From Asanoa hainanensis (GTDB lineage: Bacteria; Actinomycetota; Actinomycetes; Mycobacteriales; Micromonosporaceae): DNA of 64,000 nucleotides. The stretch is taken from positions 682,001 through 746,000 of the forward strand of contig NZ_FZPH01000002.1 of NCBI RefSeq assembly GCF_900188485.1. Reading direction: 5' to 3'. This document shows, one piece after another, positions 1 to 64,000 of this stretch. The translations under genes and the position numbers were made by a program. The stretch's first letter is position 1; every line of letters begins with the position of its first letter. The notes below the pieces were generated by a model. That model made no database searches, was not told the DNA's origin, and was given only the letters and a program-made list of their open reading frames with translations.

Positions 1-269
1 ATGGCGGCGGCCGCGCGGGTGGCGAGGCCGACCACGAGCAGCACGCCGAGGGTGATCTCGACGAACGGCAGGGCAGCCCCGATGACCTTGGCAACTTCGA
101 AAGGCATCACCTGGTACGCGTTGACCGCGCGCCCCGAGCCGGCGAGGTCACCGACCTTGGCGGCACCGGCGAACAGCCAGACGGCCGCCAGCCCGAGCCG
201 CACGAGGGTGCCCAGCCACGGCCGCAGGCCCGGCCAGGTCACGTCACGGGTCAACGTCGTCACGCTCAT
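1..269 (-). CDS. DoxX/MauE family membrane protein (partial, runs off left edge)
   Basis: Reading leftward from ATG 269-267, the protein begins MSVTTLTRDVTWPGL and continues into hydrophobic segments with an AVWLFAGAAKVGDL stretch and a VEITLGVLLVVGL helix. This is the usual first half of MauE/DoxX-type four-helix membrane proteins, which are tied to thiol redox or electron transfer; the exact substrate is unknown. The gene lies 67 bp downstream of the ECF sigma gene on the same strand and may be co-transcribed with it. The 3' part lies outside the window. A plus-strand ORF over the same bases is a shadow. Confidence 0.75.
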   Translation of the reverse strand, partial: MSVTTLTRDVTWPGLRPWLGTLVRLGLAAVWLFAGAAKVGDLAGSGRAVNAYQVMPFEVAKVIGAALPFVEITLGVLLVVGLATRAAAA

Positions 270-336
270 ATAGTCGCCCCGTATTGGCCAAAGGTTCCAA
301 TGCTCAGCTTTTTCCCAGTTTTCTGATAGCTGGGAT

Positions 337-930
337 TCAGCTTGCGCCGGCCTCGTCCAACACGGCGACGAGCTCGGCCCGGGCGCGCGCGACCCGCGAC
401 CGGATGGTGCCGACCGGCACCCCTTCGACCTCGGCCGCCTCGGTGTAGGAGAGGCCGATGAGCTGGGTGAGGACGAACGCGCTGCGGCGGTCGGCGGGCA
501 GCCGGCGCAGCAGCTCCGCGCTGGCGAAGCGCTGGGCCGGGTCGGGCTCGGCGGCCGCCATCACCGACCGCTCTGGCTCCGGGTGCGCCTCCAGGCGCGA
601 CCGCAGCCGCCGGCGGCGGACGACCGAGCGCAGATGGTCGGCGCAGGCCCGCCGGGTGATGCCGAGCAGCCAGGTGCGGGCGCTGGATCGTCCCTCGAAG
701 TCGGGCAGCGACCGGAACGCCCGCAGGTAGGCCTCCTGTGCCAGGTCGTCCGCGGCGTCCGGATCGACCAACGCTGCGGCGAGCCGCCAGACCTCGGTCT
801 GGGTCGCCCGCACGAAGGCGGCCTGGGCGACCGGGTCACCGCTGCGCGCGGCGAGCGCCCAACGGGTCGCGGCATCGAGGTCGACGGTGCTCGTGGGCAC
901 GGCCTCGGGCGCGCGCTGGGCGGGTATCAT
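337..930 (-). CDS. ECF RNA polymerase sigma factor
   Basis: A 197-aa sigma-70 family ECF factor with region 2 at about residues 35-100 (DDLAQEAYLRAFR at 61-73, then RTWLLGITRRACADHL) and region 4 at about 140-190 (LPADRRSAFVLTQLIGLSY and the recognition helix VPVGTIRSRVARARAEL). I chose ATG 930 because a TACATT box lies 8 nt upstream and because this leaves a normal N-terminus; an in-frame GTG at 996 would add 22 residues. It is divergent from a zinc-finger anti-sigma gene and the CopC-CopD/YcnI genes, so it probably controls a copper or redox envelope response. The regulon is inferred from neighbours only. Confidence 0.9.
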   Translation of the reverse strand: MIPAQRAPEAVPTSTVDLDAATRWALAARSGDPVAQAAFVRATQTEVWRLAAALVDPDAADDLAQEAYLRAFRSLPDFEGRSSARTWLLGITRRACADHLRSVVRRRRLRSRLEAHPEPERSVMAAAEPDPAQRFASAELLRRLPADRRSAFVLTQLIGLSYTEAAEVEGVPVGTIRSRVARARAELVAVLDEAGAS

Positions 931-1051
931 GGCAACCCAATGTACGCGGTCGACCCCTCCGCGCGGCCGCGCGACGGACGCCGTGTCGTCCGCCACGCCG
1001 ACCTGAGAAATCGCCGGGAACCAATCACCGCTCGCGGACGACTACCTGACC

Positions 1052-1672
1052 ATGATGTGCGAGCACGTCCGGGGAGCGCTGTCGGCGCGCCTCGATGGGG
1101 AGGCGGTGCCGATCCCCGTCGAGGAGATCGACGCGCATACCGCCACCTGCGCCGGTTGCCAGGCCTGGCTGACCAGCGCGCAGCGGCTCGACCGCCTGGT
1201 CAGGGCCACTCCGGCGCCCGCACCGGACCTGACCGCCAACGTGCTCGCCGCCGTCGCGGCCGACCGGCACCGGCGGTCCGACGAACCCGCCGGCCGCCGC
1301 CAGGTACTCCGGGTCGCGGTCGGCGTGCTCGCCCTCGCCCAGCTCGTCTCCGCCACGCCGGCGCTGTTCGGTGCCGAGACGGGTGCACATGCCACCCGCG
1401 AGATGGCCTGCTTCGACATCGCGCTCGCGGTCGGCTTCGCGCTCGCTGCTCTGCGCCCCGAGCGCGCCCGCGCCCTGCTGCCCATCGCCATCGTCCTGGC
1501 CCTCTGCCTGGCCGTCACCAGCGCCGTCGACGTGGCCGGCGGGCGCGCCGCCGCCGTCCACGAGTTCGGCCACCTGGCCGCCGTCGTGCAGGCCGCCGCG
1601 CTGTGGGCCCTGGGCCGCGGCGCCTACCGCGGCACCCCGCTGACCACCGCGACCGCGGCAGGTCGCGGGTGA
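1052..1672 (+). CDS. Zinc-finger (zf-HC2) transmembrane anti-sigma factor
   Basis: A 206-aa protein. The N-terminus holds a zinc-binding anti-sigma signature: Cys3, then His29-x3-Cys33-x2-Cys36 (HTATCAGC). This domain normally clamps an ECF sigma factor. From about residue 85 the chain is hydrophobic, with four or so membrane segments, so the protein should sit in the membrane with the zinc finger in the cytoplasm. It is divergent from the ECF gene, its likely partner, and its TGA stop overlaps the GTG start of the CopC-CopD gene, implying translational coupling. The start could also be the second Met codon. Confidence 0.85.
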   Translation: MMCEHVRGALSARLDGEAVPIPVEEIDAHTATCAGCQAWLTSAQRLDRLVRATPAPAPDLTANVLAAVAADRHRRSDEPAGRRQVLRVAVGVLALAQLVSATPALFGAETGAHATREMACFDIALAVGFALAALRPERARALLPIAIVLALCLAVTSAVDVAGGRAAAVHEFGHLAAVVQAAALWALGRGAYRGTPLTTATAAGRG

Positions 1673-3318
1673 GCAAGGTCGTCTCGCGGCTCGTCATCGT
1701 CGCCGCGCTGGTCGTCGGCTGGGCGGCCCTCTTCCTCGCTCCGGCGGCACCGGCCAGCGCACACGCGGTCCTGGAGAGCACCAGCCCCGCCGCCAACTCG
1801 ATCGTCCCGGCCGCTCCGCCCGAGGTCGTGCTGACCTTCAGCGAGGATGTCCGGCAGGTTCCGGACAAGATCCACGTGGTGGCGCCGGACGGCTCGCGCG
1901 CCGACACGGGCGCTCCGGTGTTCGGCGACGCCGCGGTCCGGATCCCGTTGAAGCCGGGCGGGGCCAACGGCACCTACCTGGTCAACTACCGGGTGATCTC
2001 GGCGGACAGCCACCCGATCGCCGGCGCCTTCACGTACTCGGTGGGTGAGCCGTCGGCCGCGCCGACCGACAGCAACGCGCCCGCGACCGAGGAGAGCACC
2101 GCCCTCAAGATCGCGTTCCCGATCGTCAAATATCTCGGGTACGCGGGCCTCGTGCTGCTGATCGGCCCGGCGATGGTGCTCGCGCTGCTCTGGCCGCAAC
2201 GGTTGGCACGGGCGGCACCGAGCCGGCTCGCCTGGCTCGGGCTCGGGCTCGTCGGGCTGTCGACGGTGGGCGAGCTGTTCCTGCAGGCGCCGTACACGAC
2301 CGGCGGCGGCTACTTCGACGGCGGCGCGTTGCGCGACGTGCTCGGCAGCACGTATGGCACCGCCCACCTGATCCGCCTCGGCGTGCTCGCGGCGGCGGCC
2401 TTCCTGCTCCGCCCGGTGCTCTCCGGCCGCAGCGGGGTCGCCGACCGCGTACTGCTCGTCGTGCTCGGCGTGATCGGGTTGGCCACCTGGCCCATCTCCG
2501 GCCACCCCGGCGCGTCCCCGGTGCCGGCGGTCTCGGTCGTGGTCGACATGGCCCACCTCGCCGGCATGGCGGTCTGGCTCGGCGGGCTGGTCATGCTGTT
2601 CGCCTTCCTGTTCCGCCAGGCGTCGCCACGCGAGCTCGGCGCGATCCTGCCGGTCTGGTCGCGCTGGGCGACGCTGGCGGTGACCGCGCTGTTCCTCGCG
2701 GGGGTCGTCCAGGCGCTGGTCGAGGTCTCGACGATCAAGGCGCTCTACTCGACGACGTACGGGCAACTGATCATCGCCAAGGTCGTGCTCTTCGGTGTGG
2801 TGCTCGGGGTGGCAGCGTTCTCCCGCAACCAGGTCCGCAAGCACGCGGAGCCGGACGACCCGCGCCCGCTGCGCAAGGCCGTCCTGATCGAGATCGCCGG
2901 CATCGCGGTCGTGCTCGCGCTGACCTCGGTGCTGGTGCAGACCACGCCGGCCCGCACCGCGTCGGCCACGGTCGCCGCGGGCGCGGAACAGCCGGGCTAC
3001 TACTCGGCCATGATCACCACCAGCCCCAAGCTCAACCTGCAGGTCGAGGTCGATCCCGCCAAGCAGGGCAACAACGACATCCACCTGTACGCGTACACGA
3101 AGGACAACAAGCCGCAGGTGGTCGTGGAGTGGAAGGGCACCGCGTCGTTGCCCTCGGCGGGGATCGAGGCCATCGACATCCCGCTGCTGGGGCTCGCGCC
3201 CACCCACGCCAGCGGCGCGATCCAGCTTCCGCGTCCCGGGCAGTGGGAGCTCAAGTTCACCGTCCGGATATCCGACATCGACCAGGGCACGGTGACCGCC
3301 ACCGTGCCTGTCACGTAG
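1669..3318 (+). CDS. CopC-CopD copper resistance fusion protein with C-terminal beta domain
   Basis: A 549-aa protein starting at GTG 1669, which overlaps the upstream stop (GTGA). A signal peptide ends at AHA, leaving His32 as the mature N-terminus, the typical first copper ligand of CopC. The CopC-like domain spans about 32-128 (LTFSEDV, SADSHPIAGAF), followed by about eight membrane helices of the CopD type (about 150-420) with MAHLAGMAVWLGGL. Residues 425-549 form an extracytoplasmic beta-rich YtkA-like domain. The expected role is periplasmic copper binding and import or handling. The much longer ORF that reads in from upstream bases is not coding before 1669. Confidence 0.9.
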   Translation: MSKVVSRLVIVAALVVGWAALFLAPAAPASAHAVLESTSPAANSIVPAAPPEVVLTFSEDVRQVPDKIHVVAPDGSRADTGAPVFGDAAVRIPLKPGGANGTYLVNYRVISADSHPIAGAFTYSVGEPSAAPTDSNAPATEESTALKIAFPIVKYLGYAGLVLLIGPAMVLALLWPQRLARAAPSRLAWLGLGLVGLSTVGELFLQAPYTTGGGYFDGGALRDVLGSTYGTAHLIRLGVLAAAAFLLRPVLSGRSGVADRVLLVVLGVIGLATWPISGHPGASPVPAVSVVVDMAHLAGMAVWLGGLVMLFAFLFRQASPRELGAILPVWSRWATLAVTALFLAGVVQALVEVSTIKALYSTTYGQLIIAKVVLFGVVLGVAAFSRNQVRKHAEPDDPRPLRKAVLIEIAGIAVVLALTSVLVQTTPARTASATVAAGAEQPGYYSAMITTSPKLNLQVEVDPAKQGNNDIHLYAYTKDNKPQVVVEWKGTASLPSAGIEAIDIPLLGLAPTHASGAIQLPRPGQWELKFTVRISDIDQGTVTATVPVT

Positions 3319-3330
3319 GAAGGCTCACCC

Positions 3331-4047
3331 ATGATCCGTAGCCGGCTGGCCAAGGCCGCCGCTCTCAGCGTCGGCGCCGTCGTGGTCGCCCTCGGCGTCG
3401 CCGGACCCGCGTTCGCGCACGTCACCGTCAACCCGAAAGAGGCGACGCAGGGCGGGTACGGGCGGCTGGCGTTCCGCGTGCCCAACGAGAGCGACACCGC
3501 GTCGACCGTCAAGCTCGAGGTGAACCTGCCCGAGGACGCCCCGGTGGCGTCGGTGTCGACGATGCCGGTTCCGGGTTGGACGGTGGCCGTCGAGAAGCGC
3601 AAGCTTGCGACGCCGCTGACCGTGCACGGCAGCCAGGTGACCGAGGTGGTCGGCAAGCTGACCTTCACGGCGGCCGCCGGCGGCGGGGTCAAGCCGGGCG
3701 AGTTCCAGGAGTTCCCGGTCTCGATGGGCCCGCTGCCCGAGAAGGACCAGATGATTTTCAAGGTCCTCCAGACGTACTCGGACGGCGAGATCTCCCGCTG
3801 GATCGACGAGCCGGTCGAGGGCGGCGAGGAGCCGGAGCACCCGGCGCCGGTGCTGAAGCTGGCCGCGGCAGCCGACGAGGCTGCCGCTCCCACTGCCGGG
3901 CCGACGGTTGCGGCCGTCGCCTCGTCTGACGACTCCTCCTCGGGCACCGCGACCGGCCTCGGCATCGCGGGTCTGATCGCCGGTGTGCTCGGCCTGGTGC
4001 TCGGCGGTCTCGCCTTCATGCGTGCGCGGCCGTCTTCCGGCTCATAG
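3331..4047 (+). CDS. YcnI family copper-associated protein (DUF1775)
   Basis: A 238-aa secreted, membrane-anchored protein. The signal peptide ends FAHVTVNP, so His30 becomes the N-terminal residue, as in YcnI proteins that bind copper through that histidine. The beta-sandwich includes FRVPNES and a PGWTV segment. A linker rich in Ala and Ser leads to one C-terminal helix (GIAGLIAGVLGLVLGGLAFM) and a short basic tail. An AGGAAGG ribosome site precedes ATG 3331, and the gene follows the CopC-CopD gene by 12 bp. This pairing supports a copper-trafficking role. A strong terminator follows. Confidence 0.9.
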   Translation: MIRSRLAKAAALSVGAVVVALGVAGPAFAHVTVNPKEATQGGYGRLAFRVPNESDTASTVKLEVNLPEDAPVASVSTMPVPGWTVAVEKRKLATPLTVHGSQVTEVVGKLTFTAAAGGGVKPGEFQEFPVSMGPLPEKDQMIFKVLQTYSDGEISRWIDEPVEGGEEPEHPAPVLKLAAAADEAAAPTAGPTVAAVASSDDSSSGTATGLGIAGLIAGVLGLVLGGLAFMRARPSSGS

Positions 4048-4064
4048 CTCTCTTCGCTCGGCGG

Positions 4065-4112
4065 AACCCGCCGGTCCGGGGCGTTGTCCCTGGACCGGCG
4101 GGTTTTTTCTTT
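4065..4112 (+). terminator. Rho-independent terminator of the copper operon
   Basis: A perfect 13-bp inverted repeat (4065-4077 with 4092-4104, arm AACCCGCCGGTCC) with a 14-nt loop is followed directly by a T-rich run. It closes the anti-sigma/CopC-CopD/YcnI operon. Confidence 0.9.
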
Positions 4113-4200
4113 GTCCGCGTGCCACGCCATCTGCGTCGTGTGTTCGGATCGTCACGTTGAGTACAGTTTGTCCGGTAACGCGATCAAGGGGGAGACGCTG

Positions 4201-7014
<2,814 letters not shown>

Positions 7015-7033
7015 CGAAACCCCGGGAAAAACA

Positions 7034-7070
7034 GAGCGTCCCTTCGCGCTGCCGACGCGAAGGGACGCTC
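7034..7070. terminator. Bidirectional terminator between convergent genes
   Basis: A perfect 15-bp inverted repeat (arm GAGCGTCCCTTCGCG, 7034-7048 with 7056-7070) with a 7-nt loop sits between two convergent genes. An A-run just left of the stem gives a T-run for leftward transcription, so it suits the mannosyltransferase gene best; there is no T-run to the right. Confidence 0.8.
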
Positions 7071-7141
7071 TCACCGGGGGAACGGTGCAACTGGAGAACT
7101 TGATCCGTTAATGCCAGTTTAACCCTTCCGGTGTCGACTGG

Positions 7142-8356
7142 CTAGGTCTGTCCAGTTCTAGGCGGTTCTGGTGGGCGGATCCGCGCGCGGGCCGGTAGCA
7201 GGGCTACCAGTGCGAGCGCTGCCAGGACGTACAGGTTCCGCAGGAGGAAGTCGCCGATCGTGCGGGTCGGGTCCGGGGCTATGCCCCAGTCGATGAAGGT
7301 GTTCACGCCGTACAGGGCGACCGCCAGCGTCCCGCCGGCCAGGGCCAGGTCCCGCCGCCGTCCCGAGTCGACCAGGACGACCAGGGCCGGCACGAACCAG
7401 AACACGTGGTGCGGCCACGTGATCGGGCTGACCAGCGCGCCGACCAGGCCGGTCAGCGTCAGCCCGGAGAGGTCGTCCCCGGCGCGGAAGGCCCGGGCCG
7501 CCCGCCACATGCCGAAGCCGGTGACCGCCAGGGCCAGCAGCAGCCACCAGATCTTGGCCGGTTCGGAGGGCGCTACCAACCTGGCCAGCAAACCCTGCAA
7601 GGACTGGTTGCCCGTGTAATCAGGGCGGCCGACCCGCTCGGTCGAGAACAGGGACGACGTCCAGAACTGCCACGAGTCGCGCGGTGCCACCGCTGCGGCC
7701 AGCAACGTCGCCACCACGGCCGTGCCCGCCGACACGGCTGCCTCCCGCCAGCGGCGGGTGACCAGGAAATACAGGATGAAGATGCCCGGGAACAGCTTGA
7801 TCGCCGTCGCGAGGCCCACGCCGGCGCCCGCCCAGAACCACCTGCGGGGCACGGCGTGGCAGAAGTCCGCCAGGATCAGCAGCACGAGCAGCATGTTGAT
7901 CTGGCCGAAGAAGTACGTCTCGCGGCTCGGCTCCACCGCCAGCGCCACCGGGAAGAGCAGCCCGGCCAGGAGCCAGCGGGGCGGGCCCCGGCGGTCGGCG
8001 ATCGGCGCGGTCAGCCACCAGGCGGCCACGGCCACGGCAGCGACCGTGAAGACGCAGAAGAACCCGATCGTGAAGCCGAGCGGCACAGCCGCGAACGGCC
8101 GCAGCAGCAGGGCCGCGAAGGGCGGATAGGTGAAGTACAGCTCGCCCTGGACCCGGTCCGGCTGGGCGTAGTCGTAGAGCGGGTGCCCGTCGGCCCACCA
8201 GCGCAGCGCGCTCACGTAGATGCGCAGGTCGAAGAAGTCGCGGCGGGCCGCGTACACCCAGATGAACGCGACCGAAGCGGCGGTGAGCGCGATCACCACG
8301 GCGATCCGCCGTGCGGTGCCGGGGTTGATCTTCATGGGTGGCGCTGCTGCCTGCAC
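7142..8356 (-). CDS. GT87 family mannosyltransferase, polytopic membrane protein
   Basis: A 404-aa membrane glycosyltransferase of the GT-C fold (GT87/DUF2029, PimE-like). It has about ten helices, an early Asp motif in [14 protein letters not shown] on the first outer loop, then [11 protein letters not shown] and an [14 protein letters not shown] segment, all typical of polyprenyl-phosphate-mannose dependent alpha-1,2-mannosyltransferases of actinobacteria. The expected role is mannosylation of phosphoinositides or lipoglycans outside the membrane; the acceptor is not known here. I keep GTG 8356 as start because TAGGCT lies exactly 7 nt upstream; ATG 8335 is the alternative. Confidence 0.85.
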
Positions 8357-8411
8357 GCCCGGCAGCCTAGTGGAGGCTCACCGAGAGCGACCTGCGCGTA
8401 GGCTGTCGATC

Positions 8412-9002
8412 GTGGCTGATCTTCTGGTCTGGATCGACTGTGAGATGACCGGGCTCGACCTCGGCAAGGACGCGCTGGTCGAGGTCGCGGCGTTGGTGAC
8501 CGACCCCAACCTGAACGTCCTGGGTGAGGGGGTCGACCTGGTGATCCACGCCTCCGACGCGCAGCTCGACGGCATGCCCGACGTGGTTCGGGAGATGCAT
8601 GCCAAGAGCGGGCTGACCGAGGAGGTACGCCGGTCGACGGTCACCCTCGAACAGGCCGAGGACCAACTCCTGTCCTACATCACGACGTACGTGAAGGACC
8701 CGCGCACGGCGCCGCTGTGTGGCAACTCGATCGCCACCGACCGCGGTTTCCTCGCCCGCGACATGCCCCGGCTCGACGCGCACCTGCACTACCGCATGAT
8801 CGACGTGTCGTCGATCAAGGAGCTGTGCCGGCGCTGGTACCCGCGGGTCTACTTCGGCCAGCCCGCCAAGGGCCTGGCCCACCGCGCCCTCGCCGACATC
8901 CGGGAGAGCATCCGCGAGCTCGAGTACTACCGCCGGACGGTGTTCGTGCCCCTGCCCGGCCCGGACGTGGAGACCGCGAAGGCGATCGCGGCGGAGCTTT
9001 AA
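8412..9002 (+). CDS. orn: Oligoribonuclease (DEDDh 3'-5' exoribonuclease)
   Basis: A 196-aa enzyme that degrades 2-5 nt RNA fragments and pGpG in the cytoplasm. The exonuclease motifs are clear: [10 protein letters not shown] (ExoI, Asp and Glu), [16 protein letters not shown] (ExoII region) and [11 protein letters not shown] (ExoIII, His and Asp). The length matches the family. The start is GTG 8412, seven nt after a TAGGCT box, so the message is probably leaderless. It is divergent from the GT87 gene with only 55 bp between the two starts, and tRNA-His follows. Confidence 0.97.
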
Positions 9003-9084
9003 TACCCTGTCGACGGGGCCGGGCGGCGTATGGCTATCATTGGTCGGCGCCTCGCCCGGCGGAAATGCCGGCGCGGGTCGACAT

Positions 9085-9161
9085 GGTGGCTGTAGCTCAG
9101 TTGGCAGAGCACCGGGTTGTGGTCCCGGGTGTCGGGGGTTCAAATCCCCTCAGTCACCCCA
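9085..9161 (+). tRNA. tRNA-His (GTG)
   Basis: A full cloverleaf: acceptor GTGGCTG pairs with CAGTCAC, the D stem is GCTC/GAGC, and the anticodon stem CCGGG/CCCGG encloses TTGTGGT with anticodon GTG at 9119-9121. The T arm has loop TTCAAAT. G at 9085 is the extra 5' residue (G-1) opposite C73, diagnostic for tRNA-His. The terminal CCA is encoded. Confidence 0.97.
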
Positions 9162-9268
9162 CCGTGTGACGGCTCGACCGGGTTTCCCGGCCGGGCCGTT
9201 TCGCTTTGTGATCAAGAAAGCGATCGCCCGGGGCGGCGGCGCTCGCTCACCCGTCATACCGTTCGGCG

Positions 9269-10063
9269 GTGACGCAGCCAACCCCTCCGCCGCCAAAGCC
9301 ACCCACCTGGCCCTGGCTCGTCGGTGCAGCGGCTGCCTTCGTCATGATCCTCGGCCTCTCCGCCGGCACTCTCCTGGCGTTGCGCGACAGCGACGGCGAC
9401 GGCGACGGCGACCGCGAAACCGTGGCACCACCGCCACCGGTCGGTCAGACCGATCCGAACACCGCGGAAGAACCGATGCCCCGGATCACCACGGCACCTG
9501 GTGAGTCGCCCAGGCCGTGGGCGATGGGGAAGGACGTCACGATCAGCGGCCGTGGCGACCGGACCGTCGACGTCGGGCTCGTGCCCGATGCCGTGTACGT
9601 CGCGACGATCACCCACGACGGCACGGCGAACTTCATGGTCGACACGCTCGGCGACGGCGGCCGCAACGTCGGGCTGATCGTCAACGCACAGGGCGACTAC
9701 TCCGGTGAGCGCACCGTCGGCCTGGCCGAGTTCGACACCGTGGCGGCGGTCCGGGTCCGGGCGGACGGCAACTGGAAGATCGTTCTGCGCGACGTCAGAA
9801 AAGCGCGGAAGTTCACCGGCAAGGCGACCGGTCGCGAGCCAGCGGTCTTCCTGGTGCCGAAGGACGCCGGTTTCAGCGCACGGCTCACGCTCAGCTACCG
9901 CGGGACCGGGAACTACGTCATTCGCGGCTACGGCGAAGACAGCCGGATGGGCCTGCTCGAAGACGGCATCGGCCCGTTGAGCTGGTTGGTCCACCTGCCG
10001 CCGGACACCCGGGTGATCGAGGTCGACACGCAAGGCGACTGGGACCTCGAAGTGCTGCCCTGA
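9269..10063 (+). CDS. Membrane-anchored protein with two beta-rich repeats, function unknown
   Basis: A 264-aa protein: Pro-rich cytoplasmic start, one membrane helix at about 15-38, an acidic DSDGDGDGD linker, then two related beta-rich units. The first (about 90-170) ends VRVRADGNWKIVLRD and the second (about 180-262) ends RVIEVDTQGDWDLEVLP; both have a central GxGxY/F segment. This looks like a duplicated jelly-roll-like extracytoplasmic domain. The start GTG 9269 lies 6 nt after a TACCGT box and there is no ribosome site, so it is probably leaderless. No family is recognised with certainty. Confidence 0.75.
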   Translation: MTQPTPPPPKPPTWPWLVGAAAAFVMILGLSAGTLLALRDSDGDGDGDRETVAPPPPVGQTDPNTAEEPMPRITTAPGESPRPWAMGKDVTISGRGDRTVDVGLVPDAVYVATITHDGTANFMVDTLGDGGRNVGLIVNAQGDYSGERTVGLAEFDTVAAVRVRADGNWKIVLRDVRKARKFTGKATGREPAVFLVPKDAGFSARLTLSYRGTGNYVIRGYGEDSRMGLLEDGIGPLSWLVHLPPDTRVIEVDTQGDWDLEVLP

Positions 10064-10081
10064 CGGCGTAGCGTCGGAATC

Positions 10082-11090
10082 GTGGAGATCCGCGGGGTGA
10101 ACTACGACACCGGCCAGAGGCTCGACGACTTCCACACCAGGTCGGTGTTCGACGACGACGCGGTGCGCCGCGACATGGCGGCCATCGCCCAAGACCTCCA
10201 TGCCACTGCGGTACGCGTCTCCGGCGACGACCCCGACCGGATCCTCACGGCCGGCCGGCTCGCCGCCCAGGCCGGGCTCGACGTCTGGTTTCTCGCCGTT
10301 CCCCTACGACCTCGACGCCGCCGAGCTGGTCGGTTACCTGACGGGTGCGGCCGAGCGTGCCGAGCTCCTGCGTCGCGAGACCGAGCGCGAGGTCGTCATG
10401 GTGCTCGGCTGCGAGATGACCCTGTTCTGCAAGGGCTTCGTGCCGGGGGAGGGGCTGCCCGGCCGCACGGCCACGATGACGAACCCGGCCACCTGGGCCA
10501 CGGAGGAGGGCCGGGCGCCGCTGCTGGCCGGTTTCCAGCGCGCCCGGGACACACAGCGCGAGACCGTCGCCGCCGCCCGGCAGGTGTTCGGCGGCCGGCT
10601 CACGTACGCGGCGGGAATGTGGGAGCAGGTCGACTGGGACCAGTTCGACATCGTCTCGGTCGACGCCTACCGGGACGCCGGCAACGCCGAGCGCTATGCG
10701 GACGAGCTGCGCGCGTACCACCGCTTCGGTCGTCCGGTGGTGGTCACCGAGTTCGGCTGCTGCACGTACCGGGGAGCGGCCGACCGCGGCGGTCTGGGTT
10801 GGACGATCGTCACCGAGGACGGCACGATCCCCGCCGAGTACGAGCGGGACGAGGCTGAACAGGTCCGCTACCTGCACGAGCTCGACGCCGTGTTCGACGA
10901 GGAGCGGGTCGCCGGCGCGTTCTGGTTCACCTTCGCCGGCTTCGAGTTGCCGCACCGCCCCGACGACCCGGCGCACGACCTGGACCTGGCGTCGTACGGA
11001 CTGGTGGCGATGCGCCCGGACGGCGGCTGGGAGCCCAAGCTGGCCTTCCACGCCGTGGCGGCGCTCTACGGCGGTCAGCCGGCCAGGTAG
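10082..11090 (+). pseudogene. TIM-barrel glycoside-hydrolase-like gene, interrupted by a 1-nt frameshift
   Basis: The N-terminal part (VEIRGVNYDTG from GTG 10082) is in one frame up to TGG at 10286-10288, and the rest (SPFPYDLDAAELVGYL to the TAG at 11090) is in another. Removing one T from the TTT at 10289-10291 restores a single 335-codon frame reading DVWFSPFPYDLDA. Segments LGCEMTLF, DIVSVDAYRD, VVTEFGCCTY and GAFWFTFAGFE resemble a (beta/alpha)8 glycoside-hydrolase fold; related actinobacterial genes are often labelled abortive infection protein, without proof. TAGCGT lies 7 nt before the start. It may be a true pseudogene or a homopolymer sequencing error. Confidence 0.8.
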
Positions 11091-11461
11091 GCCTCGGTCA
11101 GCCGGCTCGGTGCCTTGGCCAGCCACGCGTCGACCAGCGCGGTCTCCAGCGTGACCCGGTCGACCTCGGAGAGCTGGATCAGCACGGCCGCGTAGCCGTC
11201 GAAGTGCGAGATGGTGAAGACGCCAGGCGCGCCCGCGGCGAGCACCGCGTCCTTCTCGGCCAGGTCACCGACCGCGGTCGCGACGATCGGACCCTCGGGC
11301 ACCGGCTCGTCGCCGTACCGCTTGATGTCGGCCTTGCTGAACGGCCGCTCCCACGCGAACACCTTGCCCGCCACCGACCAGGCGCGGCTGCCCCGCCGGT
11401 CGACCATGTCGGTCTCCGGCAGCCGAGCCGCCAACTGCGCCACGTCGTCCAGGGTCACCAT
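11075..11461 (-). CDS. MmcQ/YjbR family DNA-binding-like protein
   Basis: A 128-aa protein starting MVTLDDVAQLAARLPETD. The MmcQ/YjbR fold signature is seen in the early acidic/Pro segment, AWSVAGKVFAWERPFSK and the C-terminal LSEVDRVTLETALVDAWLAKAP. These proteins have a CyaY-like fold and an unproven DNA-binding role. I chose ATG 11461 since a TACCGT box lies 6 nt upstream, pointing to a leaderless message; an earlier in-frame start at 11479 lies upstream of that box. The last 16 bases overlap the convergent hydrolase-like gene. Confidence 0.85.
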   Translation of the reverse strand: MVTLDDVAQLAARLPETDMVDRRGSRAWSVAGKVFAWERPFSKADIKRYGDEPVPEGPIVATAVGDLAEKDAVLAAGAPGVFTISHFDGYAAVLIQLSEVDRVTLETALVDAWLAKAPSRLTEAYLAG

Positions 11462-11500
11462 GCGCGAACGGTACGGCAACCCGTCGCGACAAGCCGTCCC

Positions 11501-11680
11501 TTACGGCATGGTGTCGCCGCCGCCGGTGCGGCGCTGCGCCTCGTCGACGCCCTTGTCGATCTTGTCGCCGTACTTCCCGCCGGTGCGCTCGTCCATCTTG
11601 TCGCCGGCCTTGTCGAGGCCCTTGTCGACCTTGTCGTCGTGCTTGCCCATCATGTCCTTGATGCGGTCCATGAATCCCAT
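11501..11680 (-). CDS. Small MT0933-type antitoxin-family protein
   Basis: A 59-aa, highly charged, predicted helical protein beginning MGFMDRIKDMMGKH and rich in a recurring pattern of Asp-Lys-Val/Gly/Met-Asp (DDKVDKGLDKAGDKMDE). This is the composition and motif order of the actinobacterial MT0933-like family, labelled antitoxin in databases although experimental support for a toxin partner is thin. No toxin gene lies beside it: neighbours are the MmcQ/YjbR gene and a divergent molybdopterin oxidoreductase. The gene is short but its Lys/Asp periodicity and family match make it credible. Confidence 0.8.
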   Translation of the reverse strand: MGFMDRIKDMMGKHDDKVDKGLDKAGDKMDERTGGKYGDKIDKGVDEAQRRTGGGDTMP

Positions 11681-11782
11681 GGCGGCCGTCTTCCCCCGCC
11701 CGTCCCGGCCAAACCGTCACCCGCCGTGACCTGCCGGAAAATGCGAGAGATGGTACGAGTGGGGCTCACGTAGCATCCGGGC

Positions 11783-13813
11783 ATGGCCCGAACCACCCAC
11801 CGCGGCGCCTGCCCGCTCGACTGCCCGGACACCTGTGTCTGGCAGCTCACCGTCGAAGACGGCAAAGCGGTCGAGATCCGTGGCGACGCCGACCACCCGT
11901 TCACCCGGGGCGCGCTGTGCGGCAAGGTCAACCGCTACCTCGACGCGGTCAACGGGCCGGACCGGCTCACCCAGCCGATGGTCCGCGTCGGCCCCAAGGG
12001 CGAGGGCCCGATCGCCTTCCGCCCGGCGACCTGGGACGAGGCGGTCGGCCGGGTCGCGCAGGGCCTGTCGGCCAGCATCGACCGGCACGGTCCGGAGTCG
12101 GTCCTGCCCTACTACTTCGCGGGCACGATGGGCGCCGTCCAGGGCTACACGATGGGCCAGCGGCTGTTCGCCCACCTCGGGGCCAGCCGGCTGCGCACCA
12201 CGATCTGCACGGCCGCCGCCGGCGCGGCGCTCGACTCGCTCTACGGCGGGATGGTCGGCTTCGAGCCCGAGTCCATCGTCGAGAGCAAGCTGATCCTGCT
12301 GTGGGGCGCCAACCTGCTCTCCACCCACCTGCACCTGTGGCCGTTCGTGCAGGAGGCACAGCGCCGCGGCGCCTACGTGGTGGCCGTCGACCCGTTGCGC
12401 ACCGACACCGCCGGGCGTTGCGACGCCCACGTCGCGCCGCTGCCCGGCACCGACGGCGCGTTGGCGCTCGGCCTGATGCGGCAAGTGGTCGACGCGGGCG
12501 CGGTCGACCACGAGTGGCTCGACGCGCACGTCGACGGCTGGCCGGAGCTCGCGGCCCGCCTCGCCGACTGGCCGGTCGAGCGGGCCGCCGCCGAGTGCGG
12601 GCTGGACCCGGCCGTGCTGCGCGACCTCGGCGACCGGATCGCCACCAGCCGGCCGACCGCGATCAAGGTCGGGCTCGGCCTGCAACGGCACGCCGGCGCC
12701 GGCCAGGCGATCCGGGCGATCTGCGCGCTGCCCCTGGTCACCGGCGACTTCCGCTACCCGGGCGGCGGCGCGCTGTGCATGACCTCCGGGCACTTCCCGG
12801 ACAGCGACATCGACGTCGCGCGCCCGGCCGACCTGCCGCAGCCGCCCGCCCGCGGGGTCAACATGAGCCGCCTGGCCGCCGTGCTCACCGGCGAGGCCGA
12901 CCCGCCCGTCACCTCGCTGGTGGTCTTCGACGCCAACCCGGCGGCCACCGCGCCCGACCAGACCAGGCTGCGCACCGGCCTGCTGCGCGCGGACCTGTTC
13001 ACGGTCGTGCTGGAGCAGCGGTGGACCGACACCTGCGACTACGCCGACGTGGTGCTGCCGGCCACCATGCAGCCGGAGCACCTCGACCTGGTCAGCTCCT
13101 ACGGGCACCACTACACGGCGCTCAACCTGCCGGCCACGACGGCGCCCGGCGAGGCGCTGCCCAACACCGAGATCTTCCGCCGGATCGCCGCGGCGCTGGG
13201 CCTGACCCACCCGAGGCTGCGCGAGAGCGACGAGGAGATCGTTCGCCAGCACCTGGCCGGCGGCCCGGTCACGTTCGAAGAGCTCAGCGAGCGCACCTGG
13301 GCCCGCACCACCGGGGTGCCGGTCGGCAGTGCGCCGTTCGCCAAGGGTGGCTTCCCGACGCCGACCGGGCGGGCCCGGCTGCACGACCCGGCGCTGCACG
13401 CCGTCGGCGTCGACCCGCTCGTCGGCTACACCCCGCCGGCCGAGAAGGACACCGCCGGGCTGGTGCTGATCGCGCCGGCCGGCCGGTTCTTCCTCAACTC
13501 AACCTTCGCGTCGTTGCCCTGGCACGAGCGGAAGATGGGTCAACCGAAGATCCACCTCCACCCGACCGACGCGGCCGCCCGCGGGCTCGTCGACGGCACG
13601 GCGGTCAAGGTGCACAACGCCAACGGCTCGTTCGACGCGGCGGTGGCGGTCGACGACGCCACCCGGCCCGGCGTCGCGTTCACCTTCAAGGCCTACTGGG
13701 CCAAGCGCAGTCCCGGCGGCAACACCGTCAACGCGGTCACGGCCGTGCGCGACGCCGACCTCGGCGGCGCACCGACCTTCCACGACATCCGCGTCGAAGT
13801 GACCGCCTGCTGA
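11783..13813 (+). CDS. Molybdopterin-dependent oxidoreductase (formate dehydrogenase/nitrate reductase type)
   Basis: A 676-aa cytoplasmic enzyme of the DMSO-reductase superfamily without a Tat signal. The N-terminus binds a 4Fe-4S cluster through CPLDCPDTC and a later Cys in RGALCGKVNRY. Molybdopterin-binding segments follow: LLWGANLLSTHLHLWP, VVAVDPLRTDTAG, VVFDANPAATAP and the C-terminal beta-barrel domain with GTAVKVHNANGSF. The substrate cannot be read from the sequence. ATG 11783 lies 6 nt after TAGCAT, suggesting leaderless translation. An SMR efflux gene starts 10 bp downstream. Confidence 0.9.
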   Translation: MARTTHRGACPLDCPDTCVWQLTVEDGKAVEIRGDADHPFTRGALCGKVNRYLDAVNGPDRLTQPMVRVGPKGEGPIAFRPATWDEAVGRVAQGLSASIDRHGPESVLPYYFAGTMGAVQGYTMGQRLFAHLGASRLRTTICTAAAGAALDSLYGGMVGFEPESIVESKLILLWGANLLSTHLHLWPFVQEAQRRGAYVVAVDPLRTDTAGRCDAHVAPLPGTDGALALGLMRQVVDAGAVDHEWLDAHVDGWPELAARLADWPVERAAAECGLDPAVLRDLGDRIATSRPTAIKVGLGLQRHAGAGQAIRAICALPLVTGDFRYPGGGALCMTSGHFPDSDIDVARPADLPQPPARGVNMSRLAAVLTGEADPPVTSLVVFDANPAATAPDQTRLRTGLLRADLFTVVLEQRWTDTCDYADVVLPATMQPEHLDLVSSYGHHYTALNLPATTAPGEALPNTEIFRRIAAALGLTHPRLRESDEEIVRQHLAGGPVTFEELSERTWARTTGVPVGSAPFAKGGFPTPTGRARLHDPALHAVGVDPLVGYTPPAEKDTAGLVLIAPAGRFFLNSTFASLPWHERKMGQPKIHLHPTDAAARGLVDGTAVKVHNANGSFDAAVAVDDATRPGVAFTFKAYWAKRSPGGNTVNAVTAVRDADLGGAPTFHDIRVEVTAC

Positions 13814-13822
13814 AAGGGGCCT

Positions 13823-14158
13823 GTGCCCGTGTGGTTCTGGTTGGCCGGTGCGATCGTCTCCGAGGTCGTGGCCACGCTGTCGCTGCGCGCCTCGGCCGGG
13901 TTCACCCGGCTGGTGCCGACGGTGATCCTGGTGGTCTGCTACGGCTTCGCGTTCTACGGCCTCTCCCAGGCGCTGAAGCTGGGCATGAACGTCAGCGTCG
14001 CGTACGCGGTCTGGTCGGCGGTCGGGGTCGCCCTGATCGCCATCATCGGCGTGCTGTTCCTGCACGAGTCGCTCTCACCACTGCAGATCGGCGGCCTGCT
14101 GCTGATCATCGCCGGCGTGGTGGCCCTGGAGCTCGGCCGATCGGGCACCCACGCCTGA
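13823..14158 (+). CDS. Small multidrug resistance (SMR) family efflux transporter
   Basis: A 111-aa protein with four membrane helices. The key membrane-embedded Glu14 is present in AGAIVSEVVATLSLRAS, and YAVWSAVGVALIAIIGVLFLHE is the typical SMR third-helix region. These dimeric antiporters exchange protons for cationic compounds or guanidinium. A GAAAGGGG ribosome site precedes GTG 13823. The gene follows the molybdopterin oxidoreductase by 10 bp and is probably co-transcribed, though a functional link is not obvious. Confidence 0.92.
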   Translation: MPVWFWLAGAIVSEVVATLSLRASAGFTRLVPTVILVVCYGFAFYGLSQALKLGMNVSVAYAVWSAVGVALIAIIGVLFLHESLSPLQIGGLLLIIAGVVALELGRSGTHA

Positions 14159-14193
14159 GCCCCGGGTGGCGCGGCGGGCATAGGGTTTCGGCC

Positions 14194-14880
14194 ATGACGG
14201 AGTACGTGGACACCGGCCGCGTCAAGCTCGCCTGTCGCACGGTGGCCGGGCCGCCCGGCGCCGTGCCGATGGTGTTGCTGCACGGCGGCGGGGGCGACGG
14301 CACCAGCTGGGACCAGCTGGCACCCCGCTTCGCGCAGGACCGCCCGGTGTACGTGCCCGACCTGCGCGGCATGGGCGCCAGCGAGCGCTCCGGCCCGTAC
14401 GGGCCGACGGTGTTCCGTGACGACCTGCTGGCGCTGCTCGACAAGCTGAGCCTTGACCGGGTCGTGCTGGTCGGCCATTCGCTCGGCGGCCTGGTCGCCC
14501 TGCTGACCACGCTGGCCGCGCCGGACCGGGTCGCCGCCCTGGTCCTGGAGGAGTGCCCGCCACCCACGCCGCTGGGCATCCCGGTGCCCACCGACCTGCC
14601 GGAGTCGGCGCCCTTCTACGACCGCGAGATCCGCCCGTCGGTGCTGGCGGCGCTCAACGCTCCCGACCCCGCCTGGTGGGACGGGCTGGCCGGGATCAAC
14701 GTGCCGGTGCTCGTCGTCGCGGGTGGCCCCGACAGCTTCCTGCCGCAGGACAGGATGGCCGAGATGGCCGAGCAGATCCCGGCCGGTGAGTTCACCACCA
14801 TCCCGGTCGGCCACGTCGTGCACCCGAACGCGCCCAACTCGTTCGCCGACGCGGTCGAGACCTTCCTGGCCGGCCGGTGA
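14194..14880 (+). CDS. Alpha/beta hydrolase
   Basis: A 228-aa alpha/beta-hydrolase fold protein with oxyanion motif LLHGGGGDG, nucleophile elbow VGHSLGG (Ser), a later acid in VAGGPDSFLP and a catalytic His in GHVVHPNAP. The substrate is unknown; similar proteins act as esterases or lactonases. ATG 14194 lies 7 nt after TAGGGT, so the message may be leaderless. Its TGA stop overlaps the GTG of the downstream peptidase gene, giving translational coupling. Confidence 0.9.
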   Translation: MTEYVDTGRVKLACRTVAGPPGAVPMVLLHGGGGDGTSWDQLAPRFAQDRPVYVPDLRGMGASERSGPYGPTVFRDDLLALLDKLSLDRVVLVGHSLGGLVALLTTLAAPDRVAALVLEECPPPTPLGIPVPTDLPESAPFYDREIRPSVLAALNAPDPAWWDGLAGINVPVLVVAGGPDSFLPQDRMAEMAEQIPAGEFTTIPVGHVVHPNAPNSFADAVETFLAGR

Positions 14881-15482
14881 ACACCACCGCGGCTCGGCGC
14901 GGCACGGCGATCGGTGCCGGCATCGCGATCGTCCTCACGACGCTGCTCGGGATCCTGGTGGTCGACCGGCTCCGCCGCGCCGGCCCGCGCCCCCTGTTCC
15001 AGCTGCCCGTGGCCTGCGGCGAGACCTGGCGGCTGTCCACCTATCCGGGCCACGACGACTTCGACGTCGACCTGTTCCCCACCGAGGGCGAGTCGTGGGG
15101 CCGCCCGGTGCTGGCGGCCGCCGGCGGCACGGTCACGGTCTCGGGCATCAACGGCTCGCTGGGCGGGCGCACCCCGGAGAAACCGAACGGCCCCAAGGGC
15201 CGCGGCGGCGGCTACTGGGTGAAGATCGACCACGGCGGCCGGTGGGAGACCCAGTACCTGCACATGCTGGAGCCGCCGCTGGTCCAGGTCGGTGACGAGG
15301 TCGCGCCCGGTCAGCAGATCGGCAAGGTCGGCAGCACCGGCAACTCCGGCGCCCCACACCTGCACCACGAGCAGCGCCGGGCCGGCGAGAAGATGGAGAC
15401 CTGGTTCGGCGGCGAACCGTCCGGGATCACCACCGACGACGAAGAGGTCGAGCTCGAACGGGTCAGCGCGAACTGTCCGTGA
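14877..15482 (+). CDS. M23 family metallopeptidase, membrane-anchored
   Basis: A 201-aa LytM/M23-like protein with an N-terminal membrane anchor (about 12-30). Zinc ligands of the M23 type are visible: His59 with Asp63 or Asp65 in PGHDDFDVDLF, and HLH in GAPHLHHE. In between lie AAAGGTVTVSG and GQQIGKVGSTGNSGAPHL. It should cleave peptidoglycan peptides or act as a non-enzymatic cell-wall regulator outside the cell. The start GTG overlaps the hydrolase stop; the last 20 bases overlap the convergent dehydrogenase gene. Confidence 0.88.
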   Translation: MNTTAARRGTAIGAGIAIVLTTLLGILVVDRLRRAGPRPLFQLPVACGETWRLSTYPGHDDFDVDLFPTEGESWGRPVLAAAGGTVTVSGINGSLGGRTPEKPNGPKGRGGGYWVKIDHGGRWETQYLHMLEPPLVQVGDEVAPGQQIGKVGSTGNSGAPHLHHEQRRAGEKMETWFGGEPSGITTDDEEVELERVSANCP

Positions 15483-16440
15483 ACGCCGCCACGGCGTCGG
15501 CGGCCAGGGTCGCGGCGCGCTGCGCGGTCTGCCGGGTCGCGCCCGCCAGGTGCGGGGTGAGGACGACCCGGGGTGCGGTGCGCAGCCGGGAGTCGGCCGG
15601 CAACGGCTCCGCGTCGAACACGTCGAAGGCCGCGGCGCCGAGGTGCCCGGACTCCAGCGCGTCGGCCACCGCGGCGTAGTCGAGCAGCCCACCGCGGGCG
15701 GTGTTGACCAGCACGGCTCCGGCCGGCAGCCGGGCGAGCTCGGCAGCGCCGATCAGTTGCGCGGTCTCGGGCGTCAGCCGGGCGTGCAGGCTGACCACGG
15801 TGGACCGGTCGAGCAGTTCCGGCAGCTCCGTCGAGGCGACGTCCGCGTACGGGTCGTGCACCAGCACCCGGGCGTCGAACGCCGTGAGGATCCGCGCCAC
15901 CCGCCGGCCGATCTCGCCGTAGCCGACCAGCCCGACCGTGCTGCCGGCCAGCTCACCGCTGACCTGGTCGAGCGCGTAGAGGTCGCTGCGCCACGCGCCG
16001 GCGCGTACGCCCGCGTGCCGGTCCGGAATCTGCCGCAGCGCGGCCAGCATCAACGCGATCGTGTGCTCGGCCGCGGCGACCGCGTTGCGTCCCGGCGTGG
16101 TGCGCACCGTGACACCCGCTGTGTCGGCGGCATCGAGGTTGACGTTGACCGGCCCGCCCCGGCAGACCACCAGCAGCCGCAGCGTGCCGGAGACGGCGGC
16201 GAGCACCCGGGCGGTGAACGGCGCCATCTGCGTGACCGCGATCTCGACCCCATCCAGCGCCGCGATCAGCTCGTCCTCGTCGCCGGACGCCTCGTCGACC
16301 TCGGCCACCCGGCCGTACGGCGTGAGGGGCCAGGGCAGCAGCAGCGTGCGTGGCTCGACGTGTGGGCCGACCCGGCCGCGCAGGGCGGCCGTGAGCAGGT
16401 CGTTGGTGACGAAATGATCCCCGGCGACGAGTACGCGCAT
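15463..16440 (-). CDS. D-isomer specific 2-hydroxyacid dehydrogenase
   Basis: A 325-aa NAD(P)-dependent dehydrogenase. The Rossmann motif GYGEIG is at 173-178, the catalytic triad is Arg249 (NTARGG), Glu278 (DAEPL) and His297 (LTPHLAG). It is the last gene of a leftward five-gene operon (phosphatase-kinase-phosphatase-kinase-dehydrogenase); ATG 16440 lies 2 bp after the upstream kinase stop. In that context it may oxidise or reduce a sugar-derived 2-hydroxy/2-keto acid rather than phosphoglycerate, an inference from position. An ORF extension upstream of 16440 runs inside the kinase gene and is not used. Confidence 0.92.
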   Translation of the reverse strand: MRVLVAGDHFVTNDLLTAALRGRVGPHVEPRTLLLPWPLTPYGRVAEVDEASGDEDELIAALDGVEIAVTQMAPFTARVLAAVSGTLRLLVVCRGGPVNVNLDAADTAGVTVRTTPGRNAVAAAEHTIALMLAALRQIPDRHAGVRAGAWRSDLYALDQVSGELAGSTVGLVGYGEIGRRVARILTAFDARVLVHDPYADVASTELPELLDRSTVVSLHARLTPETAQLIGAAELARLPAGAVLVNTARGGLLDYAAVADALESGHLGAAAFDVFDAEPLPADSRLRTAPRVVLTPHLAGATRQTAQRAATLAADAVAAFTDSSR

Positions 16441-16442
16441 GC

Positions 16443-17864
16443 TCAGCTCCAGTTCGGTCGGGCCGCTTCGACGTGCGCGAGATACCGGTCGTAGCCGGCG
16501 CGGTAGCGATCGCCCCCGACCGGCTCGAAGACCCGCCCGGCCGGAGTCCAGCCATTCGGCTCGGAGGCCACCGTGGACAGTGCCGCCAGTGCGGCGCCGC
16601 GCGCACCGATCTCCTCGCCGGCCAGCACGCGCACCGGCCGGTCCAGCACGTCCGCGAAGATCTGCGCCCACTCCGCCGAGGCGACCCCGCCACCGCACGC
16701 GGCCAGCTCGCCGGTCAGCTCCGCCGCGGTCAGGCAGTGCCGGGCGCTGTAGGCGATCGCCTCGCAGGTCGCCCTGACCAGGTCCGCGGGCGCGTGACCC
16801 AGGTGCAGCCCGTCGATCCGGGCCCGGGCGCGCGGCGCGACGAACGGGGCACGCTCGCCGGCCTCGGCGAAGAACGGCAGCACCGTGAGCTCGCCCGCGT
16901 CGCCGTCGGTCAGCAGCGTGGGCAGGTCGGCCACTGTGGCACCGACCAGCCGCAGTACCCAGTCGAGGGCGGCGGTGCCGACCATCGCCGGCAGCGCCCG
17001 CAGCCACCGGTCCCGCTGCCAGGTGCTCAGCGTCAGGCCGGCCGGCTCGCCACCGGTGTCCACCGTGTCCCGGAGCACCTGGCAGGCCAGCGTGGTGCCG
17101 ACGGTCAGCAGCCCGTCGCCCGGCGTGCGGACGCCGGCACCCCAGGCGGAGGCCGGCAGGTCGTAGGGCGCGCCCACGACCGGCAGCCCGACAGGCAGCC
17201 CGGTGGCGTCGGCGGCGGCCCGGCTCAGCGGTGCGTGCGGCGCGTCGTGCACCGGTGCGAGCAGGCCCGCCCGGTGGGTGAGACCGCAGGCGGCGATCAG
17301 CTCCTCGTCGTACCGCCGGGTGTGCGGGTCGAGGAACGGCGCCGACGCGTCGGACGGGTCCGTCGCCCGCAGCCCGGTCAGGCGCTGCACCACCATGTCC
17401 TTGCAGTAGCCGGCGGTGGCGGCCCGGTCCAGGTGGTGCGGCTCGTGGGCGTCGAGCCAGGCCAGCAGCGGCCCGGCGCCGCCGGGGAAGGGGTAGTTGC
17501 CCGTACGCCGGTACGCGAGCGCGGCGATGCCGTCGGCGGTCCAGCGTTCGAGGATCGGCGTCGCCCGGGCGTCGAGCCAGGAGATGCCGTGCCGGACCGG
17601 CCGACCGTCGCCGTCGAGCAGCCAGAGCCCGTCGCCCTGCCCGGTGACGCCGACGGCGGCGACCGGCCCGGGCAGCAGTTCGCGCAGCTCGCGCAGCACC
17701 GCGACCACGGAGCCGAAGACCGCGTCGGCGTCCTGCTCGTAACGCCCGTCGCCGACCCGGTCGAGCACCGTCGGCCGGGCGGACCGGGCCAGCGCCACCC
17801 CGTCCGGGTCGAACGCGACCGCCTTGGTCACGGTGGTCCCGGCGTCGACCCCGATAATGATCAT
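16443..17864 (-). CDS. FGGY family carbohydrate kinase A
   Basis: A 473-aa sugar kinase of the FGGY/actin fold. The N-terminal phosphate loop is GVDAGTTVTKAV, followed by VGVTGQGDGLW, a substrate segment SWLDARA, and the C-terminal ATP site LAACGGGVASAEWAQI. The substrate cannot be named; xylulose, erythritol and autoinducer-2 kinases share this layout. ATG 17864 overlaps the stop of the upstream histidine phosphatase (ATGA). It is the second of two FGGY kinases in this operon and the two are clearly divergent, so they probably act on different substrates. Confidence 0.93.
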   Translation of the reverse strand: MIIIGVDAGTTVTKAVAFDPDGVALARSARPTVLDRVGDGRYEQDADAVFGSVVAVLRELRELLPGPVAAVGVTGQGDGLWLLDGDGRPVRHGISWLDARATPILERWTADGIAALAYRRTGNYPFPGGAGPLLAWLDAHEPHHLDRAATAGYCKDMVVQRLTGLRATDPSDASAPFLDPHTRRYDEELIAACGLTHRAGLLAPVHDAPHAPLSRAAADATGLPVGLPVVGAPYDLPASAWGAGVRTPGDGLLTVGTTLACQVLRDTVDTGGEPAGLTLSTWQRDRWLRALPAMVGTAALDWVLRLVGATVADLPTLLTDGDAGELTVLPFFAEAGERAPFVAPRARARIDGLHLGHAPADLVRATCEAIAYSARHCLTAAELTGELAACGGGVASAEWAQIFADVLDRPVRVLAGEEIGARGAALAALSTVASEPNGWTPAGRVFEPVGGDRYRAGYDRYLAHVEAARPNWS

Positions 17865-18457
17865 CGCGACACGTTGTACGACAGGAGCCCGACCGGCTCG
17901 GGAAAGCGCAGCGTGACCGTCGCGGCCGGGTCGAGCACGGGAAGCCGGCGCCGGTACTCGGACAGCGGCACGCCGAGCACCGCGCACACGACCAGCCGGA
18001 TCAGGGTGCTGTGCGCGACGACCAGGATCCGCTGCCCGTCATGCGCTGCCGCCAGCTCGTGCAGCGCGGCCAACCCGCGCTCGGCCGCTTCGCCGGGCGG
18101 CTCTCCGTCGGGGAAGTGCCCGGCCACCGGGTCGGCCTCGAACCGGGCCACCATCGCCTCGTCCGCAGCGCGCAGCTCGGCCAGCGTGTGTCCCTCGGCG
18201 ACGCCGAAGTCGAGCTCGCGCAGCCGTGGGTCGACCACCGGGGTCAGGCCGGTGATGGCCGCGGCGGTCTGCCGGGCCCGCACCAGCTGCGAGCAGGCCA
18301 GCGCGGCGAACCCCTGGTCGGCGGCCCAGGCGCCCAGCTCGGCCGCCTGGGTCACGCCGACCTCGTCGAGCGGCACGTCGCTGCGGCCGGTGTAGCGGGT
18401 CGGCTGGTGCCAGGCCGTGCGCCCGTGGCGGGCCAGCACCACCGTCGTGCTCGTCAT
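17861..18457 (-). CDS. Histidine phosphatase family protein A
   Basis: A 198-aa phosphoglycerate-mutase-like phosphatase. The phosphohistidine signature is LARHGRTAW with its following Arg, and the second catalytic His lies in ILVVAHSTLIRLV. LRELDFGVAEG is the family acidic segment with the catalytic Glu. It overlaps kinase genes on both sides by 4 bp (ATGA at each end), so its product should be made in step with them. A small sugar-phosphate substrate is likely but unproven. It differs strongly from the second phosphatase of the same operon. Confidence 0.92.
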   Translation of the reverse strand: MTSTTVVLARHGRTAWHQPTRYTGRSDVPLDEVGVTQAAELGAWAADQGFAALACSQLVRARQTAAAITGLTPVVDPRLRELDFGVAEGHTLAELRAADEAMVARFEADPVAGHFPDGEPPGEAAERGLAALHELAAAHDGQRILVVAHSTLIRLVVCAVLGVPLSEYRRRLPVLDPAATVTLRFPEPVGLLSYNVSR

Positions 18458-19818
18458 TCCGGCTCCTTGGCGTAGGCGGCGAGGGCTTCGTCGACGTAGC
18501 CGCGGGCGGCCAGCGCGTCGACGAAGCGGGCGAACGGCTTGGCGAACCGGTCGCCCGGGCGCGGCGCCACGATGTCGGCCGTCCGGACCATCCGGGCGGC
18601 GGTCTCGGTCAGACCACCGTCGCCGGCCGCCGCGACCACGGCCATGCCGAGCGCCGGTTCGGGGGTCGCGGGGATGAGGACGGGGCGGCCGAGCACGTCG
18701 GCGCGCAGCTGCGACCAGTAGCGGCTGCGGGTGGCACCGCCGGTCAGCGCCAGCGAACCGGTCGTGTCGGCGCCGAGCCGGCGCAGGTGGGCGTAGCAGA
18801 GCCGCTCGACGTAGGCGACGCCCTGCAACAGGCCGGCGTAGTGGTCGGCGGGGCCGCTGAACTCGCCGAGCGTGAACGCCTCGGCGTCCGGCCGGACGAA
18901 CGGGAAACGCTCGCCCCGGCCGCGCAGCGGGTAGACCACCGCGCCGGCGGGCTCGTGTTTCACAGCCTTCAGCTCCAGCCCCGCGCGGTCGGCGTCGGGG
19001 AACCGGTCGTCGACGGCGGCGGCGCCCACATTGGACGCACCGCCGGGCAGCCAGCCACCGTCGGGGTGCCGGTGCGAGTAGACCCCGCCGGACGGGTCGG
19101 CCAGCCTGGTCGTGGTGACGCCCTTGACCACCAGCGTCGTGCCGAGCACGGAGTTCCAGCTTCCCGGGGCCAGCGCGCCGGCGGCGACCTGCGCGGCGCA
19201 GCCGTCGGTGAGCCCGGCGCGCAGCGGTGTGCCGACCGGCAGCCCGGTGTGGGCGGCGCCGGCCGGCCCGACCGTGCCGATCAGCGTGCCCGGGCGGACC
19301 ACCTCGGGCAGCGCGGCGGCCGGCACCTCGGAGGCGGCCCAACCGTCGTCGTAGCCCGTCTTCAGCGCACTCGTCCAGTCGGTCGCGACGAGCTCTCCGG
19401 ACAACCGGTCGGCGAGATGGTCGCCGCAGTGCCGCACGACGAGCCGGCCGTCGGCCAGGCCGGTGCGCACCTCGTCCGGGCCGTGCCGGAGCAGCCACCG
19501 CAGCTTCGGCAGGGCCCAGGTCCCGGTGGCGCGGGTGTCGTCGTACATCAGGGCCGGGGTGTGTGGTGTCCCGGACCGGTCGGCGAGCAGGAACGTGCCC
19601 GAGGTGCCGCAGATCGCGACCGCGCCGACCCGGTCCGGCCCGACCTCGCGGAACGCCGCACCCAGCGCCGCCCACCACTCCGCCGGGTCCTGCTCGTGCC
19701 GCCCGCCGGTGCGCCGGCTGGTCAGTGGCCGGCCAGCCCGGGCCACCACCGTGCCGTGTTCGTCCGCGAGCAGCACGCGCAGGCTCTGCGTGCCCACGTC
19801 CACCCCGGCGAACAGCAT
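18454..19818 (-). CDS. FGGY family carbohydrate kinase B
   Basis: A 454-aa FGGY kinase: N-terminal loop GVDVGTQSLRVLL, VGAVAICGTSGTFLL, then a substrate region MYDDTRATG, GLTDGCAAQVAAGAL, and the C-terminal ATP site LALTGGATRSRYWSQLRADVL. It starts at ATG 19818, 4 bp after the stop of phosphatase B, and its stop overlaps phosphatase A. Longer upstream reading is inside the phosphatase gene. A xylulokinase-like activity is possible, but the substrate is not determined by the sequence. Confidence 0.93.
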   Translation of the reverse strand: MLFAGVDVGTQSLRVLLADEHGTVVARAGRPLTSRRTGGRHEQDPAEWWAALGAAFREVGPDRVGAVAICGTSGTFLLADRSGTPHTPALMYDDTRATGTWALPKLRWLLRHGPDEVRTGLADGRLVVRHCGDHLADRLSGELVATDWTSALKTGYDDGWAASEVPAAALPEVVRPGTLIGTVGPAGAAHTGLPVGTPLRAGLTDGCAAQVAAGALAPGSWNSVLGTTLVVKGVTTTRLADPSGGVYSHRHPDGGWLPGGASNVGAAAVDDRFPDADRAGLELKAVKHEPAGAVVYPLRGRGERFPFVRPDAEAFTLGEFSGPADHYAGLLQGVAYVERLCYAHLRRLGADTTGSLALTGGATRSRYWSQLRADVLGRPVLIPATPEPALGMAVVAAAGDGGLTETAARMVRTADIVAPRPGDRFAKPFARFVDALAARGYVDEALAAYAKEPE

Positions 19819-19822
19819 CGGC

Positions 19823-20485
19823 TCACTCCACTCTGGTCGATCGGCTGCCCGCGGTGGTCGGTGCGTTGTAGGCGACCAGCAGGTGCGGCCCGTCCGGACC
19901 GCCATGGTCGATGACCGTGTACGAGCAGTTGAGCACGGGTGCGAAGGCGCGTTCGCCGGGAGCGGGCACGCCGAGCGCCTCGGCCGTCGCCACCCGGATC
20001 GGTCCGCCGTGCGTGAACACGACCACCGTGCCGGTCGCTCCGGCGGCCGCCTCGTCCAGCGCCGCCCAGACCCGCTTGCGCACCTGACGGTAGGTCTCGC
20101 CGCCGCCGCGGGCGATGTCGACACCGCCGTCGACCGCCGCGATGTCGTCCGGATGGGCGGCCATCACCTCGGCCCGGGTGCGGCCGGTCCAGGTGCCCAC
20201 GTTGATCTCGCGGAGCCGGGCGTCCTCGCGTACCGTGCCGTCGATCAGGCGGCGATAGGGCTCGGCCGTGTCCCGGGCCCGGGGCAGGTCGCTGCTGACC
20301 ACCATGCCCGCCGCGCCGAACCGTCCCACGAGCACCTCGGCCACGGCTTCCGCCTGGGCGACCCCGGCCTCGGTCAGTCCCGAGTCCTCCTGGCCCTGGT
20401 AGCGGTCCTCGACATTCCAACGTGACTCGCCGTGTCGCACCAGCACCAGCCGTACCCGTGGATCGGTCATATGTTTGATCTTCAT
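19823..20485 (-). CDS. Histidine phosphatase family protein B
   Basis: A 220-aa phosphoglycerate-mutase-like enzyme and first gene of the leftward operon. LVLVRHGESRWNVEDRYQG is the phosphohistidine motif, LREINVGTWTG the acidic segment and VVVFTHGGPIRVAT holds the second catalytic His. I keep ATG 20485 (MKIKHMTDP) because a GAGG-like site precedes it; ATG 20470 is an alternative. The start lies 178 bp from the divergent dhaK start, so both operons share a control region. Confidence 0.92.
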   Translation of the reverse strand: MKIKHMTDPRVRLVLVRHGESRWNVEDRYQGQEDSGLTEAGVAQAEAVAEVLVGRFGAAGMVVSSDLPRARDTAEPYRRLIDGTVREDARLREINVGTWTGRTRAEVMAAHPDDIAAVDGGVDIARGGGETYRQVRKRVWAALDEAAAGATGTVVVFTHGGPIRVATAEALGVPAPGERAFAPVLNCSYTVIDHGGPDGPHLLVAYNAPTTAGSRSTRVE

Positions 20486-20663
20486 CGCCAGGCCTCAAGT
20501 TCTCAAGCTGGAGGACTCCCTCCTTAACCACGGCTAGGCTGATATTGGCAGGGGTGGCCTTGACGCGCGCATTGCGCGGCCATGTGCCCGGCGCGACCTT
20601 TCGCGGTTTTCCGCCTCGCTCGATAAGGGCACCCGAGGCACAGCCGGATAAGGAGTCGGAGTC
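20486..20663. promoter_or_regulatory. Shared control region of two divergent sugar-phosphorylation operons
   Basis: The 178 bp between phosphatase B and dhaK must carry both promoters. Visible details are a direct repeat CTCAAG-TT-CTCAAG (20494-20507) just upstream of the leftward start, an inverted GCGCGC/GCGCGG patch near 20567-20580, and a relatively AT-rich stretch near 20530-20560. AGGAG at 20651-20655 serves as the ribosome site of dhaK. No known operator type is recognised, and no regulator gene sits beside it. Confidence 0.5.
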
Positions 20664-21650
20664 GTGAAGAAGCTGATCAACGATCCAGAGGGCGTGCTCA
20701 ACGACGCGCTGGTGGGATTCGCGGCCGCGAACCCTGACCTGATCGTGAACCTGGAAGACCGGTACATCAGCCGAGGCCCGACGGCCGGCAAGGTGTCCCT
20801 GGTGTCCGGTGGCGGATCCGGCCACGAACCCCTGCACGGCGGGTTCGTCGGCTACGGGATGCTCGACGCCGCCTGTCCGGGTGAGGTGTTCACCTCGCCC
20901 GTGCCGGACCAGATGCTGGCCGCGACCAAGGCCGTCGACGGCGGCGCGGGCGTGCTGCACGTCGTGAAGAACTACACGGGTGACGTGCTGAACTTCCAGA
21001 TGGCGGCCGAGCTCGCCGGCGACGACGGTCTGCAGGTCGAGTCGGTGCTCGTCAACGACGACGTCGCGGTGGAGAACAGCACCTACACGGCGGGCCGGCG
21101 GGGCACCGGTGGCACGGTCTTCGTCGAGAAGATGGCCGGTGCGGCGGCCGAACGCGGCGCCGACCTGGCCGCGGTGGCGGCGGTGGGCCGCGAGGTCAAC
21201 GACCGCTCCCGCTCGTTCGGCGTGGCGCTGACCGCCAACGTCATCCCCGCCACGGGCAAGCCCGGCTTCGAGCTCGGCGACACCGAGATCGAGCTCGGCG
21301 TCGGCATCCACGGCGAGCCCGGCCGGACCCGCGGGCAGATGTCCACCGCCCGGGAGATCGCGGGCGTGGCGCTCGACGCCATCCACACCGACATGCCGCT
21401 CTCGGGCGACGTGCTGGTGATGGTCAACGGCCTGGGCGGCACACCGCTGATCGAGTTGTACGTGGTCTACGCGGCCGTCGCCGAATGGCTCGAGGGGCAC
21501 GGCGCCACAATCACCCGCAACCTGGTCGGCAACTACATCACCAGCCTGGAGATGGCCGGCTGCTCGATCACCGTGGCCCGGATGACGCCGGACCTCACCG
21601 AGCTGTGGGACGCACCGGTCCAGACGCCGGCGCTGCGCTGGGGTCGTTGA
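20664..21650 (+). CDS. dhaK: Dihydroxyacetone kinase subunit DhaK
   Basis: A 328-aa substrate-binding subunit. It contains VSGGGSGHEPLHGGFVG and the substrate-binding His216 in GVGIHGEPG, which forms a covalent hemiaminal with dihydroxyacetone in this family. Its length matches the PTS-dependent single-domain type, not the ATP-dependent fusion. GTG 20664 has AAGGAG upstream. Its TGA overlaps the ATG of dhaL. Together with DhaL and DhaM it transfers phosphate from a PTS phosphorelay to dihydroxyacetone; the substrate could also be another short ketose such as erythrulose. Confidence 0.96.
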   Translation: MKKLINDPEGVLNDALVGFAAANPDLIVNLEDRYISRGPTAGKVSLVSGGGSGHEPLHGGFVGYGMLDAACPGEVFTSPVPDQMLAATKAVDGGAGVLHVVKNYTGDVLNFQMAAELAGDDGLQVESVLVNDDVAVENSTYTAGRRGTGGTVFVEKMAGAAAERGADLAAVAAVGREVNDRSRSFGVALTANVIPATGKPGFELGDTEIELGVGIHGEPGRTRGQMSTAREIAGVALDAIHTDMPLSGDVLVMVNGLGGTPLIELYVVYAAVAEWLEGHGATITRNLVGNYITSLEMAGCSITVARMTPDLTELWDAPVQTPALRWGR

Positions 21651-22291
21651 TGGACACCAGCGCTTTCCAGGCGTGGGTGCACGAGGCGTCGTTGCTGATC
21701 ACCGAGCATGCCACTCGGCTGACCGAGCTCGACTCGGCGATCGGCGACGGCGACCACGGCATCAACCTGCGCCGTGGCTTCCAGGCGGCGGACGACATGA
21801 TCGAGAAGTCGGAGTCCGACACCGAGACGCCCGGTGCGGTGCTGCGGACGGTCGGCCGGGCGCTGATCAGCAAGACCGGTGGCGCCTCCGGCCCGATCTA
21901 CGGCACGGGGTTCCGCCAGGCCGGCAAGGCTCTGGGAGACGTGACCGAGGTCGACGCCGTGCTGCTCGGCAGCGCCTTGGAGGCCGCGTTCAACGGGATC
22001 CAGCAGCTCGGCGCCGCCCAACTGGGCGACAAGACACTGCTGGACGCGCTCGGCCCGGCGGTCGTGGCGTACCAGGCGGCGGTCGGCGAGGGTGGCGACC
22101 TCGCCGCGGCCACCCGGGCCGCAGCGGACGCGGCCGAGCGCGGGCTGGCGGAGACCATTCCGATGCTGGCCCGCAAGGGCCGCGCCAGCTACCTCGGCGA
22201 GCGCACCATCGGCCACGAGGATCCCGGAGCGGCGTCGACCGCGCTGATCATGCGTGCGCTGGCGATGGTCGCCGCCGGCGAGACATCGTGA
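21650..22291 (+). CDS. dhaL: Dihydroxyacetone kinase subunit DhaL
   Basis: A 213-aa nucleotide-binding subunit (Dak2 domain). The Mg-ADP ligand motif LDSAIGDGDHGINL is at about 28-40, GGASGPIYGTGF follows, and DPGAASTALIMRAL lies near the end. In PTS-type enzymes bound ADP is a permanent cofactor that is re-phosphorylated by DhaM. ATG 21650 overlaps the dhaK stop (TGATG) and the stop overlaps the start of the EI gene. Confidence 0.96.
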   Translation: MDTSAFQAWVHEASLLITEHATRLTELDSAIGDGDHGINLRRGFQAADDMIEKSESDTETPGAVLRTVGRALISKTGGASGPIYGTGFRQAGKALGDVTEVDAVLLGSALEAAFNGIQQLGAAQLGDKTLLDALGPAVVAYQAAVGEGGDLAAATRAAADAAERGLAETIPMLARKGRASYLGERTIGHEDPGAASTALIMRALAMVAAGETS

Positions 22292-23955
22292 CGGCGGTCG
22301 CGCACCGGTGGACCGGGGAAGGGGTCGCGCCGGGCGCCGCTGTCGCCGGCTCGTGGCGCGCTGACCGACCGGTCGCGGCCACCACCGTCCACATCGGTCC
22401 GGCCGAGGTGGAGGCGGCGTTCGCGGCCGTCGCGGCCGAGCTCGAACAGGCCGCCGAGCGCGTACGCCGGGAGGGCCGCACCGCCGCCGCCGACATCGTC
22501 GAGGTCGGTGCGCTGATCGCCGCCGACCCGGACCTCGTCGACTCGGCGAAGCAGGCGGCCGGTGCCGAGCAGCCGCTGCCGGCCGTACGCGACGCCGTGG
22601 AGAGCTACGCCACCGTCCTCGACTCGCTGCCCGACGACGCGCTCAGCCAGCGGGCCGCCGACGTACGCCAGGTCGGCCGGCGGGTGCTGGAGCGGCTGGC
22701 CTACCCGGACGGTGCCCGCGACGCACCGGCGGGGGACCGGTTCGTCCTGGTCGCCACCGACATCGGGCCCGCCGACCTGATCGACCACCTCGGTGAGGGC
22801 CTGGTCGGTGCGGTCGCGGTGCGCGGCGGGGCCAACTCGCACGCCGCGATCGTCGCCCGCTCGGTCGGGCTGCCGCTGGTGACGGGCGTCGACCCGGAGG
22901 TGCTCGACCTGCCCGACGCGACCGACCTGCTGGTCGACGCCGACGCCGGCACCGTCGTGGCCGAGCCGTCCGCGACCGAGGTGGAGCGCACCGAAGCAGC
23001 TTCGGCCCACGAGCGCGAACGCCGGGCCCAGCTCGCCGCCGAGCGCGGCCTGCCGCACGTCACCGCCGACGGTCAGCCGTTCGGCCTGTACGCCAACGTG
23101 GCCTCCGACGTCGAGGTCCGCCTGGCGCTGGAGAGCGGCGCCATCGGGAGCGGGCTGGTCCGCACCGAGCTCGAGTTCCTGGAGGCCGACCGGTGGCCCG
23201 GCGAGGCCGACCACCGGCGGACGCTGGCGCCGCTGCTCGCCGACGCACACGGGCGCCCGGTCACGGTGCGGTTGCTCGACTTCGCCAACGACAAGATCCC
23301 TCCGTTCCTCTCCCCGCCGGCCGGCCTGCCGTCGCTGCTCGCCAACCCGGCGGCGCTCACCGCCCAGATCCGCGCGATCGTCGACCTGGGCCGCGGCGTC
23401 GGGCTGCGGATCATGGTGCCGATGGTCACCAGCCCCGACCAGATCGCACCGGTGCGCACCATCGTCAACGCCGCCTCGGTCACCTTCGGCGTGCCGGCAC
23501 CGCCGGTCGGCGCGATGGTCGAGACCGTCGCCGCCGTGCGCGACATCGAGGCCCTCTGCCGGGTCGTCGACTTCGTCTCGATCGGCAGCAACGACCTGAC
23601 CTCCGAGGTGCTCGACCTCGACCGGGTCGACCCGCGGGCGCGCACCGAGCTCGCCGCACACCCGCGGGTGCTGTCCCTGATCGGCCGGGTGGTCGCCGCG
23701 TCCAACGCCGCCGGGCTGCCCCCGTTGACCGTCTGTGGCGACGCCGGATCCCACCCGACGACGCTGCCGTTGCTGCTCGGCGCCGGGGTGCGGTCGGTCA
23801 GCGTGGCCGTGGCCCGGATCGACGAGACGCGGTGGAGGCTGCGCAGGTTGGACGCCGCTGAGTGCCGCACACTGTTCACCGACGCGCTGCGGCTCGGCGG
23901 CGCAGGCGAGGTTGCCGAGTTGGTCGACGAACGGATCGAGGTGGCGATGCCATGA
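22288..23955 (+). CDS. ptsI: PTS enzyme I (PEP-protein phosphotransferase)
   Basis: A 555-aa enzyme I. The phosphorylated residue is His185 in RGGANSHAAIVAR; the PEP site includes GLVRTELEFLE and VRLLDFANDKIPPF; and the conserved catalytic region reads DFVSIGSNDLTSEVLDLDR and PLTVCGDAGSHP with the active Cys. The N-terminal HPr-binding helices are present. GTG 22288 overlaps the dhaL stop. Encoding EI inside a dha operon shows that this phosphorelay is dedicated to the Dha kinase. Confidence 0.95.
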   Translation: MTAVAHRWTGEGVAPGAAVAGSWRADRPVAATTVHIGPAEVEAAFAAVAAELEQAAERVRREGRTAAADIVEVGALIAADPDLVDSAKQAAGAEQPLPAVRDAVESYATVLDSLPDDALSQRAADVRQVGRRVLERLAYPDGARDAPAGDRFVLVATDIGPADLIDHLGEGLVGAVAVRGGANSHAAIVARSVGLPLVTGVDPEVLDLPDATDLLVDADAGTVVAEPSATEVERTEAASAHERERRAQLAAERGLPHVTADGQPFGLYANVASDVEVRLALESGAIGSGLVRTELEFLEADRWPGEADHRRTLAPLLADAHGRPVTVRLLDFANDKIPPFLSPPAGLPSLLANPAALTAQIRAIVDLGRGVGLRIMVPMVTSPDQIAPVRTIVNAASVTFGVPAPPVGAMVETVAAVRDIEALCRVVDFVSIGSNDLTSEVLDLDRVDPRARTELAAHPRVLSLIGRVVAASNAAGLPPLTVCGDAGSHPTTLPLLLGAGVRSVSVAVARIDETRWRLRRLDAAECRTLFTDALRLGGAGEVAELVDERIEVAMP

Positions 23956-24353
23956 CCGAAGGCCTGGGGCTCGTGGGGATCGTGCTGGTCTCCCACAGCG
24001 CCGCCCTCGCCGAAGGCGCGGCGGAGCTGGTCCAACAGATCTCCGGTGGGGCGACGGTGGTGCCGGCCGGCGGCACCGACGACGGCGGGCTGGGCACCAG
24101 CACCGCCCGGATCGAGGCCGCGATCGACGACGCCGAGGCCGGTTCGGGCGTGCTGATCATCCCCGACCTCGGCAGCGCGGTGCTGAGCACGCGCGCGGTG
24201 CTGGCCGACCTGGCCGGCGAGACCACGGCGCGGCTCGTGGACGCACCGTTCGTCGAGGGCGCGGTCGCCGCGGCGGTGGCCGCCGGTGGCGGCGCCGACC
24301 TGGACGCGGTCGCCGCGGCCGCCGAGGAGGCCCGCGATGCCGCCAAGTTCTGA
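23952..24353 (+). CDS. dhaM: PTS-dependent dihydroxyacetone kinase phosphotransferase subunit DhaM (EIIA-Man type)
   Basis: A 133-aa single-domain EIIA of the mannose class. The phosphorylated His15 lies in LVGIVLVSHSAALAEGAAEL, and GVLIIPDLGSAVLST matches the family's second conserved block. Unlike E. coli DhaM it is not fused to HPr or EI pieces; these are separate genes here. ATG 23952 overlaps the EI stop (ATGA), and HPr starts 17 bp before the dhaM stop. Confidence 0.93.
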   Translation: MTEGLGLVGIVLVSHSAALAEGAAELVQQISGGATVVPAGGTDDGGLGTSTARIEAAIDDAEAGSGVLIIPDLGSAVLSTRAVLADLAGETTARLVDAPFVEGAVAAAVAAGGGADLDAVAAAAEEARDAAKF

Positions 24354-24627
24354 CGACGGCGCCGCGGAGCGGGTGGTGGTGCTGCCGAAACCGCTGCACG
24401 CGCGCCCGGCCGGGCAGCTCGCCCGGCTCGCCGGCCGGCACAAGGAGACCACGATCCAGCTCGTCGCGGGCGCGAAGAAGGCCAACGCCCGCGGCGTGCT
24501 CGCGGTGATGGCCATGGGCGCGGTGACCGGCACCGAGGTGACGCTGACCGTCACCGGCCCCGATGCGGAGGCAGTGGCGGACGAAGCCGCCGGCATTCTC
24601 ACCGCGGCTGAAGCCGTCGACGGTTAG
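24337..24627 (+). CDS. ptsH: HPr phosphocarrier protein
   Basis: A 96-aa HPr with active His21 in LPKPLHARPAGQLARLA. The segment that carries regulatory Ser46 in Firmicutes reads KKANARGVLAVMAMGA, with no Ser at that place, so HPr-kinase control is unlikely. ATG 24337 overlaps the dhaM end. It completes a five-gene set (DhaK, DhaL, EI, DhaM, HPr) sufficient for PEP to ketose phosphate transfer. Confidence 0.94.
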   Translation: MPPSSDDGAAERVVVLPKPLHARPAGQLARLAGRHKETTIQLVAGAKKANARGVLAVMAMGAVTGTEVTLTVTGPDAEAVADEAAGILTAAEAVDG

Positions 24628-24694
24628 GGTCGCTTCCGCCCGTACCCCGGGACGCCGGCACCTGGGGTGAAGTCCGTTCGCGTGTGTCCTAGTA

Positions 24695-24709
24695 CCGTCG
24701 ACTCGACGG
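24695..24709. promoter_or_regulatory. Palindrome upstream of the FAH-family gene
   Basis: CCGTCGA-C-TCGACGG is a perfect 7-bp palindrome around one base, 36 bp before the ATG at 24746. It overlaps a TAGTACCGT stretch that could be a -10 region, so it is a candidate operator. Confidence 0.5.
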
Positions 24710-24745
24710 CGGCCTGGTCGGCCGTCTGAGCGAAGGAGAAGCGGC

Positions 24746-25597
24746 ATGCGACTGATGCGGATCGGGCCGGCCGGCGCCGAGCGTCCCGTCCTGCTCGACG
24801 GGTCTGGTCAGTATTTCGACCTCGGGGGCCTCACCGCCGACATCGACCCGGCGTTCTTCGCCGGCGACGGCATCGAGCGGGTCCGCGCGGCGCACGCCGC
24901 CGGTTCCCTGCCGGTGTTCGACGCGACCGGCCAGCGGATCGGCGCACCGATCGCCCGGCCCAGCGTGGTGCTCTGCATCGGGATGAACTACGCCGCGCAC
25001 GCCGCCGAGTCCGGCGCGCAGCCGCCGGAGCAGCCGGTGATGTTCTACAAGGCCCCGAACACGGTCGTCGGCCCGAACGACGACGTGCTGATCCCGCGCG
25101 GCTCGAAGGAGACCGACTGGGAGGTCGAGCTCGCGGTCGTGGTCGGCCGGCGCGCCCGCTATCTCGCGTCGCCCGACGAGGCGCTCTCCTACGTGGCGGG
25201 CTACGCGATCGCCAACGACGTGTCGGAGCGCGAGTTCCAGATCCGGCAGAGCGGCGGCCAGTGGTCCAAGGGCAAGAGCAGCGAGACCTTCAACCCGCTC
25301 GGCCCGTGGCTGGTCACCGCCGACGAGGTGGCCGACCCGCAGGCATTGCGACTGCGCTCCTGGGTCAACGGCGAGCCGCGCCAGGACTCGTCGACCGCCG
25401 ACATGATCTTCAACGTGGCCACGCTGATCTACCAGCTGAGCCAGGTGACGGTCCTGGAGCCGGGTGACCTGATCAACACCGGCACCCCCGAGGGTGTCGC
25501 CCTCTCGGGCCGCTTCCCCTACCTGACCGCGGGGGACGTGGTCGAGCTGGAGATCGACGGTCTCGGCCGGCAGCGCCAGCTCCTCCAGCAGGCCTGA
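24746..25597 (+). CDS. Fumarylacetoacetate hydrolase family protein
   Basis: A 283-aa FAH-fold enzyme. The core begins VVLCIGMNYAAHAAE, includes FYKAPNTVVGPND, the metal-binding acidic set around TDWEVELAVVVG and GYAIANDVSERE, and ends with TVLEPGDLINTGTPEGVAL. Family members act as ureidoglycolate lyase, 2,4-diketo-3-deoxy-sugar-acid hydrolase or oxaloacetate decarboxylase; no unique marker tells which. A GAAGGAG site precedes ATG 24746. It lies just after the Dha-PTS operon and may join sugar-acid breakdown, by position only. Confidence 0.9.
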   Translation: MRLMRIGPAGAERPVLLDGSGQYFDLGGLTADIDPAFFAGDGIERVRAAHAAGSLPVFDATGQRIGAPIARPSVVLCIGMNYAAHAAESGAQPPEQPVMFYKAPNTVVGPNDDVLIPRGSKETDWEVELAVVVGRRARYLASPDEALSYVAGYAIANDVSEREFQIRQSGGQWSKGKSSETFNPLGPWLVTADEVADPQALRLRSWVNGEPRQDSSTADMIFNVATLIYQLSQVTVLEPGDLINTGTPEGVALSGRFPYLTAGDVVELEIDGLGRQRQLLQQA

Positions 25598-25604
25598 CCT
25601 GTTC

Positions 25605-25635
25605 GCGCGGGCACGCCCTGGCGGCGTGCCCGCGC
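25605..25635. terminator. Bidirectional hairpin between convergent genes
   Basis: A perfect 13-bp inverted repeat (arm GCGCGGGCACGCC, 25605-25617 with 25623-25635) with a 5-nt loop fills the gap between the FAH and pentapeptide genes. It lacks a T-run, as is common in actinomycetes. Confidence 0.75.
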
Positions 25636-26550
25636 TCACGGGATGACGCCCTCGGCCCGTAGCTGCTGTTGCGCCTCGTGCAGGGTGCTGGCGGCGAGCT
25701 CGGCCACGTCCGGCGCCAGGTCGCGTCGGCTCACGGCCCAGCCCGCCGTGGCGCTCAGACCGGGCCGCAGGGAATGCTCGGACAGGAACCTGCGGAGCTG
25801 CTTGCCGACGTCGTCGCGGCGGCGCAGGGAGATCATCCCCGCGCGCTCGGCCACGGCTTTGAAGCTCCGGGGTACGACGATCAGGGCGCCGTCGTCCGGA
25901 AACTCGACGTTGTCGAAGTCCATGCCGTCAAACTCGGCGTAGCGGAAGTCGCTGGACGCGAAGGTCACGTCGCGCAGGAGCATCGGCGCGGGCTGGCCGC
26001 GTCCCAGGAACCGCACCTCGGCCAGCCGGCCGGTGAACCGGCAGTCGACGAAGGCACACGCGGTGAACTCGACGTGCCGCAGCGCCGGGAACGTCGTACC
26101 CGTGAAGGTCGTGTGGTCGGCGCTGAGGTGGTTCGACGTGATTCCGGCCAGGTGCACCGACGACCAGATGCCCCCGGCGACGACCGCCTCCCGGAGGTCG
26201 GCCCGCCGCATCGTGCACTCCGTCAGCCCGCCGCCGACGAGCACCGCGGCCGACAGGTTGGCCCGGTCGAATCGGCACCGCCGCCACCGGACACCGGTGA
26301 GGTGTGCGTGGGCGAACCAGGCGTGGCTGAGGTCCGCGCCGACGACCTCGCCACCGTGCGCGTCCAGGCCGCCCGCCGGCAGCCCACGCAGGTCGACCAG
26401 GCCGTCCACGGTGGCCAGTCCGAGCCCGTCCAGCGCCGTGCCCTTGGCCAACCGCTCCAGGACGTCGCGCGCGCGGGCGACCCCGTCGCCGGTGCTCCAG
26501 CGCCGGACCAGCTCGTCAGGCGGCACGTCGACCCCCTCCTCGGGCGTCAA
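25636..26550 (-). CDS. Pentapeptide-repeat protein
   Basis: A 304-aa protein with a right-handed beta-helix made of repeats of the A(D/N)LxX type between about residues 75 and 225, for example VGADLSHAWF, DRANLSAAVL, RRADLREAVV and SSDFRYAEFDGMDFDNVEF. A helical C-terminus follows (KAVAERAGMISLRRRDDVGKQLRRFL). Some such proteins mimic DNA and protect gyrase, but nothing here links it to that role. Its start may be ATG 26550. It is convergent to the FAH gene. Confidence 0.88.
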   Translation of the reverse strand: MTPEEGVDVPPDELVRRWSTGDGVARARDVLERLAKGTALDGLGLATVDGLVDLRGLPAGGLDAHGGEVVGADLSHAWFAHAHLTGVRWRRCRFDRANLSAAVLVGGGLTECTMRRADLREAVVAGGIWSSVHLAGITSNHLSADHTTFTGTTFPALRHVEFTACAFVDCRFTGRLAEVRFLGRGQPAPMLLRDVTFASSDFRYAEFDGMDFDNVEFPDDGALIVVPRSFKAVAERAGMISLRRRDDVGKQLRRFLSEHSLRPGLSATAGWAVSRRDLAPDVAELAASTLHEAQQQLRAEGVIP

Positions 26551-26618
26551 TGTACCGGGATTCCGCTTGGCATTTCGTCCCCGAAAAGGGCTGATGGCCG
26601 GATTACCATGTGTCCACT

Positions 26619-27848
26619 ATGCGCAGAATATTCAGCACGTTCGCGGTCCTGCTGACCGTGCTCGCCGCTCCGGGCGCCGCCGTCGCAGCTGTCGCGGGGG
26701 AGCCGGCTTACGACGGCTCGGTCGTCACCATCACGACCGCGGCCGTCGGGGCGCCGGACAACCCGGCCGTCGCCGTGGTGCCGTTCACCGACGCCGTCTA
26801 CCGGACGTGTGCCGACGCGCCGGTGTCCTCGCGCGGCTGTCTGATGGTCGGGCGCGTGGGATATCCGTACCAGATCGGTCGGCTCGAGATCACCGTCAAG
26901 CAGTGGGTGGCGTTCCTCAACACCGCCGACGCGGACGGGCGCGACCCGCACAACCTCTACGACGTCACCGAGAGCTCGACGGCCTGGCCGCGGTACGGGC
27001 AGGTCGACTTCGCGCCGCGCGCCGGGCGGGGGCAGCACTACTCGGTGGCCTATCCACAGTGGGCGGACAAGCCGTACGGCTTCGCGACGTTCCTGCGGGC
27101 GGCCCGCTTCGTCAACTCGCTGCAGAACGGCCGGGTGATCGCTTCGCAGACCCGTCGCGCCGGTAACTTCCGCTACACCAGCTACCAGGTCCGGTTGTCG
27201 CCACGCACCGAGACCGGCATGTACGACATGGCGCGGCGCGCGCCGACACGTACCAGTGCCGCTGGCTTCGTGGTCCCGAGCCAGAACGAATGGATCAAGG
27301 CGGCGTACTACGACCCGGGTCGACGCTCGTACTGGAAGTACCCGACCAACCCGGGTGTCTACGGCGACGGCGACGACACCGCGCCCAACCAGACCGTGCT
27401 CAACCCGGCGACCGGCGACGTCACCAACGGGTCGGTCCAGCCGCTGGCGTCCTTCCACGCCAGTGGGACGAGCGCGCCGGCCTGGTGCCCGGGACAGGTG
27501 CCGGACGAGCTCTGCACCACCGTCAACCCGATGGGGCTCGACCCGCAGACGTACGCGTCGGTTTACCAGGGCAGTCTCGCGACGGTCGGGCAGGCCCGCA
27601 CGCTCTCTCCGTGGGGCACCCTCGACCAGGGCGGCAACGCGGTCGAGTGGACCGACACCGTCACTCCGCCGCCGGCCGGGCAGGACGGAGCGCGGGTCTG
27701 GCGACGGCTGCACGGCGGCATCTCCAACGCGCCGGCCTTCCAGATGTGGCCGTCCGCGGTCGGGCTCAACCCTCAGGACAACTCGTTCTTCGAGCACACG
27801 TACCCGTGGCTCGGCATCCGGATCGGAATTGTCGGAGGGCTCCGCTAG
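26619..27848 (+). CDS. Secreted SUMF1/formylglycine-generating-enzyme-like protein
   Basis: A 409-aa protein with a signal peptide (about 1-27, ending AVAAVAG). The fold markers of the FGE/SUMF1 superfamily are visible: YQIGRLEITVKQWVAFLNTAD near the start of the domain, FVVPSQNEWIKAAYYDP, LDQGGNAVEWTD and a final YPWLGIRIGIVGG. The copper-binding Cys pair of true FGE is not evident, so it may be a catalytically different member. ATG 26619 is chosen over GTG 26610. No sulfatase gene is near. Confidence 0.85.
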   Translation: MRRIFSTFAVLLTVLAAPGAAVAAVAGEPAYDGSVVTITTAAVGAPDNPAVAVVPFTDAVYRTCADAPVSSRGCLMVGRVGYPYQIGRLEITVKQWVAFLNTADADGRDPHNLYDVTESSTAWPRYGQVDFAPRAGRGQHYSVAYPQWADKPYGFATFLRAARFVNSLQNGRVIASQTRRAGNFRYTSYQVRLSPRTETGMYDMARRAPTRTSAAGFVVPSQNEWIKAAYYDPGRRSYWKYPTNPGVYGDGDDTAPNQTVLNPATGDVTNGSVQPLASFHASGTSAPAWCPGQVPDELCTTVNPMGLDPQTYASVYQGSLATVGQARTLSPWGTLDQGGNAVEWTDTVTPPPAGQDGARVWRRLHGGISNAPAFQMWPSAVGLNPQDNSFFEHTYPWLGIRIGIVGGLR

Positions 27849-27858
27849 CGTCCGGCGC

Positions 27859-28524
27859 ATGGGTGAATTCGTTGCGACGTCGGCGTTCCGCACTGACAAT
27901 GCCGACCAGGTGCTCGCGAGCGTCGAGCGCTATGTGCGGGCGCACGGCTGGAGCACGACGTCGGTCGGTGAGTCCTACGACTACGAGAACGACGTGCTCC
28001 AGTTCGCGCCGGCCGGTGGTTGGTCGGTGGTGCTGTGGCCGACCTACTTCTCCGACGTGCCGGCGGCGCGGTTCGTGTCCGACGAGCTGGGCGTGGTGGC
28101 CAGCACCGTGCACATCCACGACGGCGACTACTGGGCGCACACGCTGGTGCGCGACGGCGCGGTGCTCGACCGGTTCGCGTCCATGGTGGACTACTTCACC
28201 GACGATCTCGCTGTGGTCGCCCACCTACGGCGAGGGTGGTCGGGTGATCCGGCCGTGGTCGCCTCGGCTTTTGGGCGGTCGGTCGAGGAGCTACGGCCTT
28301 ACCTGGTGCACATCGACCTGGGCGACGACGACGAAGAAGAACCGCCTTCGGTGAAGGCGTTTCCCGACGACGAGTTCACCCTCGACAACGCGTGGGTCTT
28401 CGTCGACTTCTGGCGGCGGCTGGGCATCACCTATCCGGCCGACGTCGGTGGTTTCGCCGGTCGGCTGGCCCTGACCAAAGACTGGTTCGGCAAGCTTCCG
28501 GAGGGCGAGGAGGGGGACCTGTAG
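27859..28524 (+). CDS. Conserved hypothetical protein, acidic
   Basis: A 221-aa cytoplasmic protein without signal or membrane segments. It begins MGEFVATSAFRTDNADQVLASVERYVRAHGW and has a central acidic patch DLGDDDEEEPPSV and an aromatic-rich C-terminus (WVFVDFWRRLGI). The first 130 residues look like the YcgG/TY-chap-type domain seen in actinobacterial immunity-like proteins, but I cannot confirm that. TAGCGT at 27846-27851, which includes the upstream stop codon, lies 7 nt before ATG and suggests its own leaderless transcript. Confidence 0.75.
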   Translation: MGEFVATSAFRTDNADQVLASVERYVRAHGWSTTSVGESYDYENDVLQFAPAGGWSVVLWPTYFSDVPAARFVSDELGVVASTVHIHDGDYWAHTLVRDGAVLDRFASMVDYFTDDLAVVAHLRRGWSGDPAVVASAFGRSVEELRPYLVHIDLGDDDEEEPPSVKAFPDDEFTLDNAWVFVDFWRRLGITYPADVGGFAGRLALTKDWFGKLPEGEEGDL

Positions 28525-28528
28525 ACCG

Positions 28529-29380
28529 CTAGAAGAGCGTCAGGGGCTCTTCCGGCGCGGGTACGGATGCCGGCTCGGGGAGCGGTCGCAGGCCGGGCAC
28601 CTTGGCGCGCACCTCGTCGTGGAACCGGCGGGCCAGCGCGGGCGCGTCAGCGTTGTCCGGCGTGTGCACGAAGACGGTGGGGGACCGGCCCTCGCGCAGC
28701 CAGCCGGCGGTGATCTCGACCCACCGCTGCCAGCCTTCGACCGTCGTGTCGGTGGCGTCCCGGCCGAGATAGCGGACGATCGGGAACTCGGTCAACGCCC
28801 GCGTGCGCAGGGGCATGCGCGGCTTCTTCGTCCAGGCCTCGCGCTCGGCGGCACTGGTCGGCGGGCTTCTGAAGAAGGAGGTGGTGTCGAACGGCACCCA
28901 TTCCGCGCCGTCCAGCGCCCGCTCCAGGGCCTCGGCCGCCCTCGGTTCGGTGAAGAAGGCCGGGTCGCGAACCTCGACGGCACACCGGTAGGCGGCCGGC
29001 AGGCGGCGCAGGAAGAGCCGCAGCGCGCCCAGGTCGGCGGGCGTGAACGAACCCGGCAGTTGGATCCACAGCGCGTGCGTGCGGGGGCCGAGCGGCTCGA
29101 TCGCGTGCAGGAAGGCGCGCAGCGGCTCGTCGGTGTCGACGAGCCGCCGCTCGTGCGTGATCTCTTTCGGCAGCTTGACCACGAGCCGGAAGTCCGGATC
29201 CGTCTGCGCGGCCCACGACTCGACGGTCGCCCGGCTGGGCGTCGCGTAGAAGGTGGTGTTGCCCTCGACCGCGTCGCACCAGCCGGAGTAGTGGCGCAGG
29301 CGCTGTGCCGACTGCGGCCGCAGGAAGCGCCCGTGCCACGACTTGAGCGACCACATCGCGCAACCCACCGCCAGACGCAT
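28529..29380 (-). CDS. DUF72 family protein
   Basis: A 283-aa TIM-barrel-like DUF72 protein. Family hallmarks are the start RLAVGCAMWSLKSWHG, YSGWCDAVEGNTTFYATPS, FRLVVKLPKEITHERRL, and the later AVEVRDPAFF and a C-terminal TVFVHTPDNADAPALARRF. The biochemical role of the family is unknown. ATG 29380 has TACCGT 7 nt upstream on its strand, indicating a leaderless transcript. It converges with the previous gene, with only 4 bp between. Confidence 0.92.
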   Translation of the reverse strand: MRLAVGCAMWSLKSWHGRFLRPQSAQRLRHYSGWCDAVEGNTTFYATPSRATVESWAAQTDPDFRLVVKLPKEITHERRLVDTDEPLRAFLHAIEPLGPRTHALWIQLPGSFTPADLGALRLFLRRLPAAYRCAVEVRDPAFFTEPRAAEALERALDGAEWVPFDTTSFFRSPPTSAAEREAWTKKPRMPLRTRALTEFPIVRYLGRDATDTTVEGWQRWVEITAGWLREGRSPTVFVHTPDNADAPALARRFHDEVRAKVPGLRPLPEPASVPAPEEPLTLF

Positions 29381-29395
29381 GGGCTCTACGGTAGG

Positions 29396-30805
29396 TCAGC
29401 GCTGGATGGACTTCGTCTCCAGGAACTCCGCCAGCCCGTACGGGCCGAACTCGCGGCCGTTGCCGGACTGCTTGAAGCCGCCGAACGGGGCCAGCGGGTT
29501 CCAGTGGCCGCCGTTGACGTCGACCTGACCGGCGCGCAGGCGGCGGGCCACCGCCAGGGCCTGCTCGGGCGGGCCGAAGACGCCGCTGGTCAGCCCGTAC
29601 ACGGTGCTGTTGGCGATGGACACGGCCGCGTCCACGTCCGCGTACGGGGTGATCGTCAGGACCGGGCCGAAGATCTCTTCCTGCGCGATCGCCGAGTACG
29701 GGTCGACGGCGGCGAAGATCGTCGGTCGGGCGTACGCGCCGCCGGTCAGGCCCTCGGGGTGGCCCGGGCCGCCGAAGACCAGCTTGGCGCCGTCGGCGAT
29801 GCCCCGCCGGATGTAGCCGTCGACCTTCTGCCGGTGCGCCTCGGAGGCCAGCGGGCCGATCCGGGTGGCCGGGTCGGTGGGGTCGCCCACGGTGTAGGCC
29901 CCCGCTGCCGCGACCGCCAGCTCGATCGCCTCGTCGTGGAGCTCGGCGGGCACCAGCAGCCGCGGCCACGAGCCGCAGACCTGTCCACCGTTGATGAACG
30001 CCATACCGAGGCCGGCCTCGATCGCGCCGGCCAGGTCGGCGCCGGGAAGGATCACGTTCGCGCCCTTGCCGCCGAGCTCCAGCGCGACCCGCTTGACCGT
30101 TCCGGCGGCCACGGAGGCGATCCGCCGGCCCGCCCGGGTCGAGCCGGTGAACGAGATCATGTCGATGTCCGGGTGTGCCGAGATCGCCTCGCCGACGACC
30201 TCTCCGGTGCCGTGCACCACGTTGAAGACGCCTCTGGGCAGGCCCGCCTCGACGGTGGCCTCGGTCAGGATTCTCGCGGTCAGCGGCGCGATCTCCGAGG
30301 GCTTGAGCACGACGGTGTTGCCGGCGACCAGGGCGGGCGCCAGCTTCGCGACCACCTGCTGGAGCGGGAAGTTCCACGGGGTGATCGCGCCCACGACACC
30401 GATCGGCTCGTGGGTGACCAGCGAGCTGCCGAGCTCCTCGGTCCAGGCGAACTCCGTCGCGAGGTCGGCCATCGAGGTGGCGACCGCGATCGGGAAGTCG
30501 ACGTGTGCGGTGCTGGACAGGTTGACCGGCGCGCCCATCTCGGCGGTGATCGCGGCGGCCAGGTCGGCCCTTCTCGCGGCGAGGCCGGTGCCGATCCGCC
30601 GGACTGCTGCCGCGCGCTCGGCGACGCTCGTGGCCGCCCAGCCGGGGAACGCGGCCCGGGCGGCGCCGACGGCGCGGTCCACGTCGGCGGCGGTGCCGGC
30701 CGGGACCACCCCGGCCACGCTGCCGTCGGCCGGGTTGATGACGTCTATCGTCGTGGCGTCGGCCGAGGGCACGGCCACGCCGTCGATCCAATGCGAGTCG
30801 CTCAT
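29396..30805 (-). CDS. NAD(P)-dependent aldehyde dehydrogenase
   Basis: A 469-aa ALDH-superfamily enzyme. Visible are the cofactor segment ITPWNFPLQQVVAKLAPAL, the catalytic Glu in VALELGGKGANVI, the catalytic Cys in FINGGQVCGS, and EEIFGPVLTITPY near the end. It would oxidise an aldehyde to an acid in the cytoplasm; the substrate is unknown. It is divergent from an XRE/MmyB-type regulator gene 132 bp away, a common arrangement in which the regulator controls the enzyme gene. Confidence 0.95.
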   Translation of the reverse strand: MSDSHWIDGVAVPSADATTIDVINPADGSVAGVVPAGTAADVDRAVGAARAAFPGWAATSVAERAAAVRRIGTGLAARRADLAAAITAEMGAPVNLSSTAHVDFPIAVATSMADLATEFAWTEELGSSLVTHEPIGVVGAITPWNFPLQQVVAKLAPALVAGNTVVLKPSEIAPLTARILTEATVEAGLPRGVFNVVHGTGEVVGEAISAHPDIDMISFTGSTRAGRRIASVAAGTVKRVALELGGKGANVILPGADLAGAIEAGLGMAFINGGQVCGSWPRLLVPAELHDEAIELAVAAAGAYTVGDPTDPATRIGPLASEAHRQKVDGYIRRGIADGAKLVFGGPGHPEGLTGGAYARPTIFAAVDPYSAIAQEEIFGPVLTITPYADVDAAVSIANSTVYGLTSGVFGPPEQALAVARRLRAGQVDVNGGHWNPLAPFGGFKQSGNGREFGPYGLAEFLETKSIQR

Positions 30806-30937
30806 GTGGTCGAGTCTTGGTCGGGGTGCGGAGCCCATCCAGGGACAACTGATCCGTGGAACAGCCTCGGCGCTTTGGTTGTTCTTGCTCGTGGCGCGGT
30901 CCCTTTCCCTTGGGTGACCCGCGTCACGGGAGGAAGC
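30806..30937. promoter_or_regulatory. Divergent promoter region, aldehyde dehydrogenase / XRE regulator
   Basis: A 132-bp intergenic segment. GTGAC-CCGC-GTCAC at 30914-30927 is a short palindrome just before the regulator's ribosome site (GGGAGG at 30928-30933) and could serve autoregulation. The middle contains a GGTTGTTCTTG stretch of lower GC. No other motif is recognised. Confidence 0.45.
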
Positions 30938-31756
30938 ATGGACCGCACCGGACTCGCCGAGTTTCTGCGGACCCGACGGGCGGCTGTGCAGCCCGAGGAC
31001 GTGGGGCTGCCCCGCGGCCGGCGGCGCCGCACGGGCGGTCTGCGCCGCGAGGAGATCGCCGCGCTGAGCGGCATGTCGACGGACTACTACAGCCGGATCG
31101 AGCAGCGGCGTGGCCCGCACCCGTCCCGCCAGGTGCTCGGCGCGATCGCCGGCGGCCTGCGGCTGTCGGGCGAGGAGCGGGACCACCTGTTCTCGCTCGG
31201 TGGGTATCCGTCGCCGCCAGCCCGGCCTGCCACCGACGACCAGGTCAACCCCGGGATGCTGGAGGTCTTCGCGGGACTGCGGGACGGCGCCGCCCAGGTG
31301 GTCAGCGACCTCGGCGAGACGCTGACGCAGACCCCGCTCGCCTCGGCCCTGTTCGGCGACCAGACCGTGCACAAGGGACTGTCGCGGAGCCTGCACTACC
31401 GCTGGTTCACCGATCCTTCGGCGCGGAAGCTCTACCCGGTTTCGACGCACGCGCGGCACGGGCAGTTGCTCGCGGCGGACCTGCGTCGCACGTACACCCG
31501 CTCAGGTCCGGACTCCCGAGCCGGCGCCGTGGTCCGCGCCCTGCTCGCGCGCAGCCCCGAGTTCGCCGACATCTGGCGGGAGCATCCGGTCGCGGTCGCG
31601 AACTGCGGCACCAAGCGCATCGAGCATCCGGCGCTCGGCCCGCTCGACCTGCACTGCCAGATCCTGCTGGACCCCGACCACTCGCAGGCCCTCCAGGTCT
31701 TCACCCCGGTCGCGGGCACGGGCACGGCCGAGAAACTCCAGCTGCTAGCGGCATGA
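30938..31756 (+). CDS. XRE family regulator with MmyB-like ligand domain
   Basis: A 272-aa regulator. The helix-turn-helix spans about 25-75 (RREEIAALSGMSTDYYSRIEQRRGPHPS is the recognition area), followed by a MmyB-like C-terminal domain with NRY-type replacement segments (LHYRWFTDPSARKLYP and FADIWREHPVA). Such regulators often bind fatty acids or other small ligands and control a divergent dehydrogenase or reductase gene. GGGAGGAAGC precedes ATG 30938. Confidence 0.93.
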   Translation: MDRTGLAEFLRTRRAAVQPEDVGLPRGRRRRTGGLRREEIAALSGMSTDYYSRIEQRRGPHPSRQVLGAIAGGLRLSGEERDHLFSLGGYPSPPARPATDDQVNPGMLEVFAGLRDGAAQVVSDLGETLTQTPLASALFGDQTVHKGLSRSLHYRWFTDPSARKLYPVSTHARHGQLLAADLRRTYTRSGPDSRAGAVVRALLARSPEFADIWREHPVAVANCGTKRIEHPALGPLDLHCQILLDPDHSQALQVFTPVAGTGTAEKLQLLAA

Positions 31757-31787
31757 ATCGGGGCTATTTCGGTACTAGCCTGGCCGT

Positions 31788-33836
31788 GTGCTTCTGTCGC
31801 GCCCGCGCCGGGCCATCGGTGCCGTGCTCTTCTTGGTCCTGCTAGCTGTCGCGGTGGCCGGTCCGGCCCGGGCCGACGACCCGTTCCGGCTCAACTCGCA
31901 GCTCACCGACCGGTCCGACGTCCTCGGCTCACGCGCGGGCACGGCGGCCGCGTCCTTGCAGCAGTTGCGTACCAACACCGGTCTGCAGCTGTTCGTGGTC
32001 TTCGTGCACACCTTCTCGGGCGTGCCGGCGCAGCGGTGGACGGACGAGACCGCCGTGCGCAGCGGCCTGGGCGATCGCGACGGGCTGCTCGCGGTGGCCA
32101 CCCACGACCGGGAGTTCGCGTACTCGTTCCCGCAGAACTTCCCGCTGAGCGACGCGACCCTGGCGGCCGTCGCCGCGACCGCCATCGAGCCGCCGTTGGC
32201 CCAGAACGACTGGGCGGGCGCGGTCGTCGGAGCGTCGAACGGCTATGCCGCCGCGCTGGCCGGCCAACCGATCCCGGCCCCGGTGATCCAGCCGGGCCAG
32301 CCCGACACCGTCTCCGGTGGCAGCGGCCGCGGCGCCCTGATCGGCGGCCTGGTGGTGGCCGGTCTCGTGGTCCTGCTCATCATCGGTTACGTCGCCTACC
32401 GGCGCCGCCGCCGCGCCCCCGCCCTGACGGCTCCTTCGCCGGCGGGCGAGCCGATCGCCAAGCTGCAGGACCGCGCCAACACGCTGCTGATCGAGCTCGA
32501 TAACGAACTGCGGTCGAGCGAGCAGGAGCTCGCGATCGCCACGGGCCAGTACGGCGCAGCGGCGACCGCCGAGTTCACCGCGGCGCTGGAGAGCGCGCGA
32601 ACCGAGGTCGCGGAGGCCTTCCGCCTACGCATGACGCTCGACGAGGAGCCGCGCGACGAGCCCGCGACCCGAGCCGTGTTGACGGAGATCATCCAACGCT
32701 GCGCGGCAGCCGACGAACGGCTGGACGCCTCGGCCGACGACTTCGACCGGCTCCGCGAGATCGAACCGCGCGTCGAAGAACTGTCGGCTTCTCTGAGCGA
32801 ACGCGCGACCGCCGTCTCGTCGCGGCTGCCGGCCGCCGAGTCGGCGGTGGAGTCGCTGGGCCGCAGCTACACGGGTCCGGGAGTGTCGGCGGTTTCGGCC
32901 AACCCGGCGCAGGCCCGAGAACGGCTCTCCTTCACCACCACCGCACTGTCCCGGGCGTCGGCAGCGGTGGCTGCGGGCCGGCGTCCGGAGGCGGCGTTGG
33001 CGGTTCGGGCCGCCGAGGAGTCTCTGCGGCAGGCGGAGACGTTGCTGGACGGCGTGGACAAGGCGGGCGTTGACCTTGCCGCCACTCGCGCGGCTGTAGA
33101 TGCGCTGCTGGTCGAGATCGACGGGGAGGTAGCGGCGGCCCGGTCCGCCGCGAGCACCGACGGCGAACTGGCCGCGGCGGCGTCGGCGGGCGCGGCGGCC
33201 ACAGAGTCGGTGCGAGCGGGCTCGTCCCCGACGGACCCGATCGCCGACCTACGGCGCCTACAGGAAGCGGACGCACGACTCGACCGGGCGCTGGCCGCGT
33301 CGCGGGACGAGTCGGAGCGGGTGGCCCGGGCCCGCGCCCTGCTGAACCAGGCGCTGCCGGTGGCCCGAAGCGAGGTAGCTGCAGCGGACCAGTACCTGAC
33401 CACCCGCCGGGCCGCGGTAGGAACCCAGCCCCGAACCCTGCTGGCGGAGGCGACGCGGCAACTGGCCCGCGCGGAGGCGCTGGCACTGGACGACCCGGTG
33501 GCGGCCCTGGCGGCGGCCCAGGAGGCGGGCCGCCTGGCAAGCGCGGCGAGCGAGGCCGCGTACTCGGAGGTAGCCGCCTGGCAATCAGGCGGCTGGGGCC
33601 AACCCCGCTACGGCCGAGGCGGCAGCGGTGGTGAAGCGTTGCTGGGCGCGATGCTCGGCGGAATCCTCATGGGAGGCGGCTCACGCTACCGAGGCCGCTA
33701 CCGCGGCGGCGGCTGGGGCGGCGGCTGGGGCGGGGGTTTCGGTGGCGGTTTCGGCGGCAGCATGAGCCGGGGTCGCCGATCTGGCGGCGGCGGTTTCGGT
33801 GGTGGAGGCCGCCGCGGCGGAGGCGGCCGCTTCTAA
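31788..33836 (+). CDS. TPM-domain protein with helical region and Gly/Arg-rich tail
   Basis: A 682-aa envelope protein. After a signal peptide (about 1-29) comes a TPM domain (about 35-165; LNSQLTDRSDVLG, GLQLFVVFVHTFSG, VATHDREFAYSF), then a membrane helix (about 185-205) and about 400 residues of Ala/Glu/Arg-rich helical, coiled-coil-like sequence. The C-terminus ends in a Gly-rich tail of Gly-Gly-Phe/Trp and Arg clusters, as in YgcG-type proteins. GTG 31788 lies 6 nt after TAGCCT. A role in membrane maintenance is known for some TPM proteins; here it is unassigned. Confidence 0.9.
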   Translation: MLLSRPRRAIGAVLFLVLLAVAVAGPARADDPFRLNSQLTDRSDVLGSRAGTAAASLQQLRTNTGLQLFVVFVHTFSGVPAQRWTDETAVRSGLGDRDGLLAVATHDREFAYSFPQNFPLSDATLAAVAATAIEPPLAQNDWAGAVVGASNGYAAALAGQPIPAPVIQPGQPDTVSGGSGRGALIGGLVVAGLVVLLIIGYVAYRRRRRAPALTAPSPAGEPIAKLQDRANTLLIELDNELRSSEQELAIATGQYGAAATAEFTAALESARTEVAEAFRLRMTLDEEPRDEPATRAVLTEIIQRCAAADERLDASADDFDRLREIEPRVEELSASLSERATAVSSRLPAAESAVESLGRSYTGPGVSAVSANPAQARERLSFTTTALSRASAAVAAGRRPEAALAVRAAEESLRQAETLLDGVDKAGVDLAATRAAVDALLVEIDGEVAAARSAASTDGELAAAASAGAAATESVRAGSSPTDPIADLRRLQEADARLDRALAASRDESERVARARALLNQALPVARSEVAAADQYLTTRRAAVGTQPRTLLAEATRQLARAEALALDDPVAALAAAQEAGRLASAASEAAYSEVAAWQSGGWGQPRYGRGGSGGEALLGAMLGGILMGGGSRYRGRYRGGGWGGGWGGGFGGGFGGSMSRGRRSGGGGFGGGGRRGGGGRF

Positions 33837-34183
33837 CGATCGCTATGCCTTCGGCAGCGGCCGCTGCCGAGCCCCACCGCGGGTGCCGCGAGGTGCGTCG
33901 CCCAGGGCTGGCGCCCTCCCAGGTTCGCCGCATCGCGCCGCGCATCGTGGCCTAGGCGACTCCCGGGGCCCGCCTAACACGCCAGATCAGCGTTGCTCGC
34001 GTCGGTACGCGCGGCACGGTCGATCAGGTGGCTGATGGTCGGCGCTCGCGGCCAGTTCGCCCCGCCGGACCGTCCTGGCGGCGCCGATGTTCGGCGGCCG
34101 TGCGGCGTGCCCGGTGACAAGGGGCCGACGGCCGGCGCCCGAGCCGAGAGAAACGAGCCCGCTCCGCTCGGGCGCCGGCCCTC
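33837..34183. other. Intergenic region without a credible gene
   Basis: About 350 bp between two convergent genes. It contains a NotI-like palindrome GGCAGCGGCCGCTGCC (33852-33867) just after the TPM gene, which may help termination, and the large hairpin at 34130-34180. ORFs here have random-like composition and no start signals. Confidence 0.6.
34130..34180. terminator. Large hairpin downstream of the GntR-type gene
   Basis: A perfect 15-bp inverted repeat (arm GGCCGGCGCCCGAGC, 34130-34144 with 34166-34180) with a 21-nt loop ends 3 bp past the GntR-type stop codon. It is probably a T-less terminator for leftward transcription. Confidence 0.6.
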
Positions 34184-34450
34184 TTACGGTCTTTCGTGGT
34201 CGGCCGGGGATTCGGGCGCAGGAAGGTTGCGGGGGTTGGCGCTGACGTAGACCGCCCGTCCCTGCTGACCGACGATCAGACCCTGGGTACGCAGGACGAT
34301 CATCGCGCTGCCGATGGTCTGGCGGCTGACCTGGTAGGTCTGGCACATCTCTCGGCAGGTCGGAAGGGTGGCGCCGGGGGTTAGCTCGCCGTCGACAATC
34401 TGTTGGCGGATGTCGTCGACGATGTCCAGGTAGCTCGGTTGGTGGCCCAT
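34184..34450 (-). CDS. Short GntR-type winged-helix regulator (DNA-binding domain only)
   Basis: An 88-aa protein that is almost only the GntR wHTH: SYLDIVDDIRQQIVDGEL, GATLPTCREMCQTYQVSRQT, MIVLRTQGLIVGQQGRAVYV. No effector domain follows; the last 20 residues are Pro-rich. It could act through a partner or be constitutive. ATG 34450 is preferred over GTG 34453 because GGGAGGG lies at the right distance. Neighbours are convergent or separated, so the target genes are not obvious; autoregulation is likely. Confidence 0.88.
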   Translation of the reverse strand: MGHQPSYLDIVDDIRQQIVDGELTPGATLPTCREMCQTYQVSRQTIGSAMIVLRTQGLIVGQQGRAVYVSANPRNLPAPESPADHERP

Positions 34451-34472
34451 CACGCCCTCCCGTCACTGGTTA

Positions 34473-34510
34473 CAATGGCTACTATTGCTGCGACGGCCGC
34501 CTGGCGTCAA
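34473..34510 (-). promoter_or_regulatory. Promoter and possible operator of the GntR-type gene
   Basis: On the minus strand TTGACG (34510-34505) is followed after 18 nt by AATAGT (34486-34481), a fair -35/-10 pair. The -10 lies inside CAAT-N7-ATTG (34473-34487), a small inverted repeat in an unusually AT-rich pocket that may be the operator. Confidence 0.5.
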
Positions 34511-34607
34511 GGCCAACTTTCCACCAACGGCGGGCGTGGTTGCGGCCGATCCGACGAGCTGCAGGTCACGGAACGCCCGGCAGGGTGGCTACCCCTGCTG
34601 CCGCTGA

Positions 34608-35132
34608 TTACAAATCCGCGATTCCCGGCAGCCGCCCGAGTCGGCGGAGCAGCTCACACCACTGGTCGCCCTCTTCCGCGGCGGTCAGCGTGAGATAGGC
34701 CGGGCCGCAGACGACGCCCAGGAAGAAGCGTTCCAGGCTCGGCGCGAGCTGGTCGAAACGGTCGCTCATCCACCACGTCACTCCGGTGTCGGGGAAGCCC
34801 CAGACGGTCTCGTCGGTGCGGTCGATGAACCAGGGTTCGTCGTTGACGGTGCCGGCGCAGAACCAGGTTTCCGGCGTCAGCCGGACGGGAGCGTCCTCCT
34901 GATGATCCGCGTAGAACTGCATGGTGGGGACGGTCGCCGAGTCGAACAGCACGACCGGGCCGCAGATGAACCCGTCCGCCACAGCGAGGAAATCCAGGTA
35001 GGCCGCCGGTACGTCGGGCGGCGCGGGCGGTCGAGCCGGCCCCGGCATGGAGTTCATCATTCGCCACTCGCGTTCGAGCGGCAGCGACGACCGGATCGTC
35101 TCCACGACGGCGCCGACTTCGGAGGAGATCAT
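34608..35132 (-). CDS. Conserved hypothetical protein, possibly SUKH (SMI1/KNR4)-like
   Basis: A 174-aa soluble protein beginning MISSEVGAVVETIRSSLPL. Middle segments PAAYLDFLAVADGFICGPVVLF, WFCAGTVNDEPWFIDRTDETVWGF and the C-terminal FFLGVVCGPAYLTL resemble the beta-rich core of the SUKH family, used as immunity proteins and in other roles, but similarity is judged by eye only. ATG 35132 overlaps the stop of the cytidylyltransferase-like gene (ATGA), so the two are translationally coupled. Confidence 0.7.
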   Translation of the reverse strand: MISSEVGAVVETIRSSLPLEREWRMMNSMPGPARPPAPPDVPAAYLDFLAVADGFICGPVVLFDSATVPTMQFYADHQEDAPVRLTPETWFCAGTVNDEPWFIDRTDETVWGFPDTGVTWWMSDRFDQLAPSLERFFLGVVCGPAYLTLTAAEEGDQWCELLRRLGRLPGIADL

Positions 35133-35557
35133 GGGCGGTCGAGCACCCGCTGGATCAACTCGGTGGTCGAGATTCCTGCCGTACGCCGGACGTATGCGAG
35201 TTTCCCGGCTGCCGCGGCGGGCCCGTACACGAACTCGGCCGCCTCGGGCGACAGGTCGTCGCCGTGCACCACGGTGGTGATCCCGTGCTCGGCGAGAAAC
35301 TGTTCGGTCACCTGAAACGGGGCGTCCTCGATCACCTCGTCGACGTACCTGCACGACTCGATCACGGCGACCCGCTCCGCGAGGGTCATGATGGGACGAC
35401 GCTTGTACGAGGCCGCGGTGTCGTCCGACAGCACGCCGACGACCAGCCAGTCACCATGGCGGCGCGCCTCACGCAACAGCGACACATGGCCCGCGTGGAA
35501 CAGGTCGCCAACCATGTCGACGTAAACCCGTGCTGTGGCAGCCGCTCCCACGTCCAC
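35129..35557 (-). CDS. Nucleotidyltransferase of the TagD/glycerol-3-phosphate cytidylyltransferase type
   Basis: A 142-aa cytidylyltransferase-fold protein. The HxGH signature is H21-A-G-H24 in VYVDMVGDLFHAGHVSLLREA, and GISTTELIQRVL near the C-terminus is the ISTTxL/K motif that binds the nucleotide phosphates. KRRPIMTLAERVAVIESCRYVDEVI matches the middle of the family. It would activate a small phosphorylated alcohol as a CDP derivative; the substrate is not known. It lies just downstream of a frameshifted membrane-protein gene (7-nt gap). Confidence 0.88.
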   Translation of the reverse strand: MDVGAAATARVYVDMVGDLFHAGHVSLLREARRHGDWLVVGVLSDDTAASYKRRPIMTLAERVAVIESCRYVDEVIEDAPFQVTEQFLAEHGITTVVHGDDLSPEAAEFVYGPAAAAGKLAYVRRTAGISTTELIQRVLDRP

Positions 35558-35563
35558 TACACC

Positions 35564-36177
35564 TCACCGCTCATGGCCCGAGTTCGTCGACAATAGTGCT
35601 GACCGGTGTCCGTTGCGCAAGTGTCGGATCGCGGCCGCCGCGGCGTCCGGGCGGTCGACGCTGATCACCAGCGACCTCCCCGAGTGCAGGTCGATCCGCA
35701 GCGCCGGGCCCGATCGGCTGGCGATGGCCCGGTGCCAGGTGATCGGCCAGGGCCACCACCAGAGGTCCACGGACGTGCCCGGGCCGACACCGCACGCACC
35801 GCCCGGATCTCGCGCAGCGGCACGAGCGCCGTCGGCCCGGGCAGCAACGGATGGCTCACCTGGACGTGGTACGCGTCGGCCTCCACACGCAAGCGCGACG
35901 TCGCCGCAGCGGACAGTGCCGCGACAAATGACGCAACGACGCCACAGAGTCCGAGCGCGACGGCCGCCAACCGCCGTGCCAGATGGTCCGCGGCCACGAT
36001 GTCGGGCAGGACCCACGCACCGGCGCCGAAGGCGGCCGCCGCGAGCGCCCAGCCCGCCGCCACCGCACCACCGGTCGCGTGTCCCACCCAACTATTAGCG
36101 GCGAAGCCGCCCGTGACGCGTTTGGTCGACATCTCAAGCGCGGTGTCGGGTTCGATGACAAAGGCCGGGCTCGACAT
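35564..36177 (-). pseudogene. Two-TM PH-domain-like membrane protein gene with an apparent 1-nt deletion
   Basis: The N-terminal part (MSSPAFVIEPDTALEMSTK from ATG 36177, two membrane helices, then PLREIRAVRAVSARARPW) is in one frame. The rest (DLWWWPWPITWHRAIASRSG and ALRIDLHSGRSLVISVDRPD) is in another, ending 7 nt before the next gene's start. One extra base near 35766-35769 would join them as RPWDLWWWPWP. The product resembles actinobacterial membrane proteins with a PH-like domain. It may be inactivated, or the base may be a sequencing error. Confidence 0.75.
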
Positions 36178-36306
36178 GCCTCGGGCGCTGATCGCGACGC
36201 GTCCTTGACGGCCAAGCCTGCGGTGCGGGCTGCCGGTGCAGGTCAGTAGGCTGTTTCCGCTCGACGGAAGCCCTCGGTTCGGGGTTGCCGCAGGGCATCA
36301 ACCTGG

Positions 36307-37044
36307 ATGGCCGACACGGGACGCCGGATGAGTTTGCGATTTGAAGAGCTGGCTTGGCGGCAGACGCCGATGGGTGAGATCAGCCTGCGGCGGCGGTGGG
36401 ACGCGACGGTCGACGCCGACGTGTACGAGGTCAAGCTCGGCGACGAGTTCCTCATGTCCAGCCTCTTCACCGTCGCCGAGATCGAGTTGGCTCGGCTGGG
36501 GCTCGCCGAGGTCGTGGGCGACGATCTTGAGGTCGTCGTGGGTGGGCTCGGCCTCGGCTACACCGCCCGCACCGTGCTCGAGGACCCGCGGGTGCACGAG
36601 CTGATCGTCGTCGATGCCCTGGACGAGGTCATCTCCTGGCACCAGCGCGGCCTGCTGCCGTTCGCCTCGGCCGTCGTCGCCGATCCGCGTAGCCGGCTGC
36701 ACCACGGTGACTTCTTCGCGATGAACGCGACGGGCTTCGACCCGCAGCAGCCCGGTCGGCAGTTCCATGCCGTGTTGCTCGACGTCGACCACAGCCCGAG
36801 CCACCTGCTGCATCCCAGCCACGCGCCGTTCTACACCGCCGACGGGTTGCGGCGGCTGGCCGATCACCTGCACCCGGGAGGCGTGTTCGGCCTCTGGTCC
36901 AACGACCCGCCCGACGACGCGTTCACCGCGGTCATGGCCGAGGTCTTCGACGGCGTTCGCGCGCAGGTGGTCACGTTCGCCAACCCACTGCAGCGGCGTA
37001 CGTCGACCAACACCATCTACCTCGGCCGGCGGCCGTCAGCCTGA
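36307..37044 (+). CDS. Spermidine synthase-like (class I methyltransferase fold) protein
   Basis: A 245-aa protein. VVVGGLGLGYTARTVLEDPRV is the nucleotide-fold motif of the spermidine-synthase superfamily, followed by LIVVDALDEVISWH (acidic residue at the end of beta2), RLHHGDFFAM and HAVLLDVDHSPSHLL. The aminopropyl-transfer residues of real spermidine synthases are not all apparent, so function is uncertain. The start may be ATG 36328 (MSLRFEELAWRQTPMGEISL), which begins right at the conserved region. Confidence 0.88.
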   Translation: MADTGRRMSLRFEELAWRQTPMGEISLRRRWDATVDADVYEVKLGDEFLMSSLFTVAEIELARLGLAEVVGDDLEVVVGGLGLGYTARTVLEDPRVHELIVVDALDEVISWHQRGLLPFASAVVADPRSRLHHGDFFAMNATGFDPQQPGRQFHAVLLDVDHSPSHLLHPSHAPFYTADGLRRLADHLHPGGVFGLWSNDPPDDAFTAVMAEVFDGVRAQVVTFANPLQRRTSTNTIYLGRRPSA

Positions 37045-37097
37045 AGTGCGGGCGGCGAGGGACCACGCAGGCCCCCCGCCGCAAGCACACAGCAGGG

Positions 37098-38369
37098 TCA
37101 GAGCGCCGTGCAGCTCAGGCTCCGCACCGGGTTCGGCGCCGGACCGTTGGCCTGGAAGCCGAACTCCGTCGCCGCGCCCGCGGCCAGCCGGCCGTTGTAG
37201 GACACATTGGACACCTGGGTCGTGCTGCCCGATCCGCTGAACTGACCGTTCCACGAGTTGACCACGGTGTTGCCCGACGGCAGCGGCAGGCCGACGCGCC
37301 AGCCGTTGATCCCGGCGCTGCCCGCGGTGACCCGCACCGATGCCACGTACCCGGCCTGCCAGTTGCTCGTCACCCGGAACACCGCGGTGCAGCCACCATT
37401 CCCGGAAGGCGGCGGCGTGGTCGGCGACGTGGTCGTCGGCGGGTTCGTCGGCCCACCGCTGTTCAGGCCGAAGAACGCGATCGCCGCCGACGCCTGCACG
37501 GGCAGGTTGTGCGAGGTGTTCGCCATGCTGATCGCCTCGACCTGCACGACGCCCGCGGTGTTCGCGTAGCGGGTGCGGGTCCACCCCGACTGCGGGCTGT
37601 CCGTCGACGTGGGGGTCTGGCTCAGCCCGTGCACGTTGGTCCACTGTTTGACGGCTTCACCGAAGTTCACGTACGACAGGATCTCGTCGTTGGTCCCGTG
37701 CCAGAGCTGCATCCGCGGTCGGGAGCCGGTGTAGCCGGGGTACGCGTTGCGGACCAGGTCGCCCCACTGTTGCGGCGTGCGGGTGAGCTGGCCCTGCGCG
37801 CACTGGCTGTTCCACTTGCTCGACCCGGCGAAGCAGCCGAACGGCACGCCGGCGAACGCGGCGCCGGCGCGGAACACGTCCGGGTACGCGCCCAGCAGCA
37901 CGTTGGTCATCATCGCCCCGGACGAGACACCGGTGACGTACGTGCGGGCGGGGTCGGCGTTGTAGGTCTGCTGGGCGTACCGCGTCATCGACACGATGCT
38001 CAGCGAGTCGCTGCCGCCGTTGTGGGTCAGGGTGGCGGTCGAGGCGACGTCGAAACAACCGTCACTGGCGGTGACCGAGGGATAGACCACGACATATCCG
38101 TACTGGTCGGCCAGGCGCGCGAACTCGGTGCCGCTGTAGAAGGCCGGCCCGCTGCCGGTGCAGTAGTGCACCGCCACGAGCAGGCCGGGCCGGGCGGCGA
38201 CGCGGTCCGGCACGTACACGTACATCCGTAGGTTGCCGGGGTTGGCGCCGAAGTTCGTGACCTCGGTCAGCGTGGCGGCCTTGGCGGGCGACGCCACGAG
38301 CAACGTGGCTGCCACGACGGCGGCCGCGAACACGATCCAGAGGGCATGCAGTGCCTTGGGAAGCCTCAT
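37098..38369 (-). CDS. Secreted CE1/PHB-depolymerase-type esterase with C-terminal CBM2
   Basis: A 423-aa secreted enzyme. A signal peptide (about 1-32, ending PAKA) is followed by an esterase domain: LLVAVHYCTGSGPAFYSG, the Ser nucleophile in YVTGVSSGAMMTNVLLG, the acid in LWHGTNDEILSYVNF and His in MANTSHNLPV. A Pro/Thr linker leads to a family 2 carbohydrate-binding module (about 320-423) beginning CTAVFRVTSNWQAGYVA with surface Trp residues and a closing Cys. It probably deacetylates or de-feruloylates xylan. ATG 38369 has AGGAGCGAG upstream. Confidence 0.92.
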   Translation of the reverse strand: MRLPKALHALWIVFAAAVVAATLLVASPAKAATLTEVTNFGANPGNLRMYVYVPDRVAARPGLLVAVHYCTGSGPAFYSGTEFARLADQYGYVVVYPSVTASDGCFDVASTATLTHNGGSDSLSIVSMTRYAQQTYNADPARTYVTGVSSGAMMTNVLLGAYPDVFRAGAAFAGVPFGCFAGSSKWNSQCAQGQLTRTPQQWGDLVRNAYPGYTGSRPRMQLWHGTNDEILSYVNFGEAVKQWTNVHGLSQTPTSTDSPQSGWTRTRYANTAGVVQVEAISMANTSHNLPVQASAAIAFFGLNSGGPTNPPTTTSPTTPPPSGNGGCTAVFRVTSNWQAGYVASVRVTAGSAGINGWRVGLPLPSGNTVVNSWNGQFSGSGSTTQVSNVSYNGRLAAGAATEFGFQANGPAPNPVRSLSCTAL

Positions 38370-38626
38370 CTCGCTCCTCATGCGGGATGCGCGGGCTCGG
38401 CCCGCGTTCGAGCCCTGCCGTTGCCCTCGGCAGATGACGAGACGGCCGCACACCAGCGCGGCCGTGTCGGCTCCCGATGGGAGCCTAGGCGCGGGCCGCC
38501 CCGACAGCACGCGTTTTCGAAAGGTGGTCCTTCGGCCTCCAAGAGTGACCAAGGTTCCGTTGACGACGCAGTCCCGGCCGGACAGGATCGCTCGCGATGG
38601 AGTGGCGCCGCCCGGGGGGATAAAGA

Positions 38627-39253
38627 GTGAAAAGTAGGAGAATATCGCTCCTGGACATCGGCCTCGACGACTCCTTCGACGCGTCGATGAACCTCGTCCA
38701 GTCGACCCTGCAGAGCATCAACCTGCATTACCCGGACCCGGTGGTCGACATCGACTTCGTGCGGTCGCGTGATCCACAGACGGTGATGGCGGCGTTCACG
38801 GCCTCCTCGGACGTGCTGCACGTCATGGCCCACGGCGACCACACCGCGACGCCGACCTTCAGCAGCAGCGACGGCGCCACCCACGTCGCGCTCGAGGATC
38901 TGGGCGAGTACGCCGTGGAGCACGGTCGCGGCCTACAGGCCAGCGCGGTGCTGGCCGACGGCTGCAAGACCGGCATCGGTGCGTGGCAGAAAGCCGTCCG
39001 GGACTGTCTGCAGGGAGAGATCACGTATATCGGGACCTCCGGGCAGGTCGGCTGGCACGAGGGCACGGTCTTCTGCTCGGCGTTCTACGGGGCGTTCTTC
39101 CGCAACAAGGGAAAGGGCCTCACCGCGGCCGAACGCGCTCTCGACGCCGCCGATCGGGCAATCGAGGCCTACACCACGATCACGGACCGGCCGTGCCCCT
39201 ACAAGGCGACCTTGTTGACGCCGAGTCGTCGGGCCCGAGCCCTGGTGGTGTGA
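38627..39253 (+). CDS. Possible CHAT/caspase-like (clan CD) protein, stand-alone
   Basis: A 208-aa protein with no signal or membrane segment. DVLHVMAHGDHT (His69-Gly70) at the end of one strand and SAVLADGCKTG (Cys113) at the next fit the His-Gly/Cys dyad of CHAT and caspase-like peptidases, and a downstream EITYIGTSGQVGWHEG strand fits the fold. The usual flanking TPR or WD repeats are absent. GTG 38627 is a provisional start with GGGGGG upstream. Function is unknown; if active it would be a Cys protease. Confidence 0.65.
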   Translation: MKSRRISLLDIGLDDSFDASMNLVQSTLQSINLHYPDPVVDIDFVRSRDPQTVMAAFTASSDVLHVMAHGDHTATPTFSSSDGATHVALEDLGEYAVEHGRGLQASAVLADGCKTGIGAWQKAVRDCLQGEITYIGTSGQVGWHEGTVFCSAFYGAFFRNKGKGLTAAERALDAADRAIEAYTTITDRPCPYKATLLTPSRRARALVV

Positions 39254-39440
39254 CCGCACCTTCCGCGGATAACAGAATTTCGCGTTTTCGAACCGAAGCA
39301 GCAGCCGATCGGACCGATCGTGTCGATGCTCGTCACCGGTCGCGCCGAAGTTGGCGCCAGTGTGTTGACCTGCAGGTTCTCGGCGGGCGAGGCTGGCCGT
39401 TGCCCGACGATCTTCGTCGGGGGCGACGAACCAGGACGGG

Positions 39441-39465
39441 GGTGGGCGGAGGGGCTCCGCCTACC
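39441..39465 (+). terminator. Hairpin between the CHAT-like gene and the reductase operon
   Basis: An 11-bp stem (GGTGGGCGGAG with CTCCGCCTACC, one G-T pair) and 3-nt loop lies 35 bp before ATG 39501; a second 8-bp hairpin (CCCGACGA/TCGTCGGG, 39403-39421) precedes it. They may end the upstream transcript or form a leader structure. Confidence 0.5.
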
Positions 39466-39500
39466 CCGTAGTCCCGCAAACGGCAACAGACGAAGGATCA

Positions 39501-40187
39501 ATGGTGCGGACGCTCGTCGAGTACGCCGCCGGGGTGGTCACCCTCGTCCTGCTCACGCTGGCCGTCATGGTCGGTGTGCTGGCAACCGACCGCACGGTGC
39601 TGCGGCCCCGGCATCGGGTGTTGCTGCAACCCGTACACAGCGCCTTGAGCGTGCTCGCCGTCGGTGCGGTCGTGCTGCACGTCGTGAGCATGATCGCCAA
39701 GGGGTACGCGTCGACGCTCGACGTGTTACTGCCGTTCCTCGGCGGACGGAGCTTCGAGGTCGGGATGGGCGCTCTGGCGCTGTACCTGATGGTGAGCGTG
39801 TTCTGGACCGGCCTGATCCGGGCCCGGTTCGCCGGTTCCGGCCGGCCGTGGCTGTGGCGGGTCCTGCACAGCGGGGCCTACGCGGCGTGGCCGATCGCGC
39901 TGTACCACGGTTTCGAGGCGGGCCGCGCGGCCGCCGCGTGGGTGGAGCTCAGCTACTTCGCCTGCGCCTTGGCCGTCGTGGCCACGCTGCTCGCCCGGCT
40001 CGCCGGCTTGTTCGCCCGCAAGCGCGGCGCCCGGCCCACGCGCTACGTGCGGCTACTCGACGAATCGACCCAGCTCCGCTCCACCCCCACCGTGCGACCC
40101 GACCGGGGCCGGACCGCTCGCACGCCCGACGTCGACTCGTTCGACGACGGCGACTACTGGGCCCAGTTGCGGGGCACCGCGACGTGA
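39501..40187 (+). CDS. Ferric-reductase-like transmembrane protein
   Basis: A 228-aa membrane protein with about six helices and paired His residues positioned for heme binding: LLQPVHSALSVLAVGAVVLH in one helix and VLHSGAYAAWPIALYHGF in another. This matches the ferric reductase/NOX-type cytochrome b transmembrane domain. The last 50 residues are a polar cytoplasmic tail. GAAGGATCA precedes ATG 39501, and its stop overlaps the start of the NuoF-ferredoxin gene (GTGA), so the two form an electron-transfer pair. Confidence 0.85.
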   Translation: MVRTLVEYAAGVVTLVLLTLAVMVGVLATDRTVLRPRHRVLLQPVHSALSVLAVGAVVLHVVSMIAKGYASTLDVLLPFLGGRSFEVGMGALALYLMVSVFWTGLIRARFAGSGRPWLWRVLHSGAYAAWPIALYHGFEAGRAAAAWVELSYFACALAVVATLLARLAGLFARKRGARPTRYVRLLDESTQLRSTPTVRPDRGRTARTPDVDSFDDGDYWAQLRGTAT

Positions 40188-41662
40188 CCCGCTCCGCCCT
40201 CCCGCCCGTCACCCACCTCGCGACGCCACGGTTGACCGCCGGGCTCGACGAACACGGTTGGTTGGACGCGGCGACCCACCGTCGCGTGCACGGCCCGCTG
40301 CGGCCGCTGCCCACCGACGTCCTGGTGCAACTCGTCGACGACATCCAGCTCACCGGCCGGGGCGGCGCGGGCTTTCCGTTCGGCCGAAAGCTGCGGGCCG
40401 TCCTGGAGTCGGCACGGCGCCAGCAGCGGCCACCGGTGGTGACGGTCAACGGCTCCGAGAGCGAGCCACTGTCCTTCAAGGACAAGGTCCTGCTGACCCG
40501 CGCACCTCATCTGGTCCTCGACGGCGCCGCACTGGCGGCCGACGCCATCGGCGCCTCCGAGATCGTGGTCGCGGTGACCGACGACGAGGGTGCCGAGCGA
40601 TCGCTGCGCGCCGCGCTGGCGGAACGGCAGATGCCGGTGCCGACCAGCGTCCACGTCGTTCCACACAGGATCGTCTCCGGCCAGAGTGGCGCGCTGGTCA
40701 ACGGCATCAACGGGAAGAAGCACATCCCGCCGGCGACCTCGCAGCGAACCAGCGACGCGGGTGTCAAATCCCATCCGACGTTGCTCTCGAACGCGGAGAC
40801 CTACGCCCAGTTGGCGATCGCGGCCCGTCGCGGGCCGTACGGATACACTTCGCTCGGCCTGGTCGACGAGCCCGGCACCGTGCTGCTCACGGTGACCGGC
40901 GCGGCCGCCCGGCCGGCAGTGATGGAGGTGCCGACCGGCACGCCGCTGTGGCGGGTTCTGGAGCTCTGCCACGCGCCGGCCGACGCCGCGGTGCTCACCG
41001 GCGGCTACGAGGGCACCTGGATCAACCCGGAGTCGGCGCTGCGGGCGACGATCTCCCGCGCCGGCTTCGCCGCGGTCGGTGGCACGCTGGGCCCCGGCGT
41101 CATCGCCCCGATCGGCCCCGACACGTGCCCGCTCGGCGAGCTCGCCCAGGTGGTGCACTTCCTGGCGGCCGGGTCCACCGGCCAGTGCGGGCCGTGCCGG
41201 CTCGGCCTGCCGGATCTCGCGCGCAGCGTCGACCTCATCGTGGCCGGGACGGCGCCGACGGCGTTGGTCGAGGCCGCGGTCGAGGCGGTACGCGGCCGGG
41301 GCGCGTGCGGCCACCCGGACGCCACGGCCCGGATGTCCGCGTCCGCGCTGATGGTGTTCGCCGCGGACATCGCCACCCACGGTGCCCGCCACGGCTGCGG
41401 CCGGCCCGTCAAGGGCCAGCTCCTCGTGCCGCCCGGGCCGGCCGACACCAACGCCAGGCTCAGCGTGGACTGGTCCCGCTGCGACGGTCACGGGCTCTGC
41501 GCCCACGTCCTGCCGGAGCTCGTCAGCCTGGACGCCAACGGGTTTCCGGCCCTCCCGCAGTCGCCCGTGCCGGTCTGGCTGCATGGCCAGGCCCGCCGGG
41601 CGGTGCGGATGTGCCCAGCGCTCGCGCTGCGGCTGACCACGGAAGGCCATCATGCCGCTTGA
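40184..41662 (+). CDS. NuoF-like flavoprotein fused to a ferredoxin domain
   Basis: A 492-aa soluble protein. NAD/FMN-binding segments of the NuoF/HoxF type are seen: LTGRGGAGFPFGRKLRAVLE and VTVNGSESEPLSFKDKVLL, then an SLBB domain (VMEVPTGTPLWRVLELC). The cluster region reads STGQCGPCRLG and GACGHPDATARM, with Thr in place of the first Cys of the usual SCGxCxPC. The C-terminus (about 430-492) is a single-cluster ferredoxin with CDGHGLC and MCPALAL. It probably passes electrons from NAD(P)H to the membrane heme protein encoded just before it. Confidence 0.88.
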   Translation: MTRSALPPVTHLATPRLTAGLDEHGWLDAATHRRVHGPLRPLPTDVLVQLVDDIQLTGRGGAGFPFGRKLRAVLESARRQQRPPVVTVNGSESEPLSFKDKVLLTRAPHLVLDGAALAADAIGASEIVVAVTDDEGAERSLRAALAERQMPVPTSVHVVPHRIVSGQSGALVNGINGKKHIPPATSQRTSDAGVKSHPTLLSNAETYAQLAIAARRGPYGYTSLGLVDEPGTVLLTVTGAAARPAVMEVPTGTPLWRVLELCHAPADAAVLTGGYEGTWINPESALRATISRAGFAAVGGTLGPGVIAPIGPDTCPLGELAQVVHFLAAGSTGQCGPCRLGLPDLARSVDLIVAGTAPTALVEAAVEAVRGRGACGHPDATARMSASALMVFAADIATHGARHGCGRPVKGQLLVPPGPADTNARLSVDWSRCDGHGLCAHVLPELVSLDANGFPALPQSPVPVWLHGQARRAVRMCPALALRLTTEGHHAA

Positions 41663-42290
41663 GAAAGGACGCGCCTACCGGCTGGCCGGCGTCGCTGCCG
41701 CGTTGATGGTCACTGCGGTGGCGATCGTCGGGGTGCGAACGCTCGATCGCGACCCGGACGGACCCACCGCAGCAGCCGCGACGGGGACCGCGGCCGCGAC
41801 CACGGCCGGCAATGCGGCCGCGACGGGGACCGGAACCGGGACGATCGTCCTCAACCCCACCGATGACGCGTTCCTCCAACTCATGATCCCGATCGACGAG
41901 AGCGCCCTGACCTTCCTCGAGGAGGCGCAGACGATCACCAGCTCCCCGGCCCTGCGTGCCCTGGCCGCCCAGCTCGCCGAAACCCACCGGACGGAGCTGA
42001 AGGACATGCGGGCGCTGCTGGCCGCGGGCGGAACACCTGAGCAGAACATCCACGAGGGCCACCGGATGCCCGGCATGATCTTCGACGACCAGCTCGCCGC
42101 GCTGCGCACCGCGCCGGAGGCCGACCGGGACGCCCAGGCGATGACGCTGCTCAAGGGGCACCTGGAGCAGTGCGAGGTGCTCGCCACGGGCGAGGAGGCG
42201 GCCGCCGGAAGCGACGAGACCCGCGCCTTCGCCGTGCGCCTGAAGCAGCGGCGCACCGAACAGCTCAACCAACTGGCCGCGATCGGGTAG
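41652..42290 (+). CDS. DUF305-like membrane-anchored protein
   Basis: A 212-aa protein with an N-terminal helix (about 9-27), an Ala/Thr-rich linker and a helical DUF305/DUF4142-like domain. The first motif is DDAFLQLMIPIDESAL, where DUF305 proteins normally have MIPHH, so the metal-type His pair is replaced by Ile-Asp; later HEGHRMPGM and LLKGHLEQCEVLA retain His residues. It overlaps the NuoF-like gene by 11 bp and completes a three-gene operon. Confidence 0.8.
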   Translation: MPLEKGRAYRLAGVAAALMVTAVAIVGVRTLDRDPDGPTAAAATGTAAATTAGNAAATGTGTGTIVLNPTDDAFLQLMIPIDESALTFLEEAQTITSSPALRALAAQLAETHRTELKDMRALLAAGGTPEQNIHEGHRMPGMIFDDQLAALRTAPEADRDAQAMTLLKGHLEQCEVLATGEEAAAGSDETRAFAVRLKQRRTEQLNQLAAIG

Positions 42291-42296
42291 CGGCCC

Positions 42297-42641
42297 GCCG
42301 CCGCGACCGTGGGGTTGCCGTTCGAGCTCGCGTACTCGATGACCAAGGCGACCATGGACATCTTCACGAAGACGTTGGCCTGGGATCGCGCGATCGCCGA
42401 ACGGCACATCACGGTCAACGCGGTGCGCCCGAGCCTGGTCGACACGGACATGGCCGCCTACCTGGTGCACGTGCCGGAGCGGTTCGAGTGGGCCGCGTCG
42501 CAGGCGGCGGTGCGGGCGGCGGCCGGCCCGGCCGACATGGCCGGCGTGGTGGCATTCCTGGCCTCCGCCGATGCCCGGTTCGTCACCGGCCACGTCCTGG
42601 ACGCGACGGGCGGCACCGGACTCGGACCGACGGGACTCTGA
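42297..42641 (+). pseudogene. C-terminal remnant of a short-chain dehydrogenase (SDR)
   Basis: Only the last ~114 codons of an SDR remain: AATVGLPFELAYSMTKATMDIF carries the catalytic YxxxK, then ITVNAVRPSLVDTDM and the C-terminal ADARFVTGHVLDATGG. The Rossmann cofactor half and the catalytic Ser are missing, and the bases before 42297 belong to the DUF305-like gene. There is no ribosome site at the first available starts (GTG 42309). It is a decayed gene, probably left by a deletion. Confidence 0.85.
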
Positions 42642-42706
42642 CAAGCCCTCGTATTGATGTTTGTCTTCGTCTAGATTGGCTCTGTCAGGCCATCGGGGAG
42701 GTTGAC

Positions 42707-43915
42707 ATGACATCGCTGGACGACACGACGGCGCTCGCGCTCCCGCTTCCGCCGGCACCCAGCATCTACCATCCGACGCCGCGACTCGCCGAGTTGCGTG
42801 CCAACCGGCCGGTCGCCGAGGTCGCGTTCAAGGACGGATCGACGGGCTTTCTGGTCACGAGGTACGCGGACGTCCGCCAGGTGTTGATCGACCCGCGGTT
42901 CAGCCGCGCGGCCGCGGCGAGCACGTCCGCATCCGACACCGGCCTCGCCATGGTGGCCACCGACTCGATCCTCGGCATGGACCCGCCCGAGCACACGCGC
43001 CTGCGCCGGCTCGTCGCCGGTGCGTTCACCGCGCGCCGGGTCGAAGAGCTGCGGCCCACGGTCAGGGCGCTGGTCGAGGCGCTGCTCACCGACGTCGCCG
43101 CGCGGCCGCGCCCGGTCGACCTGGTCGAGCACTTCTCGTTGCCGCTGCCGGTGCGCGTCATCTGCGAGCTGCTCGGCGTGCCGCCCGAGGACCAGCACGT
43201 CTTCCACGCCTGGTCCGACACGATCCTGTCCGACGCGGGCGCCGACCCCGCCGAGATCCGGGCGGCGATGGGCAAGCTCGGCGCCTACTTCGGCAAGCTG
43301 ATCGCCGACAAGCGGGCCACGCCGGCCGACGACCTGATGACCGCGCTCATCGCGGCGCGCGACGACCAGGACCGGCTGACCGAGCAGGAACTGGTCAACC
43401 TGTGCTTCGGCCTGCTCATCGCCGGCCACGAGACCACCGCCAACCAGATCAACATGTTCCTGCTGACGCTGCTGCACTTCCCGGAGGAATACCAGCGGCT
43501 GGCCGAGTCGCCGGAGCTGATCCCGCAGGCCGTCGAGGAGCTGATGCGCTTCGTCCAGCTCGGCGAGGGCTCGGGCCTGCCCCGCGTCACCACCGAGGCG
43601 GTGGAGCTGAGCGGCGTCACCATCCCGGCCGGCTCCGTCGTGATGACCTCGATGGTGGCGGCCAACCGCGACGAGTCGGTCTTCGTCGACGCGGACCGGC
43701 TCGACCTGACCCGCGAGATCACCCAGCACCTCGGCTTCGGCGCGGGCGCGCACCACTGCCTGGGCGCTCAGCTGGCACGCTTGGAGCTGCAGGAGGCGTT
43801 GCGGGGTCTGCTGCGACACCTGCCGGGCCTGCGGATCGCCGTGCCCGACTCGGAGCTGCGGTTCAAGACCGGCATGATCGTACGAAGCCTGCACGCCCTG
43901 CCGGTGACGTGGTAG
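42707..43915 (+). CDS. Cytochrome P450
   Basis: A 402-aa bacterial class I P450. The I-helix oxygen motif is AGHETTANQ, the K-helix ExxR is in AVEELMRF, and the heme-thiolate site is FGAGAHHCLGAQLAR with Cys351. GGGGAGG lies before ATG 42707. The adjacent small ferredoxin gene 11 bp after the stop is its likely redox partner. Substrate is unknown; such enzymes hydroxylate natural products, steroids or xenobiotics. Confidence 0.96.
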   Translation: MTSLDDTTALALPLPPAPSIYHPTPRLAELRANRPVAEVAFKDGSTGFLVTRYADVRQVLIDPRFSRAAAASTSASDTGLAMVATDSILGMDPPEHTRLRRLVAGAFTARRVEELRPTVRALVEALLTDVAARPRPVDLVEHFSLPLPVRVICELLGVPPEDQHVFHAWSDTILSDAGADPAEIRAAMGKLGAYFGKLIADKRATPADDLMTALIAARDDQDRLTEQELVNLCFGLLIAGHETTANQINMFLLTLLHFPEEYQRLAESPELIPQAVEELMRFVQLGEGSGLPRVTTEAVELSGVTIPAGSVVMTSMVAANRDESVFVDADRLDLTREITQHLGFGAGAHHCLGAQLARLELQEALRGLLRHLPGLRIAVPDSELRFKTGMIVRSLHALPVTW

Positions 43916-43926
43916 GGCTGCGTCCG

Positions 43927-44139
43927 ATGTGGAATGTCGAGGTGTCGTCCGAATGCATCGGGTCCGGCGTGTGCGCGGGCAGCGCTCCGCGGCACTTCGC
44001 GCTCGGGGCTGACGGCCGCTCCCGACCACTCGCGACGCCCGTCGACCCGGACGACGCGGTGTTGGGGGCGGCCGCCTCGTGCCCGATGGAGGCGATCGGC
44101 GTGAGCGACGCCGGCACCGGCGTACCAGTGCCGTTCTAA
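43927..44139 (+). CDS. Ferredoxin, single-cluster (3Fe-4S/4Fe-4S type)
   Basis: A 70-aa ferredoxin: MWNVEVSSECIGSGVCAGSAP gives two cluster Cys and SCPMEAI the last one. The spacing matches actinobacterial P450-linked ferredoxins that often have a 3Fe-4S cluster. It follows the P450 gene by 11 bp and should deliver electrons to it; no ferredoxin reductase gene lies in the window. It overlaps the convergent gene by 4 bp. Confidence 0.93.
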   Translation: MWNVEVSSECIGSGVCAGSAPRHFALGADGRSRPLATPVDPDDAVLGAAASCPMEAIGVSDAGTGVPVPF

Positions 44140-44987
44140 CGCCGTTTTCCCCCGGGGAAGCCGGGAGGCGGCGTCAGGTCGAACACCTTCAAGTTCTCCG
44201 GGGTGCGCTCCGACCAGGTGTACGTGGTGGTGCGGGTGAGAGCGCCGAACTCGTGCGTCGTGGTGATGGTGCTGCGATGGGGGAGGTAGCTGTCGGCGTC
44301 CACCCAGAGCTCCATCGTCGTGGGGGTCGTCGCCGTGGGACCGGCCTCGATCTCTGTCTCCAGCCGCAGTCGGAGCGTCTCGTGACCGTCGATCGTCTCC
44401 TTGCCGACGATCTCCAGGGTGCCGTCGGCGAGCGCCTGGCTGATGCTTTCCGGGTTCGCTTCCGGGAGGTCCTCGAAGAAATCAGGGAAGGTGTGCTCCA
44501 TTTCGGCCGGGGTCCGCTGCCAGTGCGCGTACCAGCGGTTGAGATAGTCGATCTGGAGCCCGCGCTGGCCGCCGTCGGCCTCGTTCGTCACCACGACGGA
44601 GACCGACAGCTTCCCGTCTCCGTACCAGTCCGTCCGGACGCGGCGGGTGGCGGCATCGGTCCACTTGTCGACGCGGTAGGGGGCGCCGTTCGCCGTGCGG
44701 GCCAGCACAACGTAATCGGTGCTTCGGGCGAGCGCGTCGGTCACCTGGGTGCGCACGTGGGCGACGTCGACCAACTCCGGATCGGCGCGGTCGGCGCCCG
44801 GCACGGCCACGAGACCGACCGCCCCGGTGATCGCGACCACGGCGACGGCGCAGGCTCCCACCAACAGCTGTCTGCGCCTGGCCCGGCCACGCAGCCGGTC
44901 GGTCAGGTTCGGAGCGGAGTGGACGTCGGACAGTTCGTCGCGCAGCAGGGTGGCGAGTCGCCGCCCGAACTGGTCGTCATCAGTCAT
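44136..44987 (-). CDS. Membrane-anchored CU044_5270/LolA-like protein, possible anti-sigma partner
   Basis: A 283-aa protein: about 45 polar residues, one membrane helix (about 45-65, LLVGACAVAVVAITGAVGL), then a beta-rich extracytoplasmic domain with MELWVDADSYLPHRSTITTTHE, as in LolA/RseB-like proteins. Such proteins are encoded after SigE-family ECF genes in actinobacteria and may sense envelope stress. It overlaps the ECF gene by 8 bp. No zinc-finger anti-sigma motif is present, so the regulator role is inferred from position. Confidence 0.85.
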   Translation of the reverse strand: MTDDDQFGRRLATLLRDELSDVHSAPNLTDRLRGRARRRQLLVGACAVAVVAITGAVGLVAVPGADRADPELVDVAHVRTQVTDALARSTDYVVLARTANGAPYRVDKWTDAATRRVRTDWYGDGKLSVSVVVTNEADGGQRGLQIDYLNRWYAHWQRTPAEMEHTFPDFFEDLPEANPESISQALADGTLEIVGKETIDGHETLRLRLETEIEAGPTATTPTTMELWVDADSYLPHRSTITTTHEFGALTRTTTYTWSERTPENLKVFDLTPPPGFPGGKRR

Positions 44988-45507
44988 GGTGCGCCCTCGC
45001 AAGGTGGGTGGTGTCGTTGTCGTTGTCGTCCAGCAGCTCGCGGAGCCGGGCCAAGGCCCGGGAGGTGTGGGACTTGACCGTTCCCGGCGGCATGTCCAGC
45101 AGCTCGGACGTCTGCTCCACGCTCAGGTCCTCGAAGTAGCGCAACACGACGACCTGCCGTTGCCGCTCCGGCAGGCGCGCCAACGCCGCGACGACCAGGT
45201 GCCGTTCCGCGACCGCGTGGTCGTGCGGCCCGACGGCCGCGACCTCGTCGTGGGTCGGCGCCAGCGGTCTCTCCCGGACACGGCGCATGAGCCACCGCAC
45301 CCGGTCCCGAGACAGGTTCAGCAGGATCTTCCGGACATAAGCGCCGGGCCTGTCGCGCGCGGCGGCCCACCGCCGAGCGGTCCGCAACAACGCGACCTGA
45401 AGGAGATCCTCGGCGTGGCCCCGGTCATTGGTGAGGAGATAAGCGAACCGCAGCAGCGCTGTGGACTCGCGCTCGACGAAGGCGTCGAAGGTGGGATCGA
45501 CCCGCAT
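44980..45507 (-). CDS. SigE-family ECF sigma factor (first copy)
   Basis: A 175-aa sigma factor: region 2 begins FDAFVERESTALLRFAYLL with GHAEDLLQVALLRTARRW, and region 4 is LPERQRQVVVLRYFEDLSV followed by DMPPGTVKSHTSRALARLREL. The short length and lack of extra domains fit the actinobacterial SigE family (ECF subgroup with a downstream membrane gene). It reads leftward; the second copy reads rightward about 0.9 kb away. Confidence 0.94.
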   Translation of the reverse strand: MRVDPTFDAFVERESTALLRFAYLLTNDRGHAEDLLQVALLRTARRWAAARDRPGAYVRKILLNLSRDRVRWLMRRVRERPLAPTHDEVAAVGPHDHAVAERHLVVAALARLPERQRQVVVLRYFEDLSVEQTSELLDMPPGTVKSHTSRALARLRELLDDNDNDTTHLARAHHD

Positions 45508-45543
45508 GTCCCTCAGAACTCCGGTGGGCGCGGATCGGTTGCA

Positions 45544-46305
45544 TCAGCCGGCCCGGCGTGCGCCTTCGCGTGGCGGCAGCTCGTCGTCGTACGCGCCGCT
45601 GCGGCCGGCGTACCGCCGGCCGTCGAGGTACGGCCAGGCGTTTGGCTCGCACCCGTGCAGGCCGAGCGTCTGCTGCTGCATCACCGGTGCCGGCTCGCCC
45701 CGGCCGGGGCACAGCTCGTGGCCGTGGCCGAGCCGGTGCCCGACCTCGTGGTTGACCATGTACTGCCGGTAGGTGCTCAGGTCGCCACCGTAGCCGGGCA
45801 CGGCCTTGACCCAGCGCGCCACGTTGAGCACCACCTTGTTGCCGTTGCGGCACGAGGTGTAGCCGTCGGGGACGTCGTCGCACAGGTCGTCGCGGGTGCC
45901 GGGGGTGACCAGGTAGATGGTGAAGTCGGCCGGCTGTTCGGGGCCGACCCGGCGCAGTCGCCAGGTCCCGCCTGCGGTCCACCCTCGCCGGTCGTTCAGC
46001 GTCGCGGTGATCGCTTTGGCCACGCCGGCGACCGGTAGGCCCTTGATGTCGCGCTCCACCGACACGCGGTAGCGCAGCAGCTGGCCTCCGCCGGACGGGG
46101 TCCGCCCCTCGCCGTCGGCGGTCGACCAGGTTTCGCTTCCCGTGGCCGGATAGCTGACGGGTGGGACCGGCGCGCGGGACATCCGCGCGGTCCCCGCGGG
46201 GGCGGCGTTCTTCTCCGGCGTCGTCGTGGGTTGGCCGGCCGCCGGGGCACCACAGCCGGCGAGCAACAGCGCCAGCAGCACTGCTCCCGTACCCTTCCTC
46301 AGCAT
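45544..46305 (-). CDS. DUF3152 lipoprotein, putative zinc-peptidase fold
   Basis: A 253-aa lipoprotein with lipobox LLLAGC (Cys18). The DUF3152 domain ends in a metalloprotease-like motif: VNHEVGHRLGHGHELCPG, with His186, Glu187, His190, and further His194 and His196, close to the HExxHxxGxxH pattern of metzincins. Four Cys residues (LCDDV, SCRNG, ELCPG, HGCEP) could form disulfides. It should be surface-attached and may be an active peptidase. It lies between two SigE-family ECF genes. Confidence 0.88.
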   Translation of the reverse strand: MLRKGTGAVLLALLLAGCGAPAAGQPTTTPEKNAAPAGTARMSRAPVPPVSYPATGSETWSTADGEGRTPSGGGQLLRYRVSVERDIKGLPVAGVAKAITATLNDRRGWTAGGTWRLRRVGPEQPADFTIYLVTPGTRDDLCDDVPDGYTSCRNGNKVVLNVARWVKAVPGYGGDLSTYRQYMVNHEVGHRLGHGHELCPGRGEPAPVMQQQTLGLHGCEPNAWPYLDGRRYAGRSGAYDDELPPREGARRAG

Positions 46306-46445
46306 GTCTCTCCCCTCGCGCCGCTGTTATTCGGCTGCGCGGAAAGGGAGACGGGTGACCGGCCTAGAAAGTTGATCTTTGTGAGACTCAACCTATTTCC
46401 GTCGCCACCCGTCCTTTGCCTACGTGGAACGGGAGAGGGGTGGCG

Positions 46446-46949
46446 GTGACCCGGGGTGACGCCGAGTTCGTCGAGTTCGCACAGGCGGCGTCCGCGCGGC
46501 TGGTGCACGCGGCGTACCTCATGACCGGCGACCACCACCGGGCCGAGGACGCGGCACAGACGGCGCTGGTCCGCACGTACGCGTCCTGGTCACGCATCCG
46601 GGAGGGCGACGCGTACGGCTACGCGCGCAGCGTCCTGGTCAACCACCTGGTCGACGGCTGGCGGCGGCCGATCCGCGAGTACCCGACCGAGGACCTGCCG
46701 GACCAGGGACGCGGCGACGTCGCCGAAGAGGTCACCACCCGCCGCTGGCTGGTGACGGTGCTGGGCGCGCTCAGCCCGCGGGAACGAGCGATCGTCGTGC
46801 TGCGCTACTACTTCGACCTGGCGGAGGCGAAGGTGGCCGACGAACTGGGCGTTTCGCTCGGCACGGTCAAGAGCACCAGTTCGCGTGCGCTGGAGAAGCT
46901 GCGGGCCGCGAACATCCGAGCGTCAGAGACTCAGGAAACGTGCCGATGA
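46446..46949 (+). CDS. SigE-family ECF sigma factor (second copy)
   Basis: A 167-aa ECF factor: DAEFVEFAQAASARLVHAAYL, RAEDAAQTALVRTYASW, then LSPRERAIVVLRYYFDLAEA and VSLGTVKSTSSRALEKLRA. GTG 46446 is chosen since AGAGGGG lies about 7 nt upstream; an earlier frame extension lacks a start signal. Its stop overlaps the ATG of the next gene. It is clearly related to the other SigE-type factor at about 45 kb but not a recent copy. Confidence 0.93.
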   Translation: MTRGDAEFVEFAQAASARLVHAAYLMTGDHHRAEDAAQTALVRTYASWSRIREGDAYGYARSVLVNHLVDGWRRPIREYPTEDLPDQGRGDVAEEVTTRRWLVTVLGALSPRERAIVVLRYYFDLAEAKVADELGVSLGTVKSTSSRALEKLRAANIRASETQETCR

Positions 46950-47656
46950 GCGAGCTACAGCGGCTGCGCGAGGCCATGCGGGTGACCGAGCGGCCCAGTT
47001 CCCTTGATCTGGCCGCCATCATGCGCGACGGGCGACGCCTGCGCCGGCGGCGCGTTTTCGCGCGCAGCGGAGGCGCGACGCTGGCCGCCGCCTTCGTGGC
47101 GGCGGTAGCGGTGGTCGCGGTGAACCAGGACGACCCGTCACTGAACGAACACGTCCCCACACCGGCCGCGGTGGCGCCGACACCGTCGCCTGCCTTCGAG
47201 TCGGAGTCGCGCAAGCCGATCGGCGCCGTGGTCGACACCGGCATCTCGTACGGCGTCGAGCGGCGGGTCTATTACTTCGTGCCCGTGGAGGTGCCCGGTC
47301 ACCCCAAGGTGCGGATGGGACTGGTCGGTGGCCGCCTGCTGCCGGGTGGCTCGCTCACCTCGGACTATTTGGTCAACGACGTCGAGGGCATCGACCGCAG
47401 CGCCGGCTTCCACGAGATCGGCAACGACGAGTCGGGCCCGGGCCAGACCCGCCCGCCGGTGCCCACGTTCGGCTACTTCGTCGGCCCGGCCCAGTCGATC
47501 GTCGGCACCGTCGACGGCAAGGACATAAAAGCGCGGTTGGCCCGGTGGAGCGAGGACGCCCAGGTAGTGATCTTCTGGTTCGACCCGACCGACCTGGCGC
47601 CGGGCGTACCCCTGGACGGGATCATCGCCCGTGACAAGAGCAACCGCCGGCTGTGA
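46946..47656 (+). CDS. Membrane-anchored protein coupled to an ECF sigma gene
   Basis: A 236-aa protein: about 40 basic N-terminal residues (GRRLRRRRVFARSGG), one membrane helix (about 43-62) and an extracytoplasmic domain with GVERRVYYFVPVEVPGHPKVRMG and VIFWFDPTDLAPG. Its ATG overlaps the ECF stop (ATGA). By position it may sense a signal for the sigma factor, but no known anti-sigma domain is seen. A terminator follows at 47674. Confidence 0.8.
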   Translation: MSELQRLREAMRVTERPSSLDLAAIMRDGRRLRRRRVFARSGGATLAAAFVAAVAVVAVNQDDPSLNEHVPTPAAVAPTPSPAFESESRKPIGAVVDTGISYGVERRVYYFVPVEVPGHPKVRMGLVGGRLLPGGSLTSDYLVNDVEGIDRSAGFHEIGNDESGPGQTRPPVPTFGYFVGPAQSIVGTVDGKDIKARLARWSEDAQVVIFWFDPTDLAPGVPLDGIIARDKSNRRL

Positions 47657-47673
47657 CCGGGCCCGGAAAGAGT

Positions 47674-47704
47674 TCAGGGACGGGCCTATGTGGGCCGTCC
47701 CTGA
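47674..47704 (+). terminator. Terminator after the second ECF operon
   Basis: A perfect 10-bp stem (arm TCAGGGACGG, 47674-47683 with 47695-47704) with an 11-nt loop, followed by a short T-containing stretch. Confidence 0.75.
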
Positions 47705-47714
47705 GAGTTATTGC

Positions 47715-47790
47715 TGGTGCGCCGCCAGGGACTCGAACCCCGAACCCGCGGATTAAGAGTCCGCTGCTCTGCCAGTTGAGCTAGCGGCGC
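47715..47790 (-). tRNA. tRNA-Lys (CTT)
   Basis: Read on the minus strand: acceptor GCGCCGC with GCGGCGC, D stem GCTC/GAGC, anticodon stem GCGGA/TCCGC around CTCTTAA giving anticodon CTT, T loop TTCGAGT, discriminator A and an encoded CCA at 47717-47715. Confidence 0.97.
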
Positions 47791-48168
47791 TCGTTCGGCA
47801 ACGAGACGTACGTTAGCACGCGCCCTGAGGGATGTTCCAACTGGTGGCGAACGACCGCCCGAATGCCTCAAACACCCCCATATAACCAGCGGCGGCTAGA
47901 ACTACGCCGGTCGATCGTCGAAGATAGAGCGTCGTGGTTCTCCTGAATGCGAACAAATCTAACCTCAGCATGCACAAAGGGGCGCTGACCTGGGATTACT
48001 TCGGGGAAATCGTCGTTAGTGCGAGGTTCCGACCGGTTCGCGCCCCAGGGTTACCCATGTGGCTGAGGCGGGGAGTGGACGTCATCTGGCACCCTGCCGG
48101 ATCGAGGTACATAGCGGGTGTGGCTGGGGCACGATGACCCCAAGGTTGCGAAGGAACGGGGACATCTA
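47791..48168. promoter_or_regulatory. Upstream region of the first L,D-transpeptidase gene
   Basis: About 380 bp without a credible gene. The stretch 47860-47960 is less GC-rich than its surroundings and holds candidate -10 boxes, and GAAGGAACGGGG at 48151-48162 is the ribosome site of the transpeptidase. A 67-codon ORF at 47934 shows no family resemblance. No riboswitch core is recognised. Confidence 0.5.
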
Positions 48169-49467
48169 ATGGGCCGGTTCGTGACACGTGAAGCAGCCAT
48201 CGGGAAGATCCTTGCCGCCACGGCGGTCGGGGGTCTCGCACTCACCCTTGTCACTGCCTGCGGCGATGACCAGGCGAAGGCGCCCGCGTTCGTCAACCCC
48301 AACCAGGCGGCGGCGCCCTCCGCGTCACCGACCGCACCGCCGGTTCCGTTCGAGTTCGCGGTCACGCCGGCCGACAAGAAGAAAGACCTGCCGGTCAGCA
48401 CCGAGATCGGCACCAGCGTCAAGGGTGGCGAGATCACCAGCGTCACGCTGACCGACAAGGCCGGCAAGGCGGTCAAGGGCAACCTGCGCGACGACAAGTC
48501 GTCGTGGGTGCCGAGCGCGCCGCTCAAGTACGACACCAGCTACACCGCGACCGTCGTCGCGACGAGTGCGGCCGGACAGGCCGAGACGAAGAAGGTGTCG
48601 TTCTCCACGCGGGGCAAGTCGGGCAACGAGATCGGTTCCGGCATGTACCTGTTCAACGGCAAGACGTACGGCGTCGCCATGCCGGTCGTCATGGAGTTCA
48701 GCCCGGGCATCCCGAAGAAGGACCGGGCCGCCGTGCAGCGCCGGCTGTTCGTGCAGACCGACCCGCCGCAGCCGGGCGTCTGGCACTGGGTCAGCAGCGG
48801 CACGCAGGCGTACTACCGCGGGCCCGAATACTGGCAGGCCGGCACGAAGATCACTGTGCGGGCGGCGCTCGAGGGCATCCCGCTGTCCAACGGCCGCGTC
48901 GGCGACCAGGACCGCAAGGCGAGCGCCAAGATCGGTGACAAGTTCGAGATGAAGGTCGAGAACAAGACCAAGAAGATGCAGGTCTTCAAGAACGACAAAC
49001 TGGTCAAGACGTTCCCGGTCAGCCTCGGCAAGCCCAGCACGCCCTCGTCCAGCGGCACGCTCATCGTGATGGACAAGCAGGAGCACACGGTCTTCGACAC
49101 CTTCGCCGAGCTCGGCCCGGAGGAGGGCTACCGCACCGACATCGACTTCGCGCAGCGGCTGACCTGGGGTGGCGAGTTCATCCACTCGGCGCCGTGGTCG
49201 GTGGGTGACCAGGGCCGGCGCAACGTCTCCCACGGCTGCGTCAACCTCGCGCCGCAGAACGCGAGCTGGTTGTTCGGTCAGACCAAGGTCGGCGACCCGA
49301 TCACCATCCGGGGCACCGAGCGCAAGCTCGAGGCCGGCAACGGCTGGACCGCCTGGAACCTGTCGTGGGCGGACTTCGTCAAGGGCAGCGCGCTGCCCGT
49401 TCCGGACAGTCTGAAGTCGGTGGGTTCGACCGCTAACGCCACGCCGACACCGACGCCTACCGATTAA
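48169..49467 (+). CDS. L,D-transpeptidase lipoprotein (first of tandem pair)
   Basis: A 432-aa lipoprotein (lipobox LVTAC, Cys31) with two Ig-like domains of the actinobacterial LdtMt2 type (about 60-250) and a YkuD catalytic domain. The active site is IHSAPWSVG...SHGCVN with Cys357, and EEGYRTDIDFAQRLTWGGEF is the preceding conserved loop. It cross-links peptidoglycan stems 3-3 outside the membrane. ATG 48169 has GAAGGAACGGGG upstream. A paralogue follows 140 bp downstream. Confidence 0.95.
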   Translation: MGRFVTREAAIGKILAATAVGGLALTLVTACGDDQAKAPAFVNPNQAAAPSASPTAPPVPFEFAVTPADKKKDLPVSTEIGTSVKGGEITSVTLTDKAGKAVKGNLRDDKSSWVPSAPLKYDTSYTATVVATSAAGQAETKKVSFSTRGKSGNEIGSGMYLFNGKTYGVAMPVVMEFSPGIPKKDRAAVQRRLFVQTDPPQPGVWHWVSSGTQAYYRGPEYWQAGTKITVRAALEGIPLSNGRVGDQDRKASAKIGDKFEMKVENKTKKMQVFKNDKLVKTFPVSLGKPSTPSSSGTLIVMDKQEHTVFDTFAELGPEEGYRTDIDFAQRLTWGGEFIHSAPWSVGDQGRRNVSHGCVNLAPQNASWLFGQTKVGDPITIRGTERKLEAGNGWTAWNLSWADFVKGSALPVPDSLKSVGSTANATPTPTPTD

Positions 49468-49607
49468 GTCTCTTTCGGGTACCGTTGCTCAGCTCGATCG
49501 TTCGTACACTCGTCTGCGTGTTACCGCACACGGCACGAAACCGTGAGGTGTTCCGAAGCGTCTTTCGGGCAACATGACTGCGGTACACGGACCTGTGAGG
49601 GGATCTC

Positions 49608-50843
49608 ATGCTGAGCAGCCGAAAGTGGCGTCCCACTCGCCGAAATGGCGTCATGCTGGCGGCCGTCGCCATGGCCGGGTTGCTCTCGGTCACAGCGGGT
49701 TGCACGAAGAGTGGCAACGCGGCGTGGTCGGACGGTGCGAAGCCGGGTTCGTCGCAGTCGGCCGAGCCTGACACGAAGGCCAAGGCGACGATCACCGAGC
49801 CGGCCGCCAACGCCGCCGACGTGCCGGCTTCGACCGCGATCGCGTTCGACACCACCGACGCGGTCGACACCTCGGTCGAGCTGAAGTCGGCTGACGGCGA
49901 GACCGTCAAGGGCACCCTGTCCGCAGACAAGAAGAGCTGGCTGCCGACGGGCGCGCTCGACTGGGGCACGAGCTACACCGCGACGGTGACCGCGACCGGC
50001 GACGACGGCAAGGCCGCGACGGCCGAGAGCACCTTCAAGGTCATGGCCAAACCGGGCAACACGACCGCGGTGAGCAGCTTCCTCGGCGACGGCGCCGTGG
50101 TCGGCGTCGGCATGCCGATGATCGTCAAGTTCGGCAAGGCGATCCCGCAGGATGCCCGCGCCGACGTCCAACGGCGCATGAAGGTCACCACGACGCCGGC
50201 GCAGGAGGGCACCTGGGCGTGGATCAGCCCGACCGAGATCCACTTCCGCCCCAAGGAGTTTTGGAAGGCCAACACCAAGGTCCACTACAAGCTGCAGACC
50301 GGTGGCCTCCCGCTGGGCAACGGCTCGTTCCTCCGCAACGACCTGACGGTGGATCTGAAGATCGGCCCGGCCCTGGTCATGACGGTCAACAACAGCACCA
50401 AGCGGATGACGGTGACCAAGGACGGCAAGGTCATCAAGACCATCAAGGTGAGCCTCGGCAAGAAGAGCACCCCGTCGTCGACCGGCACGATGATCGTGAT
50501 CGAGAAGAAGCGCAAGACGGTCTTCGACACGTTCGAAGAGCTCGGCCCGGAAGAGGGCTACCGCACCGACATCGACTTCGCGCAGCGCCTGACCTGGGGC
50601 GGCGAGTTCATCCACGCCGCACCGTGGTCGGAGGGCCAACAGGGCACAACCAACGTCTCCCACGGCTGCGTCAACGTCTCGATGAAGGACGGCGAGTGGC
50701 TCTTCGGCCAAACCCGGATCGGTGACCCGATCACGGTCAAGGGCACGGAGCGCAAACTCCAGAACGGCAACGGCTGGACCGACTGGAACATGTCGTTCGC
50801 CGAGTACGCGGAGCTCAGCGCCATCCCCCTTTCCGAGCAGTAG
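49608..50843 (+). CDS. L,D-transpeptidase lipoprotein (second of tandem pair)
   Basis: A 411-aa paralogue of the upstream gene: lipobox SVTAGC (Cys32), Ig-like domains, YkuD domain with IHAAPWSEG and SHGCVN (Cys354). The catalytic domain is near-identical in key stretches (EEGYRTDIDFAQRLTWGGEF is shared) whereas the N-terminal Ig-like parts have diverged. GAGGGGATCTC precedes ATG 49608. A terminator follows at 50891. Probably separate transcripts, since 140 bp with a possible promoter separate the two. Confidence 0.95.
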   Translation: MLSSRKWRPTRRNGVMLAAVAMAGLLSVTAGCTKSGNAAWSDGAKPGSSQSAEPDTKAKATITEPAANAADVPASTAIAFDTTDAVDTSVELKSADGETVKGTLSADKKSWLPTGALDWGTSYTATVTATGDDGKAATAESTFKVMAKPGNTTAVSSFLGDGAVVGVGMPMIVKFGKAIPQDARADVQRRMKVTTTPAQEGTWAWISPTEIHFRPKEFWKANTKVHYKLQTGGLPLGNGSFLRNDLTVDLKIGPALVMTVNNSTKRMTVTKDGKVIKTIKVSLGKKSTPSSTGTMIVIEKKRKTVFDTFEELGPEEGYRTDIDFAQRLTWGGEFIHAAPWSEGQQGTTNVSHGCVNVSMKDGEWLFGQTRIGDPITVKGTERKLQNGNGWTDWNMSFAEYAELSAIPLSEQ

Positions 50844-50890
50844 CTTTCCCGGGTCCGCGGTGGTGCGGACCGCCGCTCCCGCCGGAGACC

Positions 50891-50916
50891 GGGTCGGGCC
50901 CTCGGGGGCCCGACCC
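50891..50916 (+). terminator. Terminator after the L,D-transpeptidase pair
   Basis: A perfect 11-bp stem (arm GGGTCGGGCCC, 50891-50901 with 50906-50916) and 4-nt loop 47 bp after the stop codon. Confidence 0.8.
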
Positions 50917-51390
50917 TTCGGCGTCCGTGGGTCGAAAAGCAAGATCCGCGGCGAAGCAGGGCGAGGGCGAGGGAACGTTCGGTCCCTCCGTCCTGACGCG
51001 CGAGGCCGTGCGTGGCGCGGCGACACGTCCCGGGTTGCGGGGCGGGTCTCCGGCGGAAACGACTGCGGGCGTCGTGCGCCCGTTGCCCGGACCGCCAGGA
51101 GGTACCCGGCCCGGACGCTCGGGAGATATCCGGCCGTTGCCCGGACCGGACGCCCAGGAGGTACACGCCCGTTGCGCAAAGCCGCGCCGCCGCGGCGTCC
51201 GTGCCTACCGCGGAGTCGGGTCTGACGCCGCGTCTGGCGTGGCCACCCCGGGTGGCCCCGGGCACGCCCGCTTGCTGTGGTGTGGCCCTGAGCGCACTCC
51301 GCCTGGTGGTCAATGCCCACCAGGGTCCGGGTCATTTCGCCGCCCGCGGCGGACCGGGTCGACCGGAGGCCCCTTCGCCGCGTCGACGGT
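50917..51390. other. Gene-free GC-rich region with degenerate repeats
   Basis: No reading frame here has believable protein character or start signals. CCGTTGCCCGGACCG occurs at about 51080 and again at about 51133, each followed within 20 bp by CCAGGAGGTAC, so a degenerate duplication of about 53 bp is present upstream of the main repeat array. Confidence 0.7.
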
Positions 51391-51686
51391 CGCGGGCGTT
51401 GACGGCTCGTGGACCGCGTCCGGGCTCGTGGACCGCGTCCGGGCTCGTGGACCGCGTCCGGGCTCGTGGACCGCGTCCGGGTTCGCGGACCGCGCCCGGG
51501 TTCGCGGGCGTTGACGGCTCGTGGACCGCGTCCGGGCTCGTGGATCGCGTCCGGGCTCGTGGACCGCGTCCGGGTTCGCGGACCGCGCCCAGGTTCGCGG
51601 GCCTTGCCGGCTCGTGGACCGCGCCCGGGCCCGTGGACCGCGCCCGGATTCGCCGGCGTTGACGGCTCGTGGACCGCGTCCGGGCT
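51391..51686. repeat. Tandem array of 19-bp and 17-bp repeats
   Basis: The 296 bp consist of sixteen units with no gaps. Twelve are 19-mers near CGTGGACCGCGTCCGGGCT and four are 17-mers near CGCGGGCGTTGACGGCT. The 17-mers at 51391, 51503, 51596 and 51651 are followed by 5, 4, 2 and 1 19-mers. Units differ at a few positions only. Neither length is divisible by three, so it is not a coding repeat. Most 19-mers contain the small palindrome GGAC-CGC-GTCC. Confidence 0.95.
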
Positions 51687-51714
51687 CGCTGCTGCGGCAA
51701 GGCCTCGGGAGGAT

Positions 51715-52305
51715 CTAGGCCTGGTGCACCTCGCGGCCGGCGAAGGCGGCCAGGCGGTCGTATAGGTGGGCTTCGGCTGAGATCGGGACCTCTGGGCCGA
51801 AGGATTTGCCTTCGCTTTCGGGGCCGCGGAACTGGGGGACCAGCGTGCCGCGCATCCAGTCGAGGGCCAGTTGGCCCACCTCCGGGTCTAGGTTTGTCGA
51901 TTGGCCTGTTGCTCGGGCCAGGTCCCAGGCGTGCACCGCGAACTCGGCCGTCTGTAGGTCGACCGGGAAGCGGGCCGGCACCTCACCCATCCCCGGGAAC
52001 GTGACCGTGCCCGTCAGGTCGCCGGCCGCGCGCCAGGCGTCGAGCAGGTCTGCGGCGCGCGATCGGAATATCGACGGCCGCTCGGCTGCCGGCACCACCG
52101 CGGCCTCGGCGGACCAGTCGGCCTTGCCGCCGGTGGCCGTCAGACGGAACTGGCCTAGGTCGTGGACCACGTGGTCGCCGAGTTGGGCCACCGTCCACGA
52201 GCGACACGGGCTCGATAGGTGTTCCTGGTCCGCGCGGATCTCCGAGAGCACCTCGCCGACCTGGTCAAGCGCACGTGCCAGCAGCGTGAGCGGTTCGTTG
52301 TCCAC
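51715..52305 (-). CDS. TIGR03086 family (maleylpyruvate-isomerase/DinB-like) protein
   Basis: A 196-aa helical-bundle protein: LLARALDQVGEVLSEIRADQ, SPCRSWTVAQLGDHVVHDLGQ, and the C-terminal EFAVHAWDLARATGQ and FGPEVPISAEAHLYDRLAAFAGR match the TIGR03086 family of mycothiol-dependent-like enzymes; metal ligands of the DinB type are suggested by the His residues in DHVVHD and VHAWD. GTG 52305 is chosen because GGAGAG lies 6 nt upstream. Substrate unknown. Confidence 0.9.
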   Translation of the reverse strand: MDNEPLTLLARALDQVGEVLSEIRADQEHLSSPCRSWTVAQLGDHVVHDLGQFRLTATGGKADWSAEAAVVPAAERPSIFRSRAADLLDAWRAAGDLTGTVTFPGMGEVPARFPVDLQTAEFAVHAWDLARATGQSTNLDPEVGQLALDWMRGTLVPQFRGPESEGKSFGPEVPISAEAHLYDRLAAFAGREVHQA

Positions 52306-52350
52306 CGTGAACTCTCCATGTCGTCCCACGTGACAAAGACAACCACACAC

Positions 52351-53379
52351 CTACGACATTTCCCGGACTGACGGCCACGAGCGGAGTACCTCGGCCACGT
52401 CGGGCGACGCTGCCGAGAGAGCGGCAGCATGGGCCGACGCCAACACGTCGTCGATCACGACCGGCAGGCCCGTGGACGCCGACTCGACCGCGCAGAGGAC
52501 CATCGCCAGGCTCATCACGTTGAAACGCACAGCCGTTGCCGGGGGTCGGCCCGACCGCAAAGAAGAGACGAAGACCGACAACGACGCACTGATGGTGTCC
52601 AGCAAGGTGTTGGCGTCGGCCGGAGAGCGATCGCCGTCCCAGAAGGCCGTGCCTCCGGCGGCCACCGCGCGCCAGTTGCCGTTCCACGACGTGTCGCCGC
52701 CGTCGGCGCACCAGGACGCCAGGTACGAGTAGCGGGCGCCGGACGCGAAACGGAACAGGGCGTTGGCCGACGCGTCACCGGCGTACCAGCTCCAGGACGG
52801 GTTGTACGCGTCGCAGTACACCGAAACAGGGTCGTCGTCGAGCAGGTAGCGGGCCGTGTCGAAGGCGTGGATGGCCATGTCCAGCAACAGCGGATTGGCC
52901 ATCGTCTCGCGGAAGCCGCCGAACCGCGCACCCCGGTAGAACTCCGTGGTCAACGAGCCGACCGGGCCCAGCGCGGAAAGCCGCGACTTGAACGACGGAA
53001 GACCCCGCTCGAAGCGCCGCGACTGGCTCACCACGAACAGCGAACCCGTCAACGACGACAACGCCGCCAACGTCAACGCCTCCGGCAGCGTCGCGGTCAG
53101 CGGCTTCTCGCCCAACACCGGCAGGCCCAACCGCAACGCCGAGGCCGTGACGGAGAAGTGGGCCGACGGCACCGTGGCGTTCACGACGAAGTCGGCACCG
53201 GAGGCGACCGACGCCAGCGTGGTGGAAGACGGAACAACGCCCTGAGCCGCGCGCTCCGCAGCCGCCAAATCGAGATCAACCACGGCGGCCAGCGTCACGT
53301 CCGGGCTGGCGGCGATCGCCGAAAGCCACTCGACACCCATAGCGCCGGCCCCCACCAACACAGCCCGAAGACCACTCAC
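52351..53379 (-). CDS. Gfo/Idh/MocA family oxidoreductase
   Basis: A 342-aa NAD(P)-dependent sugar oxidoreductase: Rossmann start RAVLVGAGAMGVEWL, cofactor-binding LPVLGEKPLTATLPEA with the EKP motif, and DMAIHAFDTARYLLDDDP as the substrate-site segment. GTG 53379 overlaps the stop of the ThuA-like gene (GTGA). The ThuA and Gfo/Idh pair is a common set for oxidation of sugars such as trehalose or related glycosides, though no transporter lies beside it. Confidence 0.93.
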   Translation of the reverse strand: MSGLRAVLVGAGAMGVEWLSAIAASPDVTLAAVVDLDLAAAERAAQGVVPSSTTLASVASGADFVVNATVPSAHFSVTASALRLGLPVLGEKPLTATLPEALTLAALSSLTGSLFVVSQSRRFERGLPSFKSRLSALGPVGSLTTEFYRGARFGGFRETMANPLLLDMAIHAFDTARYLLDDDPVSVYCDAYNPSWSWYAGDASANALFRFASGARYSYLASWCADGGDTSWNGNWRAVAAGGTAFWDGDRSPADANTLLDTISASLSVFVSSLRSGRPPATAVRFNVMSLAMVLCAVESASTGLPVVIDDVLASAHAAALSAASPDVAEVLRSWPSVREMS

Positions 53380-54119
53380 GACCCCACGAACCAATCAGGC
53401 GCCGCGTACGCGATCGGGGTCGACGAACGCGGACCGGCAGGCGCGGCCCAGACGGCGGCGTTGGCGATCACCCGGCGTACGTCCGGATGGTGGTAGACGG
53501 GATAGTCCTGGTCCCCGGGGCTGAAGTAGAACACCCGGCCCCGCCCGCGGCGCCAGGCGCACCCGCTGCGGAACACCTCACCGCCCGTGAACGAGCTGAC
53601 GAAGACGAGCTCGTCGGGTGCGGGGATGTCGAAGAACTCGCCGTACATCTCCTGGCTCGGTATCGAGATCGGGCTCGGCACCCCCGCCGCGACCGGATGC
53701 GTGGGATCCACCGTCCAGACCAGCTCCCGGTCGTCGCCGTTGCGCCAGCGCAACGCGCAGCTCGTACCCATCAGCCGTTTGAAGATCTTCGACCAGTGAC
53801 CGGAGTGCAGCACGACCAAGCCCATCCCGGCGAGCACGGCCTCCTGCACCCGGTCGACCAGGTCGTCGCTCACCTCGTCGTGGGCGATATGTCCCCACCA
53901 GGTCAGCACGTCGGTCGAGTCCAGCACCTCCGCCGGCAGGCCCTGCCCAGGATCGTCGAGCGCGACGCAGCGGACGGTGACCGCCGAACCGGCCTGCGAA
54001 GCGATGCCAGCGGCGATCGTCGCGTGCATGCCGTCGGGATAGAGCTCACGCACGTTCGCGTCGCGCTTCTCGTGGCGGCCTTCGCCCCACACCGTCACCC
54101 GGATCGGTTCATCACCCAT
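53376..54119 (-). CDS. ThuA-like trehalose utilization family protein
   Basis: A 247-aa class-I glutamine-amidotransferase-like fold protein of the ThuA family: IRVTVWGEGRHEKRD, DVLTWWGHIAHDEV, GLVVLHSGHWSKIFKRLMGT and FYFSPGDQDYPVYHHPDVRRVI. The family takes part in trehalose or 3-keto-sugar use. ATG 54119 gives the usual start MGDEPIRVTVWGEG. It is translationally coupled to the oxidoreductase downstream. Confidence 0.92.
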   Translation of the reverse strand: MGDEPIRVTVWGEGRHEKRDANVRELYPDGMHATIAAGIASQAGSAVTVRCVALDDPGQGLPAEVLDSTDVLTWWGHIAHDEVSDDLVDRVQEAVLAGMGLVVLHSGHWSKIFKRLMGTSCALRWRNGDDRELVWTVDPTHPVAAGVPSPISIPSQEMYGEFFDIPAPDELVFVSSFTGGEVFRSGCAWRRGRGRVFYFSPGDQDYPVYHHPDVRRVIANAAVWAAPAGPRSSTPIAYAAPDWFVGS

Positions 54120-54169
54120 CCCGGCATTCTCGGCGAGCGCGGCCCGGCCCGCCACCAACAGACGAAGCG

Positions 54170-54841
54170 CTAACGTGTGGCCGGCGTCCGATGGGCCATT
54201 CGCCGCTCGAGGTCGAACTTGATCGGCCCGCCGACCTTGACCACGTCCCGCCCCAGCAGTCCGTTGATGAGCGCGGCCGACCCCGCGTACCAGGCGATCA
54301 GCGCCGTGATGACGCCCAGATACCCGCCGACCCGCACCGCCGTGCTGTTGTCGACGAAGAAGCCGATGCAGAGCACGACCTCGGTGACGCCCAGGAAGAA
54401 GAACAGCGCGAACAGGGCCTCGTTGACCTGACTGGACCACAGCAGCAGATAGAAGTTGAACAGGGCGAACGCCAGCAGGATCCAGGCGAGGTCGTTGCGT
54501 TGTGCCGCCGCGTCCGCGCTTGGTGCGACCAGGGTGAAGTACAACGACAGTCCGAAGTAGAACGCGGCGTACATGGAGAACGCGACGGTCGCGAACAGGT
54601 TGCGGTTGCGGAAGGACCACATCCCGGCGAGCAGTTGTACGAGGCCGCCGGCCACGAACCCGAAGCTCAGCCAGGCGGTCGTGCCACTGGTCCAGCCGGC
54701 GTTGAACACCGAGAACAGGAAGGTCGACAGCGCGAAGGCGGCGAGCCCCAGCGGTACGGCGTCCGCGACCCCGCCGGTCCGGGTTTCGGTCTCTCCGGCG
54801 GAAAGTCGGGCAGATGGCATGCGCGGGTCAGCGTCGGTCAT
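54170..54841 (-). CDS. GPR1/FUN34/YaaH (acetate uptake transporter) family protein
   Basis: A 223-aa membrane protein with six helices. The N-terminal family signature ADAVPLGLAAFALSTFLFSVFNAGW, then GGLVQLLAGMWSFRNRNLFATVAF and FNFYLLLWSSQVNEALFALFF match the SatP/YaaH acetate-succinate family. ATG 54841 has GAGGGG 8 nt upstream; an earlier start at 54868 lies before that site. It imports acetate or a similar small carboxylate. Confidence 0.93.
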   Translation of the reverse strand: MTDADPRMPSARLSAGETETRTGGVADAVPLGLAAFALSTFLFSVFNAGWTSGTTAWLSFGFVAGGLVQLLAGMWSFRNRNLFATVAFSMYAAFYFGLSLYFTLVAPSADAAAQRNDLAWILLAFALFNFYLLLWSSQVNEALFALFFFLGVTEVVLCIGFFVDNSTAVRVGGYLGVITALIAWYAGSAALINGLLGRDVVKVGGPIKFDLERRMAHRTPATR

Positions 54842-54915
54842 TGTGATCCCCTCGTCAGACGTGCGCAATTCCGACTATTCCACCGAGCAAGAGCCGCTGG
54901 CCAGGGTCCGCCGCT

Positions 54916-55623
54916 TTACGGGACGGGATGGGCGGATGTGGTGCCGGCCCGGGCGGAAATCAGCGCCGCCACGCCGTCGAGGATCCGAGCCAGGCCGAAG
55001 TCGAGCGCCTGGTTCAACTGACCGCCCGCCCGCGCCGCCGACACCGCCGCGCTCAGCGCCGGAAACCGCTCTTCGCGGCCGGCGACGAGGGCGGCGATGG
55101 CGTCGTCCAGTGCCCCCTCCGCGTCCAAGGGCATGCCCGCCGTCTGCTGCGCCAGGCTGCGCACGTGGCCGGCCAGGGTAGCCGCCACGTCCAGCATCTC
55201 CGCGCCGTGCAGGCCGGTGTCGGTCAGGGCGGCGACCGCCGCCTCCATCCAGCCGAGCTCGTTGGGCCCGATCACCCGGGCCCCGACCGCCGCCTCCAGC
55301 GCCCACGGGTGGGCGGCGAACGCCGCGAAGAGCGCGTGGGACCAGGCATCCAGCGCGGGCCGCCAGTCGTGGCCGGAAAGGGGCGGTGGCTGGCCGATCG
55401 CGAGGTCGAGCATCAGTGCGACCAGCTCGGCCTTGCCGGGCACGTAGCGGTAGAGCGCCATCTTGGTCACGCCGAGCTGGTCGGCGACCCGCTGCATGGT
55501 GACGGCCGCGAGGCCGTCGGAATCGGCGATCGCGATGCCCGCCCGGGCGATGTCGTCCAGCGTGAACGCCGGCCGTGGGCCCCGCCTGGGGCCGGGCGGA
55601 GGCCCCCACAACAGCTTGTCCAT
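54916..55623 (-). CDS. TetR family transcriptional regulator
   Basis: A 235-aa regulator. The HTH is FTLDDIARAGIAIADSDGLAAVTMQRVADQLGVTKMALYRYVPGKAELV, split here by eye at about 20-70, followed by a TetR_C-type ligand domain. It is divergent from an FAD-dependent monooxygenase gene; the 88-bp gap holds an 11-bp split palindrome that is its most likely operator. It probably represses both itself and the monooxygenase until a substrate or drug binds. Confidence 0.94.
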   Translation of the reverse strand: MDKLLWGPPPGPRRGPRPAFTLDDIARAGIAIADSDGLAAVTMQRVADQLGVTKMALYRYVPGKAELVALMLDLAIGQPPPLSGHDWRPALDAWSHALFAAFAAHPWALEAAVGARVIGPNELGWMEAAVAALTDTGLHGAEMLDVAATLAGHVRSLAQQTAGMPLDAEGALDDAIAALVAGREERFPALSAAVSAARAGGQLNQALDFGLARILDGVAALISARAGTTSAHPVP

Positions 55624-55655
55624 CAGTCGCCACCTTAAGGGCTTGCCGGGTCACC

Positions 55656-55698
55656 GTAACTGTGTCTATCGTAAACAGCATCCGAGGGACACAGTTAC
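55656..55698. promoter_or_regulatory. Split palindrome, likely TetR operator
   Basis: GTAACTGTGTC (55656-55666) and GACACAGTTAC (55688-55698) are perfect 11-bp inverted copies, 32 bp between equivalent positions, about three helical turns. They flank a CTATCGTAAACAG stretch that could hold both promoters' -10 regions between the TetR and monooxygenase genes. Confidence 0.8.
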
Positions 55699-55711
55699 GA
55701 GAGGAACAAGA

Positions 55712-56896
55712 ATGAGCGGCAAACTGAGCGGGTTCCGGGTCCTGGTCTCCGGCGCGGGCATCGCCGGCCCCGCGCTGGCCTGCCGGCTCGCCGACGCCGG
55801 CGCCGAGACCACCGTGGTCGAGGTGGCGCCCAGGTTGCGCACCAGCGGGTTCGCTGTCGACTTCCGGGGTCCGACGCACCTGCGGGTGCTGGAGCGGCTC
55901 GGCGTGCTCGACGACCTCAAGGCGGTGCAGACCCACGCCGGCGCGATGCGGACGGTCGACGCCGCCGGGAAGACGATCTTCGAGCTACCGGCCGAGTTCG
56001 CGGGCGGCGACGTCGAGGTCCGCCGGCGGGACCTGACCGCGGTGCTGCACCGGCGCAGCGCGGACCGCGCCCGCTACGTCTTCGGCGACTCGATCGCCGC
56101 CATCGACGAGCGCGGCCGGGCCGGCGTCGAGGTCCAGTTCAAGAGCGGCAGCAGCGGCGTGTACGACGCGGTGGTGGGCGCCGACGGCATCCACTCGACG
56201 GTCCGGCGGCTGGCGATGGGTCCCGAGGAGCGGTTCGTGAAGCACCTCGGCTACCACATCGCCGGTTGGGACCTGCCCAACGACGTGGGCGCGTTGACCG
56301 TCTCGCAGCAATACAACGTGCCCGGGCGGATGGCCAGCGTCGCCGCCGACGACCGCGACCCGAGCCGGGCCGGTGCGCTGACGGTCTGGGCGTCCAAGCC
56401 GCTCGGCATCGGCTGGCAGGACCTCGACGCGCAGAAGGCCGTGGTCCGTCAGGCTTTCGGCGGGCTCGGCTGGCACGTGCCCCGGTTGCTGGCCGGGCTC
56501 GCCGACGCGCCGGACCTCTACTTCGACGCGATCAGCCGGGTCTCCGTGCCGACGCTGCACAAAGGACGGATCGCGCTGCTCGGCGACGCCGCGTGGGGCG
56601 TGACCCTCGGCGGCATGGGTGTCGGCACGGGCGTGGTCGGCGCCTATGTGCTGGCCGGCGAGTTGGCCCGCACGAGCGGCGATGTCACGGCCGCGTTCGC
56701 GGCCTACGAGCAACGGATGCGGTCGTACGCGGGGCGCTGGCAGAAGGGCGCGAGCCCGGGTCATTTCCTGGCCCCGGCGACCCGCACCGGGCTGTGGCTG
56801 CGCGACACGATGTTCCGCCGGGCGGCCGTCCGGCGGCTGCTGGTCAGCAGCTCGACCGCCCTGGCCAGCGCGGCGGACCTGCCGGACTATCCGTAA
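55712..56896 (+). CDS. FAD-dependent aromatic-type monooxygenase
   Basis: A 394-aa class A flavoprotein hydroxylase. The FAD motif is VLVSGAGIAGPALACRLADAG, the middle DG motif is YDAVVGADGIHSTVRRL, and the GD motif is GRIALLGDAAWGVTLGGMG. The sequence resembles the PHBH/TetX branch. GAGAGGAA precedes ATG 55712. With its TetR neighbour it may hydroxylate or detoxify an aromatic compound or antibiotic; the actual substrate is unknown. Confidence 0.94.
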   Translation: MSGKLSGFRVLVSGAGIAGPALACRLADAGAETTVVEVAPRLRTSGFAVDFRGPTHLRVLERLGVLDDLKAVQTHAGAMRTVDAAGKTIFELPAEFAGGDVEVRRRDLTAVLHRRSADRARYVFGDSIAAIDERGRAGVEVQFKSGSSGVYDAVVGADGIHSTVRRLAMGPEERFVKHLGYHIAGWDLPNDVGALTVSQQYNVPGRMASVAADDRDPSRAGALTVWASKPLGIGWQDLDAQKAVVRQAFGGLGWHVPRLLAGLADAPDLYFDAISRVSVPTLHKGRIALLGDAAWGVTLGGMGVGTGVVGAYVLAGELARTSGDVTAAFAAYEQRMRSYAGRWQKGASPGHFLAPATRTGLWLRDTMFRRAAVRRLLVSSSTALASAADLPDYP

Positions 56897-56935
56897 CCGG
56901 GATCACAGCGCGCGCGGAGGCGCGGAGCGCTAGCG

Positions 56936-56953
56936 TTCTGACAGTTGTCAGAA
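56936..56953. promoter_or_regulatory. Perfect 18-bp palindrome before the cupin gene
   Basis: TTCTGACA-GT-TGTCAGAA is symmetric with 8-bp arms and lies 21 bp before ATG 56975. Its size and position suit a TetR- or MarR-type operator. It is different in sequence from the palindrome upstream of the monooxygenase. Confidence 0.75.
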
Positions 56954-56974
56954 GCTCAGAACGGGGATAGTGAA

Positions 56975-57493
56975 ATGAGCCTGCCATTCCAGGACGTGGC
57001 CGCCGACGATCCGCGCTACACCAGGCGAGGCGCGATGTTCGTGCCGGCCGGCGAGGGAATCCAGCGCTGGGTCTGGGGCGACATTTACTCGGTCAAGGCC
57101 ACCAAGGACAACACCAACGGCCTGCTCGGCTTCGTCGAGGCGTCGGTGCCGCCCGGCGGCGGGCCGGTGGCACACGTGCACAACCGCGACAGCGAGGCGT
57201 TCTACGTGCTCGACGGGCAGCTCGAGTTCCTCGACGGCGACGAGACCCGCATCGCGCGCTCCGGTGACTTCGTCTTCGTGCCGCCGGGCATCCGCCACCG
57301 GTTCCTGAACACGGGCCTGCACACGGCCAAGATGCTGTTCCTGTTCAGCCCTGGCGGGCTGGAGCAGTCCTTCGTGGTCGGCGGCGACGAGCCCGTGCCC
57401 GGCCAGCCGGTGCCGGCCTGGGATCAGAAGCGGGGCGCGCGGATGGCCGCGGAGATCAGCCACCTCGAACTCGACACGGACATCCTGCCCTAA
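56975..57493 (+). CDS. Cupin domain protein
   Basis: A 172-aa single-cupin protein. Motif 1 is [22 protein letters not shown] (metal-type His-x-His and Glu) and motif 2 is [18 protein letters not shown] (His). The spacing is that of quercetinase-like cupins. It should bind a divalent metal; the reaction is unknown. ATG 56975 has GGGGAT upstream. An operator-like palindrome lies just before it, so it is regulated separately from the monooxygenase gene. Confidence 0.9.
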
Positions 57494-57584
57494 CCCTGGA
57501 GAGTTCCCCCGATCGGGGCGCGTCTGCCGGCCGGCCAGCGTCGTTAGGCCCAAGGCTGGTTGGCAGACGACCCCGGGGGCTGTT

Positions 57585-59333
57585 TTGACGTCCGTAGTTC
57601 CAAAGCCGATCGTTACGCGTCCATGGCCGGTGCGGGACCAGCCGCACGGGAACGCCCTGTCGCGGCTGATCCGCACCACCGACGCGAAGCAGATCGGGAT
57701 CCTGTACCTCACGACGAGCCTCGGGTTCTTCGTCGCCGGCGGCATCATGGCGCTGTTGATGCGCGCCGAGCTCGCCCGGCCCGGCATGCAGTTCCTGTCG
57801 CCTGAGCAGTACAACCAGCTGTTCACGATGCACGGCACGATCATGCTGCTGCTGTTCGCGACGCCGATCCTCTTCGCCTTCGCGAACTTCGTGGTCCCGT
57901 TGCAGATCGGCGCACCCGACGTCGCGTTCCCGCGGCTCAACGCTTTCGCGTACTGGCTCTACCTGTTCGGTGGCTCGCTCGTGCTGCTCGGGTTCCTCAC
58001 CCCGAGCGGGGCGGCCGACTTCGGCTGGTTCGCGTACACGCCGCTGAGCGACGTCGAGAACTCGCCGGGCATCGGGCCGAACATGTGGGTGATCGGTCTG
58101 ATCATCTCGGGTCTGGGCACGATCCTCGGCGCGGTCAACATGATCACCACGGTCGTCACGCTGCGGGCGCCGGGCATGACGATGTTCCGGATGCCGATCT
58201 TCACCTGGAACATCCTGATCACCAGCGTGCTGGTCATCATGGTCTTCCCGCTGCTGGCGGCAACCCTGTTCGCGTTGGGCGCCGACCGGATCCTCGACGC
58301 GAAGGTGTACGAGCCGTCCCACGGCGGCCCGCTGCTCTGGCAACACCTGTTCTGGTTCTTCGGCCATCCCGAGGTCTACATCGTCGCGCTGCCGTTCTTC
58401 GGCATCGTCACCGAGGTCATCCCGGTCTTCTCCCGCAAGCCGCTGTTCGGCTACAAGGGCCTGGTCGGTGCGACGATCGCGATCGCGGCGCTATCGATGA
58501 GCGTGTGGGCGCACCACATGTTCGCGACCGGCCAGGTGCTGCTGCCGTTCTTCAGCTTCCTCAGCTATCTCATCGCGGTGCCGACCGGCGTGAAGTTCTT
58601 CAACTGGATCGGCAGCATGTGGCGCGGCCAGATAACGTTCGAGACGCCGATGCTGTTCTCCATCGGCTTCCTGGTCACGTTCCTGCTCGGTGGCCTGACT
58701 GGCGTGCTGCTGGCCAGCCCACCCGTGGACTGGCACGTGTCCGACTCGTACTTCGTGGTCGCGCACTTCCACTACGTGCTCTTCGGCACGATCGTGTTCG
58801 CCGTCTACTCGGGCATCTACTTCTGGTTCCCGAAGATGTTCGGCCGCATGCTCGACGACCGGCTGGGCAAGATCCACTTCTGGCTGACCTTCGTCGGCTT
58901 CCACACCACGTTCCTGGTGCAGCACTGGTTGGGCGCGGAAGGCATGCCCCGGCGGTACGCGGACTACCGGCCGGACGACGGCTTCACCACGCTCAACGAG
59001 ATCTCCACGATCGGCGCGTTCATCCTCGGCGCTTCGACGCTGCCGTTCATCTACAACTGCTGGAAGGCGTACAAGGCCGGTCCCGTGGTGTTGGCCGACG
59101 ACCCGTGGGGGCACGGCAACTCACTGGAGTGGGCGACCTCCTCGCCACCGCCGCTGCGCAACTTCGACCGCATGCCGCGGATCCGTTCCGAGCGGCCGGC
59201 CTTCGACCAGAAGTTCCCGGAGCTCGCCGCCGGCCAGCAGTCGATCGCCGGCCCGCCGGAGGGTGGTGCCAAGCCGTTCAGCCGCGAGTCGGACGGCGGG
59301 GCCTCGTACCCGGAGGACAAGCCGCGCCGGTAA
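57585..59333 (+). CDS. ctaD: Cytochrome c oxidase subunit I
   Basis: A 582-aa heme-copper oxidase subunit with twelve helices. Heme a ligand His in [15 protein letters not shown]; the CuB/Tyr center in [14 protein letters not shown] with the HH pair in [12 protein letters not shown]; heme a3 ligands in [11 protein letters not shown]. The proton channel acidic site is present in GHPEVY. Length fits the aa3 type of actinobacteria. The most likely start is TTG 57585. No ctaC, ctaE or qcr genes lie near, so this is a lone copy. Confidence 0.96.
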
Positions 59334-59367
59334 GGACACGGCGGAAAACCAGGCATCGAAAAATTTC

Positions 59368-59403
59368 GTTAGGTCTATTTACTGTTAGGTTTGTTTACCT
59401 TAC
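59368..59403 (+). promoter_or_regulatory. Repeated AT-rich motif upstream of the LPMO gene
   Basis: GTTAGGTCTATTTAC (59368-59382) and GTTAGGTTTGTTTAC (59384-59398) are direct repeats of 15 bp with 1 bp between. The second extends to an imperfect palindrome GTTAGGT...ACCTTAC (to 59403). They lie 51-86 bp before the ATG, a position fit for regulator binding at the promoter. Confidence 0.65.
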
Positions 59404-59453
59404 TCTTGCGGCCAGAAGGGATCGGTATCGCTCTATGAAGTGAGGAGGACTTC

Positions 59454-60164
59454 ATGCGTAGACGCATCATGCTTCCGGTGCTGACGGTCGCCGCCCTGCT
59501 GGTCTCGATGTTCCTGGCCGCACCCGCTCAGGCACACGGCTACATCTCCTCACCGCCGAGTCGGCAGGCGATGTGCGCGCAGGGCCGGGTCGCCAACTGC
59601 GGTGACATCGTGTACGAGCCGCAGAGCGTCGAAGCCCCCAAGGGCTCCATGCAGTGCAACGGAGGCGGCAGCCGCTTCTCCGTCCTCAACGACAACAGCC
59701 GGGCCTGGCCCGCGACCTCGGTCGGCCAGAGCGTGACGTTCAACTGGGTCATCACGGCCCGGCACGCCACCAGCACCTGGGAGTACTTCGTCGGCGGCAG
59801 CCGGATCGCCAGCTTCAACGACGGCGGCGCCCAGCCCGGCGCGACCAAGTCCCACAACGTCAGCCTCGGCGGCCGCACCGGCCGGCTCACCGTGCTGGCC
59901 CGGTGGAACGTCGCCGACACCAACAACGCCTTCTACGCCTGTGTCGACCTCCAGGTCGGCAGCGGCGGTGGTGGGACCAACCCGCCGCCGCCTCCGCCGC
60001 CGACCAACTGCGGCACCGCGTGGAGCGCGAGCGCGGTCTACAACGGCGGCGCGATCGTCTCCTACAACGGCCGGCGTTGGCAGGCCCAGTGGTGGACGCA
60101 GGGCGAGACGCCCGGCACCACCGGCGAGTGGGGCGTCTGGCGCGACCAGGGAGCCTGTTCCTGA
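59454..60164 (+). CDS. Lytic polysaccharide monooxygenase AA10 with CBM5/12 domain
   Basis: A 236-aa secreted copper enzyme. The signal peptide ends AQA, exposing His28 of HGYISSPPSRQAMC as the N-terminal copper ligand; the second His is in ITARHATSTWEYF. After a Gly/Pro linker a chitin-binding CBM5/12 follows (AWSASAVYNGGAIVSYNGRR and WQAQWWTQGETPG, with stacked Trp residues). It should oxidatively cleave chitin. GAGGAG precedes ATG 59454. A terminator lies directly after the stop. Confidence 0.96.
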   Translation: MRRRIMLPVLTVAALLVSMFLAAPAQAHGYISSPPSRQAMCAQGRVANCGDIVYEPQSVEAPKGSMQCNGGGSRFSVLNDNSRAWPATSVGQSVTFNWVITARHATSTWEYFVGGSRIASFNDGGAQPGATKSHNVSLGGRTGRLTVLARWNVADTNNAFYACVDLQVGSGGGGTNPPPPPPPTNCGTAWSASAVYNGGAIVSYNGRRWQAQWWTQGETPGTTGEWGVWRDQGACS

Positions 60165-60170
60165 GATTCG

Positions 60171-60201
60171 AGTGGCCCGCGCCGCCTTGGCGCGGGCCAC
60201 T
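60171..60201 (+). terminator. Terminator after the LPMO gene
   Basis: A perfect 13-bp stem (arm AGTGGCCCGCGCC, 60171-60183 with 60189-60201) with a 5-nt loop, 6 bp after the stop codon. Confidence 0.85.
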
Positions 60202-60264
60202 TGCTCTGCATCCATATCCGCATCACCTGTCGGGCTGGGTGATGCGTGTATGGAAGCAGAGCAA
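60201..60264. repeat. Long imperfect inverted repeat
   Basis: Two 27-bp arms (60201-60227 and 60238-60264) match at 24 of 27 positions with a 10-bp spacer. The outer ends read TTGCTCTGC and GCAGAGCAA. It is longer than needed for termination and starts right where the LPMO terminator ends. Confidence 0.85.
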
Positions 60265-60289
60265 AGCCCACCGGCAAGGGAGGTCCGGG

Positions 60290-60844
60290 GTGACGGGACG
60301 ACGCGCGTTTCTCGCGGCGGTGCTGCTGTTGGTGGCGGGCTGTGCCGGGCCCGCGCCCGCCGCGCCGGCCCCACCACCACCGTCCTACAACGACACCGAC
60401 GTGATGTTCCTGCAGATGATGCTGGCCCACCACGAGCCGGCCGCGAAGCTGTTGACGCTGGGGGAGAAGCAGGCCACCCGGCCGGAGGTCAGGGCGGCCG
60501 CGACCGAGCTCTCGGCCGCGCAGGCGGCCGAGACGACCACCATCCGGGACCGGCTCGCGGGCTGGGACGAGCCGCTGGTCTCCACCGCACACGCCGGCCT
60601 GCACGAGGCACACGGCGGCCTGCCCCTGCTCGACGACGCCGAGCTGCTGCGGTTGGCCGGACTGACGGGGGCCGAGTTCGACAGCACCTTCCTCACGATG
60701 CTGATCGGTCACCAGCACGGGGCGGTGGAGCTGGCCCGCATGGAGACCACGTCGGGCATCGACCCGCCGACGCGCGAGCTCGCGGCCCGCACCGACGAGA
60801 CCGTCCGCGCCCAGATCCAGAAACTGCTCCGGATGGTCGGTTAG
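60290..60844 (+). CDS. DUF305 lipoprotein
   Basis: A 184-aa lipoprotein with lipobox LLLVAGC. The DUF305 domain has two related halves: MFLQMMLAHHEPAAKLLTLG and FLTMLIGHQHGAVELARMET, each with a paired His suited for metal (probably copper) binding. GTG 60290 is chosen because GGGAGG lies 7 nt upstream; earlier in-frame starts run into the long inverted repeat. Its TAG stop (60842-60844) lies inside the left terminal repeat of the following MITE-like element. Confidence 0.88.
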   Translation: MTGRRAFLAAVLLLVAGCAGPAPAAPAPPPPSYNDTDVMFLQMMLAHHEPAAKLLTLGEKQATRPEVRAAATELSAAQAAETTTIRDRLAGWDEPLVSTAHAGLHEAHGGLPLLDDAELLRLAGLTGAEFDSTFLTMLIGHQHGAVELARMETTSGIDPPTRELAARTDETVRAQIQKLLRMVG

Positions 60845-61007
60845 GCCCTGTTTCGTGTCTGCGGCCGGGCTGCGGCGGGCCCAGGCGCCGCCTGGCCGCA
60901 CGGCACCTTTGCCCGGATACAACACCGGTATCCGGGCAAAGCCGCCGCACACCCAGACGACCCCTGGACTCCGCCTCGCCTCGACCCCAGACACGAAACA
61001 GGGCCTA
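60842..61007. mobile_element. MITE-like element with perfect 20-bp terminal inverted repeats
   Basis: TAGGCCCTGTTTCGTGTCTG at 60842-60861 is exactly inverted at 60988-61007. The 166-bp element has no transposase and a central 14-bp hairpin (60907-60920 with 60928-60941) around an AACACCG loop. The outer TA on each side may be a 2-bp target duplication, as made by IS630/Tc1 or some IS5-type transposases. The terminal TAG on each strand serves as stop codon of the two convergent flanking genes. Confidence 0.8.
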
Positions 61008-61769
61008 GAAAACGACCCGGGCGGCGGAGAGAGGGCTGTCCTTCGGGAGTTCGACGCCGTCGCGGCCGGAGAGGTGCAGCATCATCGACAGGGTGTCGGC
61101 GGTGACCGACTCGACCGGTGCTCCGCGGCCGAGCTCCCACACGCCACCGGCCGGGCCGGTCAGCTCCAGCCGCAGCGGCGGGCGCTGCCAGCCCTGGTCC
61201 AGCTCGCGGACCACCTGGCCGACGATCTCGTGGTCATGGTCGTCCACGTCGAACACCCCGCCGGTCGCCCGGGCCAGCTCCATGCGGTGCATCCAGGTGT
61301 CGCGCGGCAGGATCACGTCGGCCAGGTAGCCGAGGTTCGACTCCTGCAGGGGTGACTCCGGGAAGAACCGCAGGGTCGAGATCCGCCGGAACAGCCCTGG
61401 CATCAGCCGGATCCGCCGGAGCGCCACCGGGCCCAGCCGCTGCAGGCGGCCGAACAGCTCGGCCGGCGGCAGCCCACCCAGCTCGTCGATCTGCACCTGG
61501 TTGTGCCCGTCGAGGGCGATCTTGTCGGGATAGCGCTGCCGCGCGACACGCAGCCGGTGCAGCAGCACCGTCGGCTTGGCGAGCTCCTCGTACTGCCCGC
61601 AGACGTGGGCCACGACGTCCTTGACCGTCCAGTCCGGGCAGTCGGTGGGCCTGGCCCAGTCGGCGTCGTCGAGGGACGCCAGCGCGGCGCCGAAGGCGCG
61701 CAGCTCCGCCGCGGCCACCTCCGCCGCCCGGCGCCGGCTCAGCGCTTGCGGCCGGGAGTCGACAACCAT
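61005..61769 (-). CDS. Maleylpyruvate isomerase/DinB-like helical protein
   Basis: A 254-aa protein of the mycothiol-dependent MDMPI N-terminal type: AALASLDDADWARPTDCPDWTV, KDVVAHVCGQYEELA with a metal-type His, and LPRDTWMHRMELARATGG with another. The last 100 residues form the C-terminal domain. ATG 61769 is chosen since GAGAGG lies about 8 nt upstream. Its stop codon (minus strand TAG, 61007-61005) is provided by the right terminal repeat of the neighbouring MITE-like element. Confidence 0.88.
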   Translation of the reverse strand: MVVDSRPQALSRRRAAEVAAAELRAFGAALASLDDADWARPTDCPDWTVKDVVAHVCGQYEELAKPTVLLHRLRVARQRYPDKIALDGHNQVQIDELGGLPPAELFGRLQRLGPVALRRIRLMPGLFRRISTLRFFPESPLQESNLGYLADVILPRDTWMHRMELARATGGVFDVDDHDHEIVGQVVRELDQGWQRPPLRLELTGPAGGVWELGRGAPVESVTADTLSMMLHLSGRDGVELPKDSPLSAARVVF

Positions 61770-61909
61770 CGCGATCACCTCTCTCTTGGAAAGCTAAGCG
61801 CGACACGCCAGGCATTCGTGCCGAATCCGGCCAACTTCCGTGATTCGCCTTTTATGCGAAGTTTCTCTGCATACAGTCACCCCTGGGAGTGTTGTGAAGG
61901 GAGAAACCA

Positions 61910-62623
61910 ATGGGGAAACTGCGCACGAGGGTGGGCTTGGGCGCGGCGGTGGTCGGGTTCGCGCTGGCGCTGAGCTCGCCGGCGTTCGCGGACGGTGCTC
62001 GCTTTCAGATCACCAGTCCGCAGACCGGCTCGACCATCTCGAACACGCCGACGGTCCGGGGCGTCGGGCAGCCTGGCGCCCGGGTCGCGGTCGAGGCATT
62101 GAGCCAGCGGAACAACGACAACAACCACTGGAACAACGGCAACGGCAACGGCCAGCCTGGCAACAACGGCCCGGGCACCGGTCCGGCCAACAACGGTCCT
62201 GGCGGCCGTCCGAGCACCGGACCCAACAACAACGGTCCGGCCAACAACGGCCCAGGCAACGGCCCGGCCAACAACCAGCCGGGCAACAACGGCAACCAGT
62301 GGAACGGTGAGCGGCCGACCGAGAGTGACGCGGAAGCGGCCGGCACCTGCAACACCACGGTCGGCGACAACGGCTACTGGTCCTGCACGATCTCGCCGCG
62401 CTTGCGTCCGGGGACCTACCGGATCGTCGCACGGCAGAGCATCCCGGGCGGGGGCAACGAGGTCTCCGCCGTCGACAACCTGACGGTGCCCGGCGGCGCG
62501 CTGCCGGTCACGCCGGGTCCTGACCCGGTCCCGGTCGTCGCGGGCGGCCTGGTGCTGCTCGCCGGTGGCGCCGTCGTCGTCGCCGCGACCCGCACCCGCC
62601 GCCGTGGGAAGCACGCGGCCTAG
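61910..62623 (+). CDS. Secreted Asn/Gly/Pro-rich repeat protein with C-terminal membrane anchor
   Basis: A 237-aa surface protein: signal peptide (about 1-27), an Ig-like beta domain starting FQITSPQTGSTISNTPTVRGVG that is interrupted after VEAL by about 70 residues of Asn/Gly/Pro-rich low complexity (repeats like NNGPGNGPANN), then the rest of the domain with NTTVGDNGYWSCTISPRLRPG, a Pro-rich spacer, one helix (about 205-228) and RRRGKHAA. The ending is similar to anchored cell-wall proteins, but there is no LPXTG. AAGGGAG precedes ATG 61910. Confidence 0.85.
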   Translation: MGKLRTRVGLGAAVVGFALALSSPAFADGARFQITSPQTGSTISNTPTVRGVGQPGARVAVEALSQRNNDNNHWNNGNGNGQPGNNGPGTGPANNGPGGRPSTGPNNNGPANNGPGNGPANNQPGNNGNQWNGERPTESDAEAAGTCNTTVGDNGYWSCTISPRLRPGTYRIVARQSIPGGGNEVSAVDNLTVPGGALPVTPGPDPVPVVAGGLVLLAGGAVVVAATRTRRRGKHAA

Positions 62624-62632
62624 GTGCCCACA

Positions 62633-62678
62633 CCCGAAGTGGAGTCGCCCGCGACCGTGGGCGGCTCCACTTTCGGGG
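62633..62678 (+). terminator. Terminator after the Asn/Gly-rich protein gene
   Basis: A long stem with one mismatch and one bulge (62633-62650 with 62659-62678, outer CCCGAAGTGGAG / CTCCACTTTCGGGG), 10 bp past the stop codon. Confidence 0.75.
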
Positions 62679-62691
62679 TAAGGACGAGATC

Positions 62692-63102
62692 GTGGAAGAC
62701 CAGCATGTACGCCCGCCCGGGCTCGACGACGACACGGTGGCCGCCCTCGGCAAGCTCAGCGAGGCACTGGAGACCGTCGAGCGGGTACGCGGCCACCTCT
62801 ACTCGATGCACCAGCTCACCGGGCACGCGGACCTGATGCTCGACCAGGCGGTCGACCTGCTGCGCCGGGCCGGCCACGACGCGCTCGCCGACGAGGTGCG
62901 CGACGAGCTCATCGGCCGCAACGTCATCGAGGGCCAGTGGACCTACCAGATCGTCGAGGACTACGACGCCGGCTACTACGCGGCCTTCCGGGACGTGGAG
63001 GCCAAAGCCCGCGATCAACTAGCCGGCGGCCGCCGCCACCTCTACGAGGCGGAGATGAAGGAGCGCCGCCGCACCAAAGGTCGCCGCGGCCACGAGGCTT
63101 AG
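62692..63102 (+). CDS. Conserved helical protein, function unknown
   Basis: A 136-aa all-helical, soluble protein: LDDDTVAALGKLSEALETVERVRGHLYSMHQLTG, LMLDQAVDLLRRAGHDALADEVRDELIGRNVI and a basic tail ERRRTKGRRG. It is typical of a conserved actinobacterial family without known function. GTG 62692 is the likely start, 15 bp after the preceding terminator. The gene ends inside the first bases of the convergent hydrolase gene (4-bp overlap). Confidence 0.82.
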   Translation: MEDQHVRPPGLDDDTVAALGKLSEALETVERVRGHLYSMHQLTGHADLMLDQAVDLLRRAGHDALADEVRDELIGRNVIEGQWTYQIVEDYDAGYYAAFRDVEAKARDQLAGGRRHLYEAEMKERRRTKGRRGHEA

Positions 63103-64000
63103 TGACGAGTCCCGCTCAGGACGGCGGAAGGGCGGAGGACCGAGTCAAGCCAGCCGAAGGCACGTGCGTGGAAGAGCGTTCGGGCGCCCGCCTCGCAGTG
63201 GTCGCCCGCGCCCTCGGCCACCGTGAAGGTGATCAGCTCCTTGCGGGTGGTCAGCGCGTCGTAGAGCTCGGGTGCCTGGGCGCCCAGCGGGTCGGACTCC
63301 GCGTGGCAGACCAGCGTCGGGCAGGTGATCCGCCCGGCCCGGCCCTTCATCGTGTAGTCCCGGAGCATGTCCAGATAGGTCATCGAGTCGGCCGCGCCGT
63401 GCACGAGCTGGCCCCGGCGCAGCGACCAGCCGGCGGTCGGCCGGCGGTCCAGGCCGCGCAGGGCCCGGCGCAGCAGCGCCGCCGACGACGAGCGCCCCTC
63501 GGCGAAGCCGCGCGCGATAGGCGCCGGCATCCGCTGCAGCACCGCGTCGAACAGGTCGTACTGGCCGCCGTCGGCGATGCAGGCGGCCAACCGGTGCTCG
63601 CCCGAGGCCGCCCGGGGTGCGAGGTAGCCGCCGAGGCTGAGCCCGACCAGCGCGATCCGGTTGACGTCGACGTCCGCCAGGCCGAGCACGTAGTCGACCA
63701 CCGGGGTCACCACGTTCTCGTAGTCCGGCCGCATGACCATCCCGCGCTGGAGCAGGGCCGTGCCCTGGCCGGGGCCGTCGAAGGTCAACACGTCGTAGCC
63801 CCGGGCCAGCGCCGCCGCGCCGTTGAAGAAGTAGCCCTCCTCGGCCGTGCTGTCGTAGCCGCCCAGGCAGATCAGCATCGGCCGGTCCCGCGGGTCGCCG
63901 GCCCGGAAGAGATAACCGGGCAGCGAGCCGTCCGGGAACGGGATCTCCACCTGCTTCGGCGGGAGCGGCAGCAGGGCGGCGCCGCGGCGGAACGCGTCGG
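63099..64000 (-). CDS. Alpha/beta hydrolase, FrsA/DUF1100-like (partial, runs off right edge)
   Basis: The visible 300 residues contain IPFPDGSLPGYLFRAG, MLICLGGYDSTAEEGYF (oxyanion region), the Ser nucleophile in IALVGLSLGGYLAPRAA, the acid in VCHAESDPLGAQAPEL and His in EGAGDHCEAGAR. This is the pattern of FrsA-type or 2,6-dihydropseudooxynicotine-type hydrolases. The reading frame is open to the edge at 64000, so the start lies outside the window; an internal GTG at 63950 is not the likely start. Confidence 0.9.
   Translation of the reverse strand, partial: DAFRRGAALLPLPPKQVEIPFPDGSLPGYLFRAGDPRDRPMLICLGGYDSTAEEGYFFNGAAALARGYDVLTFDGPGQGTALLQRGMVMRPDYENVVTPVVDYVLGLADVDVNRIALVGLSLGGYLAPRAASGEHRLAACIADGGQYDLFDAVLQRMPAPIARGFAEGRSSSAALLRRALRGLDRRPTAGWSLRRGQLVHGAADSMTYLDMLRDYTMKGRAGRITCPTLVCHAESDPLGAQAPELYDALTTRKELITFTVAEGAGDHCEAGARTLFHARAFGWLDSVLRPSAVLSGTRH

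Follow-up and report, generated by a model that had tools for sequence, protein, structure and literature searches.

The terminal repeats of MITEs are usually conserved, and the interior between them is free to change. Among the described systems that come closest to the element reported here, RUP of Streptococcus pneumoniae is a MITE of IS630-Spn1, 107 bp long, with a TA-containing target and with ends like those of the mobilising IS (PMC2229807), and the elements of the IS427 group that are tabulated for Paracoccus mostly have 2-bp repeats (PMC3281130). QMITE2 of Coxiella burnetii occupies the 3' end of a gene and in one strain is reported to lengthen the product by 33 in-frame residues (PMC5896051). 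A precedent of another kind is template switching, in which the arms of imperfect palindromes are made identical by copying, multi-base changes included (PMC8794818, PMC8604942); the template-switch papers considered here treat RNA genes, a yeast coding sequence and test sites in E. coli.

The element that concerns us lies between two convergent genes of the soil actinomycete Asanoa hainanensis, in a stretch of 64,000 nucleotides that was analysed as a whole and is called the window below. It resembles RUP in having a TA-containing target and, probably, ends like those of its mobilising IS, and differs in that this IS would be of the IS5 rather than the IS630 type and in its siting at gene stops, which the portion of PMC2229807 drawn on here does not describe for RUP. 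Like QMITE2, it is a MITE that lies where a gene ends and bears on the position of the protein's stop (PMC5896051), but here both proteins end as they do without the element. The likeness is closest to the IS5-family (IS427-like) MITEs, since the element is short and non-coding, has inverted repeats that are partly common with IS5 elements of the genus, and is flanked by a TA duplication, whose 2 bp agree with the published members of the IS427 group (PMC3281130). It departs from the IS5-family MITEs in that its ends often abut stop codons and in that the usual pattern of conserved repeats and free interior is reversed in a subfamily of 17 Asanoa copies. As explained below, an IS5-type MITE very probably transposed, to judge from the sequences, into the TA of a CTAG in which the TAG stops of the two genes had overlapped.

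The element and the genes that flank it

The features of the locus, in window coordinates, are as follows.

60242..60844, plus strand: gene for a DUF305 protein (PF03713, E 6.4e-29; frame as scanned, start provisional)
60842..61007, no strand: MITE with its TA target duplications (from the sequence, the multiple copies and the empty orthologous site in 5/5 congeners)
60842..60844, plus strand: TAG stop of the DUF305 gene, TA from the target and G from the element
60842..60861, plus strand: left end, TA duplication and 18-bp terminal inverted repeat, perfect complement of 60988-61007
60907..60941, no strand: central hairpin with a 14-bp stem and a 7-nt loop (from the fold and the alignment of copies)
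60988..61007, minus strand: right end, 18-bp terminal inverted repeat and TA duplication (from the inverted-repeat match)
61005..61007, minus strand: TAG stop of the MDMPI_N gene, read 61007-61005, TA from the target and G from the element
61005..61778, minus strand: gene for an MDMPI_N-domain protein, convergent with the first (PF11716, E 2.4e-15)

An earlier note on this DNA described 20-bp terminal inverted repeats, a central 14-bp hairpin and no transposase, and so the sequence reads: the inverted ends of the 166-bp stretch (60842-60861 and 60988-61007) are perfect, matching at 20/20 positions with the TA included, the arms of the central stem lie at 60907-60920 and 60928-60941, and a transposase gene cannot fit in 166 bp. 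Each 20-bp end consists of TA and an 18-bp inverted repeat. The outer TA on each side is the target duplication and the element proper is the 162 bp at 60844-61005, with 18-bp repeats; the window site taken by itself would be compatible also with a 4-bp duplication of CTAG instead of TA.

The whole element folds into a single long hairpin, with a computed energy of -111.6 kcal/mol as RNA (z -11.7) and of -62.1 as DNA (z -9.3), values that were equalled by 0/200 shuffles in each case. The most conserved stretch of the MITE family is GGATACAACACCGGTATCC at 60915-60933, the inner part of the central hairpin, and alignment columns 71-90 have a mean pairwise difference of 0.000 among 16 Asanoa copies. 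This stretch is invariant in the 16 copies of the subfamily Asanoa_A and recurs in 14/44 sampled genera, and it seems to be kept by something beyond the ends needed for transposition. A search of Rfam over 60700-61150 gave nothing above the gathering score; two microRNA families matched weakly, one at 25.3 bits (gathering score 100) and one at 22.7 bits (gathering score 98).

The junction without the element

The comparison of this junction with genomes that lack the element, which the earlier note had proposed, was carried out with five congeners, and all five are empty. In each of them the DUF305 and MDMPI_N genes (the latter with orthologues at 75-93% identity in 5/5) meet directly, and the forward and the reverse TAG overlap within one CTAG. 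The congeners' DUF305 proteins end in RMVG, RMVS, RMIA, RMVA or KMVA and their MDMPI proteins all in ARVVF, and the presence of the element makes no difference to the position at which either protein ends. Because the five empty sites already hold both stops in CTAG, the element did not create the gene ends. That the TAG stops of both convergent genes overlap the terminal repeats is correct; the further statement that the element supplies these stop codons is right for the final G of the two TAGs and wrong for the TA, which is duplicated target.

Other copies and their empty sites

The genome of A. hainanensis contains seven places, the window copy among them, with at least 90% identity over at least 150 of the 166 bases, and 58 matches at E values up to 10, many of them weaker and several of them one palindrome found on both strands. 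The 20-base end occurs at 21 places in this genome with at most three mismatches, whereas the reversed control occurs at none, and the element is therefore not a product of chance. Further copies were found in relatives, with a match to the element in 21/61 genomes searched (its own genome counted) and an exact 19-base core in 24/150 sampled genomes of the Micromonosporaceae, representing 14/44 genera (control 0). The core is very unevenly distributed in one genus (g4), with 27 matches in genome G161, 11 in G170 and none in the other 14 sampled genomes or species. Neither the plasmid records searched for the element nor the IMG/VR viral contigs searched for the exact 19-base core gave a match, and thus no vector was identified.

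The dispersed copies carry TA on both sides. When the flanks of the six other copies in the genome were joined and compared with the genus, at least two of the five congeners matched across the join in each case, and some congeners matched one flank only. The empty site of copy L004 is clean and consists, in genome G002, of a CTAG common to two convergent stops, just as at the window junction; that of L015, in G003, is also clean, with a TAG stop followed by GAGG and ATG, and the right-hand TA beside this copy now reads TT. At L003, L005, L006 and L007 the alignment is ragged at the join. The L007 site is occupied in G003 as well (copy L112), with flanks 94-96% identical, and is the single occupied site common to two species that the flank comparisons gave. 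In G003 the site of L004 holds a short stretch of another kind, which ends in GGGCCTA and may be a relic. A second set of flank comparisons gave one match between G065 and G061 (L270/L316), one-sided and at 73%. Paired repeats also occur in G065, each pair spanning 44 bp in all and separated by some 10 bp (contig C1, 5793802-5793845, 5920682-5920725 and 5526082-5526125), and these pairs could be either minimal elements or deletion relics.

Location of the copies at gene stops

The relation of the family to stop codons was examined at 142 loci picked from the best-scoring matches, so that well-preserved copies are over-represented; 124 of them have two recognisable ends. Genes reading toward the element were recognised by their codon usage, with the window as training set, and a stop was counted where such a gene terminates no more than 1 nt from the TA of the element. 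By this measure 76/124 copies have a gene stop at one end at least and 23/124 at both, and 48/124 have none at either end; with zero tolerance the first two counts become 66/124 and 20. Nearby TA dinucleotides in the same flanks have a stop at one side at least in 25/1252 cases and at both sides in 1 (Fisher p 4e-69 for at least one end and 3e-24 for both ends), and those in a YTAR context in 15/85 and 1 (p 2e-10 and 4e-5). The YTAR set is the fairer null, because the set of all TAs takes in sites inside genes, from which insertions are purged, and TAs that are incapable of being stops; the enrichment itself mixes target preference with the removal of insertions inside genes. All 86 exact stops (86/86) are TAG, a result that is partly a matter of construction, since the script sets the boundary at TAGG-like letters, and copies whose outermost base is A, for example L005 and L006, have TAA as the stop. 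On these sequence comparisons, a position at gene stops is a frequent habit of the MITE family.

A candidate partner among the IS5 elements

All six genomes of the genus (6/6) contain genes with DUF4096 (IS5), and among the IS5 elements there are several, roughly 0.9-1.0 kb long, whose ends are of the same build as those of the MITE. The transposase of L175 matches NF033580 (transpos_IS5_3) at 259.6 bits, the frame of L173 is split into halves that pass the same model at 132.3 and 135.5 bits (cut-off 110 throughout), and L167 was assigned to the IS5-type transposases through PF13340. The best agreement of ends within a genome is that of MITEs L122/L125 with L167, where 20/21 bases are common at both ends (E 1.7e-4); L003 shares 16/17 bases with one end of L175 in their common genome, that of A. 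hainanensis, at a weak E of 0.04, and L115 shares 12/12 bases with L173 of the same genome at a weak E of 0.16. For the window copy the best match found is L175, with agreement at 14 of the first 15 bases, and an IS carrying its full 18-bp repeat was not found among the IS5 elements of the genus that were examined. G065 has 41 forward and 39 reverse places for its type of end, together with 28 IS5_3 matches, and among the places listed at no more than two mismatches no end pairs at IS-like spacing were seen. We infer that the partner transposase is of this IS5 kind, and the placement of an IS5-type MITE in the common stop site is well supported. The proposal of the earlier note that the sequence is MITE-like has thus been borne out by the multiple copies, the empty sites in congeners and the IS5-type ends in the genus.

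Two associations of IS5-type elements with MITE copies were noticed in passing. At positions 1 to about 360 of contig C23 of the A. hainanensis genome (L333, L014), an IS5-type element with the ends TAGACCGCGTCTCATTTGGGG directly abuts a MITE copy at its TTAG end, which suggests that the TA of the MITE itself served as target; elements with these ends occur at several contig ends. In the same genome the IS5_3 element L175 and the MITE L008 both have on their right flank the same 17 bases, GTACTGCAACGGCACTT, which perhaps are the same target in a repeated gene.

Proposed course of the insertion

The copies, the empty sites and the stop codons with and without the element are direct observations, and they support the following scheme. 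A non-autonomous IS5-type element of 162 bp would insert into the TA of CTAG, and the TA would be duplicated; since G is the first base of either terminal repeat, each TA together with this G would then rebuild TAG, whichever way the sequence is read. With both TAGs rebuilt, the two genes would be moved apart and the end of neither protein changed. A transposase like the IS5_3 proteins of the genus probably acts in trans. The preference of the family for stops may come from the scarcity of TA within genes of high GC content and from the fact that insertion into the TA of a stop codon would cost nothing.

Three other accounts of the locus were weighed against this insertion into a common stop site. 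The suggestion of the earlier note that insertion replaced the original 3' ends, leaving the element to supply new stop codons, might be drawn from the overlap of both TAGs with the terminal repeats; it is refuted by the identical stop codon positions in all five congeners without the element, and we regard it as extremely improbable. No greater credence can be given to a conserved bidirectional transcription terminator in place of a mobile element, an account to which the very strong hairpin between convergent genes and the gene stops at both ends of 23/124 copies would lend themselves, as would one short terminator-like match where 0.1 was expected. That match, on the minus strand at 61018-61001, spans the right end and not the central stem, the dispersed copies have their flanking TA, and the same hairpin, which according to the earlier note would point to a mere conserved terminator if relatives had it at the same place, is absent from the orthologous junction in 5/5 congeners; a terminator conserved at this locus is thereby excluded, and any two-way termination would be a present-day side effect of the element. 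A MITE of the Tc1/IS630 type, comparable to the pneumococcal RUP, would also target TA, and the TA duplication, the CTAG-type target and the precedent of RUP itself (PMC2229807) speak for it. This origin is nevertheless most unlikely, since DDE_3 (IS630) is found in 1/6 genomes of the genus and is absent from that of A. hainanensis, and since the IS630 ends in that one genome, CTAGTGTCCTGAGTCG, do not match those of the MITE, whereas IS5-type ends do.

Mirrored and copy-specific terminal repeats

In the Asanoa subfamilies the terminal repeats differ from copy to copy and yet mirror each other within a copy. Over repeat columns 3-20 of 64 copies, the two arms of a copy agree at 97.0% of positions, as against 47.4% for an arm and the opposite arm of another copy; for the 17-copy Asanoa subfamily the corresponding values are 99.7% and 72.4%. 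In the interior of that subfamily the arms within a copy agree at 8-59%, and the same arm agrees across copies at 82-93%. The own arms of 15 aligned Asanoa copies differ at 1/270 positions, and when the arms were dealt at random 10,000 times the mean was 48 differences and the minimum 25. The pattern is clearest between nearest neighbours: copies L002 and L006 differ at 1/118 interior positions and at 6/18 repeat positions, and these six are identical for the two arms.

Counts of two-arm and one-arm changes, in cells that represent sequences and not events, are 53:1 in Asanoa_A, 26:4 in Asanoa_B, 12:22 in G035, 17:15 in G065 and 17:45 in G061, where the boundaries set by the script may blur the last two; G065 has 4 more cells, and G061 13 more, that have changed differently on the two arms. 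The correlation of left and right repeats over pairs of copies is 0.98 in Asanoa_A, 0.89 in Asanoa_B, 0.71 in G035, -0.11 in G065 and 0.28 in G061. The young burst of copies in G065 has nearly one repeat throughout, with a one-arm variant in several copies. Symmetry of the repeats as a rule for the whole family was rejected on account of the common one-arm changes in G035, G065 and G061, three subfamilies of another genus; it is thus the Asanoa subfamilies that are characterised by exactly mirrored repeats.

The insertion common to two species (L007/L112) gives a view of changes within a single insertion: 1/18 repeat positions has changed, in both arms. In the interior of L007 a run of three bases has gone from CAC to TGG and is now the exact complement of its own opposite arm, whereas a further three differences within the element lack a mirrored counterpart. 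Eleven pairs of Asanoa_A copies with interiors no more than 2% apart show a difference of 23% in the left and in the right repeat; such pairs differ in their repeats by 8-9% in Asanoa_B, 9-11% in G035, 6-14% in G061 and 0-3% in G065. The near-identical interiors and divergent repeats of Asanoa_A would mean either that the interior is strongly constrained or that the repeats are rewritten around transposition, a reading based on 11 non-independent pairs and one common insertion.

The likeliest origin of the mirrored repeats would be a copying process in which one arm serves as the template for its partner, in the hairpin or at joined ends. In the circle junction of joined ends, both repeats form a single short palindrome. 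A more specific version, that the repeats are rewritten together and in mirror image in the course of transposition, with one end or the circle junction serving as template for the other, is offered tentatively and is on balance rather unlikely. The block change from CAC to TGG in L007, if templated by the opposite arm, is as template switching predicts (PMC8794818); the difference from the template-switch systems is that here the ends of a mobile element would be concerned and that its interior mostly stays mismatched. Selection for an RNA or DNA stem through compensatory substitutions, for example of a hairpin that acts as a terminator, is possible but similarly doubtful as the source of the mirrored ends. 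It would account for the outer helix of the 15 Asanoa copies, where 11/20 pairs show two-sided changes and pairing holds in 97.7% of cells, and for a covariation over the outer and central helices of 0.202, which 0/500 shuffles reach and slid versions do not approach (at most 0.037). It is harder to reconcile with the restriction of perfect pairing to the outer 20 bp or so, with the mismatches that persist in the interior and the less well paired central stem (88.1%), and with the great rarity of half-changed cells in Asanoa_A.

Implications for transposon spread in GC-rich genomes

The insertion of an IS5-type MITE into a common stop site suggests how a transposon could spread cheaply through a genome that is dense and rich in GC, namely by targeting TA and by beginning with G: a TAG or TAA stop that is hit is restored as a stop, and this can hold for two genes together. 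The mirrored, copy-specific ends constitute a natural data set on the upkeep of inverted-repeat identity and on the question whether MITEs are able to switch transposase partners. If the repeats are indeed rewritten together with transposition, a MITE could change the ends by which a transposase recognises it without loss of their symmetry, perhaps following whichever IS5 happens to be active.
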